DNA of 64,000 bases, taken from an uncultured Gemmiger sp. Its GTDB lineage: Bacteria; Bacillota; Clostridia; Oscillospirales; Ruminococcaceae. The notes under the pieces were generated by a model. That model had not been told where the DNA came from. It ran no database searches and worked only from the letters and a program-made list of their open reading frames with translations. The DNA lies in contig CALXAH010000004.1 of assembly GCA_944386225.1 (NCBI GenBank), forward strand, positions 95,439 through 159,438, written 5' to 3'. A program made the position numbers and the translations under genes. This document shows positions 1-64,000 of the stretch, piece by piece (positions within the stretch are counted from its first letter, which is position 1; each line of letters starts with the position of its first letter).

Positions 1-50
1 CAGGTGTACACGAACACCGCGATGGCCGAAATATAGCCGTAAATATCCAT
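1..50 (-). CDS. Unknown protein, N-terminal 16 residues only (cut by window edge)
   Basis: An ATG at 50-48 follows a strong ribosome binding site (GGGGAGGTGAG on the minus strand, about 54-65) that overlaps the end of the GH3 gene upstream. The reading frame is open to the edge and gives MDIYGYISAIAVFVYT, a hydrophobic start that suits a membrane segment. The five-base gap makes it the third gene of the operon after the ICMT-like and GH3 genes. Too little is present to assign a function. Confidence 0.55.
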   Translation of the reverse strand, partial: MDIYGYISAIAVFVYT

Positions 51-55
51 GCCGC

Positions 56-1666
56 TCACCTCCCCTCGCCGGCGCAGGCCAGCAGTTCGTCCAGCTGGTA
101 CCGGTCCGGGTTCATCTGCCGGGGGCGGCGGCCGTGCCGCGCCTCATAGGCCGCAAAGGAACCGGTGCGCAGCACCGTGACCCGCAGCGGGTCCATACCC
201 AGCAGCTTTTTCAGATCCCGGTAGTCCTGGTCGGTGTACTTGAAGTAGGTGGTCAGCAGGTCCCGCAGCACGTCGGTGCTGATGGCGTGTTTGAGGAACG
301 CCTCCCGCTGGATCTCCACATACAGGTGGAAATAGGGGCGGTTTTCGCTGGTGAATTCCTTGGTGGCTATCCAGCCGGTCACCGGCAGGCCGCTGAGCTC
401 GATCACCGAGCGGATGCCGTTGGCCGAGATGCGGGTAAAGCCCGCGATGTCGATGATGTCCGGAACCCGGTCCACATACTCGAACCGGGGGATATGGGTG
501 CCGTCCTCCCGGCTGGACAGGCCCAGGCACCGGTAGGTGTCCCCCACCCGGTAGCGGGCAAAGGCGCCGCCCTTGAGCACCGTCAGGATCAGCTCGTACT
601 TTTCGCCGGGCTGCACCTCGTCCATCAGGCAGGTGCGGGGCTGGTAGTCCGGCTCGTCCATCAGGCGCAGCATGTCCCGCTCGGGCAGAAACTCGTAGAA
701 GCAGGTGTCCGGGAAGAAGTACATGCCGTTGCGGCTCCAGATCTCGGTGCCGATGATGGAGGGCTCGGTGCCGGCAAACAGTTCCATGGGCCGGATGCCC
801 CACAGCTCCTCCAGGTCGTCCTTGTAGCAGCGGTTGTCGGTGCCCGCCACCATGAAGCCCTTCAGGTGGAACAGGTCCGACGGGCGCAAAGGCCGGTTCT
901 CCCGTTTGCAGCGGGATTTGGCCCGCAGAATGCGCAGCAGCATGGAGGGCTTGAACTTCAGCAGATCGGCCGGGCGCAGCTTGCCGCCCTTGCCGCTCAT
1001 CTCGCCCAGGCTCAGGCTGACCGCGTAGGCCACGCTCCCGAGGCCGAAGAAGAACTCCACGTCCCGCTGCATGGCCATCTTGAATCCCAGCTTGTTGCGC
1101 TGGCTGAAACTCATCTCCACCGCATCCCGCACGGCGGGCAGAAACTCGATGCCGATGGCCTCGTTCAGGGTCAGCGGGAACAGGCCGGTGGCGTAGGGCA
1201 GCGGAGCCAGCCCGTACAGGAACTTGTCCCGGGGGGATACGCTGAACTGCCCCCGCCCCTTGCTGGTGCTCAGGATCAGGCAGGACACCACGTTGTCCCG
1301 GAAGGTGTCCAGCATGGCCCGGGTGTAGGGGGCCACCTTGATGGGGTGGCGGCCGCCCTCCCAGGTGGTCTGGATCCAGATCACCGGGGTGCCGGGCAGC
1401 ATGTCCGCCCGCTTGCGCAGCAGCACGTCGGCGTAGTCCTCGTAGCTGGTCAGGGGCACCTGCGCCCGGAACTCCTCAATGGTGGCGGGCCGTTTGCCCC
1501 GCAGGATGCTCTGCCCCAGGGCGCTGGCGCTCCACAGGCGGATCTGCTCCTCCATCAGGCGGCGCTGGATGCGCATGTAGTCTTCCATGGAAAGGTCCAG
1601 AAAGCCGCAGTAGCGGTTCCACACCGCCTGGTAGTCCTGTTGTTCCAGTTGTTCTTCCAGATTCAT
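56..1666 (-). CDS. GH3 family acyl-adenylating protein
   Basis: This 536-aa protein resembles the GH3 (auxin-responsive promoter) family, which belongs to the adenylate-forming enzymes and in plants joins acyl acids to amino acids using ATP. Visible family features are the N-terminal helical region with a FRAQVPLTSYEDY segment, a TTWEGGRHPIK stretch at the place of the nucleotide-binding loop, a central AGTEPSIIGTEIW stretch, and a late YRVGDTYRCLGL segment that matches the conserved RY-x-GD-x-x region. Length is close to the usual 500-600 aa. The start overlaps the preceding ICMT-like gene by four bases, so the two are translationally coupled. Bacterial GH3 proteins mostly lack a known substrate, so the acyl acid and acceptor here are not known. 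Confidence 0.8.
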   Translation of the reverse strand: MNLEEQLEQQDYQAVWNRYCGFLDLSMEDYMRIQRRLMEEQIRLWSASALGQSILRGKRPATIEEFRAQVPLTSYEDYADVLLRKRADMLPGTPVIWIQTTWEGGRHPIKVAPYTRAMLDTFRDNVVSCLILSTSKGRGQFSVSPRDKFLYGLAPLPYATGLFPLTLNEAIGIEFLPAVRDAVEMSFSQRNKLGFKMAMQRDVEFFFGLGSVAYAVSLSLGEMSGKGGKLRPADLLKFKPSMLLRILRAKSRCKRENRPLRPSDLFHLKGFMVAGTDNRCYKDDLEELWGIRPMELFAGTEPSIIGTEIWSRNGMYFFPDTCFYEFLPERDMLRLMDEPDYQPRTCLMDEVQPGEKYELILTVLKGGAFARYRVGDTYRCLGLSSREDGTHIPRFEYVDRVPDIIDIAGFTRISANGIRSVIELSGLPVTGWIATKEFTSENRPYFHLYVEIQREAFLKHAISTDVLRDLLTTYFKYTDQDYRDLKKLLGMDPLRVTVLRTGSFAAYEARHGRRPRQMNPDRYQLDELLACAGEGR

Positions 1667-2232
1667 CGGCGGCGGACCTCCTTTCGCAAAGTTTGTATAC
1701 AGCGGCGCAGGCTGGCGGGATTCGGGATCAGGAAAGGCGCCAGTGTCCGGTATTCCGGGTAGTTGTCAAAGGTATGGGGAAAGGTCCACCGGTCCTGCAG
1801 CACCACATAGGCCACATCCAGGGCGCTCATCAGCAGGCAGAACCCCCACAGGCGGCCGCTGCCCAGCGCCCCGGCCAGGCACAGGTATCCGCCCGCGAAC
1901 CAGAGCACGCCGGGATGCCGGCAGAGGGCGTAGACCCCCTCGGTGTAGGCCAGGCGGCCCTGGGATTGCTGTACATAGGTATCGGAAAAGGGAAGCGCAA
2001 AAAACAGGGTGTAGATCTCCAGCGCCAGAAAAACCAGCGCCGCCGCCAGCAGCGCCCAGCCGCCCGGGCCTTGCACACCCGGCGCGGTCCATACCGCCAG
2101 CGCCGTGGCCGCCACCAGGCAGATAAAGCCCGCCGCGAAGGCCCCGCTGCAAACCGGGGCCAGCGGCCGCACGCTGTGCCGGTCATACAGGGCAAACAGC
2201 GCAAACCCCGCCGCACACAGGGCAAATTCCAT
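1663..2232 (-). CDS. Isoprenylcysteine carboxyl methyltransferase-like membrane protein
   Basis: The 189-aa protein is almost entirely hydrophobic, with about five membrane segments. The segment YALCRHPGVLWFAGGYL near residue 105 resembles the RHP motif of the ICMT/phospholipid methyltransferase superfamily, whose members bind S-adenosylmethionine at the membrane, and the C-terminal FDNYPEYRTLAPFLIPNP matches the usual tail of that fold (Y-x-x-Y followed by P-F-L-I-P). It is first in a leftward operon and overlaps the GH3 gene by four bases. Methyl transfer to a lipid or isoprenoid is inferred from the motif only. Confidence 0.6.
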   Translation of the reverse strand: MEFALCAAGFALFALYDRHSVRPLAPVCSGAFAAGFICLVAATALAVWTAPGVQGPGGWALLAAALVFLALEIYTLFFALPFSDTYVQQSQGRLAYTEGVYALCRHPGVLWFAGGYLCLAGALGSGRLWGFCLLMSALDVAYVVLQDRWTFPHTFDNYPEYRTLAPFLIPNPASLRRCIQTLRKEVRRR

Positions 2233-2417
2233 AATGGATTCCTTCCTCTCGGGGACGTATCTCCCCTATGCTGCAAAAAATGCGACAATCGCACAATTCG
2301 ACTTTTTATATCATACCATGTTCCCGGTCAAGAAAAAAGGGAAAAAACGCAAAAAATTCACGATCCTGCCCCGGTTTATAAGGAATATTTTACCATTTTG
2401 CGGGGTGCGGCGGGCAG

Positions 2418-2453
2418 AAAAAAGCAGCCCGGCCCCCAAAGGGGGCGGGCTGC
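2418..2453 (-). terminator. Rho-independent terminator of the envelope-sensing operon
   Basis: A GC-rich hairpin (arms about 2424-2437 and 2441-2453, loop AAA) is followed on the minus strand by six T. It lies 17 bases past the stop of the serine hydrolase gene and closes the operon that starts with the response regulator. Confidence 0.85.
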
Positions 2454-2469
2454 CGGTCAAACGCAGGGT

Positions 2470-3576
2470 TCAGCTTTCCATCAGGGCGGTCAGCAGGGCG
2501 CCGATCTGGCGGTAGTATTCCTTGTACTGGGGGTCCACCTTGGCCGGGTCGCCCCAGTCGGTGAACACCGCCGCGTAGTAGGGATCGGGGGCGTAGACGA
2601 TGGCAATGTCGTGCAGCGCGCCCTTCCAGTTGCCGTATTTTTTGGCCATGGGCCAGTCGGTCACCAGATAGCTGTGCCGCGCGTCCAGAAACGCCTGTTT
2701 CAGCTCCAGCGCGTTATCCGTGCCGGTGTCGAAAAACGCCTGCAGCGCGGTGAGGATCTTCACCGCGTCGGCGGCCGACAGGGTGCCGGTCATGCTGGTG
2801 GCGGGGCTCAGGGCGATGCTGCGCCCGCCCGGATCCAGGCCCAGCCCGGTGAGAAACTCGGTAAACCCGGTGGCGCTGGTGGCGGGCCAGCGGGTGTACA
2901 GCTGCTCCGCCGCGCCGTTGCTGCTCTTGCTTACCATCTCGGCCACCGCGTCCCGGGCGGTGCGGTCCGGCACCGTGACCAGCCGCGGGGTGGGGCTGGG
3001 CAGGCCGGCGGCCGCGTCCTCCTCCGACAGGGCTACCTCCTCGGTGCGGCTCCAGCCGGGCAGCACCTCGTCCAGGTTCACCTCCCCGGCTTCGGCCCGG
3101 GTGTACAGCCACAGGGCGTAGGGGGCTTTCAGCAGGCTGGCCGCATAATATTGTGTGTCCGCATTGCGGGCGTAGGTCAGCCCGTCAGAGGGCCGTACCG
3201 CCAGCACCGACACGCTGCCGGGCAGGCTGTCCAGATAGGCGTCCAGCGCGGCCCGTGCCTGGGCCTGCTCCGGGGTATCCCCCGCCGGGGCGGGGGTGGG
3301 GGTAGGCGTGGCGTCCTCGTCCCCCTCCCCGTCCTCCTCGTCCGGTTCGGGCGAAGGCTGCGCCGTGGGGGCGGGTGTGGCAACGGGCGCCGCAGCCTCG
3401 GCATCGGGGCCGTCGGCCTCTGCCAGCATCCAGTATACACTGACCGCCAGGACGGCCAGCACCGTCAGCAGCGCCGCGGTGCGCAGCAGCCGGCGCCGCC
3501 GGTGCCGCTTGCGGGCGGCCTTCGGGTCCTTGTGATAGACCCGGCGGGCGCCGGGCGTTTGTTCCTCTCGTTTCAT
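2470..3576 (-). CDS. Membrane-anchored class A beta-lactamase-fold serine hydrolase
   Basis: This 368-aa protein has a basic cytoplasmic N-terminus (KAARKRHRRRRLL), one membrane helix around residues 32-50, and a Pro/Thr/Glu-rich linker to about residue 95. A beta-lactamase2-type catalytic domain follows. The catalytic S-x-x-K is S147-L-L-K150, the S-x-N element is S218-S-N220, and a KYG stands where KTG is usual. The fold covers class A beta-lactamases and inactive or peptidoglycan-acting relatives; the linker and anchor suggest a cell-wall role rather than secreted penicillinase activity, but beta-lactam hydrolysis is not excluded. It is last in the five-gene operon with the two-component system, which points to an envelope-stress output. 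Confidence 0.75.
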   Translation of the reverse strand: MKREEQTPGARRVYHKDPKAARKRHRRRRLLRTAALLTVLAVLAVSVYWMLAEADGPDAEAAAPVATPAPTAQPSPEPDEEDGEGDEDATPTPTPAPAGDTPEQAQARAALDAYLDSLPGSVSVLAVRPSDGLTYARNADTQYYAASLLKAPYALWLYTRAEAGEVNLDEVLPGWSRTEEVALSEEDAAAGLPSPTPRLVTVPDRTARDAVAEMVSKSSNGAAEQLYTRWPATSATGFTEFLTGLGLDPGGRSIALSPATSMTGTLSAADAVKILTALQAFFDTGTDNALELKQAFLDARHSYLVTDWPMAKKYGNWKGALHDIAIVYAPDPYYAAVFTDWGDPAKVDPQYKEYYRQIGALLTALMES

Positions 3577-3589
3577 GGGTCCCTCTCCC

Positions 3590-4489
3590 TCAGATCATCT
3601 GTATTGCAACCCCGCTTACACAGCACAGGCGCGCGTCGTAATAGAGGCAGAGCATCCCGCTGCCGTACCGGTCGGTCAGGGTCAGCAGTACCTCGTTTTC
3701 CAGCCGGATGATCTGGGCGTCCAGCATCCGTTCATCGCACAGCTGCTGCAGCCGGGCATCCGGGCTGGGGTCCAGGGACAGCTCCGGGATGGGGCGCTCC
3801 TGCAGCCGCTCCAGCAGCCCGAACGAGGCGCCCTCGGTGAGGGAATACCACCCCTCTGCCGAGATGCCCAGCAGCGTATCCCGGGTGCCGCCCAGAAATC
3901 CGGACAGCCAGCTCTGCACCAGTTCCGCCGCCTGATCCAGCTGGGAATCGCGGGCCGCCGCCTCATCCGGAAAACGCAGCCGCAGGGATATCTGCATCCC
4001 GGTGCTGTCCTGCCCGAACGCCAGATCCATCCGCACGCCGGTCTGCTCCACCATCCGGCCGCTGTACAGGTTGGTCAGCATCAGGGTGCCGGGAAGCGGA
4101 TAGTCGGGCAGATAACAGGCGAACATATCTTCGGCGGCCAGCATTTGAAAGGCGAGCGGGCCTTCCGGCGTTTCCACCTGCGCGTCGTAGATCCCCATGG
4201 GCCAGAACATGCTGTCGTAGATCCAGGCCAGATCCATGTAGGTTTCCCCCGCCCCGGTTTCGGTGACCTGTTCCGGATCGTACCGCTGCCAGACGGGCAG
4301 CAGGGGTTCGTCCTCCGCCGCCAGGCTCAGGGAGGTGTACACCGGCAGCGGCGCGGTTCCGCCGCCGGCGGGCAGGGCCCGGGCCAGACCAATGCCGCAC
4401 AGCCCGGCCAGCAGCGAGCCCGCCGCCGCGATCACCGTGGCCCACAGCACCACCCGCAGATTGCCGGAAAGCGCCGCTTTGTTGCGCAT
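3590..4489 (-). CDS. Anchored extracytoplasmic protein, paralogue of the next gene
   Basis: This 299-aa protein of unknown family has a cytoplasmic start (MRNKAALSGNLR), one signal-anchor helix around residues 13-38, and an extracytoplasmic domain. It clearly shares ancestry with the protein at 4509-5429: both begin MRNK, both carry LPVYTSL after the helix followed by AEDEP, both have LSFP/LRFPD in the middle, and both end with a GSGML-LY-D-RL-CV block. The two genes are 19 bases apart. Position inside an operon with a histidine kinase, response regulator and serine hydrolase suggests a sensing or envelope accessory role. I recognise no catalytic motif. Confidence 0.75.
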   Translation of the reverse strand: MRNKAALSGNLRVVLWATVIAAAGSLLAGLCGIGLARALPAGGGTAPLPVYTSLSLAAEDEPLLPVWQRYDPEQVTETGAGETYMDLAWIYDSMFWPMGIYDAQVETPEGPLAFQMLAAEDMFACYLPDYPLPGTLMLTNLYSGRMVEQTGVRMDLAFGQDSTGMQISLRLRFPDEAAARDSQLDQAAELVQSWLSGFLGGTRDTLLGISAEGWYSLTEGASFGLLERLQERPIPELSLDPSPDARLQQLCDERMLDAQIIRLENEVLLTLTDRYGSGMLCLYYDARLCCVSGVAIQMI

Positions 4490-4508
4490 CGGATGTCGCC
4501 TCCCTTTT

Positions 4509-5429
4509 TTATGTCTGCATCACATGCCCGGTAACACAGCGCAGCCGCACATCGAAGTACAGGCCCAGCATCCCGCTGCCGCCCTGGTCGCTCAGGATCA
4601 CCAGCAGCTCGTTGTCCAGCCGGATGGTCTGCAGGTCGATGAAGGCGGCGTCACACAGGGTCAGCAAACGCTCCTCCGGTGTGCCCTCCTGGGTATCCAC
4701 CGCGGCCAGCCATTCGTCCGACGGCAGAAATATCACCCGCTCCTCCAGCCAAGTGTTGGCGGCCAGGCATCCCAGGTCTGCCCCCATCAGGGAGGCGGTG
4801 CGGCCGCTGAGCAGATCCAGCAGATTCTGCTGGATCTGCGTCAGGGCCGCATCAAATTGGGCCGGGTCGGCGTCTGCCAGATCCGGAAAGGACAGCCGCA
4901 CGGATACGCACCTGTCCTGCACGCCCACATCCAGCACGCTGGGGCCGCAGGTTACCATCTCAAAAGTCAGCTGGTCAACCCCCGCCAGCCCCTCCGGCAG
5001 GGCCACCTGATACAGATAAAAGGCCGAGCCGGGATCGGTGGCCGGGGTCTTCCAGGGTAGTTCCATGTCCAGGGTGCCGCCTGCCCAGAACAGGCCGACA
5101 GAGTAAATATGCTGGTCGAACAGGCTGTACAGGCCGGTGGGCAGCCAGTCCATCCCCAGGGACATCTGCTCCTCCAGCGCAAAGGAGGACAGGTTGACCA
5201 TCCCCTCCGGGTCAAAGTCCTGCCAGACCGTGGCCACCGGCTCGTCCTCCGCCACCAGATTCAGCGAGGTATACACCGGCAGCGCCTGGGCACTGCCGGC
5301 GGAAGGCAGGGACAGGGCCAGCGCGCCGCCGCCCAGGCCGCACACCAGCGCCCCCACCGCAACGATCGCCGCTGTCCACATCCCGGTGCGCAGCGCGCCG
5401 GCCCGGTCTTCGTTCCGCTTATTCCTCAT
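4509..5429 (-). CDS. Anchored extracytoplasmic protein, paralogue of the previous gene
   Basis: This 306-aa protein has a short basic cytoplasmic start, a membrane helix around residues 17-42, and an outside domain with no motif I recognise. It begins 11 bases before the histidine kinase gene ends, so the two are translationally coupled. It is a tandem duplicate of the downstream protein, with matching N-terminal anchor, central and C-terminal blocks but a diverged middle. Such coupling to a sensor kinase suggests it modulates the sensor or acts on the same envelope signal; this is inference from position. Confidence 0.75.
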   Translation of the reverse strand: MRNKRNEDRAGALRTGMWTAAIVAVGALVCGLGGGALALSLPSAGSAQALPVYTSLNLVAEDEPVATVWQDFDPEGMVNLSSFALEEQMSLGMDWLPTGLYSLFDQHIYSVGLFWAGGTLDMELPWKTPATDPGSAFYLYQVALPEGLAGVDQLTFEMVTCGPSVLDVGVQDRCVSVRLSFPDLADADPAQFDAALTQIQQNLLDLLSGRTASLMGADLGCLAANTWLEERVIFLPSDEWLAAVDTQEGTPEERLLTLCDAAFIDLQTIRLDNELLVILSDQGGSGMLGLYFDVRLRCVTGHVMQT

Positions 5430-6882
5430 GGCCCTGCGCCTCCTGCCCGCCGCTGCCGGCCAGCGGCAGATACAGGGTGATCAGGGTGCCCTGACCAACC
5501 CGGCTGTCCACCTCGAAGCGGCCGCCGTGGATCCGCACGATCTGTTCGCACAGGGCCAGGCCCAGCCCCGCGCCGCCCGCCTTGCGGGCCCGGGACTTGT
5601 CCACCATGTAGAAGGGCTGGCGGATCTTGTCCAGCTCGGCGGCGGGGATGCCCCGGCCGTAGTCCCGGATGCAGATCTCGGCCCAGCCGTTCTGGGGCCG
5701 GCCCGCCAGCACCAGCTTGCCGCCCGCGGGGCTGGCCTTGCGGGCGTTGTCCAGAAAGTTGTACAACAGGCTTTTCAGCAGTTCCCGGTCGCCGTTCACC
5801 ACCATGGGCTGGCAGAACTGTTCCAGACGCAGCTGCCCGCTGGTCAGCAGGGGCTGGATGGCGGTGGCCACCTCCTTGAACAGCTCCGGCATGTCCACCG
5901 GGGTCAGCACCAGGTTTCGGTTCTCCACCGCCAGCAGCTCCATCAGCTTGCCGCTCAGACTGCGCAGGCGGCGGGTCTCCTCCACGATGATGCCCGCGTA
6001 CCGCATCCGCTGCTCGTCCGGCACCTGCTTCTGCAGCTGCAGCAGATCCGCAAACCCCAGGATGCTGGTCAGGGGCGTTTTCATCTCGTGGGCCATGTTG
6101 GCGGTAAAGGTCTTCTGGCTTTCGGCGGTGTGTTCCAGCTGCTCCACCCGCTGCTGCACCGCCCGGGCCAGCCGGTTCATATCCTGGGCCAGGCCCGCCA
6201 GCTCGTCGCCGCTGGTCAGTTCCAGCCGCTGGGCATAGTCGCCCCCGGCGATGCGGCGGGCGGTGCGGCTCAGGGTATGCAGCGGACGCAGCATGGTGCG
6301 CACCACCACCACCAGCAGCCCGGCGCCCGCCAGGCTCACCGCCAGGCTTACCGCCATCAGACGGATGCTCTGCCCGGCCAGCCGGTCCACCCCGGCCTGC
6401 ACCGAAAACCGGCACACCAGCCGGTAGTCGTGCTGCTCGGCGGTAAAGGGCAGGCTGCACACCAGCACCGCCCCCTCCGGCCCCCGGCTGTATTCATACA
6501 GGGTGCCGGGGGCGGTTTCGGCATTGTCCTCCGCCCCGGCCATGGCGTCGGTACAGCCCTCCACCGGCGCGTCCAGGGCCTGCCCGTTCCGGTACAGGCC
6601 CAGCTGCAAAAGATACTCGTCGGTCAGCTGGCTGGAGGCGCTGCGCACCGCCGCCGTGTCCGCCGCGTCGGCGTCCAGCATCATCAGGCCGTTCTGCAGC
6701 CGGGTACTCACCACGCCGGTTTTGATCAGCCGCGCCAGATACTGCTGCTGGGTCAGCGCCCGGTCCAGCTGCTGGTCCCACACCGTCTGCCAGCTGGCCC
6801 GCACGAACAGCAGGGTCAGCAGGCTGGTGCAGCAGACCATCAGGGCCAGCGTGCCCAGAAAGATCTTCTGCCACAGTTTCAT
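5419..6882 (-). CDS. Sensor histidine kinase (HAMP, HisKA, HATPase)
   Basis: This is a 487-aa membrane histidine kinase of OmpR-partner type. A first membrane helix lies at about residues 6-27 and a second near 172-192, enclosing an extracytoplasmic sensor of about 145 residues. A HAMP linker follows, then the HisKA domain with phospho-acceptor H265 in NMAHEMKTPLTS. The ATP-binding domain shows the N box (LLYNFLDNARKA), the G1 box (RDYGRGIP) and the G2 box (GAGLGLAL). It starts one base after the stop of the response regulator and would phosphorylate it. The stimulus is unknown; the three downstream genes suggest cell-envelope stress. Confidence 0.92.
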   Translation of the reverse strand: MKLWQKIFLGTLALMVCCTSLLTLLFVRASWQTVWDQQLDRALTQQQYLARLIKTGVVSTRLQNGLMMLDADAADTAAVRSASSQLTDEYLLQLGLYRNGQALDAPVEGCTDAMAGAEDNAETAPGTLYEYSRGPEGAVLVCSLPFTAEQHDYRLVCRFSVQAGVDRLAGQSIRLMAVSLAVSLAGAGLLVVVVRTMLRPLHTLSRTARRIAGGDYAQRLELTSGDELAGLAQDMNRLARAVQQRVEQLEHTAESQKTFTANMAHEMKTPLTSILGFADLLQLQKQVPDEQRMRYAGIIVEETRRLRSLSGKLMELLAVENRNLVLTPVDMPELFKEVATAIQPLLTSGQLRLEQFCQPMVVNGDRELLKSLLYNFLDNARKASPAGGKLVLAGRPQNGWAEICIRDYGRGIPAAELDKIRQPFYMVDKSRARKAGGAGLGLALCEQIVRIHGGRFEVDSRVGQGTLITLYLPLAGSGGQEAQGHEE

Positions 6883-6883
6883 C

Positions 6884-7558
6884 TTACTTCTCCAGCCGGT
6901 ACCCCACCCGGGGCAGGGTTACCAGCTTGTCCGCCAGGCCCAGTTTCTGGCGCAGCCGCTGCACATGGATGTCCACGGTGCGGGTCTCCCCCGCAAACTC
7001 GTAGCCCCACACCAGCGCCAGCAGCTTCTCCCGGCTGAGCGCCAGATCCTGATGCTGCAGAAATACCCGCAGCAGTTCAAACTCTTTCGGGCTCAGCGCC
7101 ACCGGCACCCCGGCCCGGGTCACCGTATGGCTGCCCAGATCCTGCTGGATGTCCCGGTAGACCAGCACCTGCCGCCCCTTGCCCCGGCGGCGCAGGGCCA
7201 CCTCCACCCGGGCCAGCAGTTCCAGCGCCTCAAAGGGCTTGGCTATGTAGTCCTCCGCGCCCAGCTGCAGGCCCCGCACCTTGTCGGTCACCTGCTGCAT
7301 GGCGGACAGAAAGATCACCGGCACGTCCAGCCCGGCCACCCGTTCCATCACGCCGAAGCCGTCCAGCCCGGGCAGCATCACGTCCAGCAGGATCAGGTCG
7401 TATCCGCCGGAAAAGATCTTCTCCACCGCCTCGGCGCCGTCGGCGCAGTTTTCGCAGGTATAGCCGCCCAGCTGCAGGGTGGCTTCGATCATCTGGGCGA
7501 TATGGGCCTCGTCCTCCACAACCAGGATGTGGGCCGTTTGCTGTGTGTTCTGATTCAT
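6884..7558 (-). CDS. OmpR/PhoB-family response regulator
   Basis: This 224-aa regulator has a receiver domain with the acidic pair E15-D16, phospho-acceptor D59 in LILLDVMLPGLDG, and the conserved Lys in AEDYIAKPFE. A winged-helix DNA-binding domain follows (SPKEFELLRVFL to TVDIHVQRLRQKLG). I place the start at the ATG at 7558, eight bases after GGAGGTG. The frame is open further upstream but would run across the divergent promoter region and into coaBC. It leads an operon with the histidine kinase, two anchored proteins and a serine hydrolase. Repeats in its upstream region could be its own binding sites. Confidence 0.92.
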   Translation of the reverse strand: MNQNTQQTAHILVVEDEAHIAQMIEATLQLGGYTCENCADGAEAVEKIFSGGYDLILLDVMLPGLDGFGVMERVAGLDVPVIFLSAMQQVTDKVRGLQLGAEDYIAKPFEALELLARVEVALRRRGKGRQVLVYRDIQQDLGSHTVTRAGVPVALSPKEFELLRVFLQHQDLALSREKLLALVWGYEFAGETRTVDIHVQRLRQKLGLADKLVTLPRVGYRLEK

Positions 7559-7589
7559 GATTCGTACACCTCCGTGCCCCATTATCCCA

Positions 7590-7631
7590 TACAAACCGTA
7601 TCCAAAACCGCGCAAAGTTGTATCAAAACCG
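7590..7631. promoter_or_regulatory. Direct repeats in the response-regulator/coaBC divergent region
   Basis: Three copies of an (AT)C-AAAACCG-type sequence occur here: ACAAACCG at about 7590-7598, GTATCCAAAACCG at 7598-7610, and GTATCAAAACCG at 7620-7631. The last two are spaced 22 bases start to start, about two helical turns, as is usual for OmpR-family sites. Autoregulation is inferred. Confidence 0.4.
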
Positions 7632-7758
7632 TAAAAACGGCAGGGTTCGTGGTATTCCCCCTTACTATACCACAGATATACGCAGGGTGCAAAGGCGGAT
7701 ATTGGCAGGACAAACCCGTCCGGATGTGATACAATAGGCACAGCAAGGAGGGATATCC

Positions 7759-8961
7759 ATGGATCTGAAAGGCAAGACCGTGGTGCTGGCCCTGACCGGC
7801 GGCATCGCGGCATACAAAATCGCCACCCTGGCCAGTATGCTGGTGAAGCAGAAAGCCACGGTGCTGGTGCTGATGACTGAAAACGCCACCCGCTTTATCG
7901 CGCCGCTGACCTTTGAGGCACTGACCGGTACCCGCTGCATGGTGGACACCTTTGACCGCAGCTTCTCCTTTGAGATCGAGCATGTGGCGGTGGCCGACCG
8001 GGCCGACCTGGTGCTGGTGGCCCCGGCCAGCGCCAACGTGATCGCCAAGATGGCAAACGGCATTGCCGACGATATGCTCACCACCACCGTGCTGGCCTGC
8101 CGGTGCCCCAAGCTGGTGGCCCCGGCCATGAACACCGGCATGTATGAAAATCCGGCCACCCAGGCCAATCTGGCCCGCCTGCGGGAGTACGGCGTGGAGG
8201 TGATCGACCCGGCCTGCGGGCGTCTGGCCTGCGGGGCGGTGGGCCCGGGCAAGATGCCCGAGCCCCAGCAGCTGCTGGAGCATATCCGGCGGCACCTGGC
8301 CTGCAAAAAGGATATGGCGGGGCTGCATCTGCTGGTGACCGCCGGCCCCACCCGGGAGGCGCTGGATCCGGTGCGGTTCATCACCAACCATTCCACCGGC
8401 CGCATGGGGTACGAACTGGCCCGGGCGGCGATGCTGCGGGGGGCGCAGGTGACCCTAGTGAGCGGCCCCACCGAACTGGAACCCCCGCCCTTTGTGGAGC
8501 TGGTGCGGGTGGAGAGTGCGGCGCAGATGCACGACGCGGTGATGGCGGCCGCGCCGGCGCAGGACGTGATCATCAAGGCGGCGGCGGTGGCGGACTACCG
8601 GCCCGCCCACACCGCCGGGGAAAAAATCAAGAAGAGCGGCACGGATCTGACGCTGGAACTGACCCGCACCCCGGACATCCTGGCCGAGCTGGGCGCAGCC
8701 CGGCGGCCGGGGCAGTTTTTGTGCGGCTTCGCCATGGAGACCCGGGATCTTCTGGACAACGCCCGGGCCAAGCTGGAGAAAAAGGGCGCGGACATGATCG
8801 TGGCCAACAGCCTGCGGGAGGCGGGCGCGGGCTTTGGCGGAACCACCAACCACGTGACCCTGGTGGAGCCCACCGGCTGCACCGAGCTGCCGCTGGCGGG
8901 CAAGGACGAGGTGGCCCACCGCATTCTGGACCGGATCCTGGCCCGGCGGGCTGAGGCGTAA
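7759..8961 (+). CDS. coaBC: Bifunctional phosphopantothenoylcysteine decarboxylase / phosphopantothenate-cysteine ligase
   Basis: This 400-aa cytoplasmic enzyme catalyses two steps of coenzyme A synthesis: ligation of cysteine to 4'-phosphopantothenate and decarboxylation of the product to 4'-phosphopantetheine. The N-terminal flavin-dependent CoaC half shows GGIAAYK, the PAMNTGMYENPAT substrate-binding motif and ACGAVGPGKMPEP, which holds the conserved Cys. The C-terminal CoaB half begins near residue 190 with TAGPTREALDPVRFITNHSTG split over the nucleotide site. Length matches the family. An AAGGAGG stands just upstream of the ATG. It is divergent from the two-component operon and seems monocistronic. 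Confidence 0.95.
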   Translation: MDLKGKTVVLALTGGIAAYKIATLASMLVKQKATVLVLMTENATRFIAPLTFEALTGTRCMVDTFDRSFSFEIEHVAVADRADLVLVAPASANVIAKMANGIADDMLTTTVLACRCPKLVAPAMNTGMYENPATQANLARLREYGVEVIDPACGRLACGAVGPGKMPEPQQLLEHIRRHLACKKDMAGLHLLVTAGPTREALDPVRFITNHSTGRMGYELARAAMLRGAQVTLVSGPTELEPPPFVELVRVESAAQMHDAVMAAAPAQDVIIKAAAVADYRPAHTAGEKIKKSGTDLTLELTRTPDILAELGAARRPGQFLCGFAMETRDLLDNARAKLEKKGADMIVANSLREAGAGFGGTTNHVTLVEPTGCTELPLAGKDEVAHRILDRILARRAEA

Positions 8962-9056
8962 ACGTTCTGTATCGAAACGGTGAAAACCGGCCCCGGGCGG
9001 TTGCGGGCCGCCGCGGGGGCGTGGTATACTGGACGCAACGGATTGGGGGGACGAGG

Positions 9057-9353
9057 ATGAAACACTATGCGCTGCGCTGTGCCGCCGCGGCGGCGCTCTG
9101 CCTGGTGCTGACCGGCTGCGGCAGACTGTCCGGCAGTTACAGCTGCGGGGAGGAGGGCGCGGACGTATTCACCTTCACCGGCCCGGATACCCTGACCCTC
9201 ACCTGCTACGACATGATCTACGGCTGCACCTACCAGCGCAAGGGGGATCAGCTGATCGTCACCTGCGAACTGTTCGGCACCGCCACCTACAGCTTTGAAA
9301 CCAAAGGCGAGGATCTGATCATCGACGGGGCGACCTACTCGCCGGTGGAGTAA
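9057..9353 (+). CDS. Small lipoprotein
   Basis: This 98-aa exported protein has a lipobox, LTGC, after a short basic-hydrophobic signal peptide (MKHYALRCAAAAALCLV), so Cys near residue 20 would be lipidated. The rest is a compact beta-rich domain with four further Cys. I use the ATG at 9057 because it follows GGGGGGACGAGG; an in-frame earlier start at 9021 lies in the promoter region and would spoil the signal peptide. A TGG-TATACT extended -10 lies at about 9020-9032. It is two bases upstream of the ATPase gene. Function unknown. Confidence 0.75.
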   Translation: MKHYALRCAAAAALCLVLTGCGRLSGSYSCGEEGADVFTFTGPDTLTLTCYDMIYGCTYQRKGDQLIVTCELFGTATYSFETKGEDLIIDGATYSPVE

Positions 9354-9355
9354 CC

Positions 9356-9871
9356 ATGGCCCGCACACTGTACCTGGTGGGCGGCCCCATGGGGGTGGGC
9401 AAAACCACCCTTTGCCGCCTGCTGGAGCACCGGCTGCCCGCCTGCGCGTTTCTGGACGGGGACTGGTGCTGGGAGATGAATCCTTTCGTGGTGAACGAGG
9501 AGACCCGCCGCATGGTGCTGGACAACATCGTGTATCTGCTCAACAGCTTCCTGCACTGTTCGGTGTACGAGAATGTGGTGTTCGGCTGGGTGCTGCATCT
9601 GCCCGAAACCTGGGCGGAGCTGGAAGCCCGGCTGGACACGGCGGGCTGGCGGGTGGTGCGCACCGTGCTGGTCTGTACGCCGGAGGAACTGCGCACCCGT
9701 CTGGAGGCGGACATTGCCGCCGGATGCCGTCAGCCGGATTGCATCCCCCGCGCCCTGGAGCGGCTGGAAAGCTGCCGCCGCCTGCCCGCGGCCTGGCAGC
9801 GGGATACCACCGGCCTGTCCCCTGCCCGCATTGCCGACCGGCTGCTGGCGAATACTTTGGAAAATCGGTAA
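9356..9871 (+). CDS. P-loop nucleotide-binding protein (small-molecule kinase-like)
   Basis: This 171-aa protein begins with a strand and a Walker A loop, GGPMGVGKTT, within the first 20 residues, followed by LDGDWCWEMNPF, as in small P-loop kinases where the DGD/D-x-D site binds substrate. It has the length and layout of shikimate/gluconate/chloramphenicol phosphotransferase-like kinases, but I see no motif that fixes the substrate. It starts two bases after the lipoprotein stop codon, and a bidirectional terminator follows directly. Confidence 0.65.
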   Translation: MARTLYLVGGPMGVGKTTLCRLLEHRLPACAFLDGDWCWEMNPFVVNEETRRMVLDNIVYLLNSFLHCSVYENVVFGWVLHLPETWAELEARLDTAGWRVVRTVLVCTPEELRTRLEADIAAGCRQPDCIPRALERLESCRRLPAAWQRDTTGLSPARIADRLLANTLENR

Positions 9872-9875
9872 AACA

Positions 9876-9916
9876 ACGCGCCCGTCCGGGGCAAAAAGCC
9901 CGGGCGGGCGCGTTTT
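9876..9916. terminator. Bidirectional terminator between convergent genes
   Basis: A long hairpin (arms about 9876-9890 and 9899-9913, one mismatch, loop with AAAAA) is flanked by A-rich sequence on the left and TTTTA on the right. It serves the kinase-like gene on the plus strand and the Pro/Ala-tailed protein on the minus strand. Confidence 0.8.
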
Positions 9917-9922
9917 ACTGTG

Positions 9923-10387
9923 TTATTCCCAGGGCGGCGCGTCGGGGTTCGGCGCGGCCGGGGCGGGCGTTTCGGGCTGGGGTGCCGCTGCTTCGGGCGC
10001 GGGGGCCGGTTCGGCCGGCGGCTGGGTTTGCGGCTGCGCGGGTTCTTCCGCGGCCTGGGGTTCTTCGGGCTCTTCCGGTTTCACCCAGGGCTCGGAATCC
10101 AGAATGTTCCAGCCGATGGCCTTCCAGTGGCGGGGCCGGGCGTAGAACTGATCCTCCACCCAGGCTTTCGCCGCCGCCAGACCCTCCTCATTCCGGGAAA
10201 AGCTCTCCCGCACCTTCAGCGCGTCGTCGGTCTTTTCCAGGCACCAGGGATTGGGCCACACCACCGCCCCGATGCTCTCGTCGTCCATCGTAAAAGCATA
10301 CCGCATGCCGCTGTGGCTGCCGGTGTAGATCTTGTTGCATTTCAGATACAGAAAGCCCGGCACAAAGGCAAAGGTCTCCCGTTCCAT
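9923..10387 (-). CDS. Hypothetical protein with Pro/Ala/Glu-rich tail
   Basis: This 154-aa protein has a globular N-terminal part of about 105 residues (with MRYAFTMDDESIGAVVWPNPW and several Trp) and then a low-complexity tail of PEEP, AQPQ and APAP runs, ending DAPPWE. There is no signal peptide or membrane helix. An AGGGGGAAATGCC stretch provides a ribosome binding site. It may share an operon with the upstream metallophosphoesterase gene (27-base gap). Function not recognised. Confidence 0.6.
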   Translation of the reverse strand: MERETFAFVPGFLYLKCNKIYTGSHSGMRYAFTMDDESIGAVVWPNPWCLEKTDDALKVRESFSRNEEGLAAAKAWVEDQFYARPRHWKAIGWNILDSEPWVKPEEPEEPQAAEEPAQPQTQPPAEPAPAPEAAAPQPETPAPAAPNPDAPPWE

Positions 10388-10414
10388 GGCATTTCCCCCT
10401 TTTTGCGTGTTCCT

Positions 10415-11626
10415 TTATTGTAGCGGGTTTTCGGTTTCGGGGCAAGGGCCGAAGGCCACATCCAGCACCAGCACCTCGCTGCAGGTGCCCACCCGCATGG
10501 GCGGGCCCCAGGCCCCCGCCCCGCTGGTGGTGACCAGCCAGCCGCGGCCGTGGCGGCGGATTCCGCCCGGGTTGTGCCACAGCAGGTGCATCAGCCAGTT
10601 GGCGGGCCACAGCTGCCCGTCGTGGGTGTGACCGCAGAGCACCAGATCCGCCCCCGCGTCGGCCAGGGCCCGGTCCTCCCGGGGCTGGTGATCCAGCACG
10701 AAAATGGGCGCGGCCGCGTCCAGCCCGGCCAGCAGTTCTTCCGGCGCGGCCCGGCGCAGCCCGGCCCGGCGGGCCATCCCCCGGTCGGCCCGGCCCGCCA
10801 GCTGCACCCCGCAGCCCAGCTGCGCCGTCTCCTCGCAGAGCATCCGGATACGGGCCTTGTCCAGAAACGCCTCAAACCGGCCGTCCTGCCCCGGCCGCCC
10901 CACCGAGAATCCCGCCAGCAGTTCTTCCGGCAGGTCGTGGTTGCCCCAGCAGGCCCACACGCCCCACCGGGGCCGCAGCTGGGCCAGCAGCCGGGCGGCC
11001 TCGGCCGGCTCCTCAATGTCGTCAAAGCAGTTGTCGAACAGATCCCCCGCAATGCACACCAGATCCGGCTTTTCCGCCCGGATCGCCGCGCAGAGCCGCC
11101 GCAGCCCGGCCAGCCCCAGGTTGCTGCCCAGATGCAGGTCGGCCACCAGCGCCACCCGCAGCCGGGGCGTTTCGCAGGGCTTTTCTATATGGATCGCCCG
11201 GCGGCGGATCCGCAGCTTTTTCGCCTGGCGGCAGCCCCACAAGCAAAGCAGCAGATCCGCCGCCAGCGCCAGGCTGCCCGCCGCTGCCAGCACCCGGGTG
11301 CGCAGGATTTCCGGCAAAGCGGCGTACCAGGCGCAGCGCACCACGATCTCCCGGCACAGGGCAAACGCCCCCGTCAGCAGAAAGCCGTACAGCATAAAGG
11401 CCAGCCAGACGCCGCAGGCCCGGTGCAGCCCGCGGCGCAGCGGGCCTTTGCGGGCCAGAAACGCCCACACCGGGCTGACCGCCCACAGCCAGAACACAAC
11501 CAGCGCCGCCGCCCCTGCCGCCAGGGCGGTGAGCGGCCAGCCCCAGGCGGTGAGCCACCGCAGCAGCCAGACACTCAGATACAGGTTCCCGGCCAGATAG
11601 GCAAGGCCGGCAAAAAACAAAGCCAT
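10415..11626 (-). CDS. Membrane-anchored metallophosphoesterase (YkuE-like)
   Basis: This is a 403-aa calcineurin-like phosphoesterase. Three to four membrane helices fill residues 1-135. The catalytic domain shows the full dimetal motif set: DLHLGSN (D-x-H), GDLFDN (G-D-x-x-D), WGNHDLP (G-N-H-D), and the late LVLCGHTHDGQLWP (G-H-x-H). The GHTHDGQ ending is typical of the YkuE/YaeI group, some of which act on UDP-diacylglucosamine or other membrane substrates. Which substrate applies here cannot be told from sequence. Confidence 0.88.
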   Translation of the reverse strand: MALFFAGLAYLAGNLYLSVWLLRWLTAWGWPLTALAAGAAALVVFWLWAVSPVWAFLARKGPLRRGLHRACGVWLAFMLYGFLLTGAFALCREIVVRCAWYAALPEILRTRVLAAAGSLALAADLLLCLWGCRQAKKLRIRRRAIHIEKPCETPRLRVALVADLHLGSNLGLAGLRRLCAAIRAEKPDLVCIAGDLFDNCFDDIEEPAEAARLLAQLRPRWGVWACWGNHDLPEELLAGFSVGRPGQDGRFEAFLDKARIRMLCEETAQLGCGVQLAGRADRGMARRAGLRRAAPEELLAGLDAAAPIFVLDHQPREDRALADAGADLVLCGHTHDGQLWPANWLMHLLWHNPGGIRRHGRGWLVTTSGAGAWGPPMRVGTCSEVLVLDVAFGPCPETENPLQ

Positions 11627-11716
11627 AGGTTTCCTCTTTCCCGCCCGCGGCCACTGGCGCGGGCGCTGATTCTATGATACCATACTCTATGCAAAGAGCA
11701 AAGGAGGGGGAATGGA

Positions 11717-13042
11717 ATGGAACTGACCCTGAGCCCGGCGGCCGCCGGGGTGCTGGCCGGGCTGGAAGCGGCGGGCTTCCGGGCCTGGGTGGTGGGCGGC
11801 TGCGTGCGGGACGCGCTGCGGGGCGAATCCCCCCACGACTGGGACGTGTGCACCGACGCCCGCCCCGAACAGGTGGAAGCCTGCTTTGCCCGCACCCTGC
11901 CCACCGGCCTTGCCCACGGCACCGTGACGGTGCTGTGGGACCACACACCGGTAGAGGTGACCACCCTGCGGGCCGAGAGCGGCTATTCCGACGGGCGGCG
12001 GCCGGATCATGTGGAGTTTGTCACCGACCTGAACCGGGATCTGGCCCGGCGGGATTTTACCGTAAACGCCATGGCCTGGAACCCCCGCACCGGGCTGGCC
12101 GATCCTTTCAATGGCCGGGCCGATCTGGCGGCGGGGGTGCTGCGGGCGGTGGGGCAGCCGGACGCCCGCTTTTCCGAGGACGCGCTGCGCATCCTGCGGG
12201 GGCTTCGGTTTGCCGCCCGGCTGGGCTTTGATATCGAGCCGGCCACCGCCCGGGCCATGGAGCGGCAGGCCCCGCGCCTGCGGGCCATCGCGCCGGAGCG
12301 GGTGCAGGCCGAACTGGACGGCCTTGTGCTGGGCGCGGCGGCGGAAAAGGTGCTGGCCCGCTGGCCCGCGGTGCTGGAACCGGTGCTGCCGGAGATCGCC
12401 CCGGCGGTGGGCTTTGACCAGCACAACCATCATCATTGTCTCGACGTGTGGGGGCATACCGCCCGGGCGGTGGGTTCGGCCGCGGCGGACCGGGCGGTGC
12501 GGCTGACCATGCTGCTGCACGATCTGGGCAAGCCGGATTGCTTTTCCCGGGGGCCGGACGGGGTGGGCCATTTTTACGGCCACGCCCAGCACAGCGCCGA
12601 ACTGGCTCAGACCATCCTGACCCGCCTGCGGTACGACAACGACACCCGGGACCGGGTGGTGCGGCTGGTGCGGCTGCACGACGCGCCGCTGCCGGTGGAG
12701 GAAAAGACCGCCCGGCGGCTGCTGAACCGGCTGGGCGAGCAGGACACCCGGGCGCTGATCGCGGTGCACCGGGCGGATACCCTGGCCCTGGCCCCCGCCT
12801 GGCATGGCCGGCTGGCGGAACTGGACGCGCTGGAAATCCTGCTGGATGAGCAGCTGGCACAAGACGCCTGCTTCTCCCTGCGGCAGCTGGCGGTGAACGG
12901 CCGGGACGTGCTGGCCGCCGGGGCGGCGCCCGGCCCGGCGGTGGGCCGGGCGCTGGACGCGCTGCTGCAGCGGGTGCTGGCGGGCGAAATCCCCAACGAC
13001 CGGGCGATGCTGCTGGCGGAACTGCCAAAGTATCTGGAATAA
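11717..13042 (+). CDS. cca: CCA tRNA nucleotidyltransferase with HD domain
   Basis: This 441-aa class II nucleotidyltransferase adds or repairs the 3' CCA of tRNA. Its head domain shows VVGGCVRDAL, the metal-binding DWDVCTD pair and the downstream RRDFTVNAMAW motif; the neck follows with RALRF-type residues (LRILRGLRFAARLG). A C-terminal HD phosphohydrolase domain shows QHNHHHCLDVWGHT and LLHDLGKP. Poly(A) polymerase activity cannot be excluded because the two families share these motifs. The ATG at 11717 follows AAGGAGGGGG. A terminator follows directly. Confidence 0.9.
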   Translation: MELTLSPAAAGVLAGLEAAGFRAWVVGGCVRDALRGESPHDWDVCTDARPEQVEACFARTLPTGLAHGTVTVLWDHTPVEVTTLRAESGYSDGRRPDHVEFVTDLNRDLARRDFTVNAMAWNPRTGLADPFNGRADLAAGVLRAVGQPDARFSEDALRILRGLRFAARLGFDIEPATARAMERQAPRLRAIAPERVQAELDGLVLGAAAEKVLARWPAVLEPVLPEIAPAVGFDQHNHHHCLDVWGHTARAVGSAAADRAVRLTMLLHDLGKPDCFSRGPDGVGHFYGHAQHSAELAQTILTRLRYDNDTRDRVVRLVRLHDAPLPVEEKTARRLLNRLGEQDTRALIAVHRADTLALAPAWHGRLAELDALEILLDEQLAQDACFSLRQLAVNGRDVLAAGAAPGPAVGRALDALLQRVLAGEIPNDRAMLLAELPKYLE

Positions 13043-13074
13043 AAAACAGGCGTGCCGCCCGGCACGCCTGTTTT
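13043..13074. terminator. Bidirectional terminator
   Basis: A perfect 14-bp hairpin (arms 13043-13056 and 13061-13074) has AAAA and TTTT ends, between the convergent cca gene and the large oxidoreductase gene. Confidence 0.9.
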
Positions 13075-13094
13075 CGGTTGTGGATGGGAAAGGA

Positions 13095-15683
13095 TCAGCA
13101 GGTGGCGCCGCCCTTCAGATGCTTCTGGGCCGCCAGGTTTTCCTGCTTGCGGGCCAGCAGATCGTCGCTCAGCAGCTGCGCCTGCACCGATTCAAAGCCC
13201 AGCCGGGCGATGGTGTCGGCAAAGCGTTCGCCGGTGATGCCCTGTTCGCGGAAGAGCAGGATGGCCTTCTCCACCACGTTCAGTACCTCTTCCTTGCTGG
13301 TGAACACCTTGTCCAGCGCGTGGCCCTGGGCCACTTTCTTGCCCCAGCGGCCGCCCACATAGATCTTGTAGCCGTTGGTCTCGCTGGTCAGCGCGCCGAA
13401 GGGGCACTTGCCCACGCAGCGGCCGCAGTGGTTGCAGGCATCCGGATCAATCTGGATCTTGCCGTCCTTCATCTGGGCCACCTGGATGGGGCAGGCGCCC
13501 TCCACCTGGCAGACCTTGCAGCCGCGGCATTTGTCCGGATCGATCTGGGGCACCCGCTGGCCGATGATGCCCAGGTCGTTCAGATCGGGCTTGACGCAGT
13601 TGTTCGGGCAGCCGCCCACCGCGATCTTGAACTTGTGGGGCAGCTTCACGCCGGCGTAGCCGTGGTAGAACCGCTCGTGGATCTCCTCGGACAGGGCAAA
13701 GGTGTCGATCAGGCCGTACTGGCAGGTCGTGCCCTTGCAGGACACCACCGGCCGCACCTTGCTGCCGGTGCCGCCGGTCTCCAGCCCGTACTGGGCCAGG
13801 TACTCCCGCAGCGGCTCAATGTTGGCGTAGGGCACGCCCTGGATCTCCAGGGTCAGGCGGCTGGTCATGGTGATGGCGCCGCTGCCGTACAGGGCGGCAG
13901 CTTCCGAGATGGCCCGGCTTTCCTCGGCGGTGATCTTGCCGTTGCGGGTGATCACGCGGCCGTTGAAGCAGTCCGGGGTGTTCTTGTCATGCAAAAAGCC
14001 CAGGGCCTTTACCCGGGTGATGTCTTCGGGGGAGACGGTGGTCTTGACCCCTTCCACCTTCACATCGTTGAAGAAGGTGGCGCCCTCCAGCACGCGGGTG
14101 TTGGTGTAGCCCGCGGCCATCAGACGGCGCTGCAGCAGATAGGCACGGCGGCCCTTGGCGCAGACCAGCAGCAGCTTTTCGTCCTTGTCCAGCCCCTCCA
14201 CCGGGCCGTTGACCTTGGTCAGATCCACCCAGCGGGCGCCGGGGATGACCGGCTGGGCGTTGGCGTCCACCACCGTCCAGCCCTTGGCCTCGCCGGCGGC
14301 GTACTGGGCGGGGGTCATGCTGCACATGGCACCGCACAGCTTGTTGCCCAGCACATACACCGCCTGCACAAAGGGATGGATGGCGGTGGAGAAGGGCGGC
14401 GCGTAGGCCAGATCCAGCCCGTCCAGATCCTCCAGCCGGGCGTTCAGGGCGATGCCGGTCACCGCCACGTCGATCATCTTGTCCACCGCGCCGGGGCCCA
14501 GCACCTGGGCGCCCAGCAGCTTGTGGGTGGCCTTGTCCGCCACCAGCTTGGTCACAAACCAGGCGGAATCGGGATAATAGTGGGCCTTGTCGTCGCTCAC
14601 GGCCAGGGCGGTCTCCACATCGTAGCCCGCCTGTTTGGCCTGGGCCTCGGTCAGACCGGTGCGGGCGGCGTTCAGCCCGCCCGGCAGCTTCACCACGCCG
14701 GTGCCCAGCACGCCGGGATACCGCCCGGCCTCGCCCGCCAGCACCCGGGCCAGGGTGCGGCCCTCGTAGTTGGCGGAGGAGCCCATGGCCGACCACTGGC
14801 GCTCGCCGGTGATGCGGTTCTTGACCATCACGCAGTCGCCCGCGGCGTACACGTCCGGCAGGCTGGTGCGCAGCCGCTCGTCCACCAGGATGGTGCCCTT
14901 GAACATCTCCATGCCGGTGTCCGCCAGCCAGGCGGTGTTGGGGCGCACGCCCACGCTCAGCACCACCAGATCGGCGGGCAGGGTTCCGGCGGCGGTGCTC
15001 ACGCCGGTGGCCGCGCCGTCCGCGGTGAGGATCTCCTCCACCTTCACGCCGGTCAGCACCCGCAGCCCGGCCTCCTGCAGCTGTTTGCGGGCAAAGGCGG
15101 CCATCTCCGGATCCAGCACATTGGGCATGATCTGGCCCGCCATCTCGGCCACCGTCACCGATACCTTCTTCTCCATCAGGTTCTCGGCGATCTCCAGGCC
15201 GATGAAACCGGCGCCCACCACAACGGCCCGGCGCACCGGCTTTTCTTCCACATAGCGGCGCAGGCCCTCCGCGTCGTCGGGGGTGCGCAGGCAGTATACG
15301 CCCCGGCTCTCCACGCCGGGCAGCGGCGGCACCGCCGGGGAGGCGCCGGTGGCGATCACGCAGGCGTCATAGGCAAATTCGCTCTCGGAACCGTCGCTCA
15401 GATCCCGGGCGGTCACGGTATGGGCGGCGGCATCCAGACGGATAGCCTCCATGCCGGTGCGCACCTCCACCCCGGTCAGTGCCGAATAGGAGGCGGGGGT
15501 GTTCACGATCAGCTGCTCCCGGCTGGGGATGGCCCCGCTTACATAGTAGGGCAGGCCGCAGCCCGCGTAGGAAATGTCCTTGTCCTTGGCCAGGATGGTC
15601 ACCCGGGCATCGGGAACCATGCGCTTGAGCTTCGCGGCCGTTTTGGTACCGGCTGCCACACCGCCGATGATCAGTACGTTCAT
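13095..15683 (-). CDS. Fusion: CoA-disulfide/persulfide reductase, rhodanese, siroheme reductase, 2x[4Fe-4S] ferredoxin
   Basis: This 862-aa protein joins four modules. Residues 1-450 are an FAD/NAD(P) disulfide oxidoreductase (GGVAAG at 7-12, single active-site C42 in SYAGCGLPYY, second GAGFIGLE nucleotide site), matching CoA-disulfide reductase and NADH-dependent persulfide reductase. About 455-540 is a rhodanese-like domain with its loop Cys in VCAKGRR. About 560-730 is a sulfite/nitrite reductase-type siroheme [4Fe-4S] domain with SCKGTTCQYG and GGCPNNC. About 740-790 is a two-cluster ferredoxin (CRGCKVCQVEGACP, CNHCGRCVGKCP). Electrons could pass from NAD(P)H through FAD and the clusters to a sulfur substrate bound by the rhodanese or siroheme. 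That path is inferred. The gene is flanked by terminators and stands alone. Confidence 0.88.
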   Translation of the reverse strand: MNVLIIGGVAAGTKTAAKLKRMVPDARVTILAKDKDISYAGCGLPYYVSGAIPSREQLIVNTPASYSALTGVEVRTGMEAIRLDAAAHTVTARDLSDGSESEFAYDACVIATGASPAVPPLPGVESRGVYCLRTPDDAEGLRRYVEEKPVRRAVVVGAGFIGLEIAENLMEKKVSVTVAEMAGQIMPNVLDPEMAAFARKQLQEAGLRVLTGVKVEEILTADGAATGVSTAAGTLPADLVVLSVGVRPNTAWLADTGMEMFKGTILVDERLRTSLPDVYAAGDCVMVKNRITGERQWSAMGSSANYEGRTLARVLAGEAGRYPGVLGTGVVKLPGGLNAARTGLTEAQAKQAGYDVETALAVSDDKAHYYPDSAWFVTKLVADKATHKLLGAQVLGPGAVDKMIDVAVTGIALNARLEDLDGLDLAYAPPFSTAIHPFVQAVYVLGNKLCGAMCSMTPAQYAAGEAKGWTVVDANAQPVIPGARWVDLTKVNGPVEGLDKDEKLLLVCAKGRRAYLLQRRLMAAGYTNTRVLEGATFFNDVKVEGVKTTVSPEDITRVKALGFLHDKNTPDCFNGRVITRNGKITAEESRAISEAAALYGSGAITMTSRLTLEIQGVPYANIEPLREYLAQYGLETGGTGSKVRPVVSCKGTTCQYGLIDTFALSEEIHERFYHGYAGVKLPHKFKIAVGGCPNNCVKPDLNDLGIIGQRVPQIDPDKCRGCKVCQVEGACPIQVAQMKDGKIQIDPDACNHCGRCVGKCPFGALTSETNGYKIYVGGRWGKKVAQGHALDKVFTSKEEVLNVVEKAILLFREQGITGERFADTIARLGFESVQAQLLSDDLLARKQENLAAQKHLKGGATC

Positions 15684-15796
15684 GGTCTTTCTCCTTTTTT
15701 GTATGAATCAGCCGCCGGGCGGAGTTGTCCGGCGGCGCGGGGATCATGCCTCTATTATAGCGAATCTGCCGGAAAGTAAAAGGGGAAAATTCCGGT

Positions 15797-16525
15797 TCAG
15801 TGCCGCTGGTCGGTCAGGGAATACATCTCGCAGAAGCGGGCCGCAAAGGAGGGTTCCCGGCCGCCCGCGTACAGGTGGGAGGTATCCCCGAAAGCCCCCA
15901 TCCGGAAATAGGCCTGGCCCTCCCGGCGTTCCTCGGTCACCAGGGTGGTCACCGAGGAGGGGGCGGCGCAGGTGCCGTGCCACAGGATCATGGGCGAAAC
16001 GTTCAGCAGCCGGCTCAGCAGCACGCACTCCACCCCGAAATGGCAGAACAGCACCACCGTGTCGGTGTTCGGGCGTTCGGCCCGGTAGAATTCCCCCTGG
16101 CGGGGATAGCCGTGGGCTGCCAGCAGCGCGTCCAGCCCGTCGGTGACGGCCTTGTACTTCTCCGCCACGCCGCCCGCCTGCATCACCGCCGGGTCAAACC
16201 AGGCATGCCGGTCAAAAAAGCGGGGTTCGGCGGTCCAGTCGGCGGGCATCCAGTCCCAGGTCACGCTGTCCGCGTCCGGCTTGTTGGGCTTGCGGATGGG
16301 CGCGTCGAACTCCCGCAGCCAGGGGCACTCGGTGGCGGTGCGGCCCATCTTCCGCAGGGTCAGGGAGGCGGTGTCCTTCGCCCGGCCCAGCGGAGAAACA
16401 TAAAAGGCCGCCACATCCAGGCGGCTCAGCCGGTCGGCCAGCAGGGCGGCCTCCTGCCAGCCGGTGGGGGTCAGCGAGTCGATGGAATAGTCCGGGTCGG
16501 CGTGACGCACGATCAGCAGCTTCAT
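15797..16525 (-). CDS. Histidine phosphatase superfamily protein
   Basis: This 242-aa protein has the RHG-type start LLIVRHADPDY (catalytic His after R), where HG is replaced by HA, plus SPLGRAKDTA with the second Arg and a late CHFGVECVL with the second His. It is longer than simple cobalamin phosphatases. The start is the ATG at 16525 behind GGGAGG; the frame continues upstream only as a shadow of the GtrA gene. It lies 11 bases after the GtrA stop codon, so they may be cotranscribed. The phosphorylated substrate is not known. Confidence 0.82.
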   Translation of the reverse strand: MKLLIVRHADPDYSIDSLTPTGWQEAALLADRLSRLDVAAFYVSPLGRAKDTASLTLRKMGRTATECPWLREFDAPIRKPNKPDADSVTWDWMPADWTAEPRFFDRHAWFDPAVMQAGGVAEKYKAVTDGLDALLAAHGYPRQGEFYRAERPNTDTVVLFCHFGVECVLLSRLLNVSPMILWHGTCAAPSSVTTLVTEERREGQAYFRMGAFGDTSHLYAGGREPSFAARFCEMYSLTDQRH

Positions 16526-16536
16526 GGGTACCTCCC

Positions 16537-16938
16537 TTAATAGACAAACTTTTTTTGCAGCAGGTAGTTGACGAAAAACAGCAGCACATCCACCGGGATC
16601 TTGGCGGCCAGCCGGGGCAGCTGGGGCAAAACGTGTATGGTGGCAGCCACCAGCAGGGCGCTGCACAGGGTTTTGCCCACGGTGATGCCGGTGTACAGCC
16701 CGGCGGACCGGGTGTAGGAAGCCTTGCTCTCGAACACAAGGAAATAGTTGATCAGGTAATTGACCAGCGAGGACAGCACCCGGGCCGCCACGGTGGCCGC
16801 CAGGATGGCCGCGCCGGTGGGGATCACGCTTTCCAGCAGGCGGCAGAAAACCGCAAAGGCGGCCAGATCCGCCCCGGAGGAGAGCAGCGAGGAAACGGTG
16901 AACCGGCCGAAACGCCGGGCCGAAGCCTGTTCGTGCAT
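16537..16938 (-). CDS. GtrA-like membrane protein
   Basis: This 133-aa protein has four membrane helices: TVSSLLSSGADLAAFAVF, AAILAATVAARVLSSLVNY, LYTGITVGKTLCSALLV and a last helix ending LLQKKFVY. The FGRFTVSS start and the F-x-x-NYL-x-x-KF-V ending are typical of the GtrA family, which helps flip or present polyprenyl-linked sugars for cell-surface glycosylation. The start is the ATG at 16938 with GGAAAGGAG upstream. No glycosyltransferase partner lies nearby. Confidence 0.85.
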   Translation of the reverse strand: MHEQASARRFGRFTVSSLLSSGADLAAFAVFCRLLESVIPTGAAILAATVAARVLSSLVNYLINYFLVFESKASYTRSAGLYTGITVGKTLCSALLVAATIHVLPQLPRLAAKIPVDVLLFFVNYLLQKKFVY

Positions 16939-17055
16939 GGAAAAAACTCCTTTCCGCAAAAAGAACGGCGCGCAAAGCCGCCGTACAAGGGTACTATACC
17001 ACCGCAAAGCCGGAAAAAGCAAGCGCCGGCGGAAATCCGCCGGCGCCTGGCCGTG

Positions 17056-18411
17056 TTACTTGTTCTTTTTGGTGAACCGGGGCAGCACAAAGAAGTACAG
17101 CCCGCCGCCGATGAAGAAGATCACCAGCAGGCTCAGGATACCCCAGCTGGCGCTGGATTTGTCGATGGCGGCCAGCACCGTTTCGGTGGCGGTGGCCCGG
17201 GTCAGCCCCTGGGAGGCCAGCATCGCGTCGGCCGACAGGGCGGTGGTAAAGCCCACCAGCGCCGGGCCCATGATGGCGCTGAACTTGCCGAAGATGTCGT
17301 AGAAGCCGAAGAACTCGCCGCTGCGGGCCTTGTCCGGGATCATCTTGCCGAACATGCTGCGGCTCAGCGCCTGGATGCCGCCCTGGCTGGTGGCCACCAT
17401 CAGCGCCATGACCCAGAACTGCCACACGCTGTCCAGGAAGAAGGCGAAGATGGTCACCGCCACGTAGACGCAGATGCCCGCGCCGATCATGGTGCGCGCG
17501 CCGAACTTCTCGCTCAGGCGGATGTACAGCAGGCAGAAGGGCAGGCCCAGGATCTGCACCATCAGCAGCGCCAGCATCATCTCGGTGGTGCCCAGGCCCA
17601 GGGTGCTGCCGTAGCTGGTGGACATGTGGATGATTGTGTTCACGCCGTCGATGTAGAAGAAGTAGGCGATCAGGAAAACAAACATGGCCTTGTTGGCCCA
17701 GATATCCCGCACGGTGCCGCCCAGGCTGCGCAGGGTGCGGCCCACCGCGCCCTTTTCGCCCTCGCACCAGCTTTTCTGGTGCACGTTGCGCAGCAGGGGG
17801 ATGCTGAACACCAGCCACCACACGCCGGTAAAGCCGAACGCGAAGGACAGGCAGGTGGTCATGGGAACGCCCACCAGGTTCATCACCAGGAAGATCACCA
17901 GCGGAATGGTGGAGCCGCCGATGTAGCCCATGCCGTAGCCCATGGTGGACACCTTGTCCATCCGTTCCTCGGTGGTCACGTCGTTCAGGAAGCTGTCATA
18001 GTACAGGTTGGCGGCGGCAAAACCGATGGTGCTGATGATGTACAGCGCCAGCACCGCCAGACCCACCGTCTCGGCGGTTTCCGGCTGCAGGAAATCCATC
18101 TGCGGGGTCACCGCCATGAACAGGCAGCTGATCACGCCCACCAGCATGAAGCCGGTGAACAGCTTTTTGCGCATGCCCTTGAAGTCGCCGAAGGCGCCCA
18201 GAACCGGGGCCAGCAGGGCCACCACCGCCATGGCGATGCTGGTGGCGTAGCCCCAGGTGCTCAGGCCGCTGGCCGCGTCGGCCATATAGCTGGCCACCGT
18301 GTTGTAGAAGATGGGAAGGATGGTCACCACGATGACCGAGTGGGCGCTGTTGGCCCAGTCGTACATCATCCAGCTTTTTTCTTCCCGGGTATATCCGCTC
18401 AAAAGTTTCAT
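17056..18411 (-). CDS. MFS transporter, UMF1/Atg22-like family
   Basis: This 451-aa membrane protein has about 12 helices. The start SGYTREEKSWMMYDWANSA matches the UMF1 family signature (YDWANSA), and FLNDVTT with VSTMGYGMGYIGG is the conserved loop of these transporters. Relatives in yeast export amino acids from the vacuole; bacterial substrates are uncertain. The start is the ATG at 18411 after AGGGGG; longer upstream frames lack a binding site. It ends about 45 bases before the promoter region of the GtrA gene. Confidence 0.87.
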   Translation of the reverse strand: MKLLSGYTREEKSWMMYDWANSAHSVIVVTILPIFYNTVASYMADAASGLSTWGYATSIAMAVVALLAPVLGAFGDFKGMRKKLFTGFMLVGVISCLFMAVTPQMDFLQPETAETVGLAVLALYIISTIGFAAANLYYDSFLNDVTTEERMDKVSTMGYGMGYIGGSTIPLVIFLVMNLVGVPMTTCLSFAFGFTGVWWLVFSIPLLRNVHQKSWCEGEKGAVGRTLRSLGGTVRDIWANKAMFVFLIAYFFYIDGVNTIIHMSTSYGSTLGLGTTEMMLALLMVQILGLPFCLLYIRLSEKFGARTMIGAGICVYVAVTIFAFFLDSVWQFWVMALMVATSQGGIQALSRSMFGKMIPDKARSGEFFGFYDIFGKFSAIMGPALVGFTTALSADAMLASQGLTRATATETVLAAIDKSSASWGILSLLVIFFIGGGLYFFVLPRFTKKNK

Positions 18412-18538
18412 GCTCGGTTCCCCCTGCAAAAAATTGCGCCCGGCGGGCGCGGAATGGTCCACTTCTTTAAGTGTAGCAAAATATTGCCCCATCCACAATG
18501 CCCGCCGGGCAAAAAATCCGTAAAATCTTTGCAGGGCC

Positions 18539-18973
18539 TCAGCGAAGCCGCGCCGGCGGCTCGTCGCTCACCCGGTACATGGTAAAGGTGCCCTCGGCCA
18601 CCTCCCGGCCGTCCGGGCCGGTCAGCTTCACCTGTTCCACCAGAACGGTGCGGCCCCGGCGCACCGGGGTGGCGGTGGCGGTCACCATATCCCCCGGCTT
18701 CGCCGCCCGCAGAAAATGAAAGGAGGCGTCCAGGGTCACATAGCTGTGCCCGTCCGCCAGCGCCAGCAGACCCGCGCAGGTGTCCGCCAGCGAAAACAAG
18801 AACCCGCCGTGGGCGGTGCCGTGGCAGTTCAGGGCGTTGGGCCCCACCGGGGCCTGCACCACCGCCTGATCCTCCCGGCAGCATACCGCCTGCATGCCGT
18901 TGTGGGTCACAAATCCATTCTCCTGTTCCAGCCGCCGGATCCATTCGCCGGCCGTCTGCTCGTTTGTCTGCAT
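18539..18973 (-). CDS. Hotdog-fold thioesterase (PaaI-like)
   Basis: This 144-aa hotdog protein shows the PaaI/YdiI pattern: NCHGTAHGGFLFSLADTCAG, with the conserved H-G-G followed by the helix carrying the catalytic Asp, then YVTLDASFHFLRAAKPGDMV. Such enzymes hydrolyse acyl- or aryl-CoA thioesters. The start is the ATG at 18973; an AAGG stretch lies upstream. A TGG-TATACT extended -10 occurs on the minus strand around 19034-19042. It has no obvious operon partner. Confidence 0.88.
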   Translation of the reverse strand: MQTNEQTAGEWIRRLEQENGFVTHNGMQAVCCREDQAVVQAPVGPNALNCHGTAHGGFLFSLADTCAGLLALADGHSYVTLDASFHFLRAAKPGDMVTATATPVRRGRTVLVEQVKLTGPDGREVAEGTFTMYRVSDEPPARLR

Positions 18974-19067
18974 ATCGCTCAGCCTTTCCCGCGGCCACCC
19001 GGCCGCGCGTTGTCTGTATCGTTCCACGCAGAGCAGTATACCACGTTTTGCCCGCCGCATCCAGATT

Positions 19068-20816
19068 TCAGCGCAGCTCCCAGCACCAGCCGCCGAAGGC
19101 AGGCAGCGCAAATCCCTCCGGCCCGGGCGCGGGGGCCGGGTTCCCGTCGGCGGTAAACAGCGGCCGGAACGCCGTTCCGCGGCCGGGATACCGCCAGCTG
19201 CAGGCCCGGCTGCCGAAGTTGAACAGAGCCAGCACCCGCTGCCCCCCGCCCCGCCGCTCAAAGGCAAACACGCACCCCCCGCCCCGGCCGCCCTCCAGCC
19301 AGGCAAAGCCCGCCGGGTCCCGGTCAGCGGCCCACAGCGCCGGGCAGCCTTTCCAGAAATGGTGCAGCGCCCGCCGGTACTCCCAAAAGGCCCGGTGTTC
19401 CGGCTGTTCCAGACAATCCCAGTCCTGGGGGCGGGCCGGGTCCCATTCCCGCGCCTGGGCCCATTCGTTGCCCATGAAATCCAGCTTGGCCCCGGGATGG
19501 GCGTACATGTACAGGTACAGCGCCCGCAGCTGGGCCAGCTGTTCCGTGGGGGTGCCGTACATCTTGGTCAGCATGGTGCCCTTGCCGTGCACCGTCTCAT
19601 CGTGGGAAAGGGGCAGCAGATACCGCTCCCCGTAGTGGTAATGCATGGAAAAGGCCAGCAGTTCGCCCCGGCCTGCCCGCTGGTCGGGCGGCAGGCGGAA
19701 ATAGGCCAGCGTGTCGTTCATCCAGCCCAGATCCCATTTTCCGTCAAAGCCCAGCCCGCCCTCCCGGGTGGGGGCGGTGGTGCCGGGCCGGGCGGTGGAG
19801 TCCTCCGCAATCAGCAGCGCCCGGGGAAACCGGGCGTGCAGCCCGTCGGTCAGGCTGCGTGCAAAGGTCAGGCCGGGCCCGTTTTCGCCCCGGGCCGGAT
19901 CTCCCTGCCAGTAGATCAGATGAGACACCGCATCCAGCCGCAGCCCGTCAAAATGAAACTCCTCCAGCCAGTAGCAGGCCGCCGACTGGAGAAAGCTGCG
20001 CACCTCGCCCCGGGCGTGGAAAAAGTTGCAGCTTCCCCACTGGTTATAGCCCACATCCGGGTGGGGGTATTCGTACAGGGCGGTGCCGTCGTAGTTCCAC
20101 AGGGCGTAGTCATTCACCGCAAAGTGCACCGGCACAAAATCCAGCAACACCCCGATGCCTGCCCGGTGGCACCGGTCCACCAGATACCGCAGCCCGTCCG
20201 GGTGGCCGTAGCGGGCGGTGGGGCTGAAAAAGCCGGTGGCCTGGTAGCCCCAGGACTCGTCGCAGGGGTATTCGGTCAGGGGCATCAGTTCCAGATGGGT
20301 GTAGCCCATCTCCTGCAGGTAGGGCACCAGCCGGTCGGCCAGCTGGCCGTAAAAGTACCAGCGGTCGGGGCCCTCCCCTTCCGGCCGGGTCTGCCAGCTG
20401 CCCGCGTGCAGTTCGTAGATGTTCGGCGGCCCGTTCCAGCGGCCCTCCCCTGCCATCCAGGCCTCGTCCCGGAACCGGTACAGGCTGTCGCCCCAGTATA
20501 CCGAGGCGGTGGCGGGCCGCAGTTCCGCACCGAAAGCGTAAGGGTCGGCGTGGTCGGTAACGCCGCCGTCCGGGCGGTGGATGCGGAATTTGTACAGGGA
20601 ACCGGGCGGAACCGTCTCCAGCCGTACTTCCCAGAAATTGCCGTCCCGGATGCGGTGCAGGGGCGTCTCCTGCCAGTCGTTGAATGTGCCGATCAGGCCC
20701 ACCTGTACCGCCGCCGGGGCAAAGGTGCGGAACACCGCGCCCTCCCCTTCCGGGTGCGCGCCCAGAAATTTGTGGGCGGCAAATTCCCAGCCCCCGTAAA
20801 ATGCCGATTCATCCAT
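19068..20816 (-). CDS. glgB: 1,4-alpha-glucan branching enzyme
   Basis: This 582-aa GH13 enzyme moves alpha-1,4 chain segments to alpha-1,6 branch points in glycogen. It begins with a carbohydrate-binding (CBM48-like) module with VQVGLIGTFNDWQ, followed by the catalytic barrel. The nucleophile is D295 (GLRLDAV), the acid/base is E338 (LIAEDS), and the stabilising D406 sits in LSHDETVHGKG, a branching-enzyme signature. At 582 aa it is somewhat shorter than most GlgB. I use the ATG at 20816 preceded by GCGAGGTAAC; a TTG at 20831 is also in frame but overlaps that site. It is divergent from a TetR gene that may control it. No other glycogen genes lie in the window. Confidence 0.9.
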   Translation of the reverse strand: MDESAFYGGWEFAAHKFLGAHPEGEGAVFRTFAPAAVQVGLIGTFNDWQETPLHRIRDGNFWEVRLETVPPGSLYKFRIHRPDGGVTDHADPYAFGAELRPATASVYWGDSLYRFRDEAWMAGEGRWNGPPNIYELHAGSWQTRPEGEGPDRWYFYGQLADRLVPYLQEMGYTHLELMPLTEYPCDESWGYQATGFFSPTARYGHPDGLRYLVDRCHRAGIGVLLDFVPVHFAVNDYALWNYDGTALYEYPHPDVGYNQWGSCNFFHARGEVRSFLQSAACYWLEEFHFDGLRLDAVSHLIYWQGDPARGENGPGLTFARSLTDGLHARFPRALLIAEDSTARPGTTAPTREGGLGFDGKWDLGWMNDTLAYFRLPPDQRAGRGELLAFSMHYHYGERYLLPLSHDETVHGKGTMLTKMYGTPTEQLAQLRALYLYMYAHPGAKLDFMGNEWAQAREWDPARPQDWDCLEQPEHRAFWEYRRALHHFWKGCPALWAADRDPAGFAWLEGGRGGGCVFAFERRGGGQRVLALFNFGSRACSWRYPGRGTAFRPLFTADGNPAPAPGPEGFALPAFGGWCWELR

Positions 20817-20843
20817 CCTGTTACCTCGCAAATAATAGGCAGC

Positions 20844-20942
20844 CGTTGGTTTTCTCTGGTATACTCAAGCATACAGGACAGACGGCGCGGCCGCCACCAG
20901 CAAATCCGCCGAATCGTTGGAAAACCAACGCACCGGCGGATT
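20844..20942. promoter_or_regulatory. Operator-like inverted repeats and hairpin between glgB and tetR
   Basis: CGTTGGTTTTC at 20844-20854 recurs in inverted form, GAAAACCAACG, at 20920-20930. The first copy sits just upstream of a TGG-TATACT extended -10 for the tetR gene (TATACT at 20860-20865). The second is part of a strong hairpin in the tetR leader (outer arms 20903-20911 and 20934-20942, inner arms 20915-20920 and 20925-20930), which ends about 10 bases before the ribosome binding site. Binding by the adjacent TetR protein is inferred. Confidence 0.5.
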
Positions 20943-20962
20943 GGTCGGAAAAAGGAGGAGCC

Positions 20963-21502
20963 ATGGATATTCGAGTGGAAAAGACCCGGCGCAGCATCCG
21001 GGATGCGTTTATGCAGCTGCGGGTGCGCAAGGAGCCGGAGGAGATGACCGTCAAGGAGCTGTGCGCGGTGGCCCGGATCAACAAATCCACCTTTTATGTG
21101 TACTACCGGGATCTGTACGACCTGGCCGACCGGCTGGAGACCGAGGCGCTGGCCAGGGTGGCCGGCAGCCTGCCCGCGCCGGAACGGATGCTGCAGGAGC
21201 CGGAGTGGTTCCTGCGCTGGCTGTACGAGGCCTACGCCCGGCAGAGCAGCGAGCTGGAACTGCTGTTTTCCGGCCAGCGCAGCGGCCGTCTGGCGGAAAA
21301 GCTGACCGCCGAGATCAAGCGGGTGTTCTTCGACGCCCGCCCCGACCTGCGGGAGGATGCCCGGGTCAACGTGCTGCTCAGCTACAGCGTCTATGGCTGC
21401 TACTACGCGTTCCGGGAGAACCGCCGCTTTGGCGAGGAGGCGGTGATGCGGGCGCTGCAGACCATCGTGGCCGCCACCATCCCGCCGGGATTCCCCTGCT
21501 GA
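20963..21502 (+). CDS. TetR/AcrR family transcriptional regulator
   Basis: This 179-aa regulator has an N-terminal helix-turn-helix with TRRSIRDAFMQLRVRKEPEE followed by MTVKELCAVARINKSTFYVYY, where STFYVYY is the recognition helix typical of the family. The C-terminal ligand domain resembles TetR_C group members that follow dihydroxyacetone-kinase regulators. The start is the ATG at 20963 after AAAGGAGGAG. It is transcribed away from glgB, and inverted repeats between the two genes suggest autoregulation or control of glgB. Confidence 0.88.
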   Translation: MDIRVEKTRRSIRDAFMQLRVRKEPEEMTVKELCAVARINKSTFYVYYRDLYDLADRLETEALARVAGSLPAPERMLQEPEWFLRWLYEAYARQSSELELLFSGQRSGRLAEKLTAEIKRVFFDARPDLREDARVNVLLSYSVYGCYYAFRENRRFGEEAVMRALQTIVAATIPPGFPC

Positions 21503-21510
21503 GAAAAAAC

Positions 21511-21541
21511 AAAGCCGGTGCGCATTCCGCGCACCGGCTTT
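21511..21541. terminator. Bidirectional terminator
   Basis: A perfect 13-bp hairpin (arms 21511-21523 and 21529-21541, loop ATTCC) with A-rich left flank lies between the convergent tetR gene and hydrogenase operon. Confidence 0.9.
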
Positions 21542-21561
21542 GCTGTGTAGGATCGGATAAA

Positions 21562-23313
21562 TCAGAACCGCCGCTCCCGCACCGCGTAGGTGGTGTGCAG
21601 GATGTGGTGGGCCTTTTCGCTGCCGGGCTCGCCCAGGTACTCGGCATAGACCTTCTTCACCAGCGGGTTCTCATGGCTCTTGCGCAGGCCCATAGCGGCG
21701 TCCTCGTCGTAGAGGGCCTTGGCGCGCAGGGCTTTCAGATCCACAAAGTTCCGCACGCTGGCGGGCTGGGTGGGCTGGCCGCCGCCGTTCACGCAGCCGC
21801 CGGGGCAGGCCATGACCTCGATGAAGTCATACTGCTTTTCGCCCTTGCGCACCGCGTCCAGCACCTTGCCGGCGTTGGCGGTGCCGCTGACCACGCAGAC
21901 CCGCACGGTCAGGCCCGCCACCTCGTAGGTGGCTTCCTTCACGCCCTCGGTGCCGCGCACGTCGGCAAACTCCAGCTTGTCCAGGGGCTGGCCGGTCAGA
22001 GTCTCCACGGCAGTGCGCAGCGCCGCCTCCATCACGCCGCCGGTGGCGCCGAAGATATGGCCCGCGCCGCTGGCTTCGCCCATGGCGGGATCAAACTCCT
22101 CATCCGGCAGGTCGGCAAACCGCAGGCCGGCCCGGCGGATCATGCTGGCCAGTTCCCGGGTGGTCAGGGCCACGTCCACATCGGGGATGCCCTCGCCCGC
22201 GGCGCTCTGGCCGTCGCGGCCCACCTCAAACTTCTTGGCGGTGCAGGGCATGATGGACACGCAGAAGATGCTGGCCGGATCCAGGCCCATCTTCTCGGCG
22301 TAGTAGGTCTTGCTCAGCGCGCCGAACATCTGCTGCGGGCTCTTGCAGCTGGACAGGTTGGGGATGAAATCCGGGTGGAAGGTCTCGCAGTACTTGACCC
22401 AGCCCGGGCTGCAGCTGGTGATCAGGGGCAGCGGGCCGCCCTCCTTTACCCGGTGCAGGAACTCGGTGGCCTCCTCCATGATGGTCATGTCGGCGGCAAA
22501 GTCGGTGTCGAACACCCCGTCAAAGCCCAGGCGGCGCAGCGCGGCCACCATCTTGCCCTGTACGTTGGTGCCGATGGGCATGCCGAAGCACTCGCCCAGG
22601 GTGGCGCGCACGCTGGGAGCGGTCTGCACGATCACATGCTTGCGGGGATCGCTCAAAGCGTCCCACACCTTGCCGGTCTCGTCCTTCTCGTGCAGCGCGC
22701 CGGTGGGGCAGACCACGATGCACTGGCCGCAGCTGATGCAGGTGCTCTCGTCCAGCGGGGCTTCAAAGGCGCAGCCGATGTGGGTGGCAAAGCCGCGCTC
22801 CAGCGCGTTGATCACGCCCACGCCCTGGTTCTTGGCACAGGCGGCCACGCAGCGGCGGCACAGGATGCACTTGGAGTTGTCCCGGGTCATGTGGGCGGCG
22901 GAGTCGTCCACGGTGCGCTCGGGCATCTCGCCCTCAAAGGCGTTGGTGCGGTCCACGCCGTATTCACGGCACAGCCGCTGCAGCTCGCAGTCGCCGCTGC
23001 GGGCGCAGGCCAGGCAGTCCTGGTTATGGGTGCTCAGCACCAGCTCCAGGTTGGTCTTGCGGGCGGCCTGTACCTTGGGGGTGTTGGTGAATACCTCCAT
23101 CCCTTCCGCCACCGGGTAGACGCAGGCGGTGGCCAGGGCGCGGGCGCCCTTGACCTCCACCACGCAGATGCGGCAGGCGCCGATCTCGTTGATGTCCTTC
23201 AGGTAGCACAGGGTGGGGATCTCGATGCCGGCGGCGTGGGCGGCCTCCAGAATGGTGGAGCCCGCCGGCGCCTGGCAGGGGATGTTGTTGATTTTCAGAT
23301 TGACCATTTCCAT
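21562..23313 (-). CDS. hndD: NAD(P)H-linked [FeFe] hydrogenase catalytic subunit
   Basis: This 583-aa subunit evolves or takes up H2 at its H-cluster. In order: a [2Fe-2S] domain (residues 1-77), a His-Cys [4Fe-4S] segment (CLACARSGDCELQ), two [4Fe-4S] motifs (CILCRRCVAAC, CISCGQCIVVCP), the H-cluster domain and the small-subunit tail. H-cluster motifs are L1 TSCSPGW (C301, S302), L2 MPCTAKKFE and L3 EVMACPGGCVNGGGQP. L1 has Ser where TSCCPGW is the textbook form; I believe this is a recurring variant in HndD-type enzymes. It is the last gene of the operon, with the flavoprotein (HndC-like) and the [2Fe-2S] subunits upstream. Such enzymes commonly bifurcate electrons between NAD(P)H and ferredoxin. 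Confidence 0.95.
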   Translation of the reverse strand: MEMVNLKINNIPCQAPAGSTILEAAHAAGIEIPTLCYLKDINEIGACRICVVEVKGARALATACVYPVAEGMEVFTNTPKVQAARKTNLELVLSTHNQDCLACARSGDCELQRLCREYGVDRTNAFEGEMPERTVDDSAAHMTRDNSKCILCRRCVAACAKNQGVGVINALERGFATHIGCAFEAPLDESTCISCGQCIVVCPTGALHEKDETGKVWDALSDPRKHVIVQTAPSVRATLGECFGMPIGTNVQGKMVAALRRLGFDGVFDTDFAADMTIMEEATEFLHRVKEGGPLPLITSCSPGWVKYCETFHPDFIPNLSSCKSPQQMFGALSKTYYAEKMGLDPASIFCVSIMPCTAKKFEVGRDGQSAAGEGIPDVDVALTTRELASMIRRAGLRFADLPDEEFDPAMGEASGAGHIFGATGGVMEAALRTAVETLTGQPLDKLEFADVRGTEGVKEATYEVAGLTVRVCVVSGTANAGKVLDAVRKGEKQYDFIEVMACPGGCVNGGGQPTQPASVRNFVDLKALRAKALYDEDAAMGLRKSHENPLVKKVYAEYLGEPGSEKAHHILHTTYAVRERRF

Positions 23314-23331
23314 TGTTCGTCCCTTCCTCCT

Positions 23332-25122
23332 TTAGCCCTTGCTGATGGCGCCGAACTTGCACTTCTCGATACAGGCGCCGCACTTGACGCACTTGAGCAC
23401 GTCGATGGAGTGGGGATTCTTCACGCTGCCGCTGATGGCGCCGGCCGGGCAGGTGCGGGCGCACAGGGTACAGCCGCGGCACTTGGTGGGATCGATCTTG
23501 TAGCTGAGCAGAGCCTTGCAGACCCCGGCGGGGCAGCGCTTGTGCTGGATATGCTCGATGTACTCCTCACGGAAATACCGCAGGGTGCTGAGTACCGGGT
23601 TCGGGGCGGTCTGGCCCAGGCCGCACAGGCTGTTGGACTTGATGAAGTCCGCCAGTTCCTCGATGCGGGCCAGATCCTCCATGGTGCCCTTGCCCTCGGT
23701 GATCTTGTTCAGCAGCTCCAGCAGGCGCTTGGTGCCCACACGGCAGGGGGTGCACTTGCCGCAGCTTTCGTCCACGGTGAACTCCAGGAAGAACTTGGCG
23801 ATGTCCACCATGCAGGTGTCCTCGTCCATGACGATCAGGCCGCCGGAACCCATCATGCTGCCGATGGCCACCAGGTTGTCATAGTCGATGGGGGTGTCGA
23901 TCAGGCTGGCCGGGATGCAGCCGCCGGAGGGGCCGCCGGTCTGGGCCGCCTTGAACTTCTTGCCGTTGGGGATACCGCCGCCGATCTCCTCGATGATCTC
24001 CCGCAGGGTGGTGCCCATGGGCACTTCCACAAGGCCGGTGTTCTTGATCTTGCCGCCCAGCGCGAACACCTTGGTGCCCTTGCTCTTCTCGGTGCCCATG
24101 GAGGCAAACCGGTCCGCGCCCTTCAGGATGATCGGCGGGATGTTGGCGTAGGTCTCCACGTTGTTCAGGATGGTGGGCTTGCCGAACAGGCCCTTCACCG
24201 CCGGGAAAGGCGGACGGGGCCGCGGCTCGCCCCGGTTGCCCTCGATGCTGGTCATCAGGGCGGTTTCCTCGCCGCAGACGAAGGCGCCCGCGCCCAGCTT
24301 GATCTCCAGATCAAAGTTGAAGCCGGTGTCAAAGATGTTCTCGCCCAGCAGACCGTACTCACGGGCCTGGTCGATGGCCACCTGCAGCCGGTGCACCGCG
24401 ATGGGGTACTCCGCCCGCACGTAGACGTAGCCCTGGTCCGCGCCGATGGCGTAGGCGGCGATGGCCATGGCCTCGATCACGCTGTGGGGGTCGCCCTCCA
24501 GCACGCTGCGGTCCATGAACGCGCCCGGGTCGCCCTCGTCGGCGTTGCAGCAGACGTATTTCTTCACCTGGCCCCGGTTGCCGGAAGCGAACTTCCACTT
24601 CAGGCCGGTGGGGAACCCGCCGCCGCCGCGGCCGCGCAGGCCGCTGTCCAGGATGCACTGGATGACCTCGTCGGGGGTCATCTCGGTCAGCACCTTGCCC
24701 AGCGCGGCGTAGCCGTCAAAGGCGATGTATTCCTCGATGTTCTCCGGATTGATCACGCCGCAGTTGCGCAGCGCCACCCGCTTTTGCTTGCGGTAGAAGG
24801 CGGTGTCGTCCAGGCTCTTGACCTGGCCGTTCTCCACCGTCTCGTCGTAGAGAAGCCGGGTGACCGGGCGGCCCTTGAGCAGGTGCTCGTTCACGATCTC
24901 GGCCACGTCCTCTTCCTTCACGCGGCTGTAGAAGCTGCCTTCCGGATAGATGACCACGATGGGGCCCAGGGCGCACAGGCCGAAGCAGCCGGTGCGGATC
25001 ACCCGCACCTCCTGGTCCAGCCCGTCGGCGCGGATCTGGTTCTCAAACGCCTCGGCGATCTTGTCGCTGCCCGAAGAGGTGCAGCCGGTGCCGCCGCAGA
25101 CCATTACATGACTTCTGTACAT
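23332..25122 (-). CDS. hndC: Hydrogenase flavoprotein subunit (NuoF-like)
   Basis: This 596-aa subunit carries the NAD(P)H-binding FMN centre of the hydrogenase complex. It has an N-terminal thioredoxin-like [2Fe-2S] domain (CGGTGCTSSG, then TGCFGLCALGP), followed by the NuoF core with GLRGRGGGGFPTGLKW (NAD site) and CNADEGDPGAFMDR (FMN site). The SLBB region and the [4Fe-4S] motif ESCGKCTPCRVGTKR come next, and a C-terminal two-cluster ferredoxin (CRGCTLCARTCP, CVKCGACIEKCK) ends the protein. The layout is that of HndC/HydB. It lies between hndB and hndD with short gaps. Confidence 0.95.
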   Translation of the reverse strand: MYRSHVMVCGGTGCTSSGSDKIAEAFENQIRADGLDQEVRVIRTGCFGLCALGPIVVIYPEGSFYSRVKEEDVAEIVNEHLLKGRPVTRLLYDETVENGQVKSLDDTAFYRKQKRVALRNCGVINPENIEEYIAFDGYAALGKVLTEMTPDEVIQCILDSGLRGRGGGGFPTGLKWKFASGNRGQVKKYVCCNADEGDPGAFMDRSVLEGDPHSVIEAMAIAAYAIGADQGYVYVRAEYPIAVHRLQVAIDQAREYGLLGENIFDTGFNFDLEIKLGAGAFVCGEETALMTSIEGNRGEPRPRPPFPAVKGLFGKPTILNNVETYANIPPIILKGADRFASMGTEKSKGTKVFALGGKIKNTGLVEVPMGTTLREIIEEIGGGIPNGKKFKAAQTGGPSGGCIPASLIDTPIDYDNLVAIGSMMGSGGLIVMDEDTCMVDIAKFFLEFTVDESCGKCTPCRVGTKRLLELLNKITEGKGTMEDLARIEELADFIKSNSLCGLGQTAPNPVLSTLRYFREEYIEHIQHKRCPAGVCKALLSYKIDPTKCRGCTLCARTCPAGAISGSVKNPHSIDVLKCVKCGACIEKCKFGAISKG

Positions 25123-25147
25123 AGTGCTATCTTCCCCCTTTAGTCCG

Positions 25148-25513
25148 TCAGCGGGCCGCGCCGATGGTGTATTCCGCCACCGGGTTGCCGCCCTTCAGGT
25201 GCTGCTGCACGACCCGCTTGACCTTGTCCGGGGTCATCTTTACATAGGTGGTCTTGGCCTGACCGGGCATGTACACCTCCACCACCGGCTCATACTGGCA
25301 GATGCCGATGCAGCCGGTCTGGGTCACCAGCACGTCCAGCCCGGCGGCGGCCACCTCTTCGGTAAAGGCGTTCAGTACCGGGCGCGCGCCCGCGGCAATG
25401 CCGCAGGTGGCCATGCCCACCACCACGCGCACGGCGTCGTGGGCGGCTTCCCGGGTGCTCACGGTCTGCCGCATCTTATCGCGGATGGCGGCCAGTTCCT
25501 GCAAACTCTTCAT
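25148..25513 (-). CDS. hndB: Hydrogenase [2Fe-2S] ferredoxin subunit
   Basis: This 121-aa thioredoxin-like [2Fe-2S] protein has Cys ligands in ATCGIAAGAR and TGCIGICQYEP. It matches HndB, a small electron-transfer subunit of the tetrameric NAD(P)-linked hydrogenase. It begins four bases before the upstream HATPase gene ends, so the two are translationally coupled, and hndC follows 25 bases later. Confidence 0.9.
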   Translation of the reverse strand: MKSLQELAAIRDKMRQTVSTREAAHDAVRVVVGMATCGIAAGARPVLNAFTEEVAAAGLDVLVTQTGCIGICQYEPVVEVYMPGQAKTTYVKMTPDKVKRVVQQHLKGGNPVAEYTIGAAR

Positions 25514-26073
25514 AAGGCTTCCTCTCCTTTATCTAGTAGTGGGGCGCTGTTTTCTTCGATGAACTGGCGGATGAACAGGGCCACCGAGGGTTCGGCCAGG
25601 CTTACTTCCCCGCCCAGGATCTGCTTCATCTCCCGGCTGTCCGCCGTGAACGCCTCGCCGTCCACCCGCAGGGTGTAGACGAAATCCTTGTCCGGGTTGC
25701 ACTGCATCAGCCCGGCGATGGTGGCGGCCATGTCCCCCAAAGGCATCAGGTCGATATGCCCCAGGCGGAACCGGGCGGTCACGGTGGTGCCCACCCCTTC
25801 CCGGCTTTCCAGGGTCATCTCCCCGCCGGTCATCTCGGCCGCCATCTTTAAGAACGGCAGCCCCAGCCCCACCTTGCGGCTTTTGCGGCTGGTGCAGAAC
25901 GGGTCGGTTACCCGGGCGGCCATCTCCGGGCTCATGCCCTTGCCGTTGTCCGCCACCGTCAGGGTCTGCCAGCCGGCGGCGTGGTCGATCTCCAGGGTGA
26001 TCCGGGTCAGCGGCGCGCCCGCCGCCACCGAGTTCTGGGCAATGTCCAGCACGTTCATCGAAAGTTCCTGCAT
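25510..26073 (-). CDS. GHKL ATP-binding protein of the hydrogenase operon
   Basis: This 187-aa protein has a histidine-kinase-type ATPase domain with N box DIAQNSV, G1 box DNGKGMSPE and G2 box KVGLGLPFLK, but no receiver, phospho-acceptor or membrane domain. Its C-terminal 60 residues form a separate unknown region. It is embedded between hndA and hndB with overlap to the latter, a position where such ATPases recur in clostridial hydrogenase operons. It may regulate hydrogenase expression through anti-sigma or kinase activity, possibly with the divergent RsbW-like kinase module; that is inference. Confidence 0.85.
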   Translation of the reverse strand: MQELSMNVLDIAQNSVAAGAPLTRITLEIDHAAGWQTLTVADNGKGMSPEMAARVTDPFCTSRKSRKVGLGLPFLKMAAEMTGGEMTLESREGVGTTVTARFRLGHIDLMPLGDMAATIAGLMQCNPDKDFVYTLRVDGEAFTADSREMKQILGGEVSLAEPSVALFIRQFIEENSAPLLDKGEEAL

Positions 26074-26088
26074 ACGGCGCCCTCCGTA

Positions 26089-26577
26089 TCAGTAGCGGGA
26101 CAGAATCTCTTCCAGCTCGTCGCCGGTCAGCCGGCCGTACACGTCGTCGTTGATGGTCATGACCGGGGCCAGGCCGCAGGCGCCGATGCAGCGGCAGGCA
26201 TCCAGGCTGAACTTGCCGTCGGCGGTGCATTCGCCGCCGGTGATGTTCAGCATCTCCTGCAGCTTTTCATAGATCTTGCCGCTGCCCTTTACGTAACAGG
26301 CGGTGCCCAGGCAGACGCTGATCTTGTACGCCCCCTTGGGGCACAGGCTGAACTGGGAATAGAATGTACTGATGCCGTAGATCTCCGCCAGGGGCTTGCC
26401 CAGCCCTTCGGCCACCATCCGCTGCACCTCAATGGGCAGATAGCCGTAAATTTCCTGGGCTTTCTGCAAGGCGGGCATGGCCGCGCCGGGCATGTCCTTG
26501 TGCTGTTCCAGCCAGCTGGTAAGCTGCTGTTCCTGCTCCTTTGTGCCGTTGAAGGGCACCGAGGAAAAACGCCTCAT
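26089..26577 (-). CDS. hndA: Hydrogenase [2Fe-2S] subunit (NuoE-like)
   Basis: This 162-aa subunit of the NuoE family transfers electrons within the hydrogenase complex. The four [2Fe-2S] Cys occur in VCLGTACYVKG (C-x4-C) and CRCIGACGLAP, and the N-terminal helical region has MPALQKAQEIYGYLP. I place the start at the ATG at 26577, which follows GGGAGGATACAAT; an earlier in-frame start would overlap that site. It is first in the operon hndA, HATPase, hndB, hndC, hndD. Confidence 0.93.
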   Translation of the reverse strand: MRRFSSVPFNGTKEQEQQLTSWLEQHKDMPGAAMPALQKAQEIYGYLPIEVQRMVAEGLGKPLAEIYGISTFYSQFSLCPKGAYKISVCLGTACYVKGSGKIYEKLQEMLNITGGECTADGKFSLDACRCIGACGLAPVMTINDDVYGRLTGDELEEILSRY

Positions 26578-26666
26578 ATTGTATCCTCCCATAGTTACTC
26601 ACAAACGCGGGCGGCGGATGCCATTTTTTTAACGAAGCCGCCCGCACCATGTGCCAAGTTATATCA

Positions 26667-26695
26667 ATTATACCATATCGGCTATTTGTTGACTA
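26667..26695 (-). promoter_or_regulatory. Promoter of the hydrogenase operon
   Basis: On the minus strand TGG-TATAAT forms an extended -10 (hexamer at 26667-26672). The -35 region (26690-26695, TAGTCA) is a poor match, so the promoter may depend on the extended -10 or an activator. TTGTT and AACAA half-sites flank it at about 26686-26714, but they do not form a clear Rex site. Confidence 0.55.
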
Positions 26696-26783
26696 TATCC
26701 GATTTGCCAAACAACGCGTAAATTTTCCCGTTTCGTTAGGAGTATTTTATCAAAATTGCACAGTGCTTTTGCCGGAACCGGTC

Positions 26784-26812
26784 TTGCGCAGAGGGCGGGT
26801 TTTCGGTATGAT
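26784..26812 (+). promoter_or_regulatory. Promoter of the H2-sensing module
   Basis: TTGCGC (26784-26789), a 17-base spacer and TATGAT (26807-26812) lie 60 bases upstream of the first DRTGG gene and point away from the hydrogenase operon. The same TTGCGC -35 recurs before the NusG-II gene. Confidence 0.6.
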
Positions 26813-26872
26813 AAAGATACACAAAGGGCGCCGCGGCATTCCCCGCCGCCCGCAAAAAGGAGCGAGCCTGCC

Positions 26873-27226
26873 ATGAAGATACGCGAGATCCTGGACGCGC
26901 TGGGTGCGCGTCTTCTGACCCCCGACGCCGATCTGGAGGTGGACGTGCACGCCGCCTGCGGCAGCGATATGATGAGCGACGTGCTGGCCTATGTAAAGGA
27001 CCAGGGCGTGCTGCTGACCGGCCTGAACAACCCGCAGGTGGTGCGCACCGCCGACATGATGGATATGGTGTGCATCGTGTTTGTGCGGGGCAAGGTGCCC
27101 GGGGAGGGCATCCTGGAACTGGCCGCCGCCCGGGACATTGCGGTGCTGACCACCGAAAAGACCATGTTCTCGGCCTGCGGGCTGCTGTACGAAAAAGGGC
27201 TGCGGGGAGGTACGAGCCATGTCTGA
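26873..27226 (+). CDS. DRTGG-domain protein
   Basis: This 117-aa protein matches the DRTGG fold seen alone or in phosphotransacetylase-type proteins: MKIREILDALGARLLTP, then DMMSDVLAYVKDQGVLLTGL and a closing ILELAAARDIAVLTTEKTMF. The domain usually binds a nucleotide or works as a regulatory module. It is the first of five rightward genes opposite the hydrogenase operon and overlaps the RsbW-like kinase gene by eight bases. Confidence 0.82.
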   Translation: MKIREILDALGARLLTPDADLEVDVHAACGSDMMSDVLAYVKDQGVLLTGLNNPQVVRTADMMDMVCIVFVRGKVPGEGILELAAARDIAVLTTEKTMFSACGLLYEKGLRGGTSHV

Positions 27227-27644
27227 GGCCATTACCCTGCGCTACACCGTGCCCGGGGACGACTTTACCCGGGCGGGGGAAGCCTCCGCCGACGTCAAGC
27301 GCAACCTGAAACGGATGGGGGTGGACCGGGAGGCGGTGCGCAAGGCCGCCATCGCCCTGTACGAGGGGGAGATCAACCTGGCCATCCACGCGGGCGGCGG
27401 CGAGATCACCGTGACCCTCACGCCGGATACCATCGTGATGCTGCTGGAGGATCACGGGCCCGGCATCCCGGATATCTCCCTGGCCATGAGCGAGGGCTGG
27501 AGCACCGCGCCGGACGAGGTGCGCAGCCTGGGATTCGGGGCGGGGATGGGCCTGCCCAACATGAAAAAATATTCCGACCGGTTCGACATCCAGTCCACCG
27601 TGGGGGTGGGCACCACCATCCGTATGGAGGTGGACCTGGCATGA
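27219..27644 (+). CDS. RsbW/SpoIIAB-like serine kinase (anti-sigma type ATPase)
   Basis: This 141-aa ATPase of the GHKL fold has an N box ALYEGEINLAIHA, a G1 box EDHGPGIPD and a G2 box GFGAGMGLPNMKKYS, the layout of anti-sigma-factor kinases such as RsbW. The Asn of the N box is kept (EGEINLA). It would phosphorylate a protein partner, not itself. Its gene neighbours are DRTGG proteins and a sensory-type hydrogenase, so it may convert an H2 or redox signal into a switch. No anti-anti-sigma partner is visible in the window. Confidence 0.85.
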   Translation: MSEAITLRYTVPGDDFTRAGEASADVKRNLKRMGVDREAVRKAAIALYEGEINLAIHAGGGEITVTLTPDTIVMLLEDHGPGIPDISLAMSEGWSTAPDEVRSLGFGAGMGLPNMKKYSDRFDIQSTVGVGTTIRMEVDLA

Positions 27645-27663
27645 CCGGCCGCACAGGTGAGCC

Positions 27664-28959
27664 ATGAACAACGAATTTATCCACTCGGTCACCCTGGACC
27701 GGGACAAATGTATGGGCTGCATCAACTGCATCAAGCGCTGCCCCACCCAGGCCATCCGGGTGCGGGAGGGCAAGGCGGTGATCAATCCGCTGCGCTGCAT
27801 CGACTGCGCCGAGTGCATCCGCATCTGCCCCCATCACGCCAAGACCGCCAGCGCCGACCCGCTGGAGGTGCTGCACAACTACGAATACACCATTGCCCTG
27901 CCGCCGCCCAGTTTTTATGCCCAGTTCAACAATCTGGAGGACCCGGATCAGGTGGTCAGCGCGTTGCTGGAGCTGGGCTTTGACGAGGTGTTTGAGGTGG
28001 CCCGGGCGGCCGAGCTGGTCAGCGAGGCCACCCGCCGCCTTTTGCAGACCGGCCAGGTGCCCCGGCCGGCCATCAGCAGCGCCTGCCCGGCGGTGGTGCG
28101 GCTGATCCGGGTGCGGTACCCGGATCTGATCGACCATGTGCTGCCGCTGGCCCCGCCCATCGAGGTGGCGGCCCGCATCGCCAAGAAAAAAGCCGCCGAG
28201 GCCACCGGCCTTGCGCCGGAGAAGATCGGCTGTATCTTCCTGTCCCCCTGCCCGGCCAAGATCAGCTATGTGCGCAGCCCCATCGGGGTGCAGCGCTGCG
28301 CGGTGGACGCGGCAGTGGCCATCAAGGAAATCTACCCGCCCCTGCTGTCGGCGCTGAAAAAGGCCCCCGTGCGGGAGGGGGCCAGCAACACCGGCCGGAT
28401 CGGCCTGGGCTGGGGCGAAAGCGGCGGCGAGAGCAGCGGCCTGGTGATGGTGGACGACTACCTGGCTGCCGACGGCATCGAGAACGTGATCCGGGTGCTG
28501 GAAGACCTGGAGGACGAAAAATACCGGGAACTGGAATTTGTGGAGCTGGATGCCTGCGCGGGCGGCTGCGTGGGGGGCGTGCTGCAGGTGGAGAACCCCT
28601 ACATCGCCCGGGCCAAGATGAAAAAGCTGCGCCGGTACCTGCCGGTAAGCCGCAACCATCTGTCCAGCACCAGCATCCCGCCCGCCTTGCTGTGGGACAC
28701 CGATCTGGAATACGCCCCGGTGCTGGAACTTTCCGGTACCCGGAGCGAGCGGTTTGAAAAGTACAACCAGCTGCGGGAGATACAAAAGAGCCTGCCCGGG
28801 CTGGATTGCGGCAGCTGCGGCGCGCCCAGCTGCGAGGCCCTGGCCGAGGACGTGGTGCGGGGCCAGGCCAGCGTGGACGACTGTACCGTGCTCATGCGCC
28901 GCCGGATGGAGGCGGTGCTGCGGGCGCTGAATCTGAACGGAGAGGAGAAAATGCCATGA
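27664..28959 (+). CDS. Sensory-type [FeFe] hydrogenase-like protein (HydS-like)
   Basis: This 431-aa protein has an N-terminal two-cluster ferredoxin (CMGCINCIKRCP, CIDCAECIRICP), an H-cluster domain and a C-terminal Fe-S motif (LDCGSCGAPSC). All four H-cluster ligands seem kept: C141 (SSACP), C196 (SPCPAK), C298 and C302 (DACAGGCVGG). The proton-relay Cys that precedes the first ligand in catalytic enzymes is A140 here, as reported for the putative sensory hydrogenase of Thermotoga maritima. The GGG-x-P end of L3 is also lost. There is no PAS domain. The role is most likely H2 or redox sensing rather than bulk turnover. It sits between a serine kinase and a DRTGG-like gene. Confidence 0.85.
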   Translation: MNNEFIHSVTLDRDKCMGCINCIKRCPTQAIRVREGKAVINPLRCIDCAECIRICPHHAKTASADPLEVLHNYEYTIALPPPSFYAQFNNLEDPDQVVSALLELGFDEVFEVARAAELVSEATRRLLQTGQVPRPAISSACPAVVRLIRVRYPDLIDHVLPLAPPIEVAARIAKKKAAEATGLAPEKIGCIFLSPCPAKISYVRSPIGVQRCAVDAAVAIKEIYPPLLSALKKAPVREGASNTGRIGLGWGESGGESSGLVMVDDYLAADGIENVIRVLEDLEDEKYRELEFVELDACAGGCVGGVLQVENPYIARAKMKKLRRYLPVSRNHLSSTSIPPALLWDTDLEYAPVLELSGTRSERFEKYNQLREIQKSLPGLDCGSCGAPSCEALAEDVVRGQASVDDCTVLMRRRMEAVLRALNLNGEEKMP

Positions 28960-29279
28960 CCACCGAACTGCTGCGGGAACTGGATTTCACCCCCCTGGTG
29001 GACGCGGAGGAGCGGGAGATCACCGGGGGCTTCTGCGGGGATCTGCTCAGCTGGGCCATGGGCCGCTGCACCGAGGGGCAGGTCTGGTTCACCGTGATGG
29101 GCAACCTGAACGCGGTGGCGGTGGCCAGCCTGGCGGACGCGGCGGCCATCGTGCTCTGCCACGGGGCCACCCTCATGCCGGATGCCCTGGCCCGGGCCCG
29201 CACCGAGGGGATCAACGTATTTGCCACCGATCTGCCGGAATACGAGGCCTGCGTGGCCTTTGCCCGGGAGATGGAGTGA
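28956..29279 (+). CDS. Second DRTGG-like protein
   Basis: This 107-aa protein overlaps the stop of the HydS-like gene by four bases (ATGA). The pattern EITGGFCGDLLSWAMGR, then FTVMGNLNAVAVASLADAA and ALARARTEGINVFATDLP, is that of a DRTGG-type domain with a weak central motif. It starts with a good GGAGAGG binding site. It probably acts with the first DRTGG protein of the same operon, perhaps as a heteromer. Confidence 0.75.
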   Translation: MTTELLRELDFTPLVDAEEREITGGFCGDLLSWAMGRCTEGQVWFTVMGNLNAVAVASLADAAAIVLCHGATLMPDALARARTEGINVFATDLPEYEACVAFAREME

Positions 29280-29280
29280 G

Positions 29281-29997
29281 ATGGGGCCGCTGAAATACGA
29301 CCTGCACATCCACTCCTGCCTGTCCCCCTGCGCGGAGCGGGAGATGGCGCCTTCCACCATTGCGGGGCTGTGCGCGCTGAACGGCGCGGAACTCATCGCC
29401 CTGACCGACCACAACAGCGCCCTGAACCTGCCGGCCATGGCGGCCTGCTGCCGGGCCTACGGGCTGCGTCTTTTGCCCGGCATCGAGGTGACCACCGCCG
29501 AGGAGGTGCATCTGCTGTGCTACTTTGCCACGGTGGAGGCGGCGCTGGAGATGGGGCGGCTGCTCTATGCCCATCTGCCGGATTTTCCCTACGATCCGGA
29601 AATTTGGGGCGAACAATGGGTGATGGATGAGGAGGACAGAATCGTATATAAGGTAGACAAGCTGCTCACCGGTGCGGTGGATCTGGATCTGTACGCCGCG
29701 GCCGACGCCTGCCGGGCGCTGGGCGGCGTGCCGGTGCCCGCCCATGTGGACAACGACAGCTACAGCGTGCTCAGCGCGCTGGGCCTGTGGCCGGAGGACG
29801 GGGGCTTTGCCGCCGCCGAGCTGCACATCCCGGCCAAAAAGGCCGGGCTGGAAGCGGCGGGCCTGCTGCCCCCGGGGCTGGAGACCCTGACCGGCAGCGA
29901 CGCCCACGCCCTGCTCTCCCTGGCCGAGGATTTCCCCCGGCTGGGGCCGGACAGCGTGCTCTGGCCGCTGGTGGAACAGCTTCCCGTGCCGGAATGA
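29281..29997 (+). CDS. PHP-domain phosphoesterase
   Basis: This 238-aa PHP protein shows the metal-binding set YDLHIHSCLSPC (D-x-H-x-H), LTDHNSA (T-D-H), GIEVTT (E), PAHVDN and the late GSDAHAL. It may hydrolyse a nucleotide or phosphoester; relatives include TrpH-type 3',5'-bisphosphate nucleotidases. It starts one base after the DRTGG-like stop codon and closes the sensing module, suggesting removal of a signal nucleotide. The substrate is inferred only. Confidence 0.88.
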   Translation: MGPLKYDLHIHSCLSPCAEREMAPSTIAGLCALNGAELIALTDHNSALNLPAMAACCRAYGLRLLPGIEVTTAEEVHLLCYFATVEAALEMGRLLYAHLPDFPYDPEIWGEQWVMDEEDRIVYKVDKLLTGAVDLDLYAAADACRALGGVPVPAHVDNDSYSVLSALGLWPEDGGFAAAELHIPAKKAGLEAAGLLPPGLETLTGSDAHALLSLAEDFPRLGPDSVLWPLVEQLPVPE

Positions 29998-30013
29998 AAC
30001 GGAGGGATCTGCC

Positions 30014-30871
30014 ATGAAAAAAAGACTGACCGCCCTGCTCGTTGTTCTGCTGGTGTTCGCGCTGGCGCTGCCCCTGGCCGCCTTTGCGGATATCGGGCCC
30101 AAGCCCTCGGTGCGGGTGACCTTTACCGGCGCCGGGGGGCGGGAGTTCTATGCCACCCTGCTGTCCCAGGCCTCCGGCACGGGGCCCTACTCCGCCGAGC
30201 CGGGCCGCAGCTGGGGCAACGACCTGGAGGAAAACGAACCGGTGCGCCAGGCAATCGACGCCTACCAGGATCAGGACGGCTTCTATTTCCTGCAGACCGC
30301 CTGGCTCTGCAGCGAGACCCGGCCGCTGGCCTGGACCTACTACCCGCCGGTGACCTACAAACTGCTGGTGTACTTCCCGGATACGGGCGAGTTTCTTACC
30401 AGCGGGGTCTATTCCCGGTATGCCTTTGATAACTACTATACCGTCGATCTGGCGAACCTGACGAATGGACAGCTGGTTTTGCGGAAAAGCTATGACTACA
30501 CCTGGGAGCTGATAAGCCTGCTGGTGCGCATCCTGGCCACCATCGCCCTGGAACTGGCGGTGGCGCTGCCCTTCGGATTTGCGAAGAAGCCGTTCCTGCG
30601 GCCGATCCTGACGGTGAACGTGGTCACCCAGATCCTGCTGAACCTGGGGCTGAACATGATCGCCTACTGGATGGGCGGTCTGGCGTTCATGATCTTCTTC
30701 TGGCCGCTGGAGGTGCTGGTGTTCATCCTGGAGGCGGTGGCCTACCGGCCGCTGCTGGGCCGCCGGTGCGGCGCGTCCGCTTCGCGCACCACCTTCTATG
30801 CCCTGACCGCCAACGTGGTTTCCTGCGCCGCCGGCTTCTGGCTGGCGCAGGCGGTGCCGGGAATTTTCTGA
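30014..30871 (+). CDS. Exported membrane protein of unknown function
   Basis: This 285-aa protein has a clear signal peptide (MKKRLTALLVVLLVFALALP, cleavage near ADIG), an outside domain of about 140 residues containing FADIGPKPSVRVTFTGAGG, and three to four membrane helices in the C-terminal half (LLVRILATIALELAVALPF; VVTQILLNLGLNMIAYW; LEVLVFILEAVAY; a last one near the end). DIGPKPSV is a familiar start of a small clostridial membrane protein family without a known role. It follows the PHP gene by 16 bases. Confidence 0.72.
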   Translation: MKKRLTALLVVLLVFALALPLAAFADIGPKPSVRVTFTGAGGREFYATLLSQASGTGPYSAEPGRSWGNDLEENEPVRQAIDAYQDQDGFYFLQTAWLCSETRPLAWTYYPPVTYKLLVYFPDTGEFLTSGVYSRYAFDNYYTVDLANLTNGQLVLRKSYDYTWELISLLVRILATIALELAVALPFGFAKKPFLRPILTVNVVTQILLNLGLNMIAYWMGGLAFMIFFWPLEVLVFILEAVAYRPLLGRRCGASASRTTFYALTANVVSCAAGFWLAQAVPGIF

Positions 30872-30915
30872 AGCCGACCATGGGGGGATACCATCCCCCC
30901 CATACCCCGGAACAC

Positions 30916-30952
30916 GCGGGCCGGAGCCATCCGGCCCGCACCATTTTTCTTT
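30916..30952 (+). terminator. Probable terminator after the membrane protein
   Basis: A perfect 10-bp GC-rich hairpin (arms 30916-30925 and 30930-30939) is followed by ACCATTTTTCTTTT. It is close to the cobO ribosome binding site, so it may also attenuate cobO. Confidence 0.6.
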
Positions 30953-30967
30953 TGGAGGATAGAACCT

Positions 30968-31495
30968 ATGACACAGAACGAAACCGCCCGCGGGCTGGTA
31001 CACATCTACTGCGGCGACGGCAAGGGCAAAACCAGCTGCGCCGCCGGGCTGGCGCTGCGCGCGGCCCATTCCGGGATGCAGGTGGTGATCCTGCAGTTTC
31101 TGAAGGACGGCACCTCCCACGAGATGCAGGCCCTGGCCGCGCTGCCCAATGTGACGGTGCTGGCGGGCAAGGTGTGCGAGGCGTTTTTCTGGAACATGAC
31201 CGACCAGGAAAAAACCGCCACCCGCCGCCTGCACGACGAACTGCTGGACAAGGCCGCCGCCCTGCCCTGTGACCTGCTGGTGCTGGACGAGGCCTGCGCC
31301 GCGGTGAACCTGAAGCTGGTGGATACCGACAAGCTGCGGGCGCTGCTGGACCGGAGCGACCGGCCGGAAACGGTGCTCACCGGCCGGGATCCGGCGGAGT
31401 TTCTGCTGGACCGGGCGGACTATATCACCGAAATGGTCAAGCGCCGCCATCCCTTTGACAAGGGGATTCCCGCCCGGGAGGGCATCGAGTTCTGA
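30968..31495 (+). CDS. cobO: Cob(I)yrinic acid a,c-diamide adenosyltransferase
   Basis: This 175-aa CobA/BtuR-family enzyme transfers the 5'-deoxyadenosyl group of ATP to cob(I)alamin, making adenosylcobalamin. Visible features are the Walker-like GDGKGKTSCAAG at the N-terminus, VVILQFLKDG, and LLVLDEACAAVN with DEA as Walker B. RADYITEMVKRRHPFDKGIPAREGIEF, split here only by naming its parts, is the conserved end of the family (HPF-x-KGI-x-AR-GIEF). A TTTGGAGGAT binding site precedes the start. No other cobalamin genes lie nearby. Confidence 0.93.
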   Translation: MTQNETARGLVHIYCGDGKGKTSCAAGLALRAAHSGMQVVILQFLKDGTSHEMQALAALPNVTVLAGKVCEAFFWNMTDQEKTATRRLHDELLDKAAALPCDLLVLDEACAAVNLKLVDTDKLRALLDRSDRPETVLTGRDPAEFLLDRADYITEMVKRRHPFDKGIPAREGIEF

Positions 31496-31534
31496 TACTC
31501 TGTGAAAATTCGCCGAAATCCCCCGCTCCCTGCC

Positions 31535-31563
31535 TTGCGCCATACCGTGAAACCTGTTATACT
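31535..31563 (+). promoter_or_regulatory. Promoter of the NusG-II gene
   Basis: TTGCGC (31535-31540), a 17-base spacer and TATACT (31558-31563) lie about 40 bases upstream of the NusG-II start. Confidence 0.6.
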
Positions 31564-31603
31564 GTTTTTTCGGTAATCAAAAAATTCGCAAAGGATTTTG
31601 GCT

Positions 31604-31984
31604 ATGGATAGAAAAAAGAAGATAAAAGGAATCTTAATTGCATTGGGGGCATCTGCAGCAAATCTTATTTTTGCTGGTGTACTTGTTTTGATTGCACTCG
31701 TTTTGCTTGGTTGGCAGGTATTCACCGCCGAACCCGGCATGGAAGCGGTGCTCAGCTACGGCAACAACAAGGTGCAGCGGTTCTCCCTGTCCGAGGATGG
31801 GATTCACGATGTGAATGTGGGCGCCTATACCGTCCATCTGGAGGTATCCGACGGAGCCATCCGGTTCGTGAACTCTCCCTGCCCGGATCACAACTGCGAG
31901 GGCTTCGGCTGGCTGCGCAACGACGGCGACTGGGCCGCCTGCCTGCCTGCTCAGGCGGTTCTCACGGTAGAGGCCGCCGACTGA
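31604..31984 (+). CDS. NusG domain II-containing membrane protein
   Basis: This 126-aa protein has a basic start and one membrane helix (LIFAGVLVLIALVLLGWQVF) followed by a NusG-domain-II fold outside: VLSYGNNKVQRFSLSEDG, then VHLEVSDGAIRFVNSPCPDHNC and GWLRNDGDWAACLP. The SPCPDHNC-x-x-x-GW pattern is diagnostic of this small family (often next to Rnf or Gx transporter genes). The ATG at 31604 follows AAAGG; a TTG six bases earlier is less likely. Function unknown. Confidence 0.85.
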   Translation: MDRKKKIKGILIALGASAANLIFAGVLVLIALVLLGWQVFTAEPGMEAVLSYGNNKVQRFSLSEDGIHDVNVGAYTVHLEVSDGAIRFVNSPCPDHNCEGFGWLRNDGDWAACLPAQAVLTVEAAD

Positions 31985-31994
31985 CAACGGCAAA

Positions 31995-32028
31995 AAATGG
32001 CGTGCTGCCCGGCGGCAGCACGCCATTT
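31995..32028. terminator. Bidirectional terminator
   Basis: A perfect 15-bp hairpin (31995-32009 and 32014-32028) with A6 on the left lies between the convergent NusG-II and cysK genes. Confidence 0.9.
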
Positions 32029-32031
32029 CTG

Positions 32032-32961
32032 TTATTCGCTGTACAGCGGAGTGGACAGATACCGGTCGCCGCCGTCGGGCAGCAGCACCACCACCCATTT
32101 GCCGGCCCATTCCTCGCCGGCCGCCGCCCGGCAGGCGGCTTCCAGCGCCGCGCCGCCGCTGATGCCCGCCAGGATGCCCTCGGTTTTTACCAGCTGCCGC
32201 GCCGCCGCGTAGGCCTGTTCTTCGGTAACGGTCACGATCTCGTCAAACAGGGCGGTGTCGGCCACCGCGGGCACAAAGCCCGCGCCGATCCCCTGCAGCC
32301 CGTGGGGGCCCGCTTTGCCCCCGCTGAGCACCGGGCTGCCCGCCGGTTCCGCCGCCACCAGCCGGATGGCCGGGTTCTGCTGCCGCAGATACCGGCCGGT
32401 GCCGGTCAGGGTGCCGCCGGTGCCCACCCCGGCCACGAACATGGCCGCCTGACCGTCGGTATCCCGCCAGATCTCCGGCCCGGTGGTGGCAAAATGGGCC
32501 GCCGGGTTCGCCGGGTTGTCAAACTGCCCGGGGATAAAGCTGCCCGGGATGTCCGCCGCCAGTTCGTTGGCCTTTTCAATCGCGCCGGTCATGCCCCGGG
32601 CGCCTTCGGTCAGCACCAGCTCGGCCCCGTAGGCGGCCAGCAGCTTGCGCCGCTCCACGCTCATGGTCTCCGGCATGGTCAGGATCAGCCGGTAGCCCTT
32701 CACCGCGCAGGCCATGGCCAGCCCGATGCCGGTATTGCCGCTGGTGGGCTCGATCACAACGCCGCCCGGGGCCAGCTTCCCCTGCTCCTCGGCCGCCTGC
32801 AGCAGGGCCACGCCCACCCGGTCTTTCACGCTGCCCGCCGGTTCCCGGCTTTCCAGCTTGACCGCCAGGCGGCAGCGCAGGCCCCGCTCCCGGGCAAACC
32901 GGCTCAGCTCCACCAGCGGGGTGTTGCCCACCAGTTCCAGTACATTCTTTGCGATTTTCAT
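32032..32961 (-). CDS. cysK: Cysteine synthase (O-acetylserine sulfhydrylase)
   Basis: This 309-aa PLP enzyme makes cysteine from O-acetylserine and sulfide. The PLP lysine is K46 in GSVKDRVG, the substrate-binding loop is PTSGNTGIG, and the phosphate-binding GVGTGGTLTG and the C-terminal LLPDGGDRYLSTPL close the family pattern. I use the ATG at 32961, with GAAAGGA upstream. It seems to be a single gene, convergent with NusG-II and divergent from the NYN gene. Confidence 0.95.
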   Translation of the reverse strand: MKIAKNVLELVGNTPLVELSRFARERGLRCRLAVKLESREPAGSVKDRVGVALLQAAEEQGKLAPGGVVIEPTSGNTGIGLAMACAVKGYRLILTMPETMSVERRKLLAAYGAELVLTEGARGMTGAIEKANELAADIPGSFIPGQFDNPANPAAHFATTGPEIWRDTDGQAAMFVAGVGTGGTLTGTGRYLRQQNPAIRLVAAEPAGSPVLSGGKAGPHGLQGIGAGFVPAVADTALFDEIVTVTEEQAYAAARQLVKTEGILAGISGGAALEAACRAAAGEEWAGKWVVVLLPDGGDRYLSTPLYSE

Positions 32962-33158
32962 ACAGTCCCGTCCTTTCCCGCCCGTTCCAGGGGCGACAAC
33001 GATGGCGCCGCCCGCTGCCGCACAGCCCCGAACAGGGGGCCGGCCCTGCAGCGGCGGCCGGATTTTCCTCATTATACTCCGCGGCGCGCCGATTCCGCAA
33101 GCATTTTGCCGCGGAATATGCTATACTGGTACACAAAGAAAGACGAGGTGACCGCCCT

Positions 33159-33926
33159 ATGGCAGGCGACAAACGCTTTGCCGTGCTGATCGACGCGGAC
33201 AATATTTCCGATCAATACATCAAGGTGATCCTGGACGAGGTTTCCAACGACGGGATCGCCACCTACAAGCGCATCTACGGCAACTGGACCAGCCCCAACC
33301 TGTCCAGCTGGAAAAACGTGCTGCTGGACTACTCCATCACCCCCATCCAGCAGTACAGCTATACCACCGGCAAAAACGCCACCGACTCGGCCATGATCAT
33401 CGACGCCATGGACATCCTGTACACCGAAAAGGTGGAAGGGTTCTGCCTGGTCAGCTCCGACAGCGACTTCACCCGGCTGGCCGCCCGCCTGCGGGAGAGC
33501 GGCATGGAGGTGATCGGCATGGGCGAGCGCAAGACCCCCAAGCCCTTCATCGCCGCCTGCAACCGGTTCAAGTACCTGGATGTGCTGGTGGGCGCTGATA
33601 CCGCCCAGCAGACCGCCGCCAAGGAGGCCCCCGCCCCCGCCGCCGACAAGCCCGCCCCGGGCAAAAAGCAGCCGCCGGAGGGCAACAGCGAGCTGGCCGC
33701 CGTCTGCAACACGGTGCGGGCCATCGTGGCCGAGAACTCCGACGAGGACGACTGGCTGAGCATGAGCGCCCTGGGCACCCTGCTGGTCAAGCGGATGCCG
33801 GACTTCGATGTGCGCAACTTCGGGTTCTCCAAACTTACTTTGCTGGTGCAGTCTCTGGGCATCTTTGAGGTGCGCACCGAAAAAATGAAGGACAACAGCA
33901 GCCGCAGCTATGTGCGGGTAAAATAA
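33159..33926 (+). CDS. NYN-domain protein with C-terminal OST-HTH/LOTUS-like domain
   Basis: This 255-aa protein begins with a PIN-like NYN nuclease domain: FAVLIDADNISDQYI with the first acidic pair, DSAMIIDAMDILYT and LVSSDSDFTRLA. A Pro/Ala-rich linker follows at about 150-175, then a winged OST-HTH/LOTUS-type RNA-binding domain (WLSMSALGTLLVKRMPDFD, YGFSKLT-like NFGFSKLTLLVQS). This is the LabA/limkain-like layout and suggests RNA binding and cleavage. GAGGTGA precedes the ATG. Target RNAs are not known. Confidence 0.88.
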   Translation: MAGDKRFAVLIDADNISDQYIKVILDEVSNDGIATYKRIYGNWTSPNLSSWKNVLLDYSITPIQQYSYTTGKNATDSAMIIDAMDILYTEKVEGFCLVSSDSDFTRLAARLRESGMEVIGMGERKTPKPFIAACNRFKYLDVLVGADTAQQTAAKEAPAPAADKPAPGKKQPPEGNSELAAVCNTVRAIVAENSDEDDWLSMSALGTLLVKRMPDFDVRNFGFSKLTLLVQSLGIFEVRTEKMKDNSSRSYVRVK

Positions 33927-33930
33927 ATCA

Positions 33931-33964
33931 AAAAACGGACGTGCCCCGGCGGCACGTCCGTTTT
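33931..33964. terminator. Bidirectional terminator
   Basis: A hairpin with 14-bp arms (33931-33945 and 33951-33964) and A/T ends lies between the convergent NYN and DUF1294 genes. Confidence 0.9.
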
Positions 33965-33979
33965 GTAATTTCCTGCAAA

Positions 33980-34288
33980 TTATAACAAAGAGTAATAAAC
34001 GCTGGCCCCCAGCAGCGCCAGGTGCAGAACAAAGAACACCGGCGCGCCCCACACAAAATACCAGTGCAGGGTCTTGTGATGAAACCGGTACATCCCGGCC
34101 CACAGCCCGGCGGCCCCGCCCAGCGCCGCCAGACCCAGCAGGCGGCGTTCCGGTACCCGGCGGCGGCCCAGACGGGCGCACCGCTTGTCCCAGCCGCACA
34201 AGGCAAAGTCAATCAGCGACAGCACCGCCTGCCAGATGAGCAGCCCCAGCGGCAGCCAGATTTTCCACTCGTTCCACAGCTGTACCAT
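33980..34288 (-). CDS. DUF1294 membrane protein
   Basis: This 102-aa protein has three hydrophobic helices and the DUF1294 pattern FALCGWDKRCARLGRRRVPE followed by RLLGLAALGGAAGLWAGMY and RHKT-like HHKTLHWYF. Function of the family is unknown. It begins one base after the sulfatase stop codon, so it is the second gene of that operon. Confidence 0.88.
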   Translation of the reverse strand: MVQLWNEWKIWLPLGLLIWQAVLSLIDFALCGWDKRCARLGRRRVPERRLLGLAALGGAAGLWAGMYRFHHKTLHWYFVWGAPVFFVLHLALLGASVYYSLL

Positions 34289-34289
34289 A

Positions 34290-35753
34290 TCAGAAATTCT
34301 CCGGGCAGTTCCGGTCCCGCACGTTGGACAGGCAGTCCACCGGGGTGCGGCCGGGGATCAGGTGTTCCCCGTCGGAATAGCCTTCCTCCGAATCCTTCAG
34401 CGCCTGGGCCAGCAGATGCCGCAGTTCGGCGATCCGTTCTTGGTACTCCGGGTCGTGGATGGCGTTATGGGTCTCCTGGGGATCCTTTTCCAGATCAAAA
34501 TACTGTTCCTCGTTCCGCTGGGTGAACCAGATGAATTTGTCCCGGGCCGTCACGATAAACTGGTGGGAGGCATTGTTTACCCCAAAGGCGTGTTCCCCGT
34601 GCAGCCACTGCCGGTCTACCCCGTGCAGCATGCTCTGCCCGTCCAGATGGGCGGGGATGGGAGCGCCGGCCAGCTCCAGGCAGGTGGGCATCACGTCCCG
34701 CAGCTCCACCAGCGATTCGTCCACCCGGCCGCCCGGGCCTACATATTTCTCCGGGCCCCAGATCAGCATGGGGATGCGGGCGCTGCCCTCGTAGGGCAGC
34801 GATTTGCGGTCCCAGCCATGGTCGCTGAGCATCTCGCCGTGGTCGCTGGTAAACAGGATCACCGTGTTGTCCATCAGCCGGTGCTCGGTCAGCGCCATCA
34901 GCAAACGGCCGATCTGGTGATCCACATGGGTGATGCAGGCGTAGTAGCCTACCATCTGCTGACGGATCAGCTCCGGATCCAGCGGGCCGGTGCAGTTGTT
35001 GAAGATCCGGCCCTTCTGCCGCAGGAACTCCCGGTCGTCCCAGTCGCCCCGGAACGGCGGGCGCAGATCCTTGTCCTTGTACAGGTCAAAATACCACTGG
35101 GGCGCGTCGTAGGGCGCGTGGGGCCGCACAAAGCTGGCCATCAGGAAAAACGGCTGCCGGGGATCCCGCCGGCGCAGAAAATCAATGCTGCGGCTGGCCA
35201 CCCAGTTGGTGGGATGATACTTTTCCTCATAGGGCCAGGGCCGGGCCGTCCAGCCGTTGCAGTCCATGCCGGAATCGGTCACGTCCGCGCCGGCGCCCAG
35301 CTGCTCTTTCAGCCAGTAGAAATAATCGTCCGCCCAGGTCTGGTTGCTGTAGTGATCCACCCCGGCAAACCGGTATTCGTGCAGGTAGCCGTCGTGCAGC
35401 TCTACATTGTGGAACCCCAGATAGTTGCGCAGCGGATGCACATGCATCTTGCCCACGCACTGGGTGTAGTACCCGGCTTTGGCCAGCTGGCCGGCCATGG
35501 TACAGCCGTAGTTCCAGTCCACCCCGTCCTGATAGCCCACCTTGCCGGTGTGCCGCTGGCTCAGCCCGGTGTGCAGGATGGCCCGGGCGGGCACGCAGGT
35601 GGGGCAGGAGGAATAGGCATGGGGAAAATACACACCCTGGGACGCCAGCGTGTCCAGATAGGGGGTCTTTACGTCGGGATGCCCGGCAAAGCCCATGCAG
35701 TCGCCGCGCATCTCGTCGGTCATGATGAGTACAATATTGGGACGGTCCGCCAT
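34290..35753 (-). CDS. Type I sulfatase family protein
   Basis: This 487-aa protein has the alkaline-phosphatase-like fold of type I sulfatases: PNIVLIMTDEMRGD with the metal-binding Asp, then SSCPTCVPARAILHTG. C53-V-P-A-R57 is the C-x-P-x-R motif whose Cys is turned into formylglycine in active sulfatases. ILFTSDHGEMLSDHGWDRKS carries the later metal ligands. There is no signal peptide, so it would be cytoplasmic. In anaerobes the Cys is normally matured by a radical-SAM enzyme (anSME), which is not in the window. The start is the ATG at 35753. Host glycan or mucin sulfate is a likely but unproven substrate. Confidence 0.9.
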   Translation of the reverse strand: MADRPNIVLIMTDEMRGDCMGFAGHPDVKTPYLDTLASQGVYFPHAYSSCPTCVPARAILHTGLSQRHTGKVGYQDGVDWNYGCTMAGQLAKAGYYTQCVGKMHVHPLRNYLGFHNVELHDGYLHEYRFAGVDHYSNQTWADDYFYWLKEQLGAGADVTDSGMDCNGWTARPWPYEEKYHPTNWVASRSIDFLRRRDPRQPFFLMASFVRPHAPYDAPQWYFDLYKDKDLRPPFRGDWDDREFLRQKGRIFNNCTGPLDPELIRQQMVGYYACITHVDHQIGRLLMALTEHRLMDNTVILFTSDHGEMLSDHGWDRKSLPYEGSARIPMLIWGPEKYVGPGGRVDESLVELRDVMPTCLELAGAPIPAHLDGQSMLHGVDRQWLHGEHAFGVNNASHQFIVTARDKFIWFTQRNEEQYFDLEKDPQETHNAIHDPEYQERIAELRHLLAQALKDSEEGYSDGEHLIPGRTPVDCLSNVRDRNCPENF

Positions 35754-35891
35754 ATACAAAACCTGGCCTTTCTGTTTCTGCGCGCCGTACAAAAATGCCC
35801 GGCGCGCCGGTAAATCTGCCGTTCGCCTTTATTATGGCATAAAACAAAACCGGATGCAAACACAGAAGCAGAAAAAATTTGCAGAAAAGTA

Positions 35892-35921
35892 TTGACAAAA
35901 TGTCGCTGCACAGGTTATAAT
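35892..35921 (+). promoter_or_regulatory. Promoter of the tRNA operon
   Basis: TTGACA (35892-35897), an 18-base spacer and TATAAT (35916-35921), both consensus, lie 23 bases before the first base of tRNA-Glu. Confidence 0.9.
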
Positions 35922-35926
35922 ACAAA

Positions 35927-36035
35927 AGCTGCCTGTGCAGTCATGGCCCGTTGGTCAAGCGGTCAAGACGGCGGCCTCTCACGCCGCAAACGGGAGTTCG
36001 ATTCTCCCACGGGTCACCACACCGCACAGGCAGCT
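35927..36035 (+). repeat. 12-bp inverted repeat enclosing tRNA-Glu
   Basis: AGCTGCCTGTGC at 35927-35938 and its exact complement GCACAGGCAGCT at 36024-36035 bracket the tRNA-Glu gene. In the transcript they would form a stem closing around the tRNA, six bases from its 5' end and four from its CCA. A processing role is inferred. Confidence 0.75.
35945..36019 (+). tRNA. tRNA-Glu (CTC)
   Basis: This is a complete 75-base cloverleaf. The acceptor strands GGCCCGT and ACGGGTC pair (one G-U), the anticodon stem GCGGC/GCCGC encloses loop CTCTCAC with anticodon CTC, the T loop is GTTCGATT, the discriminator is A, and CCA is encoded. The gene is first in a two-tRNA transcript. Confidence 0.95.
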
Positions 36036-36040
36036 GATAT

Positions 36041-36116
36041 TCCTCAATAGCTCAGTCGGTAGAGCATGCGGCTGTTAACCGCAGGGTCGTTGGTTCGAGT
36101 CCAACTTGGGGAGCCA
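36041..36116 (+). tRNA. tRNA-Asn (GTT)
   Basis: This is a complete 76-base cloverleaf with acceptor TCCTCAA/TTGGGGA, D loop AGCTCAGTCGGTAGA, anticodon stem TGCGG/CCGCA around loop CTGTTAA (anticodon GTT), T loop GTTCGAGT, and encoded CCA. It follows tRNA-Glu by 21 bases. Confidence 0.95.
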
Positions 36117-36121
36117 GATAC

Positions 36122-36152
36122 AAGCCCCGGTCGAAAGACCGGGGCTTTCTTC
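36122..36152 (+). terminator. Terminator of the tRNA operon
   Basis: A perfect 11-bp hairpin with a GAAA tetraloop (arms 36122-36132 and 36137-36147) is followed by TCTTC. Confidence 0.85.
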
Positions 36153-36162
36153 ATCCCTGCAC

Positions 36163-36209
36163 AAACGGCCTCCGCCATCCGGGGTTTCCCCGGGCGGCGG
36201 AGGCCGTTT
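36163..36209 (-). terminator. Hairpin after the ABC transporter gene
   Basis: A perfect 14-bp outer stem (36163-36176 and 36196-36209) has an inner CCGGGG/CCCCGG stem. It ends three bases from the ABC transporter stop codon. The T run on the minus strand is short, so termination strength is uncertain. Confidence 0.6.
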
Positions 36210-36211
36210 GG

Positions 36212-37924
36212 TTATTGTGCCACCGTGAACAGCGAATAAAAATATCCCTTGGCGTTCATCAGCTGGTCAAAGGTGCCGGATTCCGCGATGCGGCCGTCCT
36301 TCAGCGCCAGGATACCGTCGCAGCGGTGCAGCAGCGTTTCATCCAGCCGGTGGGTCACCAGGATGCGGGTGATGCCTGTCAGTTCCAGGATGGACAGGGT
36401 CACCTGCCGGGCGGTGGCCGGGTCCAGGGCGGCGGTGGCCTCATCCACCAGCAGCACCTGGCTGTGCTTGAGCAGGCTGCGGGCGATGGCCACCCGCTGC
36501 TGTTCCCCGCCGGAAAGCCCCCGCCCGTTTTCCCCGCAGCGGTAGGCTGTGCCCCGGGCGGCGATCAGCGGGGCCAGCCCCGCCTGCCGGACGGCCAGCT
36601 CCACCTGCTCCTGGGGGAAATCCCGGAACAGGGTGATGTTGTCCCGGATGGAGGCGTCAAACAGGAACACGTCCTGCTGGATCAGCCCCACCAGATCGTA
36701 CAGCGATTCGATGCCGGCGGTTTTCAGCTCCTGCCCGTCGTACAGGATCTCGCCGGCGTAGTCCCGGCGGCTGGCGGTCAGCAGTTTCAGCAGGGTGGAT
36801 TTGCCGCTGCCCGATCCGCCCACCACCGCATAGCACCCGCCCGCCGCAAAGCGCGCGGAGACATTGTCCAGGGCGGGGCGGGTCTCCCCTTTGTAGGCAA
36901 AGGATACGCCGCGCAGCTCGATCCCCTGCCGCAGTGTGTCGGGCAGCGGCGCGCCCGGCTGGCGTTCGGGCTCTTCCAGAGCGTCGGCCAGCTTATCGAT
37001 CAGCCCCTCGGCCGCCCGCAGGGCGGCAAGCCGTTCCGGGATCACCTGCAGCGGCTCGATCACATAGGCGGCCAGATTGATAAAGATGATCAGCACGCCC
37101 GGGGTGATCCCCGCGCCGGAAAAGGCCAGCCAGGCCCCCGCCCAGAAGGTGCCCAGCTGGGCTAGCACCCCCGCCAGGCTGGCCAGGGTGCCGAGGGCGA
37201 TGACCTGGCGGCGCTTGCGGCATTTGGCCTGCTCCATGGCCCGGTTGCTGCCCGCAAACAATGCCTGAATGGGCCCCTCGGCCCGGAAACTTTTCATCAC
37301 CGAAAACCCGCCCAGGCTATCCTTGAGGGTGGCGGTGAAGGCCTCGTTTTTCCGGGAGACCCGGCGCTCCGACTGCTGGATGCGCTGGCCCATGAGCAGG
37401 GATACCCCCGCCGGCAGGATGAAAAAGGCGCAGGAGATGCCGGTCATGGCCGGGCTGTACAGCAGCATCATCACCAGAGCGCCGATAAAGTCCGCCGCGC
37501 TGGTAAGCAGCTGGAACTGCCCTTCCAGATAGCCGGACTCGATGGTTTCCGCGTCGTGGGAAAAGGCGGCCAGATACTTTGCGCTGGCCTCCTCGTCAAA
37601 ACTGGCCAGGCTTTTTTCGGTCAGCCTGCGGAAGGCGTACTCCTTGTACTGCTGCATGGCTTTCTGGATAAACCGGGGCTGGGAATGGTATTCCAGCGCC
37701 TTGACCAGCAGGATCAGCACCAGCACGGCGCCGATCCAGCCCGCCATTCCGGCCAGGCCGGGCGCCCCCGGCACGCCGGAAATGCCGTCGATCATTTGCT
37801 GCAGCGCCCGGGCAATGATCAGGTGCAGCCCGGTGGCAAGCAGCGCGGTCAGCACCGCCAGAAAAAACATGCCCCGGTTGCCCCGGTAAAACTGCGCAAT
37901 GTATTCATTCCTCTTCTTTTTCAC
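36212..37924 (-). CDS. ABC transporter, fused permease and ATPase
   Basis: This 570-aa half-exporter has six membrane helices in residues 1-300 (type I exporter fold) and a C-terminal ATPase: Walker A VGGSGSGKSTLL, signature LSGGEQQRVAIARSLL, Walker B VLLVDEATAALDP, and the switch His in LVTHRLDE. It may export a peptide, lipid or drug, probably as a homodimer. The start is a GTG at 37924, with GGAGGATAT upstream inside the XRE gene, which it overlaps by 20 bases. Cotranscription with that regulator suggests regulated export. Confidence 0.92.
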   Translation of the reverse strand: MKKKRNEYIAQFYRGNRGMFFLAVLTALLATGLHLIIARALQQMIDGISGVPGAPGLAGMAGWIGAVLVLILLVKALEYHSQPRFIQKAMQQYKEYAFRRLTEKSLASFDEEASAKYLAAFSHDAETIESGYLEGQFQLLTSAADFIGALVMMLLYSPAMTGISCAFFILPAGVSLLMGQRIQQSERRVSRKNEAFTATLKDSLGGFSVMKSFRAEGPIQALFAGSNRAMEQAKCRKRRQVIALGTLASLAGVLAQLGTFWAGAWLAFSGAGITPGVLIIFINLAAYVIEPLQVIPERLAALRAAEGLIDKLADALEEPERQPGAPLPDTLRQGIELRGVSFAYKGETRPALDNVSARFAAGGCYAVVGGSGSGKSTLLKLLTASRRDYAGEILYDGQELKTAGIESLYDLVGLIQQDVFLFDASIRDNITLFRDFPQEQVELAVRQAGLAPLIAARGTAYRCGENGRGLSGGEQQRVAIARSLLKHSQVLLVDEATAALDPATARQVTLSILELTGITRILVTHRLDETLLHRCDGILALKDGRIAESGTFDQLMNAKGYFYSLFTVAQ

Positions 37925-38990
37925 AGGATATCCTCCTCCACAGTTCGGTCAGCTCCGGGGCGTTCTGCTCGGCCAGCACCCGTTCGATCCCCTCCCGGGC
38001 GGTGGAACCCAGATCGTCCACCGCCGTGGCCTTTTCCACCCGGGCCACAAACCGCAGGCCGGTGCCGTCGTAACAGGGCGCGGCGTCAAACCGCCGGGCG
38101 ATCCTGCGTGCCCGGCGCAGGCAGTCCTCCGCCCGGCCCGGCTGGTTTTGCCGCAGCCATACATACGCCCGCAGCACCCACAGGATGGCTTCATACTTGT
38201 CGGTAAAGCCTGCCGCGTCCGGCCGGTTCAGCCCGGAATAAAAGGGCAGCGCCCAGTCCAGCAGGGCGGCGGCGTTATCCCAGTCGGCGGTTTTATCGTA
38301 CAGGTTCAGATATCCCGTCACGATCTGCGCGTGAACCACCAGCATGTCCAGCAGCGCCCCGGACAGGTAGGGCAGCGCCTGCCGGGGTTCCCCGCTCCAG
38401 CTGGCCAGAATCTGCCCGATCAGGGCATGGTTCAGCCGGCAGGGATTGTGCTCTTTTAATATGTCCGCGGCTTTTTCCCAGTCGTCCAGCGCCAGGCAGG
38501 TCTGGGCCATTTCCTGATGCAGCGAGGTCTCGCTGATCGCCGGGTCGGTGTTCTGGCCGATCAGGCGGCCCGCATGACGGAACAGCTCCAGAGCCCGTCG
38601 CTCGCAGGCGGCATCGCCCCGGCAGATGCCCCGTACCCGGTAGTTGACGGCGCTGTGGTACACCACCTCAAAACTGTTGGGATACCGACGCAGCGCGGCT
38701 TCCACCTGCGCCAGCGCGTCCTCCTTGTCCGGTTCGTGTTCCAGATCCTTCAGCTGCTCCACCAGGGCGTCCTGGCCGCTGCGGCCCGCTTCGTATCCCA
38801 GCAGCGCGTCCACCGATACGCCGAACAGATCCGCCATCTCCACGATCAGCGCCAGCTCCGGCGTGGCGGCGCCCCGCTCCCATTTGGACACCGCCGCAAA
38901 ACTTACGCCCAGCGCCTCCGCAAGCCGCTCCTGGGTCATGCCGTTTTCTTTGCGCAGCCGGCTGATGTTTTGTGCAAGGGACAGTTTCAT
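37905..38990 (-). CDS. XRE-family regulator with tetratricopeptide-like C-terminus
   Basis: This 361-aa regulator has a helix-turn-helix at residues 5-60 (ISRLRKENGMTQERLAEALG, then VSFAAVSKWERG) and a long helical C-terminal region resembling TPR repeats, as in peptide-sensing or Rgg-like regulators. The start is the ATG at 38990 behind CGAGGAGGTG. It overlaps the ABC exporter gene by 20 bases and most likely controls it. The inducing signal is unknown. Confidence 0.85.
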   Translation of the reverse strand: MKLSLAQNISRLRKENGMTQERLAEALGVSFAAVSKWERGAATPELALIVEMADLFGVSVDALLGYEAGRSGQDALVEQLKDLEHEPDKEDALAQVEAALRRYPNSFEVVYHSAVNYRVRGICRGDAACERRALELFRHAGRLIGQNTDPAISETSLHQEMAQTCLALDDWEKAADILKEHNPCRLNHALIGQILASWSGEPRQALPYLSGALLDMLVVHAQIVTGYLNLYDKTADWDNAAALLDWALPFYSGLNRPDAAGFTDKYEAILWVLRAYVWLRQNQPGRAEDCLRRARRIARRFDAAPCYDGTGLRFVARVEKATAVDDLGSTAREGIERVLAEQNAPELTELWRRISCEKEEE

Positions 38991-39090
38991 ATCCGCACCT
39001 CCTCGTCTCTGCCTTGATTGTACCACAATCCGGGGCGGATACCAGGCATCGCTGGTACAGTAAGTTCAGAAATTATTGAACTATAGGTAC

Positions 39091-39122
39091 AAAAAGCCCC
39101 CCGGCTGACAGGCCGGGGGGCT
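39091..39122 (-). terminator. Terminator of the permease gene
   Basis: An 11-bp GC hairpin (arms 39095-39105 and 39112-39122) is followed on the minus strand by TTTTT, 13 bases past the permease stop codon. Confidence 0.9.
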
Positions 39123-39134
39123 GAAACTGTATGG

Positions 39135-40538
39135 TTACGCCTGCGCCTTTTCCTGGGGCAGCAGTACGTTCATGACAATGGCCACAAAGGCAGCGGGCAC
39201 GATGCCGGAACCGCCAAAGACCAGCTGCACCGCCTGAGGCAGGCCGGACAGCACCGCGCTGTTGGCGCCCAGGCCGTAGCCCAGGCCCAGCGCCACCGAC
39301 ACAATGGACATGCTGCGGGCGGTAAGGGGCTCCCGGGTGATCAGCTGGATACCGCTCATCACGATGGAGGAGAACATGATGACCGCCGCGCCGCCCAGCA
39401 CGCTCTGGGGCATGATGGACACCAGCGCCGCCAGCTTGGGGAACAGCCCGCACAGCACCAGGAACACCGCGCCGCAGGCCAGGGCCATCCGGTTGACGAT
39501 CTTGGTCATGGTCACCAGCCCCACGTTCTGGCTGAAGGAGGTGTTGGGCAGCACGCCGAACAGCGCCGCAAAGCTGGAGCCCAGGCCGTCGCAGATAATG
39601 CCGCCGGACAGCTCGGTGTCGGTGGCCTCGCGGCCCATGCCGCCCTCGGTCACGCCGGAGATATCGCCCACCGTCTCCACGGCGGTCACGATGAACATGA
39701 TCATCACCGGCAGGATGGCCCGCAGGTCAAACACCGGCTTGATCGGCATCAGCTGGGGCACCGCAAACCAGGAGGCCTCGGCCACCTTGTCCCAGCTGAG
39801 CACCCAGGCCTTGGTGTACTCCACCCCGTCGGCGGTAACGCCGGTGGTGGACAGGAAGAAGGGCAGCACCGCGCAGATCACATAACCGCAGATGATGCCC
39901 AGCAGAATGCAGGAGGAGCTGGCCAGCCCCTTGGCACCGTGCTTGAAGGCCAGCACGATCACCATGACCGCCAGGCCGATGAGCAGGTTTTCCAGGGAGC
40001 CGTAGTCCTTGGCACCGGTACCGCCGCCGAAACTGCCCACGCCCACACCGATCAGGGACAGACCGATGGACAGCACCACCGTGCCGGTGACCACCGCCGG
40101 GAAGAACCGGCGAAGCGGCTTGAGGAACGCGCCCAGTACCGTCTCAAACAGGCCGCCGATAATGGACGCGCCCATAATGGCACCGTAGGCCACAATGCCG
40201 CCGCCCATCACATTGACCACGCTCTGGAACACGCCGATAAAACCGGAGCTGGTGCCCATGATAATGGGTACCTTGCCGCCGATGGGGCCCACCGCGTACA
40301 GCTGCACCAGGGTCACGATGCCGGCCACCAGCATGGCGTTCTGCAGCAGGGATACCTGGATGGCCGCAAATTCTTCCGCCCCGCCCATGGCAGCGCACAG
40401 ATTGGTGATGATCAGGATGGGGGTCAGGTTGCCCACAAACATGGCCAGCACGTGCTGCAGGCCCAGCGGGATGGCCTGCGTCAGCGGCAGCCGGCCCTCA
40501 AACTGATCAGGCCGGGCGTATTGCTTGGTTGTTTCCAT
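39135..40538 (-). CDS. Xanthine/uracil permease (nucleobase:cation symporter-2 family)
   Basis: This 467-aa membrane protein has about 14 helices and is typical of NCS2. The start has QAIPLGLQHVLAMFVGNLTP. QLYAVGPIGGKVPIIMGTS, FTAVETVGD-like FIVTAVETVGDISG and NTSFSQNVGLVTMTK mark the substrate half-helices. Specificity for xanthine, uric acid or uracil cannot be read securely. The start is the ATG at 40538 after TGAGGAGG. There is no purine riboswitch in the short leader. It is the last clear chromosomal gene before the mobile element. Confidence 0.9.
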   Translation of the reverse strand: METTKQYARPDQFEGRLPLTQAIPLGLQHVLAMFVGNLTPILIITNLCAAMGGAEEFAAIQVSLLQNAMLVAGIVTLVQLYAVGPIGGKVPIIMGTSSGFIGVFQSVVNVMGGGIVAYGAIMGASIIGGLFETVLGAFLKPLRRFFPAVVTGTVVLSIGLSLIGVGVGSFGGGTGAKDYGSLENLLIGLAVMVIVLAFKHGAKGLASSSCILLGIICGYVICAVLPFFLSTTGVTADGVEYTKAWVLSWDKVAEASWFAVPQLMPIKPVFDLRAILPVMIMFIVTAVETVGDISGVTEGGMGREATDTELSGGIICDGLGSSFAALFGVLPNTSFSQNVGLVTMTKIVNRMALACGAVFLVLCGLFPKLAALVSIMPQSVLGGAAVIMFSSIVMSGIQLITREPLTARSMSIVSVALGLGYGLGANSAVLSGLPQAVQLVFGGSGIVPAAFVAIVMNVLLPQEKAQA

Positions 40539-40573
40539 AGTCTGCCTCCTCATAAAGATTGTACAATAGGCAC

Positions 40574-40602
40574 ATTATAGCGCCCGTTCACAGAATTGTC
40601 AT
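40574..40602 (-). promoter_or_regulatory. Promoter of the permease gene
   Basis: On the minus strand ATGACA (40597-40602), a 17-base spacer and consensus TATAAT (40574-40579) lie 36 bases upstream of the permease ATG. Confidence 0.8.
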
Positions 40603-40885
40603 CTTTTTCGGGGAGACAGAAAGGTATTTTCTCCGTTATAGGCAAATTTTGCCGCAGACAGCGGGATTTTTTGCCCGCATTGTGCACGGACCGGATCAGA
40701 CAGAAGTCAGGCCGGAAGAGAACCTTCGCGCCGGCCGCAGAGCCAAAGGCATTTGGAAAGCAGCGGATGCGGCCGGCCGGCGCTGTCGCGGCCGTCCGCC
40801 AACGCGCTCCCGAATCAATGAAGTCGCCGGACAAGCTGTCTGGTTGTATGCCGGGCGGTCAGCCGTCCGTTGCCGCCCGCAGACA

Positions 40886-40931
40886 AAAAACCGCGCACAC
40901 CGCCCGGTTGAGGACGATGTGCGCGGTTTTT
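40886..40931. terminator. Hairpin at the chromosome/element border
   Basis: 13-bp arms AAAAACCGCGCAC (40886-40898) and its complement (40919-40931) enclose a 20-base loop; both ends are A/T runs. It follows no recognisable gene on the left within 300 bases, so it may be the leftover terminator of a gene lost when the element inserted. Confidence 0.6.
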
Positions 40932-41307
40932 ATGCGATTGGTTCAGTCCGGGGCCCGTTCCCGCCGGAAAGAATTACCGGGGGTACTTGATGGCAGCCTG
41001 TGGTGGTATAGAAACAAGGGACGCAATCCAAGATAATAAAAAGTGATGCATTACTGCGAATTAACCAATAGAGATTTATATGGTTTGAGTTGAATTACAC
41101 AATCTGGGCTACAAAGATAAGAAGGAGTACAGCTATTGAGAAAACCAAAGCCAAGCTACGTCATCTGTTTTCAAATAGCTGGCAATGACTGTTCCTATAA
41201 TTGTAATTCAGACAAGGGGTTTTGAGGTTATTTTACAGATATCTTATGCAAATTCATCAGTAAATTCTTTTAGTAGAGTATTTTAAATCGTCTTTTTGTA
41301 AAATACG
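40932..41307. other. Transition from GC-rich chromosome to AT-rich element end, no large gene
   Basis: Composition falls sharply around 40,990-41,030. The stretch contains one 29-codon ORF with a good ribosome binding site and otherwise no coding sequence, tRNA or clear repeat. The left attachment site should lie here, but its partner copy is outside the window, so the exact border cannot be fixed. Confidence 0.5.
41136..41225 (+). CDS. Possible 29-aa peptide
   Basis: A TTG start follows AAGGAG at 41122-41127 by eight bases, and the ORF runs 29 codons to TGA. The peptide begins MRKPKPSYVICFQIAGNDC, has three Cys, and ends NSDKGF. I see no clear promoter. It may be a leader peptide, a small toxin or a chance ORF. 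Confidence 0.3.
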   Translation: MRKPKPSYVICFQIAGNDCSYNCNSDKGF

Positions 41308-41364
41308 TTGACTTACTTTCTGGTTAAGCGTATAATAGAAACGCGCTATTTGGTTTTTTAGCGC
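41308..41364 (+). promoter_or_regulatory. Strong promoter with downstream inverted repeat
   Basis: TTGACT (41308-41313), a 17-base spacer and consensus TATAAT (41331-41336) form the best promoter of the element's left end. Seven bases downstream GCGCTA (41343-41348) and TAGCGC (41359-41364) form an inverted repeat, placed where a repressor would block initiation. Confidence 0.75.
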
Positions 41365-41396
41365 TTTAGATAAACGGAAAGAAGGAGGCTCATTCT

Positions 41397-41582
41397 GTGA
41401 AAAGGAATGAATTGTGTGCAAATAGTATTTCGCGCTCAGTTAGAGGTATTTGCTCAACTCGTCCATCATCTTATTTTTGTAAGATTGATGCTACTCCTCG
41501 TCCGCCTGTTTCTGATCATCCTAAGGGATGGAGTCCTGCTTTGCAACGTAAACTGGAAAGTCTAAAGTCGGGTGGGAAATAA
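41397..41582 (+). CDS. 61-aa protein, possible leader of the cargo operon
   Basis: A GTG start lies eight bases after GAAGGAGG, downstream of a consensus promoter. The 61-aa product is basic, with three Cys and the segment SDHPKGWSPALQRKLESLK near the end. There is no signal peptide. It ends 26 bases before a terminator hairpin, beyond which the membrane protein gene begins without a clear promoter of its own. It could be a leader ORF that controls read-through, a small regulator, or a component of the cargo system. I do not recognise its family. Confidence 0.55.
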   Translation: MKRNELCANSISRSVRGICSTRPSSYFCKIDATPRPPVSDHPKGWSPALQRKLESLKSGGK

Positions 41583-41608
41583 ATAGCTTTAGATGTTCAA
41601 AGATATTC

Positions 41609-41648
41609 AAAACAGCCCAGTCCCATCTGTGGATATGGGCTGTTTTTA
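41609..41648 (+). terminator. Terminator or attenuator before the cargo pair
   Basis: An 11-bp stem (AAAACAGCCCA at 41609-41619 and its complement at 41636-41646) ends in TTTTTA. It separates the 61-aa ORF from the membrane protein gene. Confidence 0.8.
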
Positions 41649-41693
41649 TTGTGCGATCCGAAGAAAGAATTTGTTTAAGAGGATGACAGGGGT

Positions 41694-43097
41694 ATGAGCG
41701 AGAATAATCAAAATACTCATAATGTGCGAATTGAGTGGTATGGCATCATTAGAAAGGGTAGTATGATAGTGTTCTTTTTTCTGGTTGCTCTACTTGTGTG
41801 CTCAATCATTTCATTTGGTTGTTCTTTTATACCAGCACATCCAATCATTGCCTCTATCGCTCTTAAGCTAGGAACCGTTTTTCAACCTCAAGCACTTAGC
41901 GGTATTATAGGTGCAATTGGAGTAACAGGAATTGTATTTGGGTGGCTTATTACTCGAGTGGAAGACCATATATGTGGTGTCCGCTATGCTGAACTCGTAG
42001 AATGGCTATTCCCATATTTTTTCTCAGGATACTTTCTGATCTTCATTCCGAGCGCTTTGATTGGCAATTACGCAGGAAGACTGGAACTATGGTGGCCTAC
42101 TGTTTTTGCAGGATTAGAGGTTTTTTTGCACACAGCACTGCTTATTGTAGCATGCATCGTATTTGTTGTGCGTTCTGATAAGCGAGAGCGGGTAGCTTTT
42201 TTCTATTACAGTAGTAAACTCAACAATTCAAAAGACGATATAACAGAGGCAGAAATTCACAGTTATTTATTAAAGGCCGCAGACTATACACATATGTTAA
42301 TTCGACGTGAACATAGAGATGAACACTGTGGGGATATGCTTGATCTTTGGGGAAAAGGGTTGGAGAGGTGTAGTGCACTGGGCAACATCGAAAAGAAACA
42401 TACAGATAGTGATAACCATTTGAATTGGCATGAAATAATTCCAAACTACTGGTGCGATGAATCAAGTGACTCAGTTCTTAATAGCATTGTGTTTTCCCGC
42501 AAATTGTGGGATGCACTGTTGGAAGGGGAAAATTCTTCTCCGGCAAGAGCTGATATAATTTTGCCGATATTATTAGCATTAACCAAAGAAGAGCGACGAC
42601 ACATTCTCTATCCAATACAGATAGGTTTGGTGCAAGAATTATTTGATCGGTATTATGAACCTAAGGACGCGGTGGAAGAGCTAGCTAAGTTGCTACAGCA
42701 TTTTCAAAAATATCCAATATCTAAAGAATTAGTAGCTTGTGCAGTTACAAAATTGATGGTGCTTTCTTTGATTGAATCAGATAAAGCAAAGCAAGGATTC
42801 ATCCAGGCACAACTGCTATTATGGCCTCAGATTAATGAGTTGATGAAGGATATTGACAGTACCATAGATGAAAGTGAAAGAGAAAGTGAAATTAGTTGCC
42901 TGATATTGTATGCGGAATGGTACACAAGGAGAGAGTTCCATATTAGTTTAGCGCAGTACATGATATGGGTAGATAAGAATTTTTGCGATCAAAGTAAAAG
43001 AGGAAATGCATTACTAAATATGAATCAAGAAGGCTGGCACTTAAAAATGTTAGCTTGCATATTATGCGAACTTAATGGTCAAAATTTGAGCGCTTAA
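41694..43097 (+). CDS. Four-helix membrane protein with large cytoplasmic domain (cargo)
   Basis: This 467-aa protein of unknown family has four predicted membrane helices at about residues 23-43, 69-90, 104-123 and 135-158, then about 300 mostly helical, soluble residues. There are no nuclease, ATPase or protease motifs. Base composition is far more AT-rich than the chromosome and than the element backbone, which points to separate acquisition. It is 65 bases upstream of the HEXXH protein and the two are almost surely one operon. A membrane protein paired with a putative peptidase at the edge of a mobile element suggests a defence, competition or signalling unit; that is inference. Confidence 0.65.
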   Translation: MSENNQNTHNVRIEWYGIIRKGSMIVFFFLVALLVCSIISFGCSFIPAHPIIASIALKLGTVFQPQALSGIIGAIGVTGIVFGWLITRVEDHICGVRYAELVEWLFPYFFSGYFLIFIPSALIGNYAGRLELWWPTVFAGLEVFLHTALLIVACIVFVVRSDKRERVAFFYYSSKLNNSKDDITEAEIHSYLLKAADYTHMLIRREHRDEHCGDMLDLWGKGLERCSALGNIEKKHTDSDNHLNWHEIIPNYWCDESSDSVLNSIVFSRKLWDALLEGENSSPARADIILPILLALTKEERRHILYPIQIGLVQELFDRYYEPKDAVEELAKLLQHFQKYPISKELVACAVTKLMVLSLIESDKAKQGFIQAQLLLWPQINELMKDIDSTIDESERESEISCLILYAEWYTRREFHISLAQYMIWVDKNFCDQSKRGNALLNMNQEGWHLKMLACILCELNGQNLSA

Positions 43098-43162
43098 ACT
43101 GTCACTAATGGAAGGCGCGCAATTTGCTTAAGATGGCAACTACAAAAAGGAGAGTAATTTCT

Positions 43163-45616
43163 ATGGGTAACTTTGGTCACAATACGCCCAATGAAGAAAT
43201 GAACATGCGCAAACTGAAAGCAGAACATCTTGTACTCTGTTTTGGTAAAGCGCTTACACATAAGCCCTTGCTATTACAGCAAAGTGAAACGCCTTTTTGG
43301 ATAGCACTAGGCTATTTTGATACCTTTCAGATGTATGTACTTCCTGCTGAAGATAATAATAAATGGATTCGGACAACTCGTTTAGAAGATCAGCGTATTT
43401 CTGCGCAATTGAACGGAGACTTTTACTTTCATCCTGTTCATATCACGGCATGTGGATTTGAGGAAAATTTTGAAAAGTATGATCGCTTTTTTGAAATGGC
43501 TGCACCCTATTTGATGATTACCTTTGTTCAGGGGCAGGATGTTCAAGGAAGAGAGCGTGTACCATTAGACCAACTAGTTGAAAAAATCCTAAGCAAGGAA
43601 AATGCACCAATAGAAGGGTTAGCTTGGGCAAGTTATTATACGCTGAACTTAAGTGATTTGGTAATTCTATGGAAATCCCGTTCCCTGAGTAAGATATTTA
43701 AAGCCATTCAATTACTTTACCAAGATCCAGCTATAGGCGATTTGCGATCTATCCCTACAATTTATTTGCCTTCACTTTTACAACAAAAAGATGCACCGCG
43801 AGTGGAAAATGAGAGAATTCCGCTAGTCTTTACTCGATATTTAGTGCGTAATGCGCAAATGGCTCAGAAATTCTTTCATGCTATGTCCCAATATCAAGTG
43901 GAAACACCATTTCTCAGTACAGGAATGGAAGACTTGAACACGATATCGACAGATGTGAATTCAGAAGATTTGCTTGTGCGTATCCGTGTGCAACTCACTG
44001 AGCAAGCTGCAAGCATTCCATTTCAGAAAGCATTTCTGGAAAGCGAAACATATCTTGGAGTAAAGGAACAGGGGGCATATTCGGAGTATAAAGAGGATTC
44101 TCAACTAATAAATAAGTGCAAAGAGCTGCAGAAAAGCTTCATTAATATGAGGCAGAGAAAACTCGAGACAGGTAATTGGGATGCTGCTGATGGCGATTGG
44201 ATTAGAGTAGCAGAAGAGTTATACAATGCTTTGCTTGATATGAGTCGTAGTACAGTAGCAGATGGTTTTTGTTATTTGATATTGGAAAGCGCGGATTTGT
44301 TTTGCAAAGAGTTAAATGCTATTTCAAAACCAGATAGTCTTCAGATTCGATACATTCAACGGTTTTTACGAGGATGGGGTGTTCTGATGGAACAGTCCAT
44401 GCGACAGGATGGAAAATTTTCACAGAAACCTGGATATAGTCCTGCGTTGTGCCAAATACCAGCTGCTTTATTGGAGTTTTATCTAGCCTTTAATTCCCAA
44501 TGTTGTAGGATATTGCAAGAATTATCGGAGGATGGCTATACATTCTGCTTTTTATTGGTCCCTAAGCTTTGTCGCAGGATCAAGGTTAATGTAATTATCC
44601 AAAAGAAACCACCTTGCAATCGGCTGCTTTATGTGGACATTCCGTATGATTTACTGTATGAACCTTCACAGGTTATGGCACATATGTGCCATGAGATATC
44701 CCATTTTTGTGGAGAGACTTGGCGATTACGAGATGTAAGAAAGAGTAAATTCCTGCGCATCTTTGCGAGAGAATTAGCAAGTGCTATGAACCTGTTTACT
44801 CATTCTCCAGAAAATCTGATTTATCGAAAACTTAGCAACGAGAATGACTTACCGTTGTATTTGGATGATTTAGTAGATAAACTTTTTGAAGTGTTAGGAA
44901 AATTTTTGATGAGTGAAAACGAAATCCAAGAATTGCTAGATGCATCTAGATACAGAGGGAAAAAAACTAAAGACGAAACGGAAACTGATTATGTGGATTC
45001 TTATGCGAAACAGGTGAAAGTAATAGCTGGACAGCATGGCCTTTTGGCAGCTTTAAGAGAAAGCCCAGACCATCCACAAGGATATTTCTTCTGGACAATG
45101 CGGGAATTTAAAGAGCTATTTCAGGAATGCTATGCTGATATCTCGATGATTCACTTACTAGATCTTGATTATGAGCAGTACATTAAGCTGAATGAGAAAG
45201 AAATAGCTCTTTATTTAAGAAGCGAGTCGGAAAATAATACGTATGATCTAAATGTAGAGCGATGGGCAGTTGTGATTAAAGTGATGTACACTAATGCTTT
45301 AGAAACCACCGAGGTAAACGAAGTTTCAAAGAAGTTTGTAAGAGATATACAGCTTTGCACGGAATATTTATTTAACAGCAAAATCAGCGGTGCTAATTTG
45401 GAAGAAGCGATGGGTAGATTTCATAATCCTAAGAGTCTCAAGGAATTATTTGAGTATCTTAGGGCATGCAAATCTAAAATGATGAGTACGACTAAGAGTG
45501 GTTCTCTTACGCAACTTCATGTTGCATTTTCTAGCATGGCTCAACATCAGAATTTGTTTGGAAAGGAGTGTCAGGATTTACTTAAAGAGTATCGTAGTAG
45601 ATTACTATATTCCTAA
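43163..45616 (+). CDS. 817-aa protein with HEISH zinc-peptidase motif (cargo)
   Basis: This large, AT-rich, soluble protein is of unknown family. I place the start at the ATG at 43163, nine bases after AAAAAGGAGAG; a TTG at 43124 is in frame but lacks a binding site. Near the middle AHMCHEISHFCGE contains H510-E511-x-x-H514, the zinc-binding and catalytic motif of metallopeptidases. About 140 residues later QECYADISM gives E655 and D659, which resembles the E-x-x-x-D third-ligand helix of gluzincins such as M48/M56. The N-terminal half (ALGYFDTFQMYVLP, then GQDVQGRERVP) is a separate domain I cannot name. It is the second gene of the cargo pair. Confidence 0.65.
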   Translation: MGNFGHNTPNEEMNMRKLKAEHLVLCFGKALTHKPLLLQQSETPFWIALGYFDTFQMYVLPAEDNNKWIRTTRLEDQRISAQLNGDFYFHPVHITACGFEENFEKYDRFFEMAAPYLMITFVQGQDVQGRERVPLDQLVEKILSKENAPIEGLAWASYYTLNLSDLVILWKSRSLSKIFKAIQLLYQDPAIGDLRSIPTIYLPSLLQQKDAPRVENERIPLVFTRYLVRNAQMAQKFFHAMSQYQVETPFLSTGMEDLNTISTDVNSEDLLVRIRVQLTEQAASIPFQKAFLESETYLGVKEQGAYSEYKEDSQLINKCKELQKSFINMRQRKLETGNWDAADGDWIRVAEELYNALLDMSRSTVADGFCYLILESADLFCKELNAISKPDSLQIRYIQRFLRGWGVLMEQSMRQDGKFSQKPGYSPALCQIPAALLEFYLAFNSQCCRILQELSEDGYTFCFLLVPKLCRRIKVNVIIQKKPPCNRLLYVDIPYDLLYEPSQVMAHMCHEISHFCGETWRLRDVRKSKFLRIFARELASAMNLFTHSPENLIYRKLSNENDLPLYLDDLVDKLFEVLGKFLMSENEIQELLDASRYRGKKTKDETETDYVDSYAKQVKVIAGQHGLLAALRESPDHPQGYFFWTMREFKELFQECYADISMIHLLDLDYEQYIKLNEKEIALYLRSESENNTYDLNVERWAVVIKVMYTNALETTEVNEVSKKFVRDIQLCTEYLFNSKISGANLEEAMGRFHNPKSLKELFEYLRACKSKMMSTTKSGSLTQLHVAFSSMAQHQNLFGKECQDLLKEYRSRLLYS

Positions 45617-45658
45617 ACCGTGTATACGTTATTGATTGCCTAGTATTATAGTATCATG

Positions 45659-45688
45659 TTCCTAATTCCAACTATGTCGAATTAGGAA
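45659..45688. promoter_or_regulatory. 10-bp inverted repeat upstream of repA
   Basis: TTCCTAATTC (45659-45668) and GAATTAGGAA (45679-45688) are spaced by ten bases, about one helical turn between arms. They end eight bases before the repA ribosome binding site. There is no T run, so an operator for RepA autoregulation or an origin element fits better than a terminator. Confidence 0.55.
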
Positions 45689-45709
45689 TATGAGTGAAGG
45701 AGGTGCCTT

Positions 45710-46558
45710 ATGCTGGACTACTTTTATGGTAGCGAAGCCGAGCAATATACGTTCTACCGCATACCCAAAATCCTGTTCACAGACCCGGCATTTCGGCGCA
45801 CCTCCATGGAAGCAAAGCTACTGTACGGGCTGATGTTGGACCGGATGGGGCTTTCCATACGAAATAACTGGATAGACCCGCTGACCCGGCGGGTCTATAT
45901 CTATTTTACCCTGGAAGATGCCATGCAGGCTATGGGCTGCGGGCACACAAAAGCGGTGGCGTTATTTGCCGAACTGGATAAAGTCGGGCTGATCGAACGA
46001 AAGAAACAGGGCCAGGGACGGCCAACGCAGATCTACCTGAAAAACTTTACCCGCAGAGAGAAAGCCCAGACTTCCGGAAAACGGAACTCTAGACTTCCGA
46101 AACTGGGAAGTGCAGACTTCCGAATTCCGGAGACAAATAAGACTGATGAGAATAATACTGAGGGGAGTGATATCAATCTATCCTATCGGGAGCCGCCGTT
46201 ATATGAGCAAGTCCGTCGGCAGATCTGTGATGCGATTGAATATCCTATCCTCGTGCAGCGCCGGGATTGCGACCGGGAAATCCTGGAAGAGATTGTAGAG
46301 CTGCTTACGGATACTCTTTGTGACCCACGAGCCACGATACGAATTGGCGGACAAGATATATCGTCCGAGACTGTCCGGAACCGCTTACAAAAATTGACCG
46401 CTGAGCACATCCTCTATGTGATGGAATGCCTGTTGGAGAATACATCAGATGTTCGCAACATCCGAAGCTATTTGCTGACGGCATTATATAACGCACCCAC
46501 ATCCAAAAGCAGCTACTATACCACGCAGGCCAGTTACAGCCTGAATGGCAGCGGGTAG
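45710..46558 (+). CDS. repA: Replication initiator protein, RepA_N family
   Basis: This 282-aa protein has the RepA_N winged-helix start: YTFYRIPKILFTDPAFRRTS, then EAKLLYGLMLDRMGLSIRN and a VYIYFTLEDAMQAMGCGHTK helix-turn-helix. Its C-terminal part (YREPPLYEQVRRQICDAIEY onward) resembles the DUF6017 domain common in initiators of clostridial conjugative elements. It would start plasmid-like replication of the excised circle. It opens the backbone operon, with GGAGGTG before the ATG. Confidence 0.92.
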   Translation: MLDYFYGSEAEQYTFYRIPKILFTDPAFRRTSMEAKLLYGLMLDRMGLSIRNNWIDPLTRRVYIYFTLEDAMQAMGCGHTKAVALFAELDKVGLIERKKQGQGRPTQIYLKNFTRREKAQTSGKRNSRLPKLGSADFRIPETNKTDENNTEGSDINLSYREPPLYEQVRRQICDAIEYPILVQRRDCDREILEEIVELLTDTLCDPRATIRIGGQDISSETVRNRLQKLTAEHILYVMECLLENTSDVRNIRSYLLTALYNAPTSKSSYYTTQASYSLNGSG

Positions 46559-46596
46559 CTGCTTTTTTTATTTCAAAATCTGTAAGGAGGTACTGT

Positions 46597-47529
46597 ATGA
46601 GCCCATTGAGCGACCAGGAAATCGCAGCTGCCCGCCGGGTCAGTGTTCTGGAATATTTTAGAACCTGTCTGCCGCGCGAACTGATCCAAGTAAGCGCCCA
46701 TGATTACCGTACCAAAACGCATAGCAGTTTGGTTATCAGCGATAACGGTCTGTTTCACTGGTACAGTGGCGGCGTTGGCGGGAACAATGCTATCGATTAT
46801 CTTACCAAGGTTGAGAAGCTGGACTTTGTGAGTGCCGTGCACCGGTTGAACGATCTCCGTCCCGTCCTGGTTCAGGAAAATCAGCGCGAATGTTCATCAT
46901 CCAAAGAGCCACGCCCGTTTGTTCAGCCTGCGCGGGACAACACCAATCTGAAAGTCCGCGCCTATTTGCGGGGGCGTGGTATCTGCGAGCCGGTGCTGCA
47001 GTTCTGCTTGGGAGCCGGAACGTTGTACCAGTCCAGGCACGGAAGATATACCAACTGCGTGTTTCTTGGTCTGGATGCGAACGGAACAGCCTGCTCAGCC
47101 TTTTCTCGAGGCTGTGAAGGAGGGTGGAGAGGTGATGCGCCTGGAAGCCAGAAAAAGTACGGGTTTATCATTCCGGCAGCTACACAGGACTGCCCGCTGG
47201 TTTTTGTTTATGAAGCCCCCATTGATGCACTGTCGGGGGCGACATTGCGTTGGCAGGAAAGGGGAAAGGACTGGCGAGACCGCTGGTATCTGGCCTTGGG
47301 CGGTCTGAACTATCAGCCGCTGGAGTGGTTCTTGGATAATCATCCGGAAACAACGGTGCTGTATCTTTGCCTGGATAATGATCGTGCCGGTCGCCAATTT
47401 TCCACACGAATCCAGGAACGCTTGGCAAACAGGGGATACAGGATCGTTGATGCGCCGCCCCGCTGTGGTAAAGACTACAACGAGCTGCTGCTGCGCAAAA
47501 AGCAGAGCCGAAAACACGGAGAACGTTGA
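46597..47529 (+). CDS. DUF3991 and Toprim domain protein (primase-like)
   Basis: This 310-aa protein has an N-terminal zinc-ribbon/DUF3991 part ([35 protein letters not shown]) and a C-terminal Toprim fold: [12 protein letters not shown] with the catalytic Glu and [11 protein letters not shown] with the D-x-D metal pair. Such proteins are thought to prime or process replication DNA in mobile elements. It lies 38 bases downstream of repA. The overall layout is typical of clostridial ICE backbones. Confidence 0.85.
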
Positions 47530-47546
47530 AAGGAGCACGCGACACT

Positions 47547-48362
47547 ATGAAGATTATCGCAGTAGCAAACCAAAAAGGCGGGGTGGGAAAAACAACGACC
47601 GCCGTGAATGTAGGCGTGGCCCTGGCCCGGCAGGGATATCGGGTCCTGCTTGTGGATGCAGACCCGCAGGGCGATTTGAGCAGCTATCTGGGGTGCTATG
47701 ACCTGGAGGAAGGGAACGGAACGCTGAGCACGATGATGGACGATGTGATCAATGACCGCCCAATCACGGATGCGGTCCGGCATCACGAGGAAGGAGTGGA
47801 CTACATACCGGCGGATATTGAGCTGTCGGACATGGAGGTGCGGTTGGTAAATGTGATGGCCCATGAACAGGTGATGGCACAGGCGTTGGAGCCGTTCCGC
47901 GACCGATATGATTACTGCCTGATCGACTGTATGCCCAGTTTGGGGATTCTCACGGTGTCCTCTCTGGTGGCATCCGACCGGGTGTTGGTTCCGGTGCAGG
48001 CGCAGCATTTTGCCATGAAAGGCCTGATCTCGCTTGTGCGGAGCATCCAACAGGTACGGCGTCGCATCAATCCTCGCCTGGAGCTGGACGGCATCGTCAT
48101 CACGATGGTGGACCGGCGCACCAATCTTTCCCAGGATGTAAGTGCCGCTCTGCGGCGGGCTTACGGACATCAAATCAAAATCTACAACACAGAAATCCCG
48201 GTCAGTACCCGGACGGCAGAAAGCGCCGCGACCGGACACAGTCAGCTGGACTATGACCCCCATGGCGCGGCAAGTAAAGCCTACATTGCCTTGGCAAAGG
48301 AGGTGACCGGGCATGAGCGGAAAACTGTACGGGAAGAACATCGATCTTCCCCCACTCGATAA
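47547..48362 (+). CDS. parA: ParA-family partition ATPase
   Basis: This 271-aa Soj/ParA protein has a deviant Walker [11 protein letters not shown], followed by [17 protein letters not shown] and the later [12 protein letters not shown]. It would move or separate the replicated element together with ParB. I use the ATG at 47547 because AAAGGAG lies nine to fifteen bases upstream; a TTG at 47526 is less likely. Its last 50 bases overlap the parB start. Confidence 0.93.
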
Positions 48363-49251
48363 CCTGTTCAGCAGCGAGAGCGATCGCCAGGACGCGAAAC
48401 TGGAAAAGGTGCAAAATCTGCGGCTGGATGAGCTGTTTCCATTCCGTGAGCATCCTTTCCGTGTTCGGGATGACGAGGAGATGGACAAAATGGTGGAAAG
48501 TATCCGGGAATACGGAATTCTGACACCGGCGATTGTCCGTCCCCGGCCGGAAGGCGGCTATGAGCTGGTATCCGGGCACAGACGCCACCACGGCTGCGCC
48601 CGCGCCGGGTTGGAGACTATGCCGTGTATTGTGCGGGAGATGGATGACGATACCGCCGTGATCCTGATGGTGGACAGCAATTGCCAGAGAGAACATATCC
48701 TGCCCAGCGAAAAAGCAAAAGCGTACAAGATGAAGCTGGAGGCGATGAAACATCAAGGAAAACGACTGGATATAACTTCATCCCAAGTTGGGATGAAGTC
48801 ACAAACCCTTGATGTTGTGGGAAAGGAGGCAGGTGAAAGCCGCAATCAAGTCCATCGGTTTATCCGCCTGAATGAACTGATTCCCGAACTGTTGGATATG
48901 GTGGATGAGGGCCATCTGAAACTGACACCGGCGGTAGAACTCAGTGCGCTTTCTCCCGATGAGCAGGAACAGGTATTGGAATATCTGGAGTGTATGGAGT
49001 GTACGCCTTCGCTTTCCCAGGCACAGAAGCTGAAAGCGGCCAGCAAAAAGGCGACGCTGTCACCCGAGATCATACAGTCCATCATGACGGCACAGCCGCC
49101 CAGCGTTTCAGCCAGGGAGCCGCAGGTTCGCCTTTCCGTATCCCGCATTGAACGCTTCTTTCCCAAAGGATATACCGTTGAACAGATGGAGTCGCAGATC
49201 CTGCGTATGCTGGAAGCCCTGGAACGAAACCGGATGCACGAAGGGCGGTGA
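48313..49251 (+). CDS. parB: ParB/Spo0J-family partition protein
   Basis: This 312-aa protein has the ParB nuclease-like N-terminal CTPase fold ([37 protein letters not shown] with the GHRR motif, [13 protein letters not shown]) and a helix-turn-helix region ([10 protein letters not shown] to [19 protein letters not shown]). It would bind a centromere-like site and load ParA. The gene overlaps parA by 50 bases. A large palindrome lies in its own coding sequence. Confidence 0.92.
48749..48816. repeat. Nested palindrome inside parB, candidate parS
   Basis: ACTTCATCCCAA (48775-48786), a central G and TTGGGATGAAGT (48788-48799) form a 25-bp near-perfect palindrome. It is enclosed by AACATCAAGG (48749-48758) and its complement CCTTGATGTT (48807-48816). 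Coding text here is the QGK to SSQVG region. The double symmetry is unlikely by chance. A ParB-binding role is inferred. Confidence 0.6.
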
Positions 49252-49256
49252 CAAAT

Positions 49257-49646
49257 ATGGTCAGACTTCTTGTGATAGAACCAGGCTACTGCCCTTATAC
49301 GGCCAGCTTTACGAGTGTGGAAGCTGCCAAACAAGAAACCATACAGGGGGAGGCGCAGCTCATTTTGCCGTTTGACACGCCCAAAATCGGCCTGCTGTGC
49401 AGCCTCCATTCGTCTGGTATGAAATACAATCGGCAAATCAGCGAAGATACAACGATATATGGCCGCTGCCTTGTGTGCGGTGTTTCGGACGGCAAGGCAA
49501 TCAGTTTGACCCGGGAACAGGCAGACAGGTACAGCCGTAAATACTTTTTGCCGGAAAGCCCTTTGCAGGACGGCGACTTTCCTGTTGCCAGGGTCAAGCC
49601 AACAGATGAACGCTTTGGCGGGAAAATGCACTTTTGGGAGCGATGA
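49257..49646 (+). CDS. DUF3846-like protein
   Basis: This 129-aa protein matches the DUF3846 layout found in phages and conjugative elements: VRLLVIEPGYCPYTASFTSV, EAQLILPFDTPKIGLLCSLH and YNRQISEDTTIYGRCLVCG. Function is unknown. I use the ATG at 49257; a GTG at 49248 overlaps the parB stop codon but is too close to its binding site. It belongs to the parA/parB transcript. Confidence 0.75.
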   Translation: MVRLLVIEPGYCPYTASFTSVEAAKQETIQGEAQLILPFDTPKIGLLCSLHSSGMKYNRQISEDTTIYGRCLVCGVSDGKAISLTREQADRYSRKYFLPESPLQDGDFPVARVKPTDERFGGKMHFWER

Positions 49647-49847
49647 AACTAATGTGATACTTCCCTTCAAAATAAGTATACTGTTTGAACAAAAAATCAC
49701 TGCAAATGGACACATCATTACAGAAAGTTTGCTTATAGTGCAAGCTATTGTGCGCTTTATTTGAACGCTGTAGAATAAAAGAAACGCATATAGAATTGCA
49801 GACAAATAATTTTTCGAGCAGTAGTTTCGAAGGAGGAAATAAACGCC

Positions 49848-51638
49848 ATGACGAATTCAGAAATAAGTGACTACATACTGCACTACATTCAAAAAGACCA
49901 AACAAAATCCGCAATTATGCTAAGCGCTCCATGGGGAAAAGGAAAAAGCTACTATATACAGAATGAACTTATTCCCTATCTCGCGGAAAATGGTGCTTAT
50001 CAATGCATTGTGATTTCCCTTTATGGGGTAAGCGCGATAGCAGAGATTAGCAAATCCATATTCTTCGAGGTCAAGACATTTGAAATTAGAAAAAAAGCTA
50101 AGCAAATGATTACCACAGATGTTTCTTCAATAGCGCCCTATGTAAAATTTATAAGCGGTACAGTGATTAAAGGAATTACTGGTCATATGGGTATTGATAT
50201 AAATTCAAAAAGCTTTGAAGAATTATGTAATTCAATAGATCTGTCGAATAAGCTGTTGATATTTGAGGATGTTGAACGAGTACAATTTAACATTGTCGAT
50301 CTTATGGGCTATGTGAATAGTCTCGTTGAGCGAGACGGTGTAAAGGTTCTATTGGTTGCCAATGAAACAGAGCTAATCCTTCGCGTTCAAAAAGAAGTAC
50401 AGGAAGGCGAAAGAAAAGAAACGGTGAACGAATTCACTGAAAAAAGTTTGCAGTACTTGAAGATAAAAGAAAAAACGATTAGCGATACAGTTCAATTCAA
50501 TGGCGATGTGAGAAGTGCAATTAAAAATATTATTTACCAATTTGATAACCCGATGCTAAATATCTTTTTGAGAGAGGATAGGCTGGATTATCTGGAAGGA
50601 CTGCTTGCAAATAAACAAATAAGCAATCTAAGGACCTTCCTATTTGCTTGCCAAAAAACTTATGAGATTTTTGAACGTATACAGCCGAACAACTTGGAAG
50701 CAGAATACTTGGAATGTATTTTCTACAGTATTATTTTGTTTTCCCAATCGATTAAAAGTGGAGATATCCCAGAGTGGGAAGGTACAGAATATCTGTCAAC
50801 AAAACTGACTAATGAATTCTTTCCGTTGTTTCGATTCTGCTATGAATACATTCGCTGGCATGAATTCGATTCTGAAAAAGTAGCTGCTACTATTGAGGCA
50901 TTTAAAAAATATAGAATGTACAGTGCCGCATACGCAAATAGTGATTCAGATATCAATGTAATTTTTAATTATTATATTCTATCAACAAAAGAGGTCTTGC
51001 AGGCATTGTCTAACGTTGAAAAAAGGTTGGATGTATGGTCGGATATCCCTATAGAAACGTATGTGAAATTAGCACATTATTTGGTAAAGTTTCATTTTTT
51101 GCTAGGGTATAATTACAGCCTAATAAGACAAAAAATGATCGAGAATGTGAAAGCGCATGGAGAAGATCTAGGAGTGGGCGGCAATTTGCTGTCATTTTAT
51201 GAGTTTGAGACAGAAGAAGAAAAGCAGGCTTTTTCAGAATTCCTAGAAGATATTGAAGAGAGTGCTAAAAAAGCTCTGGAAAATAAATACGAGTTCTCCT
51301 ATGAACCGTCTGACATCGAAGCTTTGCTTAAGAATGTGCAAAAACGTAGAGGCAATATCCATAGATTTATCAGCTACTTTGATGTGGAAAAATTGATAGA
51401 TATGTTGTTTAAAAGCAACGCAAGACAAATCGACGATTTTAGAGAGTTAATGTTTTTAGTTTACAGGGCGGCTACACCAAGCCAGTTCGAATCAAAAGAT
51501 CGAGAGTTTATGCAAGAAATGGATAGAAGGTTGTCAGAGAGAAAAGCGCAACAACAGCATGGAGTTGATGAGATTGCGCAAATGCAAATTGACTATTTGC
51601 AGAGTAATCTCAAGAGTTTCATAAAGCAGCTATCCTAA
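49848..51638 (+). CDS. KAP-like P-loop NTPase (cargo)
   Basis: This 596-aa AT-rich protein has a Walker A at residues 27-34 (APWGKGKS), a Walker B LLIFEDVERV near residue 145 and a sensor-like KVLLVANETEL strand. The C-terminal 400 residues are helical with no clear domain. The short N-terminus before the P-loop and the IFEDVERV Walker B fit the KAP NTPase group, which includes the phage-exclusion protein PifA of the F plasmid. It has its own AAGGAGG binding site, a 200-base upstream gap and its own terminator. It differs in composition from the genes on both sides, so it is probably a separate cargo gene, possibly in phage defence. Confidence 0.7.
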   Translation: MTNSEISDYILHYIQKDQTKSAIMLSAPWGKGKSYYIQNELIPYLAENGAYQCIVISLYGVSAIAEISKSIFFEVKTFEIRKKAKQMITTDVSSIAPYVKFISGTVIKGITGHMGIDINSKSFEELCNSIDLSNKLLIFEDVERVQFNIVDLMGYVNSLVERDGVKVLLVANETELILRVQKEVQEGERKETVNEFTEKSLQYLKIKEKTISDTVQFNGDVRSAIKNIIYQFDNPMLNIFLREDRLDYLEGLLANKQISNLRTFLFACQKTYEIFERIQPNNLEAEYLECIFYSIILFSQSIKSGDIPEWEGTEYLSTKLTNEFFPLFRFCYEYIRWHEFDSEKVAATIEAFKKYRMYSAAYANSDSDINVIFNYYILSTKEVLQALSNVEKRLDVWSDIPIETYVKLAHYLVKFHFLLGYNYSLIRQKMIENVKAHGEDLGVGGNLLSFYEFETEEEKQAFSEFLEDIEESAKKALENKYEFSYEPSDIEALLKNVQKRRGNIHRFISYFDVEKLIDMLFKSNARQIDDFRELMFLVYRAATPSQFESKDREFMQEMDRRLSERKAQQQHGVDEIAQMQIDYLQSNLKSFIKQLS

Positions 51639-51650
51639 AACATTTACATC

Positions 51651-51685
51651 GTGCCCGATGAAGAGACTTTCATCGGGCACTTTTT
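51651..51685 (+). terminator. Terminator of the KAP-like gene
   Basis: A perfect 12-bp hairpin (51651-51662 and 51669-51680) is followed by TTTTT, 12 bases past the KAP stop codon. Confidence 0.9.
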
Positions 51686-51719
51686 ATTCTGGATGAACAG
51701 AAAGGAGAGAAAATCGTTT

Positions 51720-54700
51720 TTGCCCACCTATAAAGAACTGCGAGCGTTGGCTGATACACTGGTTGAGAATGTTACCCGGGACAGTACCAGCTGGAAAGAG
51801 TTTTTGGATTCTGCGTCCTATACTTACGCATATTCTTTTGCAAACCAGTTATTGATCCATGGCCAGCGCCCCGGGGTCACGGCAGTTGCTACCATGGAAT
51901 ACTGGAACAGGAAAGCGCAGCGATGGGTCAGCCGTGGCAGTCGTGGAATTGCGATTCTGGATACACATACAGAGCGCAGCCGACTGCGGTATGTGTTTGC
52001 CATAGAGGATACTCATGCAAATGTGTCTGTGCCCGAAGCCATGCCCTGGGCTGTTACAGATACGAATCGGAGCGAGCTGATCACACGGCTTTTGCAATCT
52101 CACAGTGCGCAAAGCCTGCCGGACGCCATCCATTTTTGGGCGGCGGAATGCATTGCGCAGCGGCGAGTTATGTTTGCACAGGCGCTGAGCCGCGCCGTTA
52201 CGGGTTCTCAGCTGGAACGGCATGATGCAGAAGAGCAGCGCCGCATGTTGGAGGACCTGATCCAGCGCAGCGTTGTTTACATGCTGCTTCGCCGCAGCGG
52301 GATGCAAATGGAGTATGATGCGGCTACAGCATTTGAATCGGTAACCGAGTTCAACACAATCGCGGCCGCGGTCATGCTGGGCAGCGCTGTGCAGCAGGTT
52401 TCCCGCCCGATGTTGATGGAACTTGGCCGTGTGGTGCGCCAGATCGACAGCGTTGCCAAAGAGCATGAGACCGTGCATACTACAATTGGAGAACAGAAAA
52501 CGCTGAATGACCATAAGGAGGCGACAGAGGATGACCATGACCTACACCAACATCAACGGGTATCAGATCCCGAACCTGACATTGGGCGGACAACCAGCCG
52601 ATCCAATCGGGAAATACGGGATGCTGCGCAGGGAGTTTCTGAGAGAGAACGCCCCCGAGCAATTCGAACTGATGAGCATCCAGGGAACGCTGTATCCGCA
52701 TCTGATCGAGATCGACAGAACCGTGCATCAGCAGGTGGAGCAGACAGTAGCGCAGTTAGCACAGAAGAGCAAGATGCCGGACCGCAAGTCCGATCCGCTG
52801 GGCTGGACACAGTGGATGAACAGCCTGAAAGTTCAGGCGGAAGAACTGGCGATGCCGATGCTGTACGCCCTGTAACCGAATATCTTTCACAGGCAGAGAG
52901 TGACAAGTCACCCTCTGCTTTTTTATTGCCCGCCGTGCCGGAACATCTTCTTGACGCGGCGCTGGCGGTTGGTGGGCCCGGGCGTCGGCCCAATGAAGAA
53001 ATCTATGCATATTTTGAATCGCATAAGGACGATGCAGAGAGATGCAACTATTTAAGCGGAATCTATGACGACGCCTACTGCGAGTTTTATGCGGATGGCG
53101 TTCGACTGGGGTGCAAAAAAGAACCGGAAGGGTTGTGGATCTGGAAAGGAAACTTTCTTACCCGAACCAACGAAAGCCGTGTAACCTGGCAAACAGCTGT
53201 GTCTGGCATTGAAAGCCTGATGCAGCGGGGCAAGTTTGTTGCCCCGCTTCGGCTTCCGGACGCGCAGCAAGAAGCCGCCGAAACAATTGCCGCGCAGCTG
53301 CAGTTTCTCCCCGAGGAACAAGTACCGCCTGTGGAGAAAAAACTCCCGCCCCGACCGCTTCCTATTCCACAAAAGGATACCGAAGGTAAAATCACAGAGC
53401 AGGAGATCGAACGCGCACTGCGGAACGGCAGTGGATTTCAAAATGGAAAGCTGCGGATATTCCGGCGTTTATCGCAACCGGTTCCGCCACCGGAAGAAGA
53501 AACAGCGGCTTGGCTGAAAAAGGAGTATGGGACTGGCGGGCAGTCATGGACATTTCTTGACGGAATGAGCGGGTGGCTGGACTACGATTCAAAAGGTTTT
53601 GAAATTCAATACGACACCGGAGACCGCAGACTGACCCGGCACTTTGGATGGAAAGAGATGGCCCGGCGTCTGACGCAGCTGATTCGCCAGGGTGGGTATT
53701 TCACAGAGCAGGAGACAGAGAAATACACCGTCTGGCTGCGGGAGCAGGAATCCCAGGAGGCACAGGCACGGTCAGAACAGGAACTTGCCGAGTCTATGAT
53801 CCGGGATTTTTGCGAGAGAAATGCGTTTTCAGAACCAGATTTTACAGACCCTACGCATATATCTCTGGCGTATTCCACTACCGGTGACGGAGACCATGAA
53901 ATCACAGTCTATGCGAATCTGGTACGTTATGAGATCATTCTTCAGGTGGATGGAAGGATGGTAGAATCCCGCCAATACAGCAGCAATGCGGAACTCGTGG
54001 ACAAAGAACTGGCGAATATGGAGTTCGCTGCCTTGATCGCTGATGCTGAGGCGGCATTTGAAAAGCGGCCGACACAAGAGCCGGTATCGACACGTCTCTG
54101 CGTTGTAGACGACGTGGTCTATCTGGAGAACGGCACACCATTTGTGATCCAGGATATTGGCGAACAATCCATTCTGGTATGCGATAAAGCGGTACCGTTG
54201 TTCAGCCGCAGCATTTCTCGCGAGGAATTTTCCCGGCTTTTGAAACGGGATGAACGCAACCGAAACCTGCGCGCTCCGGAACAGGCAGAACCGGTTCCGG
54301 AATCGGAACCGCTCTTTGAAGAGGGCGACACGTCCTTTGTGGAACAGGTGATGGCAGATGCCAAAGCCTTGTCCGAACCCTTTACGTATGAGCCGATCAA
54401 CTATACAGCGCCTTACCGTCCTCAAATACCCAGTGGCCCGAAAGAGAAATTTGCCGTCAATGTAGCAGCGATCCGGCTGCTGAAATCCATTGAGCAGCGT
54501 GTTGCAAATGGGGGAATGCCTGCAAATGCCGACGAACAATCCGTACTGGCGCAATACTGCGGATGGGGCGGACTGGCCGATGCCTTTGACGAGAACAAAA
54601 CTGCCTGGTCACAGGAGTATGCCGAACTGAAAGCCCTGCTGACCGAGAGCGAGTATCAGGCAGCGCGCAGCAGTACACTGACCGCTTTTTTTACTCCAGC

Positions 54701-57700
54701 CGAAGTAATCCACCCCATGTATCGGGCGCTGGAGCGTATGGGCGTACACGGAGGAAACATTCTGGAACCCAGTATGGGGACCGGTGCATTCTTTGCCCAT
54801 AAGCCAAGCAGCTTTGATCAAAACAATGCAAAATTGTATGGCGTTGAGCTGGACGATCTGACCGGCCGCATTGCAAAGCAGCTATACCAGAAAGCGCGCA
54901 TACAGATCACAGGCTTTGAAAAAGCAACTCAGCCTGACAGTTTCTTTGACTGCGCGGTGGGGAATGTGCCGTTCGGGGATTTTTCCGTGATCGACCGCCA
55001 ATACGACAAGCTGCATTTCCGCATCCATGACTATTTCATCGCAAAGACCATCGATAAGGTGAGAAATGGCGGTATTATCGCGTTCATTACGACCAGCGGT
55101 ACCATGGATAAGAAAAATGAGGAGGTGCGCCGCTACATTGCCGCCCGCTGTGATCTTCTCGGTGCGGTGCGGCTGCCGGATACTACATTCAAGCGCAATG
55201 CCGGTACGCAGGCTGTGGCGGATATTCTGTTTTTACAGAAGCGTGACCGGATCGTGGAACGGGATGAGCCGTGGCTGCATCTGGGTGAAACAAAGGATGG
55301 CATTCCGGTCAACCAATATTTTGCTGATCATCCTGAAATGGTATGCGGCACCATCAGAATGGTCAGCGGCCCGTATGGCCAGGTACCTACCTGTGAACCC
55401 AGTGGCGATGGTACCTTGGAGGAACAACTGGACAGGGCTCTGGGCAATCTTTCCGGAACGCTGACAAAGGAGGAGGCTGTGCAGGAAGAACCTGGAGCAG
55501 CGGACGAGGATACAATCGAAGCTGACCCGGATGTACGCAATTTCAGCTACACAATACAGGATGACAAAATCTACTTCCGCACCAATTCCATAATGCGGCG
55601 GGTAACGTCCGGTGTTGCAGCAGAAAGCCGCATCCGAAAGCTGATCGGGCTGCGGGACACGGTGCGCCAATTGCTTACGGCCCAATTGGATGACCATCCG
55701 GATGAGGAAATCCAGCGCCTGCAACAGCAGCTGAACTCCCAATACGATGCCTATCACCGTCAGCATGGCCTTATCAACAGCCGAGGCTCTGCTCAGGCAT
55801 TTCAGGATGACAGTAGTTACTACCTGCTTTGCTCTCTGGAAGACATTGATGAAGAAGGGCGGCTGCGCGGCAAGTCCGATATGTTCACCAAACGGACGAT
55901 CCGCAGCGCCCGGCCTGCTGAACGGGCTGATACAGCCAGCGATGCGTTGGCCCTGTCTATCGGAGAAAAAGCGGGCATTGATATGCCGTATATGATGCAG
56001 CTCACCGGCAAGACAGAAGAACAGCTGGCCGAAGAACTGACAGGCGTGATCTTCACAGATCCTATGGAAAAGGGGCTGGACGGAAAGCCCATCTACCGTA
56101 CAGCGGATGAGTATCTGTCCGGCAATGTGCGTGAGAAGCTGGCTGTGGCAAAACTGGCAGCCCAAACCAATCCTGCTCTGCGTGTTAATGTGCAGGCACT
56201 GGAACAGGTACAGCCGAAAGACTTGGAGGCAAGTGAAATTGCCGTTCGTTTGGGGGCAACCTGGATTGAACCTGCGATCATCAAACAGTTCGCAGATGAA
56301 TTGGTGGATGCGCCTTCGGTATCCCGGCGGCTGGTGGAGGTTCACTACGCACCTTATACCGGTGTGTGGAACATTTCCGGAAAAAGCTGCACAGGAGGGA
56401 ACGTAAAGGCACTGGTTACCTACGGAACAAACCGGGCGAATTTTTATCACATTCTGGAAGAGAGCCTGAACCTGCGCGCCATCCGCATTTTTGATATGGT
56501 GCGAGACGCGGAGGGGATGGAACGCCCGGTGCTGAATCAGCAGGAAACGCAGGCAGCGCAAGCCAAACAGCAGCAGATCGAGGAAGCGTTCAAGGAATGG
56601 ATCTGGCAGGATCAGACCCGGCGGCAGCAGCTGGTACGGTTATATAATGAGCGATTCAATTCCACGCGGCCCCGTGAGTATGACGGCAGCCATATCCTGT
56701 TTCATGGTATGAACCCGGAGATCGTTCTTCGGCCGCACCAGCGCAATGCAGTCGCGCACATTCTGTATGGCGGCAATACTTTGCTGGGCCATGTGGTGGG
56801 TGCGGGCAAGACCTACGAGATGGTGGCCGCTGCTATGGAAAAGAAACGGCTGGGATTGTGCAGCAAAACCCTGATCTGTGTACCCAACCATCTGACTGAG
56901 CAGCTGGCATCTGAAGCGCTGCAGCTATATCCCAATGCCAACATTCTTGTGGCCAAGCGCACAGATTTTGAACGGGCAAACCGGAAACGATTTTGCGGGC
57001 GTATTGCCACCGGCAATTATGACATCATCGTGATCGGGCACAGCCAGTTTGAGAGAATTCCGCTTTCTACGGAGCGGCAGGCTTCCTATCTGCAGCGCCA
57101 GATTGACGAAATAGTGGAACAGACGGCGACTCTAAGACAGGAGCGGGCAGAGAAGTTCACAATCAAGCAGATGGAGCGGACCCGCAAACAGCTGGAAAAA
57201 CGGTTGGCCAAGCTGAATGATACGGAACGCAAAGACGATGTGGTCACCTTTGAGGAACTGGGTGTGGACTCCCTGATGGTGGACGAAGCCCATATGTTTA
57301 AGAATTTGATGTGCGTTTCCAAGATGCGCAATGTGGCCGGCATCAGCCAGAGCGAAAGTCAGCGGGCAAGTGATCTGTTGATGAAAACCATGTACCTGGA
57401 TGAGATCACTGGTGGACGAGGTGTGACCTTTGCCACCGGTACGCCGATCAGCAACTCCATGACCGAGTTGTATACGATGATGCGGTATCTGCAACGGCAT
57501 ACGCTGGAACAAAAGGGGCTGGCTATTTTTGATGCCTGGGCCTCAACATTCGGAGAAACCGTGACCGCAATCGAATTGGCACCGGAAGGTACCGGTTACC
57601 GGACAAAGACCCGTTTTGCCCGGTTCTATAATCTGCCGGAACTTATGAGTTTGTTTAAGGAATCGGCAGATATCCAGACAGCAGATATGCTGAAACTCCC

Positions 57701-59219
57701 AGTACCGGCGCTGGAGGGCGGTAAACCCACCAATGTACAGTTGAAACCAAGTTCGATCCAAAAAGAAATGGTAGCTGAGCTGGGAAAACGTGCCGACACG
57801 GTGCGCAACCGGGAAGTAGACCCATCCCAGGATAATATGCTCAAGATCACAAACGATGGGCGCAAGCTGGCATTGGATCAGCGCCTTATTGATGAAACTT
57901 TGCCGGATGATCCTGGCAGCAAGGTGAATGCCTGTGTGGAACGAGTTTTTTCCATCTGGGAGCGCACGAAAGCCAACCGCTCCACACAGTTGATTTTCTG
58001 TGACCTCTCCACACCAAAAGCCGGAGTTTTCAACGTGTACCACGATGTTCGTGGAAAACTTATAGCACTGGGAGTCCCGGCAGAGGAGATCCAGTTCATT
58101 CATGATGCCAATACGGAGACCCGAAAAGCCGACCTGTTCCGGAAGATGCGCAGTGGCGCAGTACGGATATTGATGGGGAGCACAGCGAAAATGGGCGCGG
58201 GAACCAATGTACAGAAGAAGCTGATAGCGCTGCACCATCTGGATGTTCCCTGGCGGCCTTCGGACATTGAGCAGAGAGAGGGACGCATGGTGCGTCAGGG
58301 GAATGAAAATAAGGAGGTGGCAATCTACCGGTATGTGACAGAAGGAACATTCGATGCCTATTCCTGGCAGCTTATTGAGAACAAGCAGAGATTTATCGGT
58401 CAGATCATGACAGGCAAGAGTCCTGCCCGATCCTGTGATGACATGGATGAAGCTGCGCTGTCCTATGCCGAGGTCAAGGCGCTGGCAGCGGGAAATCCGG
58501 CCATCAAGGAGAAGATGGATCTGGATATTCAGGTTACGAAGCTTCGCACACTGAAGGCGCAGTATGCCAGCCAGAAATATCGGCTTGAGGATGCTATCAC
58601 AATTGCCTATCCCCGTGAGATTCAGCGCACAAAAGGGATTATTGCCAACTGTCAGGCTGACGCAAAGACGATCCAGGAAAATACACGCATAGACCCTGAA
58701 GGAAAGGAGATCTTCTCGCTAAGTATTCAGGATACGGCATATGATACGCGGGAAAATGCAGGAAAGGCGCTTCTGGAACTGGTGGGAACAGCCATGGACA
58801 GCGAACAGCCGGTACCGATTGGCAGTTACAAAGGACTTACGATACAGGCGGTGTATTTACCTTTTGAAAAAGAATTTCATGCGCAGCTTGTCGGTGCGGG
58901 CGTCTATGATGTAACGCTGGGGGCGGATGCTTTGGGCAACATTATCCGCCTTACAAATGCAGCAGCCTCTATGCAAAAGCGAATCGAGTCATCACAGGAA
59001 TCGCTGCGGCAGCTGGAAAAACAGTTGCAGAACGCTCAGGAGGAACTGCAAAAACCATTTGCTCACGAACAGGAACTTGCCGACAAGAGCAAACGTCTGG
59101 CGGAACTGAATGCCCTTCTGAATATGAACGAAAAGGAAAACGCAATTGACAGTGTCCCGGATGAAGAAAGTCAAGCGTGCCAGCGGGCGATCCGTCAGCC
59201 TGGACATCAAGTGAGGTGA
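51720..59219 (+). CDS. Giant ArdC-like / N6-adenine methylase / SNF2 helicase protein
   Basis: This protein of about 2,499 aa is of the LtrC-like kind found in clostridial ICEs. Residues 1-100 resemble an ArdC N-terminal ssDNA-binding domain (YAYSFANQLLIHGQRPG). A charged linker at 270-385 overlaps tnpV in another frame. Two small ICE-specific domains follow (400-700). A methylase domain spans about 905-1190 with SAM motif ILEPSMGTGAFF and GNVPFGDF at the catalytic site. A SNF2-like helicase spans about 1660-2230: Walker A VGAGKTYE, VDEAH, and REGRMVRQGN. A coiled coil ends it. A GTG at 51651 is in frame but starts inside a terminator hairpin, and the ATG at 51693 lacks a binding site, so I choose the TTG at 51720 behind AAAGGAGAG. 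A role in modifying and remodelling element DNA during transfer is inferred. Confidence 0.85.
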   Translation: MPTYKELRALADTLVENVTRDSTSWKEFLDSASYTYAYSFANQLLIHGQRPGVTAVATMEYWNRKAQRWVSRGSRGIAILDTHTERSRLRYVFAIEDTHANVSVPEAMPWAVTDTNRSELITRLLQSHSAQSLPDAIHFWAAECIAQRRVMFAQALSRAVTGSQLERHDAEEQRRMLEDLIQRSVVYMLLRRSGMQMEYDAATAFESVTEFNTIAAAVMLGSAVQQVSRPMLMELGRVVRQIDSVAKEHETVHTTIGEQKTLNDHKEATEDDHDLHQHQRVSDPEPDIGRTTSRSNREIRDAAQGVSERERPRAIRTDEHPGNAVSASDRDRQNRASAGGADSSAVSTEEQDAGPQVRSAGLDTVDEQPESSGGRTGDADAVRPVTEYLSQAESDKSPSAFLLPAVPEHLLDAALAVGGPGRRPNEEIYAYFESHKDDAERCNYLSGIYDDAYCEFYADGVRLGCKKEPEGLWIWKGNFLTRTNESRVTWQTAVSGIESLMQRGKFVAPLRLPDAQQEAAETIAAQLQFLPEEQVPPVEKKLPPRPLPIPQKDTEGKITEQEIERALRNGSGFQNGKLRIFRRLSQPVPPPEEETAAWLKKEYGTGGQSWTFLDGMSGWLDYDSKGFEIQYDTGDRRLTRHFGWKEMARRLTQLIRQGGYFTEQETEKYTVWLREQESQEAQARSEQELAESMIRDFCERNAFSEPDFTDPTHISLAYSTTGDGDHEITVYANLVRYEIILQVDGRMVESRQYSSNAELVDKELANMEFAALIADAEAAFEKRPTQEPVSTRLCVVDDVVYLENGTPFVIQDIGEQSILVCDKAVPLFSRSISREEFSRLLKRDERNRNLRAPEQAEPVPESEPLFEEGDTSFVEQVMADAKALSEPFTYEPINYTAPYRPQIPSGPKEKFAVNVAAIRLLKSIEQRVANGGMPANADEQSVLAQYCGWGGLADAFDENKTAWSQEYAELKALLTESEYQAARSSTLTAFFTPAEVIHPMYRALERMGVHGGNILEPSMGTGAFFAHKPSSFDQNNAKLYGVELDDLTGRIAKQLYQKARIQITGFEKATQPDSFFDCAVGNVPFGDFSVIDRQYDKLHFRIHDYFIAKTIDKVRNGGIIAFITTSGTMDKKNEEVRRYIAARCDLLGAVRLPDTTFKRNAGTQAVADILFLQKRDRIVERDEPWLHLGETKDGIPVNQYFADHPEMVCGTIRMVSGPYGQVPTCEPSGDGTLEEQLDRALGNLSGTLTKEEAVQEEPGAADEDTIEADPDVRNFSYTIQDDKIYFRTNSIMRRVTSGVAAESRIRKLIGLRDTVRQLLTAQLDDHPDEEIQRLQQQLNSQYDAYHRQHGLINSRGSAQAFQDDSSYYLLCSLEDIDEEGRLRGKSDMFTKRTIRSARPAERADTASDALALSIGEKAGIDMPYMMQLTGKTEEQLAEELTGVIFTDPMEKGLDGKPIYRTADEYLSGNVREKLAVAKLAAQTNPALRVNVQALEQVQPKDLEASEIAVRLGATWIEPAIIKQFADELVDAPSVSRRLVEVHYAPYTGVWNISGKSCTGGNVKALVTYGTNRANFYHILEESLNLRAIRIFDMVRDAEGMERPVLNQQETQAAQAKQQQIEEAFKEWIWQDQTRRQQLVRLYNERFNSTRPREYDGSHILFHGMNPEIVLRPHQRNAVAHILYGGNTLLGHVVGAGKTYEMVAAAMEKKRLGLCSKTLICVPNHLTEQLASEALQLYPNANILVAKRTDFERANRKRFCGRIATGNYDIIVIGHSQFERIPLSTERQASYLQRQIDEIVEQTATLRQERAEKFTIKQMERTRKQLEKRLAKLNDTERKDDVVTFEELGVDSLMVDEAHMFKNLMCVSKMRNVAGISQSESQRASDLLMKTMYLDEITGGRGVTFATGTPISNSMTELYTMMRYLQRHTLEQKGLAIFDAWASTFGETVTAIELAPEGTGYRTKTRFARFYNLPELMSLFKESADIQTADMLKLPVPALEGGKPTNVQLKPSSIQKEMVAELGKRADTVRNREVDPSQDNMLKITNDGRKLALDQRLIDETLPDDPGSKVNACVERVFSIWERTKANRSTQLIFCDLSTPKAGVFNVYHDVRGKLIALGVPAEEIQFIHDANTETRKADLFRKMRSGAVRILMGSTAKMGAGTNVQKKLIALHHLDVPWRPSDIEQREGRMVRQGNENKEVAIYRYVTEGTFDAYSWQLIENKQRFIGQIMTGKSPARSCDDMDEAALSYAEVKALAAGNPAIKEKMDLDIQVTKLRTLKAQYASQKYRLEDAITIAYPREIQRTKGIIANCQADAKTIQENTRIDPEGKEIFSLSIQDTAYDTRENAGKALLELVGTAMDSEQPVPIGSYKGLTIQAVYLPFEKEFHAQLVGAGVYDVTLGADALGNIIRLTNAAASMQKRIESSQESLRQLEKQLQNAQEELQKPFAHEQELADKSKRLAELNALLNMNEKENAIDSVPDEESQACQRAIRQPGHQVR
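52531..52875 (+). CDS. tnpV: TnpV-like protein, encoded out of frame inside the giant gene
   Basis: This 114-aa ORF lies wholly within the giant methylase/helicase gene in a different frame. ATG at 52531 follows AAGGAGG at about 52514-52520. The product begins MTMTYTNINGYQIPNLTL, then has PIGKYGMLRREFLREN and LYPHLIEIDRTVHQQVEQT, ending MNSLKVQAEELAMPML. This is the pattern and length of TnpV, first described on the Tn4451-type transposons of Clostridium, whose function is unknown. Both frames are open across the whole overlap. In the giant protein the same DNA yields a charged, low-complexity linker. Confidence 0.75.
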   Translation: MTMTYTNINGYQIPNLTLGGQPADPIGKYGMLRREFLRENAPEQFELMSIQGTLYPHLIEIDRTVHQQVEQTVAQLAQKSKMPDRKSDPLGWTQWMNSLKVQAEELAMPMLYAL

Positions 59220-59308
59220 ATCAGTACCATGAAAACAGAAAGGCGTACACTCTGCCGCCGATCACAACATATCCGGGATAGCCCCGGAATATAAGGAGGA
59301 GATCGTAA

Positions 59309-60013
59309 ATGAAAAAAATCCTGGGATTGATGCTGGCGGCATTTATGCTGGTCAGCTGCGCTTCACCTAAATCCATATCAGAGCCGATGCCATCGAACAG
59401 TGCACAGTCAACGCAGACACCGTCGATATCTCCTGAGCAAGAAGAGCAAGCTGAAATGGCGACTCCCACACCAACTGCTGAACCTACCGCAGTGCCGGGC
59501 ACCCCCGCCCCGGAGCCGCCTGATAAGACAGAATCCATACCAATCCCCGTGACGGATTCTGCTGTGCAGGAGCCAGTGGCAGCTACACCGGAACCAGTTG
59601 CTGCCGCAGATGGGGCAATTCCCTTTCATCTTGCGGCTAACACCGGTAAATGGTGGTATATCGACAGTACGGACAGCGCCTATCAAGCCACAGCAGATGG
59701 AATCAACGCCATCCGAGCTGACGCCGGATTACCGGCTCTGGCCTTGGACGATAGTTTAAGTACAGCTGCAAGCAGCCGCTGCGAGAGCTTTGTAGCCGGT
59801 GGCCCGTTTGACCATTCCGGTATGACTACTCGCAGCGAAATCTGTGCACGCGGCCCGATTGGCTCGGCTGCTGCTGTGTGTGAGGCGTGGAAAAATAGCC
59901 CTGCTCACTATGCCAACATCGTGAATCCCGAGTTTACGGCTATGGGAGTCAGTTGCTGGTTTTGTGAAGAGGATGGAAAGCAGTATACATATTGGGTTGT
60001 AACATTCGGATAA
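59309..60013 (+). CDS. CAP-domain lipoprotein
   Basis: This 234-aa lipoprotein has a signal peptide with lipobox VSC (Cys near residue 17 of MKKILGLMLAAFMLVSCAS), a Thr/Pro/Glu-rich spacer to about residue 105, and a CAP/SCP domain: GINAIRADAGLPALALDDSL, SRCESFVAGGPFDHSG with the conserved His, EAWKNSPAHYANIVNPEF and FTAMGVSC. CAP domains on mobile elements may act at the cell surface during mating or in host interaction. GGAGG precedes the ATG. Two Cys pairs in the domain suggest disulfides. Confidence 0.88.
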   Translation: MKKILGLMLAAFMLVSCASPKSISEPMPSNSAQSTQTPSISPEQEEQAEMATPTPTAEPTAVPGTPAPEPPDKTESIPIPVTDSAVQEPVAATPEPVAAADGAIPFHLAANTGKWWYIDSTDSAYQATADGINAIRADAGLPALALDDSLSTAASSRCESFVAGGPFDHSGMTTRSEICARGPIGSAAAVCEAWKNSPAHYANIVNPEFTAMGVSCWFCEEDGKQYTYWVVTFG

Positions 60014-60116
60014 GTGGCTTGTATTCCTTTGCCAACCAGGACATTTTGGTAGCTTGTCCAGATGGTCATATTGTGGTACCTTAAATCTATATAGTTATAG
60101 ATTGCGAGGGAAATCA

Positions 60117-60890
60117 ATGCAGGAGGAAGAAAGAGAGAAGAAGCATCTGGTCAATGATTATTTGCGCCCTAATCATATGCTGAAGTATTTTGGAGGGTTT
60201 AGTGCGTTATCGATGCCGGAACTTCAAAAAGCGCTTCATTCCGTTATAGGATGTGATAAGCGTGGTAAACCGGATATGTATGCTCTGGTAGATCAGAAGC
60301 TAATTGCCCTCGAGCATTTTGAGTTTGACGCATCTGCCATGACCCGAAAAGGAATGAAAGGCAAAAAGCAAGAAGCGCTTCTGCAGCAAACAATAGATTC
60401 GGCATTGCCCGAAGAATTTACAGCTGATGTTTTGCGATATGATCTTTCCTTTGAAAACTGGGTCAAGAACTTTGAAAAGTGCTTTTCGGAGCATTATGGC
60501 AAAATCGGCACGTACTGGGATGCTCTGGAAAAGAAGCTGGGAAGCGAATTGCCGCAGTCAAGGGTGATGGGCTTTTTCGTCGAAAATCAATATAGCCCAT
60601 TTGTTTATATGGACGATGGAATTTCAGAACTTCCGTATATTTGCACCCGCCAGTTTCTTGATTATTTCAGAGATAAAAAGGATGTGGATTTTATTCTCTT
60701 TGGAACCTACTGCGCTGGGGTACCACAGCTTTTCTATTTGGACCATCAGTATAGTATGCCTTACCAAGAGGCTGTGGACTTATTCACCACTCAGGACCCT
60801 CCCGTACTTGTTGCACTGAATGAAACTACTCTTTATGGGAGCTGTGCTTTTCTCCCCTCGGATCTTCTCCCGGATTCAGATATAGAATAA
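60117..60890 (+). CDS. Unknown protein
   Basis: This 257-aa soluble protein of unknown family starts at the ATG at 60117, after GCGAGGG. Its N-terminal third contains KRGKPDMYALVDQKLIALEH followed by FEFDAS, which faintly recalls PD-(D/E)xK-type nucleases, but the Lys of that motif is missing, so I do not assign it. It lies between the CAP lipoprotein and the large surface protein. Composition is nearer the backbone than the AT-rich cargo genes. Confidence 0.6.
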   Translation: MQEEEREKKHLVNDYLRPNHMLKYFGGFSALSMPELQKALHSVIGCDKRGKPDMYALVDQKLIALEHFEFDASAMTRKGMKGKKQEALLQQTIDSALPEEFTADVLRYDLSFENWVKNFEKCFSEHYGKIGTYWDALEKKLGSELPQSRVMGFFVENQYSPFVYMDDGISELPYICTRQFLDYFRDKKDVDFILFGTYCAGVPQLFYLDHQYSMPYQEAVDLFTTQDPPVLVALNETTLYGSCAFLPSDLLPDSDIE

Positions 60891-60956
60891 TAGGTTACAA
60901 TAAATATCTTTGTAGCGTCTGCAACAGCAGGCGCTTTTTCTTTTGGAGGAATGTAT

Positions 60957-63900
60957 ATGAAACAACACAAACGCTTCCTTTGGTTGCGTGCCGCCGCTAT
61001 GCTACTGGTATTCGCGCTATGCTTTTCCATGGTGCCGACCGCAGCCTTTGCTGATTCGGCGGCCGCTGGTTCTGAAGCCGTTATGCAGCCAGCTGAAAGT
61101 ATGACGGAAAGTGATGAAGCATCCCAGGAACAGGATGCATCGGATTCCGCTCCGGAACAAACGGATGAGTCCCAGCCCGGCCTTGAAGATACTCTGAGCG
61201 AAGAAGCCCAGTCGTTTATTGCTGCTGTAAACGCGCTCGACAGACAGAGCATTCTAGCGGTAGTCAACGACTGGGCACTGGCAAGCCAGGCGTGGCAGCA
61301 GGATAAAGAGAATCCTGAACTCATCGCTGCACTGGATGAAGCTACTGTTGCATCGGATGAAGCTACCGCTCCGGTAACAGCAGCAGAAGATATCTACCTG
61401 TCTCTCCCGGAGGAAGAAAAGGCTAACGAAGCGGTAGCGACCGCCTATACCTCACTGGCCGCTCTTGTCGTTGCCATGCAGACCGCGATTGAGAACCCGG
61501 TTGAACCGAGTGAGGGAAACAATGGCGAAGACAGCGATACATCTCCGGACCTGGATGAAATCCACCGGATGTTGTATGGTGATCTGCCGGATGCCCCTAC
61601 TGGTAGCTATGAAGGAAGTTATGGCCTCCCAGTTGCTACTGGTGATGCCAAGATCAGTATTGGTCCCTGGACGGAAGATTTGCTGGGCAGTGATTCCGGC
61701 TATATGAACGCAGATGCGCTCAATGCGGAGCGTCTTTCTTATACGGTATCCCGCCAGGCCGGTGAAGGTTACGCAATCGTACCTATCCTTGTGCAGGTGG
61801 AGTATCCTGCCAATGGCAGCACTTCGCAGATTTTGCTTCCGGATGGAGTGACCCTGCTTAACTACGATGGCAGCGCCGCATCGGCAGAAGAAGCCACCAA
61901 GATGCTGTCGCGCAGCTATACCGAGTGTTCTGCTGCCGCGTCCGGGATTTATGTGCAGGCAGAACAGGATTTTACCGCTCGCTTTGTGTATACGGCACCG
62001 GATGGCGCAGTGCTGGAAAAATGCCTGGATGTCCGGATTGAAGGAACCGCCCAGGCGCAGACCTTCTCCTTTGGAGCAAGTACCTATGAATCTCGCCCGG
62101 TTCCGGATGTGACCACAGGTCGGATCACAGACATCCAGAAATACAACGGCAGCTGGCTGCTGTGGTTCAATGGGCAGGAAGCCTATTGCTGTACGCCCGG
62201 CTTGAATGGCCGTCCGAACGGCTGTCCTCCGTATACCTATTCCCATACCTCCATTGTGCTGGCCAGCCAGTATACGCCTGGCGACCATTACGCCAATCAG
62301 ATCGGTATTTGGGGCGGTCTGTCCCAAAACTCGGTGGGGCTGCTTTCAACAAATGCGGCAGGAGATCCGGCAAAGCAGTGGATCATGGAAAACTATCCGG
62401 AAAGTTTTGCCGCTCGTTGTTATTCCGGTGCTGGTGCTACTACTTACGCAGCGGAAAGCGACTATTACATCTTTATCTATGCGCCGCCCGCCGGTTATGA
62501 CTGGCAGGAAATCGGTGTGATCGGGCCTCCTACTGGCAGTATTGACCCGGATGTGCCGCCGGAGGGCGGCAGATTCTATGCTGGATGGACAGCCAGTCCT
62601 CAGACAGCCAGCGGCAGCTTTGATGCCCAGTACACGGTTAATACGAATAAGACCGGGCTGGAAACCGGCGAAAAAGTGGACGGTGCCACCATTGAGATCG
62701 AGCCTTTGGAAAAGGGTGGTACGATCGACGGTGGGACCTGGACTATTACTCCGGCAGAAAAACAGACCGTGACCACCAGCGGCCATACAATGGATGATGA
62801 ATACCAGAACAACGGCGGTGACGCCAGTGCCAGCTGGAGCCTGCACTACAGTGTGACCAAGACTTCTACTACCAGCCGGAGCGGGTACGAAGGTCCCTAT
62901 GCCAGCCAGGCGGAAGCCGATGCAGCGGCAGCCAGTGCCAAAGCCAGTGCTGAAGCACAACTGCGAGCTGAAGCGCAAGGTATGGTAGACCGGGCCATCG
63001 CTACAGCGAAGAGCCATCTGGCAAGTATTGATTTCCGGTTTGACGAAACTGTGATTCCGGTGGGCTTTGAGTTTTACGATGGCGAGCATGGTGGCAGCCA
63101 AACAATCTCTGTACCTATGAATAGCGCAAACGACTACCTCATGCGCAACGATGAGTGGAGCCTGCAGGTCAACATCTCCAAAGTGGACAGCGAGACCGGC
63201 AAACCGATTGCCGCTGATGCGGAATATGAGGTATTTGAATGGGATCGTGTTACCCAGGCATTTATCCCCTTTGGCGGGTACAATCAGTATACGGTGATCC
63301 GCAATGAGGACGGCACTTACACTGTGGCCAATGATTCTGACTACGGCACCGAGTTCGATACCTCCCGGACCATGTACTACACCCAGCGCAATCAGGGGCG
63401 ATTTATCATCGTCGAGACCAAAGCGCCGGACGGCTACTTTGGTGATTGGACAGACATTGACAATCCTGGTGAGTCCGGCACCCCGCTGGGCAAGCGCGCC
63501 TATCATTTGCTAATTACAGCGGACAATGATGGCAGCGTGATCTGGCTGGATAACGCCGACTACAATGCCGACATCGCCACCAGTTATACTGGCGGCACCA
63601 AGCTGCTGACCAGTGATGGGCAAGAAACTACCGTCACTATCTACGATCAGCCGCAGGATGCTGGTCGAACCTATGTGACCGACAGCACCGGCCTTGCAAA
63701 CAACGAGGACAGCTACACCATGACCCCTGAGGATGGTGTCTTCCAGAATGATCGTGTGTTGGGTGAGATTATCTTGGTAAAATCTGACCTGGATCAGCTG
63801 CGCCCCAACCCGATGGCCGAGAATGATGAAGACTGGGAAGTTCCCGGAACTGCGCCCCATGGCGAAGCCAGCATTGAAGGGGCCGTTTATGACTTGTATG

Positions 63901-64000
63901 CGGCAGAAGACATCCTCCACCCTGATGGAGTGAGCGGTGTTGTGGATTACAGCAAGATCACCTATGAGGATGGAACCCCCATCTGGCACACTACGGTACG
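60957..64000 (+). CDS. Large SpaA/Cna-B-type surface protein, C-terminus beyond window
   Basis: The frame runs open from the ATG at 60957 to the edge (1,014 codons), so the protein is larger. It begins with a signal peptide (KRFLWLRAAAMLLVFALCFS, cleavage near AFA-D). An acidic, Ala/Glu-rich spacer follows, then domains of unknown kind with a Cys-containing stretch (NGQEAYCCTPG). At about residue 640 there is an Ala-rich coiled coil. From about 740 Cna-B/SpaA repeats occur, seen in ISKVDSETGKPIAADAEYEV and IIVETKAPDGYF, the E-box and isopeptide signatures. Such proteins form cross-linked surface fibres. Sortase motif and anchor should lie past the edge. On an ICE it may aid cell contact during mating. 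Confidence 0.85.
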   Translation, partial: MKQHKRFLWLRAAAMLLVFALCFSMVPTAAFADSAAAGSEAVMQPAESMTESDEASQEQDASDSAPEQTDESQPGLEDTLSEEAQSFIAAVNALDRQSILAVVNDWALASQAWQQDKENPELIAALDEATVASDEATAPVTAAEDIYLSLPEEEKANEAVATAYTSLAALVVAMQTAIENPVEPSEGNNGEDSDTSPDLDEIHRMLYGDLPDAPTGSYEGSYGLPVATGDAKISIGPWTEDLLGSDSGYMNADALNAERLSYTVSRQAGEGYAIVPILVQVEYPANGSTSQILLPDGVTLLNYDGSAASAEEATKMLSRSYTECSAAASGIYVQAEQDFTARFVYTAPDGAVLEKCLDVRIEGTAQAQTFSFGASTYESRPVPDVTTGRITDIQKYNGSWLLWFNGQEAYCCTPGLNGRPNGCPPYTYSHTSIVLASQYTPGDHYANQIGIWGGLSQNSVGLLSTNAAGDPAKQWIMENYPESFAARCYSGAGATTYAAESDYYIFIYAPPAGYDWQEIGVIGPPTGSIDPDVPPEGGRFYAGWTASPQTASGSFDAQYTVNTNKTGLETGEKVDGATIEIEPLEKGGTIDGGTWTITPAEKQTVTTSGHTMDDEYQNNGGDASASWSLHYSVTKTSTTSRSGYEGPYASQAEADAAAASAKASAEAQLRAEAQGMVDRAIATAKSHLASIDFRFDETVIPVGFEFYDGEHGGSQTISVPMNSANDYLMRNDEWSLQVNISKVDSETGKPIAADAEYEVFEWDRVTQAFIPFGGYNQYTVIRNEDGTYTVANDSDYGTEFDTSRTMYYTQRNQGRFIIVETKAPDGYFGDWTDIDNPGESGTPLGKRAYHLLITADNDGSVIWLDNADYNADIATSYTGGTKLLTSDGQETTVTIYDQPQDAGRTYVTDSTGLANNEDSYTMTPEDGVFQNDRVLGEIILVKSDLDQLRPNPMAENDEDWEVPGTAPHGEASIEGAVYDLYAAEDILHPDGVSGVVDYSKITYEDGTPIWHTTV

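Follow-up and report, generated by a model that had tools for sequence, protein, structure and literature searches.

In integrative mobilizable elements of the Tn4451 type, tnpV is a separate gene, and the nested or embedded gene pairs of bacteria include Rz/Rz1 and comS within srfA. Few long overlapping gene pairs are described as established in bacteria (PMC5810103, PMC9927249); among those reported, pop lies antisense to ompA (PMC7103648), and laoB is also an antisense overlapping gene (PMC5810103). The tnpV of Tn4451-type elements has been listed as an ORF, and an excision function has been postulated for its product from its likeness to lambda Xis (PMC3158075). Conjugative elements are further described as carrying polyvalent proteins, which combine an ArdC-N domain, proposed to bind single-stranded DNA, with a dyad of a DarB-like methylase and SNF2 (Iyer et al. 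2017, PMC5512222).

Here, we analyzed by computation a locus in which these systems meet, located in a window of 64,000 nucleotides (the whole stretch of DNA that was analyzed) from an uncultured Gemmiger sp. Its giant gene is like the polyvalent proteins in that it has an N6-methylase and SNF2 in one chain, an N-terminal part that is ArdC-N-like by some of its homologues, and a mobile-element context, and it thus fits the family as described (PMC5512222). Unlike the proteins of that description, the giant has a linker that comes from reading a second gene out of frame, and the main text of PMC5512222 contains no occurrence of TnpV or of words beginning with "overlap". This second gene belongs to the same TnpV family (PF14198) as that of Tn4451-type elements but, unlike theirs, it is nested. 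As in Rz/Rz1, comS/srfA, pop, and laoB, one gene is contained in another, or covers much of it, and is read in a different frame; unlike the antisense pop and laoB, the two genes here share a strand, the embedded one has 114 codons, and the pair is found across Clostridia and Bacilli. Moreover, the embedded gene is a member of a known family with standalone members, and it is the host frame that is almost free of constraint. Among the open-licence papers listed for TnpV, Tn4451, overlapping genes, and ArdC/SNF2, and in passages of PMC5512222 and PMC3158075, we saw no earlier report of this nested pair. In our judgement, tnpV and the giant gene very probably form a long-conserved nested (overprinted) pair of which both frames are translated, tnpV from its own start, with the linker acting as a spacer.

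The original prediction was of a TnpV-like ORF with its own AAGGAGG and ATG inside a gene of about 7.5 kb, in another frame, and this was confirmed. According to the ORF list and the sequence of the window, tnpV is complete, running from its ATG to a stop at 52873-52875 and encoding 114 aa, and it is contained entirely in the giant ORF in the +1 frame relative to it (Table 1). Its product matches the Pfam family TnpV (PF14198) with 85.2 bits (E 4e-24; curated cut-off 27) over nearly the full length of the profile (positions 1-106 of 111). A comparison with NCBIfam gave no match at E 1, and the match in PHROGs was phrog_24764, a family annotated as of unknown function. A longer ORF of 122 aa would be possible from an upstream ATG at 52507, but the AAGGAGG precedes the ATG at 52531 instead. 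The giant protein reads this segment as its linker (giant residues ~294-408), which in translation proved to be rich in Arg, Asp, Gly, and Ser, in line with the charged Arg/Asp/Gly-rich linker that had been predicted. The source genome contains one second TnpV match, on a different contig (L001), with two stops in the giant-type frame.

Table 1. Coordinates of the nested pair and of the genes around it in the window.
Feature	Position	Strand	Remarks
RepA_N protein	45710-46558	+	element context
DUF3991/Toprim protein	46597-47529	+	element context
ParA	47526-48362	+	element context
ParB	48313-49251	+	element context
KAP-family P-loop NTPase gene	49848-51638	+	34 bits vs cut-off 20
Giant polyvalent-type gene	51651..59219	+	ORF, 7569 bp, 2522 aa
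Giant N-terminal part, ArdC-N-like by homologues	51651..52530	+	Pfam scan of members
tnpV Shine-Dalgarno AAGGAGG	52515..52521	+	9 nt before ATG; in the other frame, giant codons
tnpV	52531..52875	+	PF14198 match; conserved nesting; frame-specific constraint
N6_Mtase match	54663..55247	+	giant residues 1005-1199; 48.9 bits, over cut-off
SNF2-rel_dom match	56772..57314	+	giant residues 1708-1888; 27.8 bits, over cut-off

The giant protein is laid out as an N-terminal ArdC-N-like domain, the linker, an N6-methylase part, and an SNF2/helicase part; a DNA adenine methylase and an SNF2 ATPase, both over the Pfam cut-off, are thereby found in one chain. Its listed start is GTG; translation may begin a few codons downstream of it. 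PF08401 (ArdcN) is matched by 5 of the 46 giant members scanned (best E 1.1e-5), and the N-terminal domain of the window giant itself has no Pfam match at E 0.01. A Foldseek search with the first 606 giant residues returned nothing at E 0.001, R388 ArdC appearing weakly at E 3 only, and a PDB sequence search with a profile of the giant N-terminal part gave no matches. The element context covers the genes up to the end of the window, where the contig also stops; the KAP NTPase gene sits between parB and the giant gene, and a CAP-domain protein is also encoded near the pair. The five plasmid records that were examined first comprise two typed as mobilizable (Virgibacillus and Listeria) and three typed as non-mobilizable (Cohnella, Subdoligranulum, and Monoglobus). 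Many giants, L150 among them (ORF at 5501-8710, plus strand), have a second large ORF with an ArdC-N-like stretch, often of ~1000 aa, just 5' of them.

We assessed the breadth of the nesting in two sets of homologues. For the first set, we screened 396 genomes of the bacterial family for the giant's N-terminal part, and 70 of them had a match; 80 of the 98 places outside the window were fetched, the 18 left out being contig-end fragments or weak or interrupted matches, and these together with the window made 81 loci. The TnpV match was fully within the giant ORF, at identical offset, in 80 of these 81 loci (exception: L126). The second set, which shares some records with the first, was drawn from plasmids, from named genomes (575 relatives, of which the best 80 were kept), and from a phylum sample. 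A filter for a full N-domain was passed by 99 of its 115 loci (L142-L256), the 16 dropped for partial N-domains including L251, L253, L144, ArdC-like proteins of ~300 aa, and contig ends, and nesting at the identical offset was found in 98 of the 99 (exception: L221). Together, the two sets contain 178 nested loci, representing 160 distinct sequences, and giants that have lost the N-domain fall outside these counts because the loci were recovered through it. An even sample of the phylum (398 genomes) yielded 23 giant N-part matches at E < 1e-30, including the window's own, and each of them directly precedes a TnpV match as judged by coordinates, with 22 of the TnpVs over the cut-off and one (G421) just under it. 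Such giants account for at least 24 of the TnpV matches in this sample, of which 53 were listed.

The hosts of the nested pair include Clostridia, Bacilli (Virgibacillus, L142, and Cohnella, L143), and Holdemania (L172, class Erysipelotrichia); L172 is from Holdemania filiformis DSM 12042, and L150, likewise nested, is from Faecalibacterium sp. An122. The records from Collinsella (L207) and Paludibacteraceae (L202) could be due to transfer or contamination. Nesting was also observed in L253, which falls outside the 98 of 99 because of its partial N-domain, and in two Listeria plasmids (L144 and L260) that are outside the counts of both sets and are the two examined among 94 Listeria records matching the giant N-terminal part. 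Divergent nested TnpVs pass the Pfam cut-off in L260, L135, L138, L253, L142, and L143, and L241 is just under it. As anticipated, both frames are open, and this holds for nearly all homologues examined; no locus examined combines a preserved linker with a TnpV frame full of stops, nor is tnpV restricted to this strain. A chance ORF is ruled out by the family score and the recurrence at the same place and offset, and a strain-specific insertion by the PF14198 match and the nesting in both sets. Gene tables, which are incomplete for the plasmids, name one partner of the pair: the giant only in Virgibacillus and Listeria innocua, and TnpV without an overlapping giant part in Cohnella and Monoglobus. 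An apparent open frame of 14,902 aa among the search matches was a stretch reading N and was dropped.

We found two giants of this type without a nested TnpV (L126 and L251). Nesting is therefore not obligatory, and the spacer reading is dispensable in some elements. Directly 5' of the L126 giant, a 249-aa TnpV-domain protein is encoded (L126:5026-5772, minus strand; 34.6 bits). In L221, at ~9751-9897, neither frame of the pair stays open to its usual end, and the sequence that follows continues neither. The giant ORF ends early, 3' of an intact tnpV, in several loci (e.g. L124, L140, L077, L148, L151, and L177); in L124, L148, and L177 it stops shortly past tnpV, and the methylase-helicase part is therefore separate or lost.

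The start site of the nested gene is conserved. A Shine-Dalgarno sequence of at least 4 nt is found before 155 of the 160 TnpV starts, with a spacing of 8-9 nt in 143 of those 155, and the start is ATG in 159 of the 160 distinct nested TnpVs, a count that is partly so by construction because the rule for picking starts favours an ATG and a Shine-Dalgarno sequence. Given this rule, a fairer yardstick is provided by the remaining ATGs within these giants: a Shine-Dalgarno sequence of at least 6 nt precedes 131 of 160 TnpV starts vs 151 of 15,805 other ATGs. The giant protein reads the Shine-Dalgarno sequence as Glu-Arg, and this Arg is AGG in 130 of 133 cases (27 of the 160 had no Glu-Arg found at this site and are left out), against a background of 241 of 2702 Arg codons. 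Where a Ser follows the Glu-Arg it is AGN in 103 of 103 cases, against 1068 of 2432 in the background. This codon bias indicates that nucleotides, not giant residues, are conserved at the Shine-Dalgarno sequence.

To compare the two frames, we shuffled synonymous codons within each TnpV, keeping the protein, for 80 nested genes (near-copies included). Across nested tnpV the giant frame contains no stops vs 206.7 expected, and the third frame contains 976 vs 927 expected. Standalone TnpVs (n=29) have 148 stops vs 203 expected in the giant-type frame, which is also somewhat below expectation, with 1-10 per gene and no gene stop-free. Taken together, the permutation, the third frame, and the standalone genes indicate that coding for TnpV does not by itself account for the absence of stops in the giant frame. 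We then compared substitution classes in 51 independent pairs (159 of 160 sequences retained). Changes per opportunity were fourfold more frequent when synonymous in TnpV and nonsynonymous in the giant (0.080) than when nonsynonymous in TnpV and synonymous in the giant (0.019). The apparent dN/dS was 0.20 (0.14-0.30) for TnpV and 0.86 (0.65-1.19) for the linker, the latter ratio depending on few doubly silent changes (39) and having an interval that includes mild constraint. For changes creating a stop in the giant frame, the rate was 0.07 (0.02-0.12) times that of nonsynonymous changes, and the rate of doubly silent transitions (0.108) was lower than that of silent transitions in the giant flanks (0.155 and 0.166). 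An earlier, smaller set of 29 pairs, with four loci omitted by name, gave a matching picture.

The codon position at which substitutions fall also follows the two frames. In 36 ungapped pairs, 60-74% of substitutions outside tnpV are at giant position 3, a share that drops to 48% in the 45 nt just 5' of the tnpV ATG, and inside tnpV 43-72% are at giant position 1, equivalent to TnpV position 3. The position that varies most thus changes frame at the TnpV ATG and reverts at the TnpV stop. The expectation of a conserved TnpV frame and a varying linker frame is borne out by this switch and by the dN/dS values. Selection is seen in both frames, as amino-acid constraint in TnpV and as avoidance of stops, without clear residue constraint, in the giant; the linker is maintained as an open frame and not as a sequence, and its residues drift almost neutrally. 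With the same offset in both sets and constraint in both frames, these findings support the proposal of a conserved overprinted gene pair.

The predicted products differ in the same region of DNA. The AlphaFold model of TnpV is a beta hairpin with four helices (pLDDT 85.5), and it has no PDB match at E 0.001; a PDB sequence search gave three weak matches (best E 0.32). Lambda Xis has a winged-helix fold, and an Xis-like winged helix, like the Xis-like role postulated for TnpV, is unsupported by this predicted structure. Giant residues 310-426, which include most of the stretch read from tnpV, are predicted to be disordered (pLDDT ~25-32) in a model of the first 606 residues that is of low overall confidence (mean pLDDT 58.5) with the parts flanking the linker better predicted. 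The giant-frame consensus of 43 sequences reads DLHxERGLSDSRP where the linker begins. This motif recovers the linker style that the original prediction ascribed to other ICE proteins of this kind (D-L-H-x-x-x-R-x-x-D-P-x-P-D), and it is the TnpV N-terminus read out of frame, as it would be if the linker were the shifted translation of tnpV.

We propose that the pair, carried by Bacillota plasmids and conjugative or mobilizable-type elements, would work as follows. One mRNA would hold the giant antirestriction-type gene, with its ArdC-N-like domain, DNA adenine methylase, and SNF2 ATPase. Ribosomes in the giant frame would read straight across tnpV and produce a disordered spacer of ~115 residues that would separate the N-terminal DNA-binding-type domain from the methylase-helicase remainder, while other ribosomes would start internally at the Shine-Dalgarno sequence and ATG of tnpV and produce folded TnpV. 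Selection would act on the amino acids of TnpV and, in the giant frame, on almost nothing but the absence of stops, so that the spacer residues would be whatever the codons of TnpV dictate. We infer that both products are made and that TnpV initiates internally. Co-expressed with the antirestriction protein, TnpV would serve the processing or mobilization of the element's DNA.

Other ways of expressing this locus can be weighed against the same data. The open giant frame might have another cause and never be spanned, with three separate proteins (ArdC-like, TnpV, and methylase-helicase) being produced. The giants that end soon past tnpV in L124, L148, and L177 fit such a split, and a restart downstream is possible in principle; however, giant-frame stops are specifically avoided (0 vs 207) and those of the third frame are not, changes that are synonymous in TnpV but create a giant-frame stop are held to 0.07 of the nonsynonymous rate, and the 29 standalone TnpVs lack such openness, which makes separate proteins very improbable. 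Shine-Dalgarno-like sequences can stimulate frameshifting, and the TnpV frame might instead be reached by a programmed +1 frameshift, giving an ArdC-N/TnpV fusion with the Shine-Dalgarno-like site as its stimulator. This would suit the +1 position of TnpV and the many loci in which the TnpV frame is open for some way 5' of the ATG, but the length of this open stretch varies among loci, and an ATG 8-9 nt past the Shine-Dalgarno sequence, present in 143 of 160 distinct loci, would be needless for a frameshift; we regard this route as very improbable. A third alternative, in which the TnpV frame is what remains of an inserted gene that is decaying and has lost its expression, has the least credence of all and hardly any probability. 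Standalone homologues elsewhere make trapping by insertion conceivable, but the purifying selection on the TnpV frame (ratio ~0.20 in close pairs), the Shine-Dalgarno sequence conserved at the nucleotide level, and the TnpV match that both sets show within the giant ORF (80 of 81 loci, 98 of 99 loci) all argue against decay. The nested pair with two translated frames is the reading that we retain.

To consider the function and origin of TnpV, we examined its standalone copies. We scanned the neighbours of 10 standalone TnpVs, picked for long adjacent ORFs from 29 loci, and 7 proved to be Mob_Pre relaxases, each directly upstream of TnpV (L003, L004, L005, L014, L018, L022, and L024, in which tnpV lies directly 3' of the relaxase gene). 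Together with the TnpV gene upstream of the L126 giant, these neighbours suggest a role of TnpV in mobilization alongside the antirestriction protein. On a Salmonella IncHI2A plasmid, a TnpV gene (L258:4998-5360) lies near an aminoglycoside resistance gene, and similar TnpV matches occur on plasmids of Klebsiella, Enterobacter, and Citrobacter. In a tree of 111 TnpVs (80 nested and 31 standalone), the nested/standalone label requires three changes vs 27 under shuffling, and switches between the two arrangements were therefore few. Nested copies occur on many branches, whereas two groups contain all but two of the 31 standalone copies; 29 of the 31 were among the best-scoring TnpV search matches. 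The tree, which leaves out near-duplicates and up to six divergent nested copies and is without a settled root, does not decide which arrangement came first. TnpV is favoured as the older frame because it is predicted to be folded and has standalone relatives, the linker being disordered and near neutral. We consider it unlikely that TnpV resided first or arose overprinted in the antirestriction giants, that the standalone genes of Tn4451-type elements are escapees, and that the linker was selected only for lacking stops.

In summary, we describe a same-strand, fully nested gene pair that recurs across a phylum. The asymmetry between its frames is clean, one encoding a constrained folded protein and the other an open, nearly neutral spacer, and the nesting explains the odd charged linker of a widespread protein family. 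The pair offers a system in which internal initiation and the function of TnpV can be tested.
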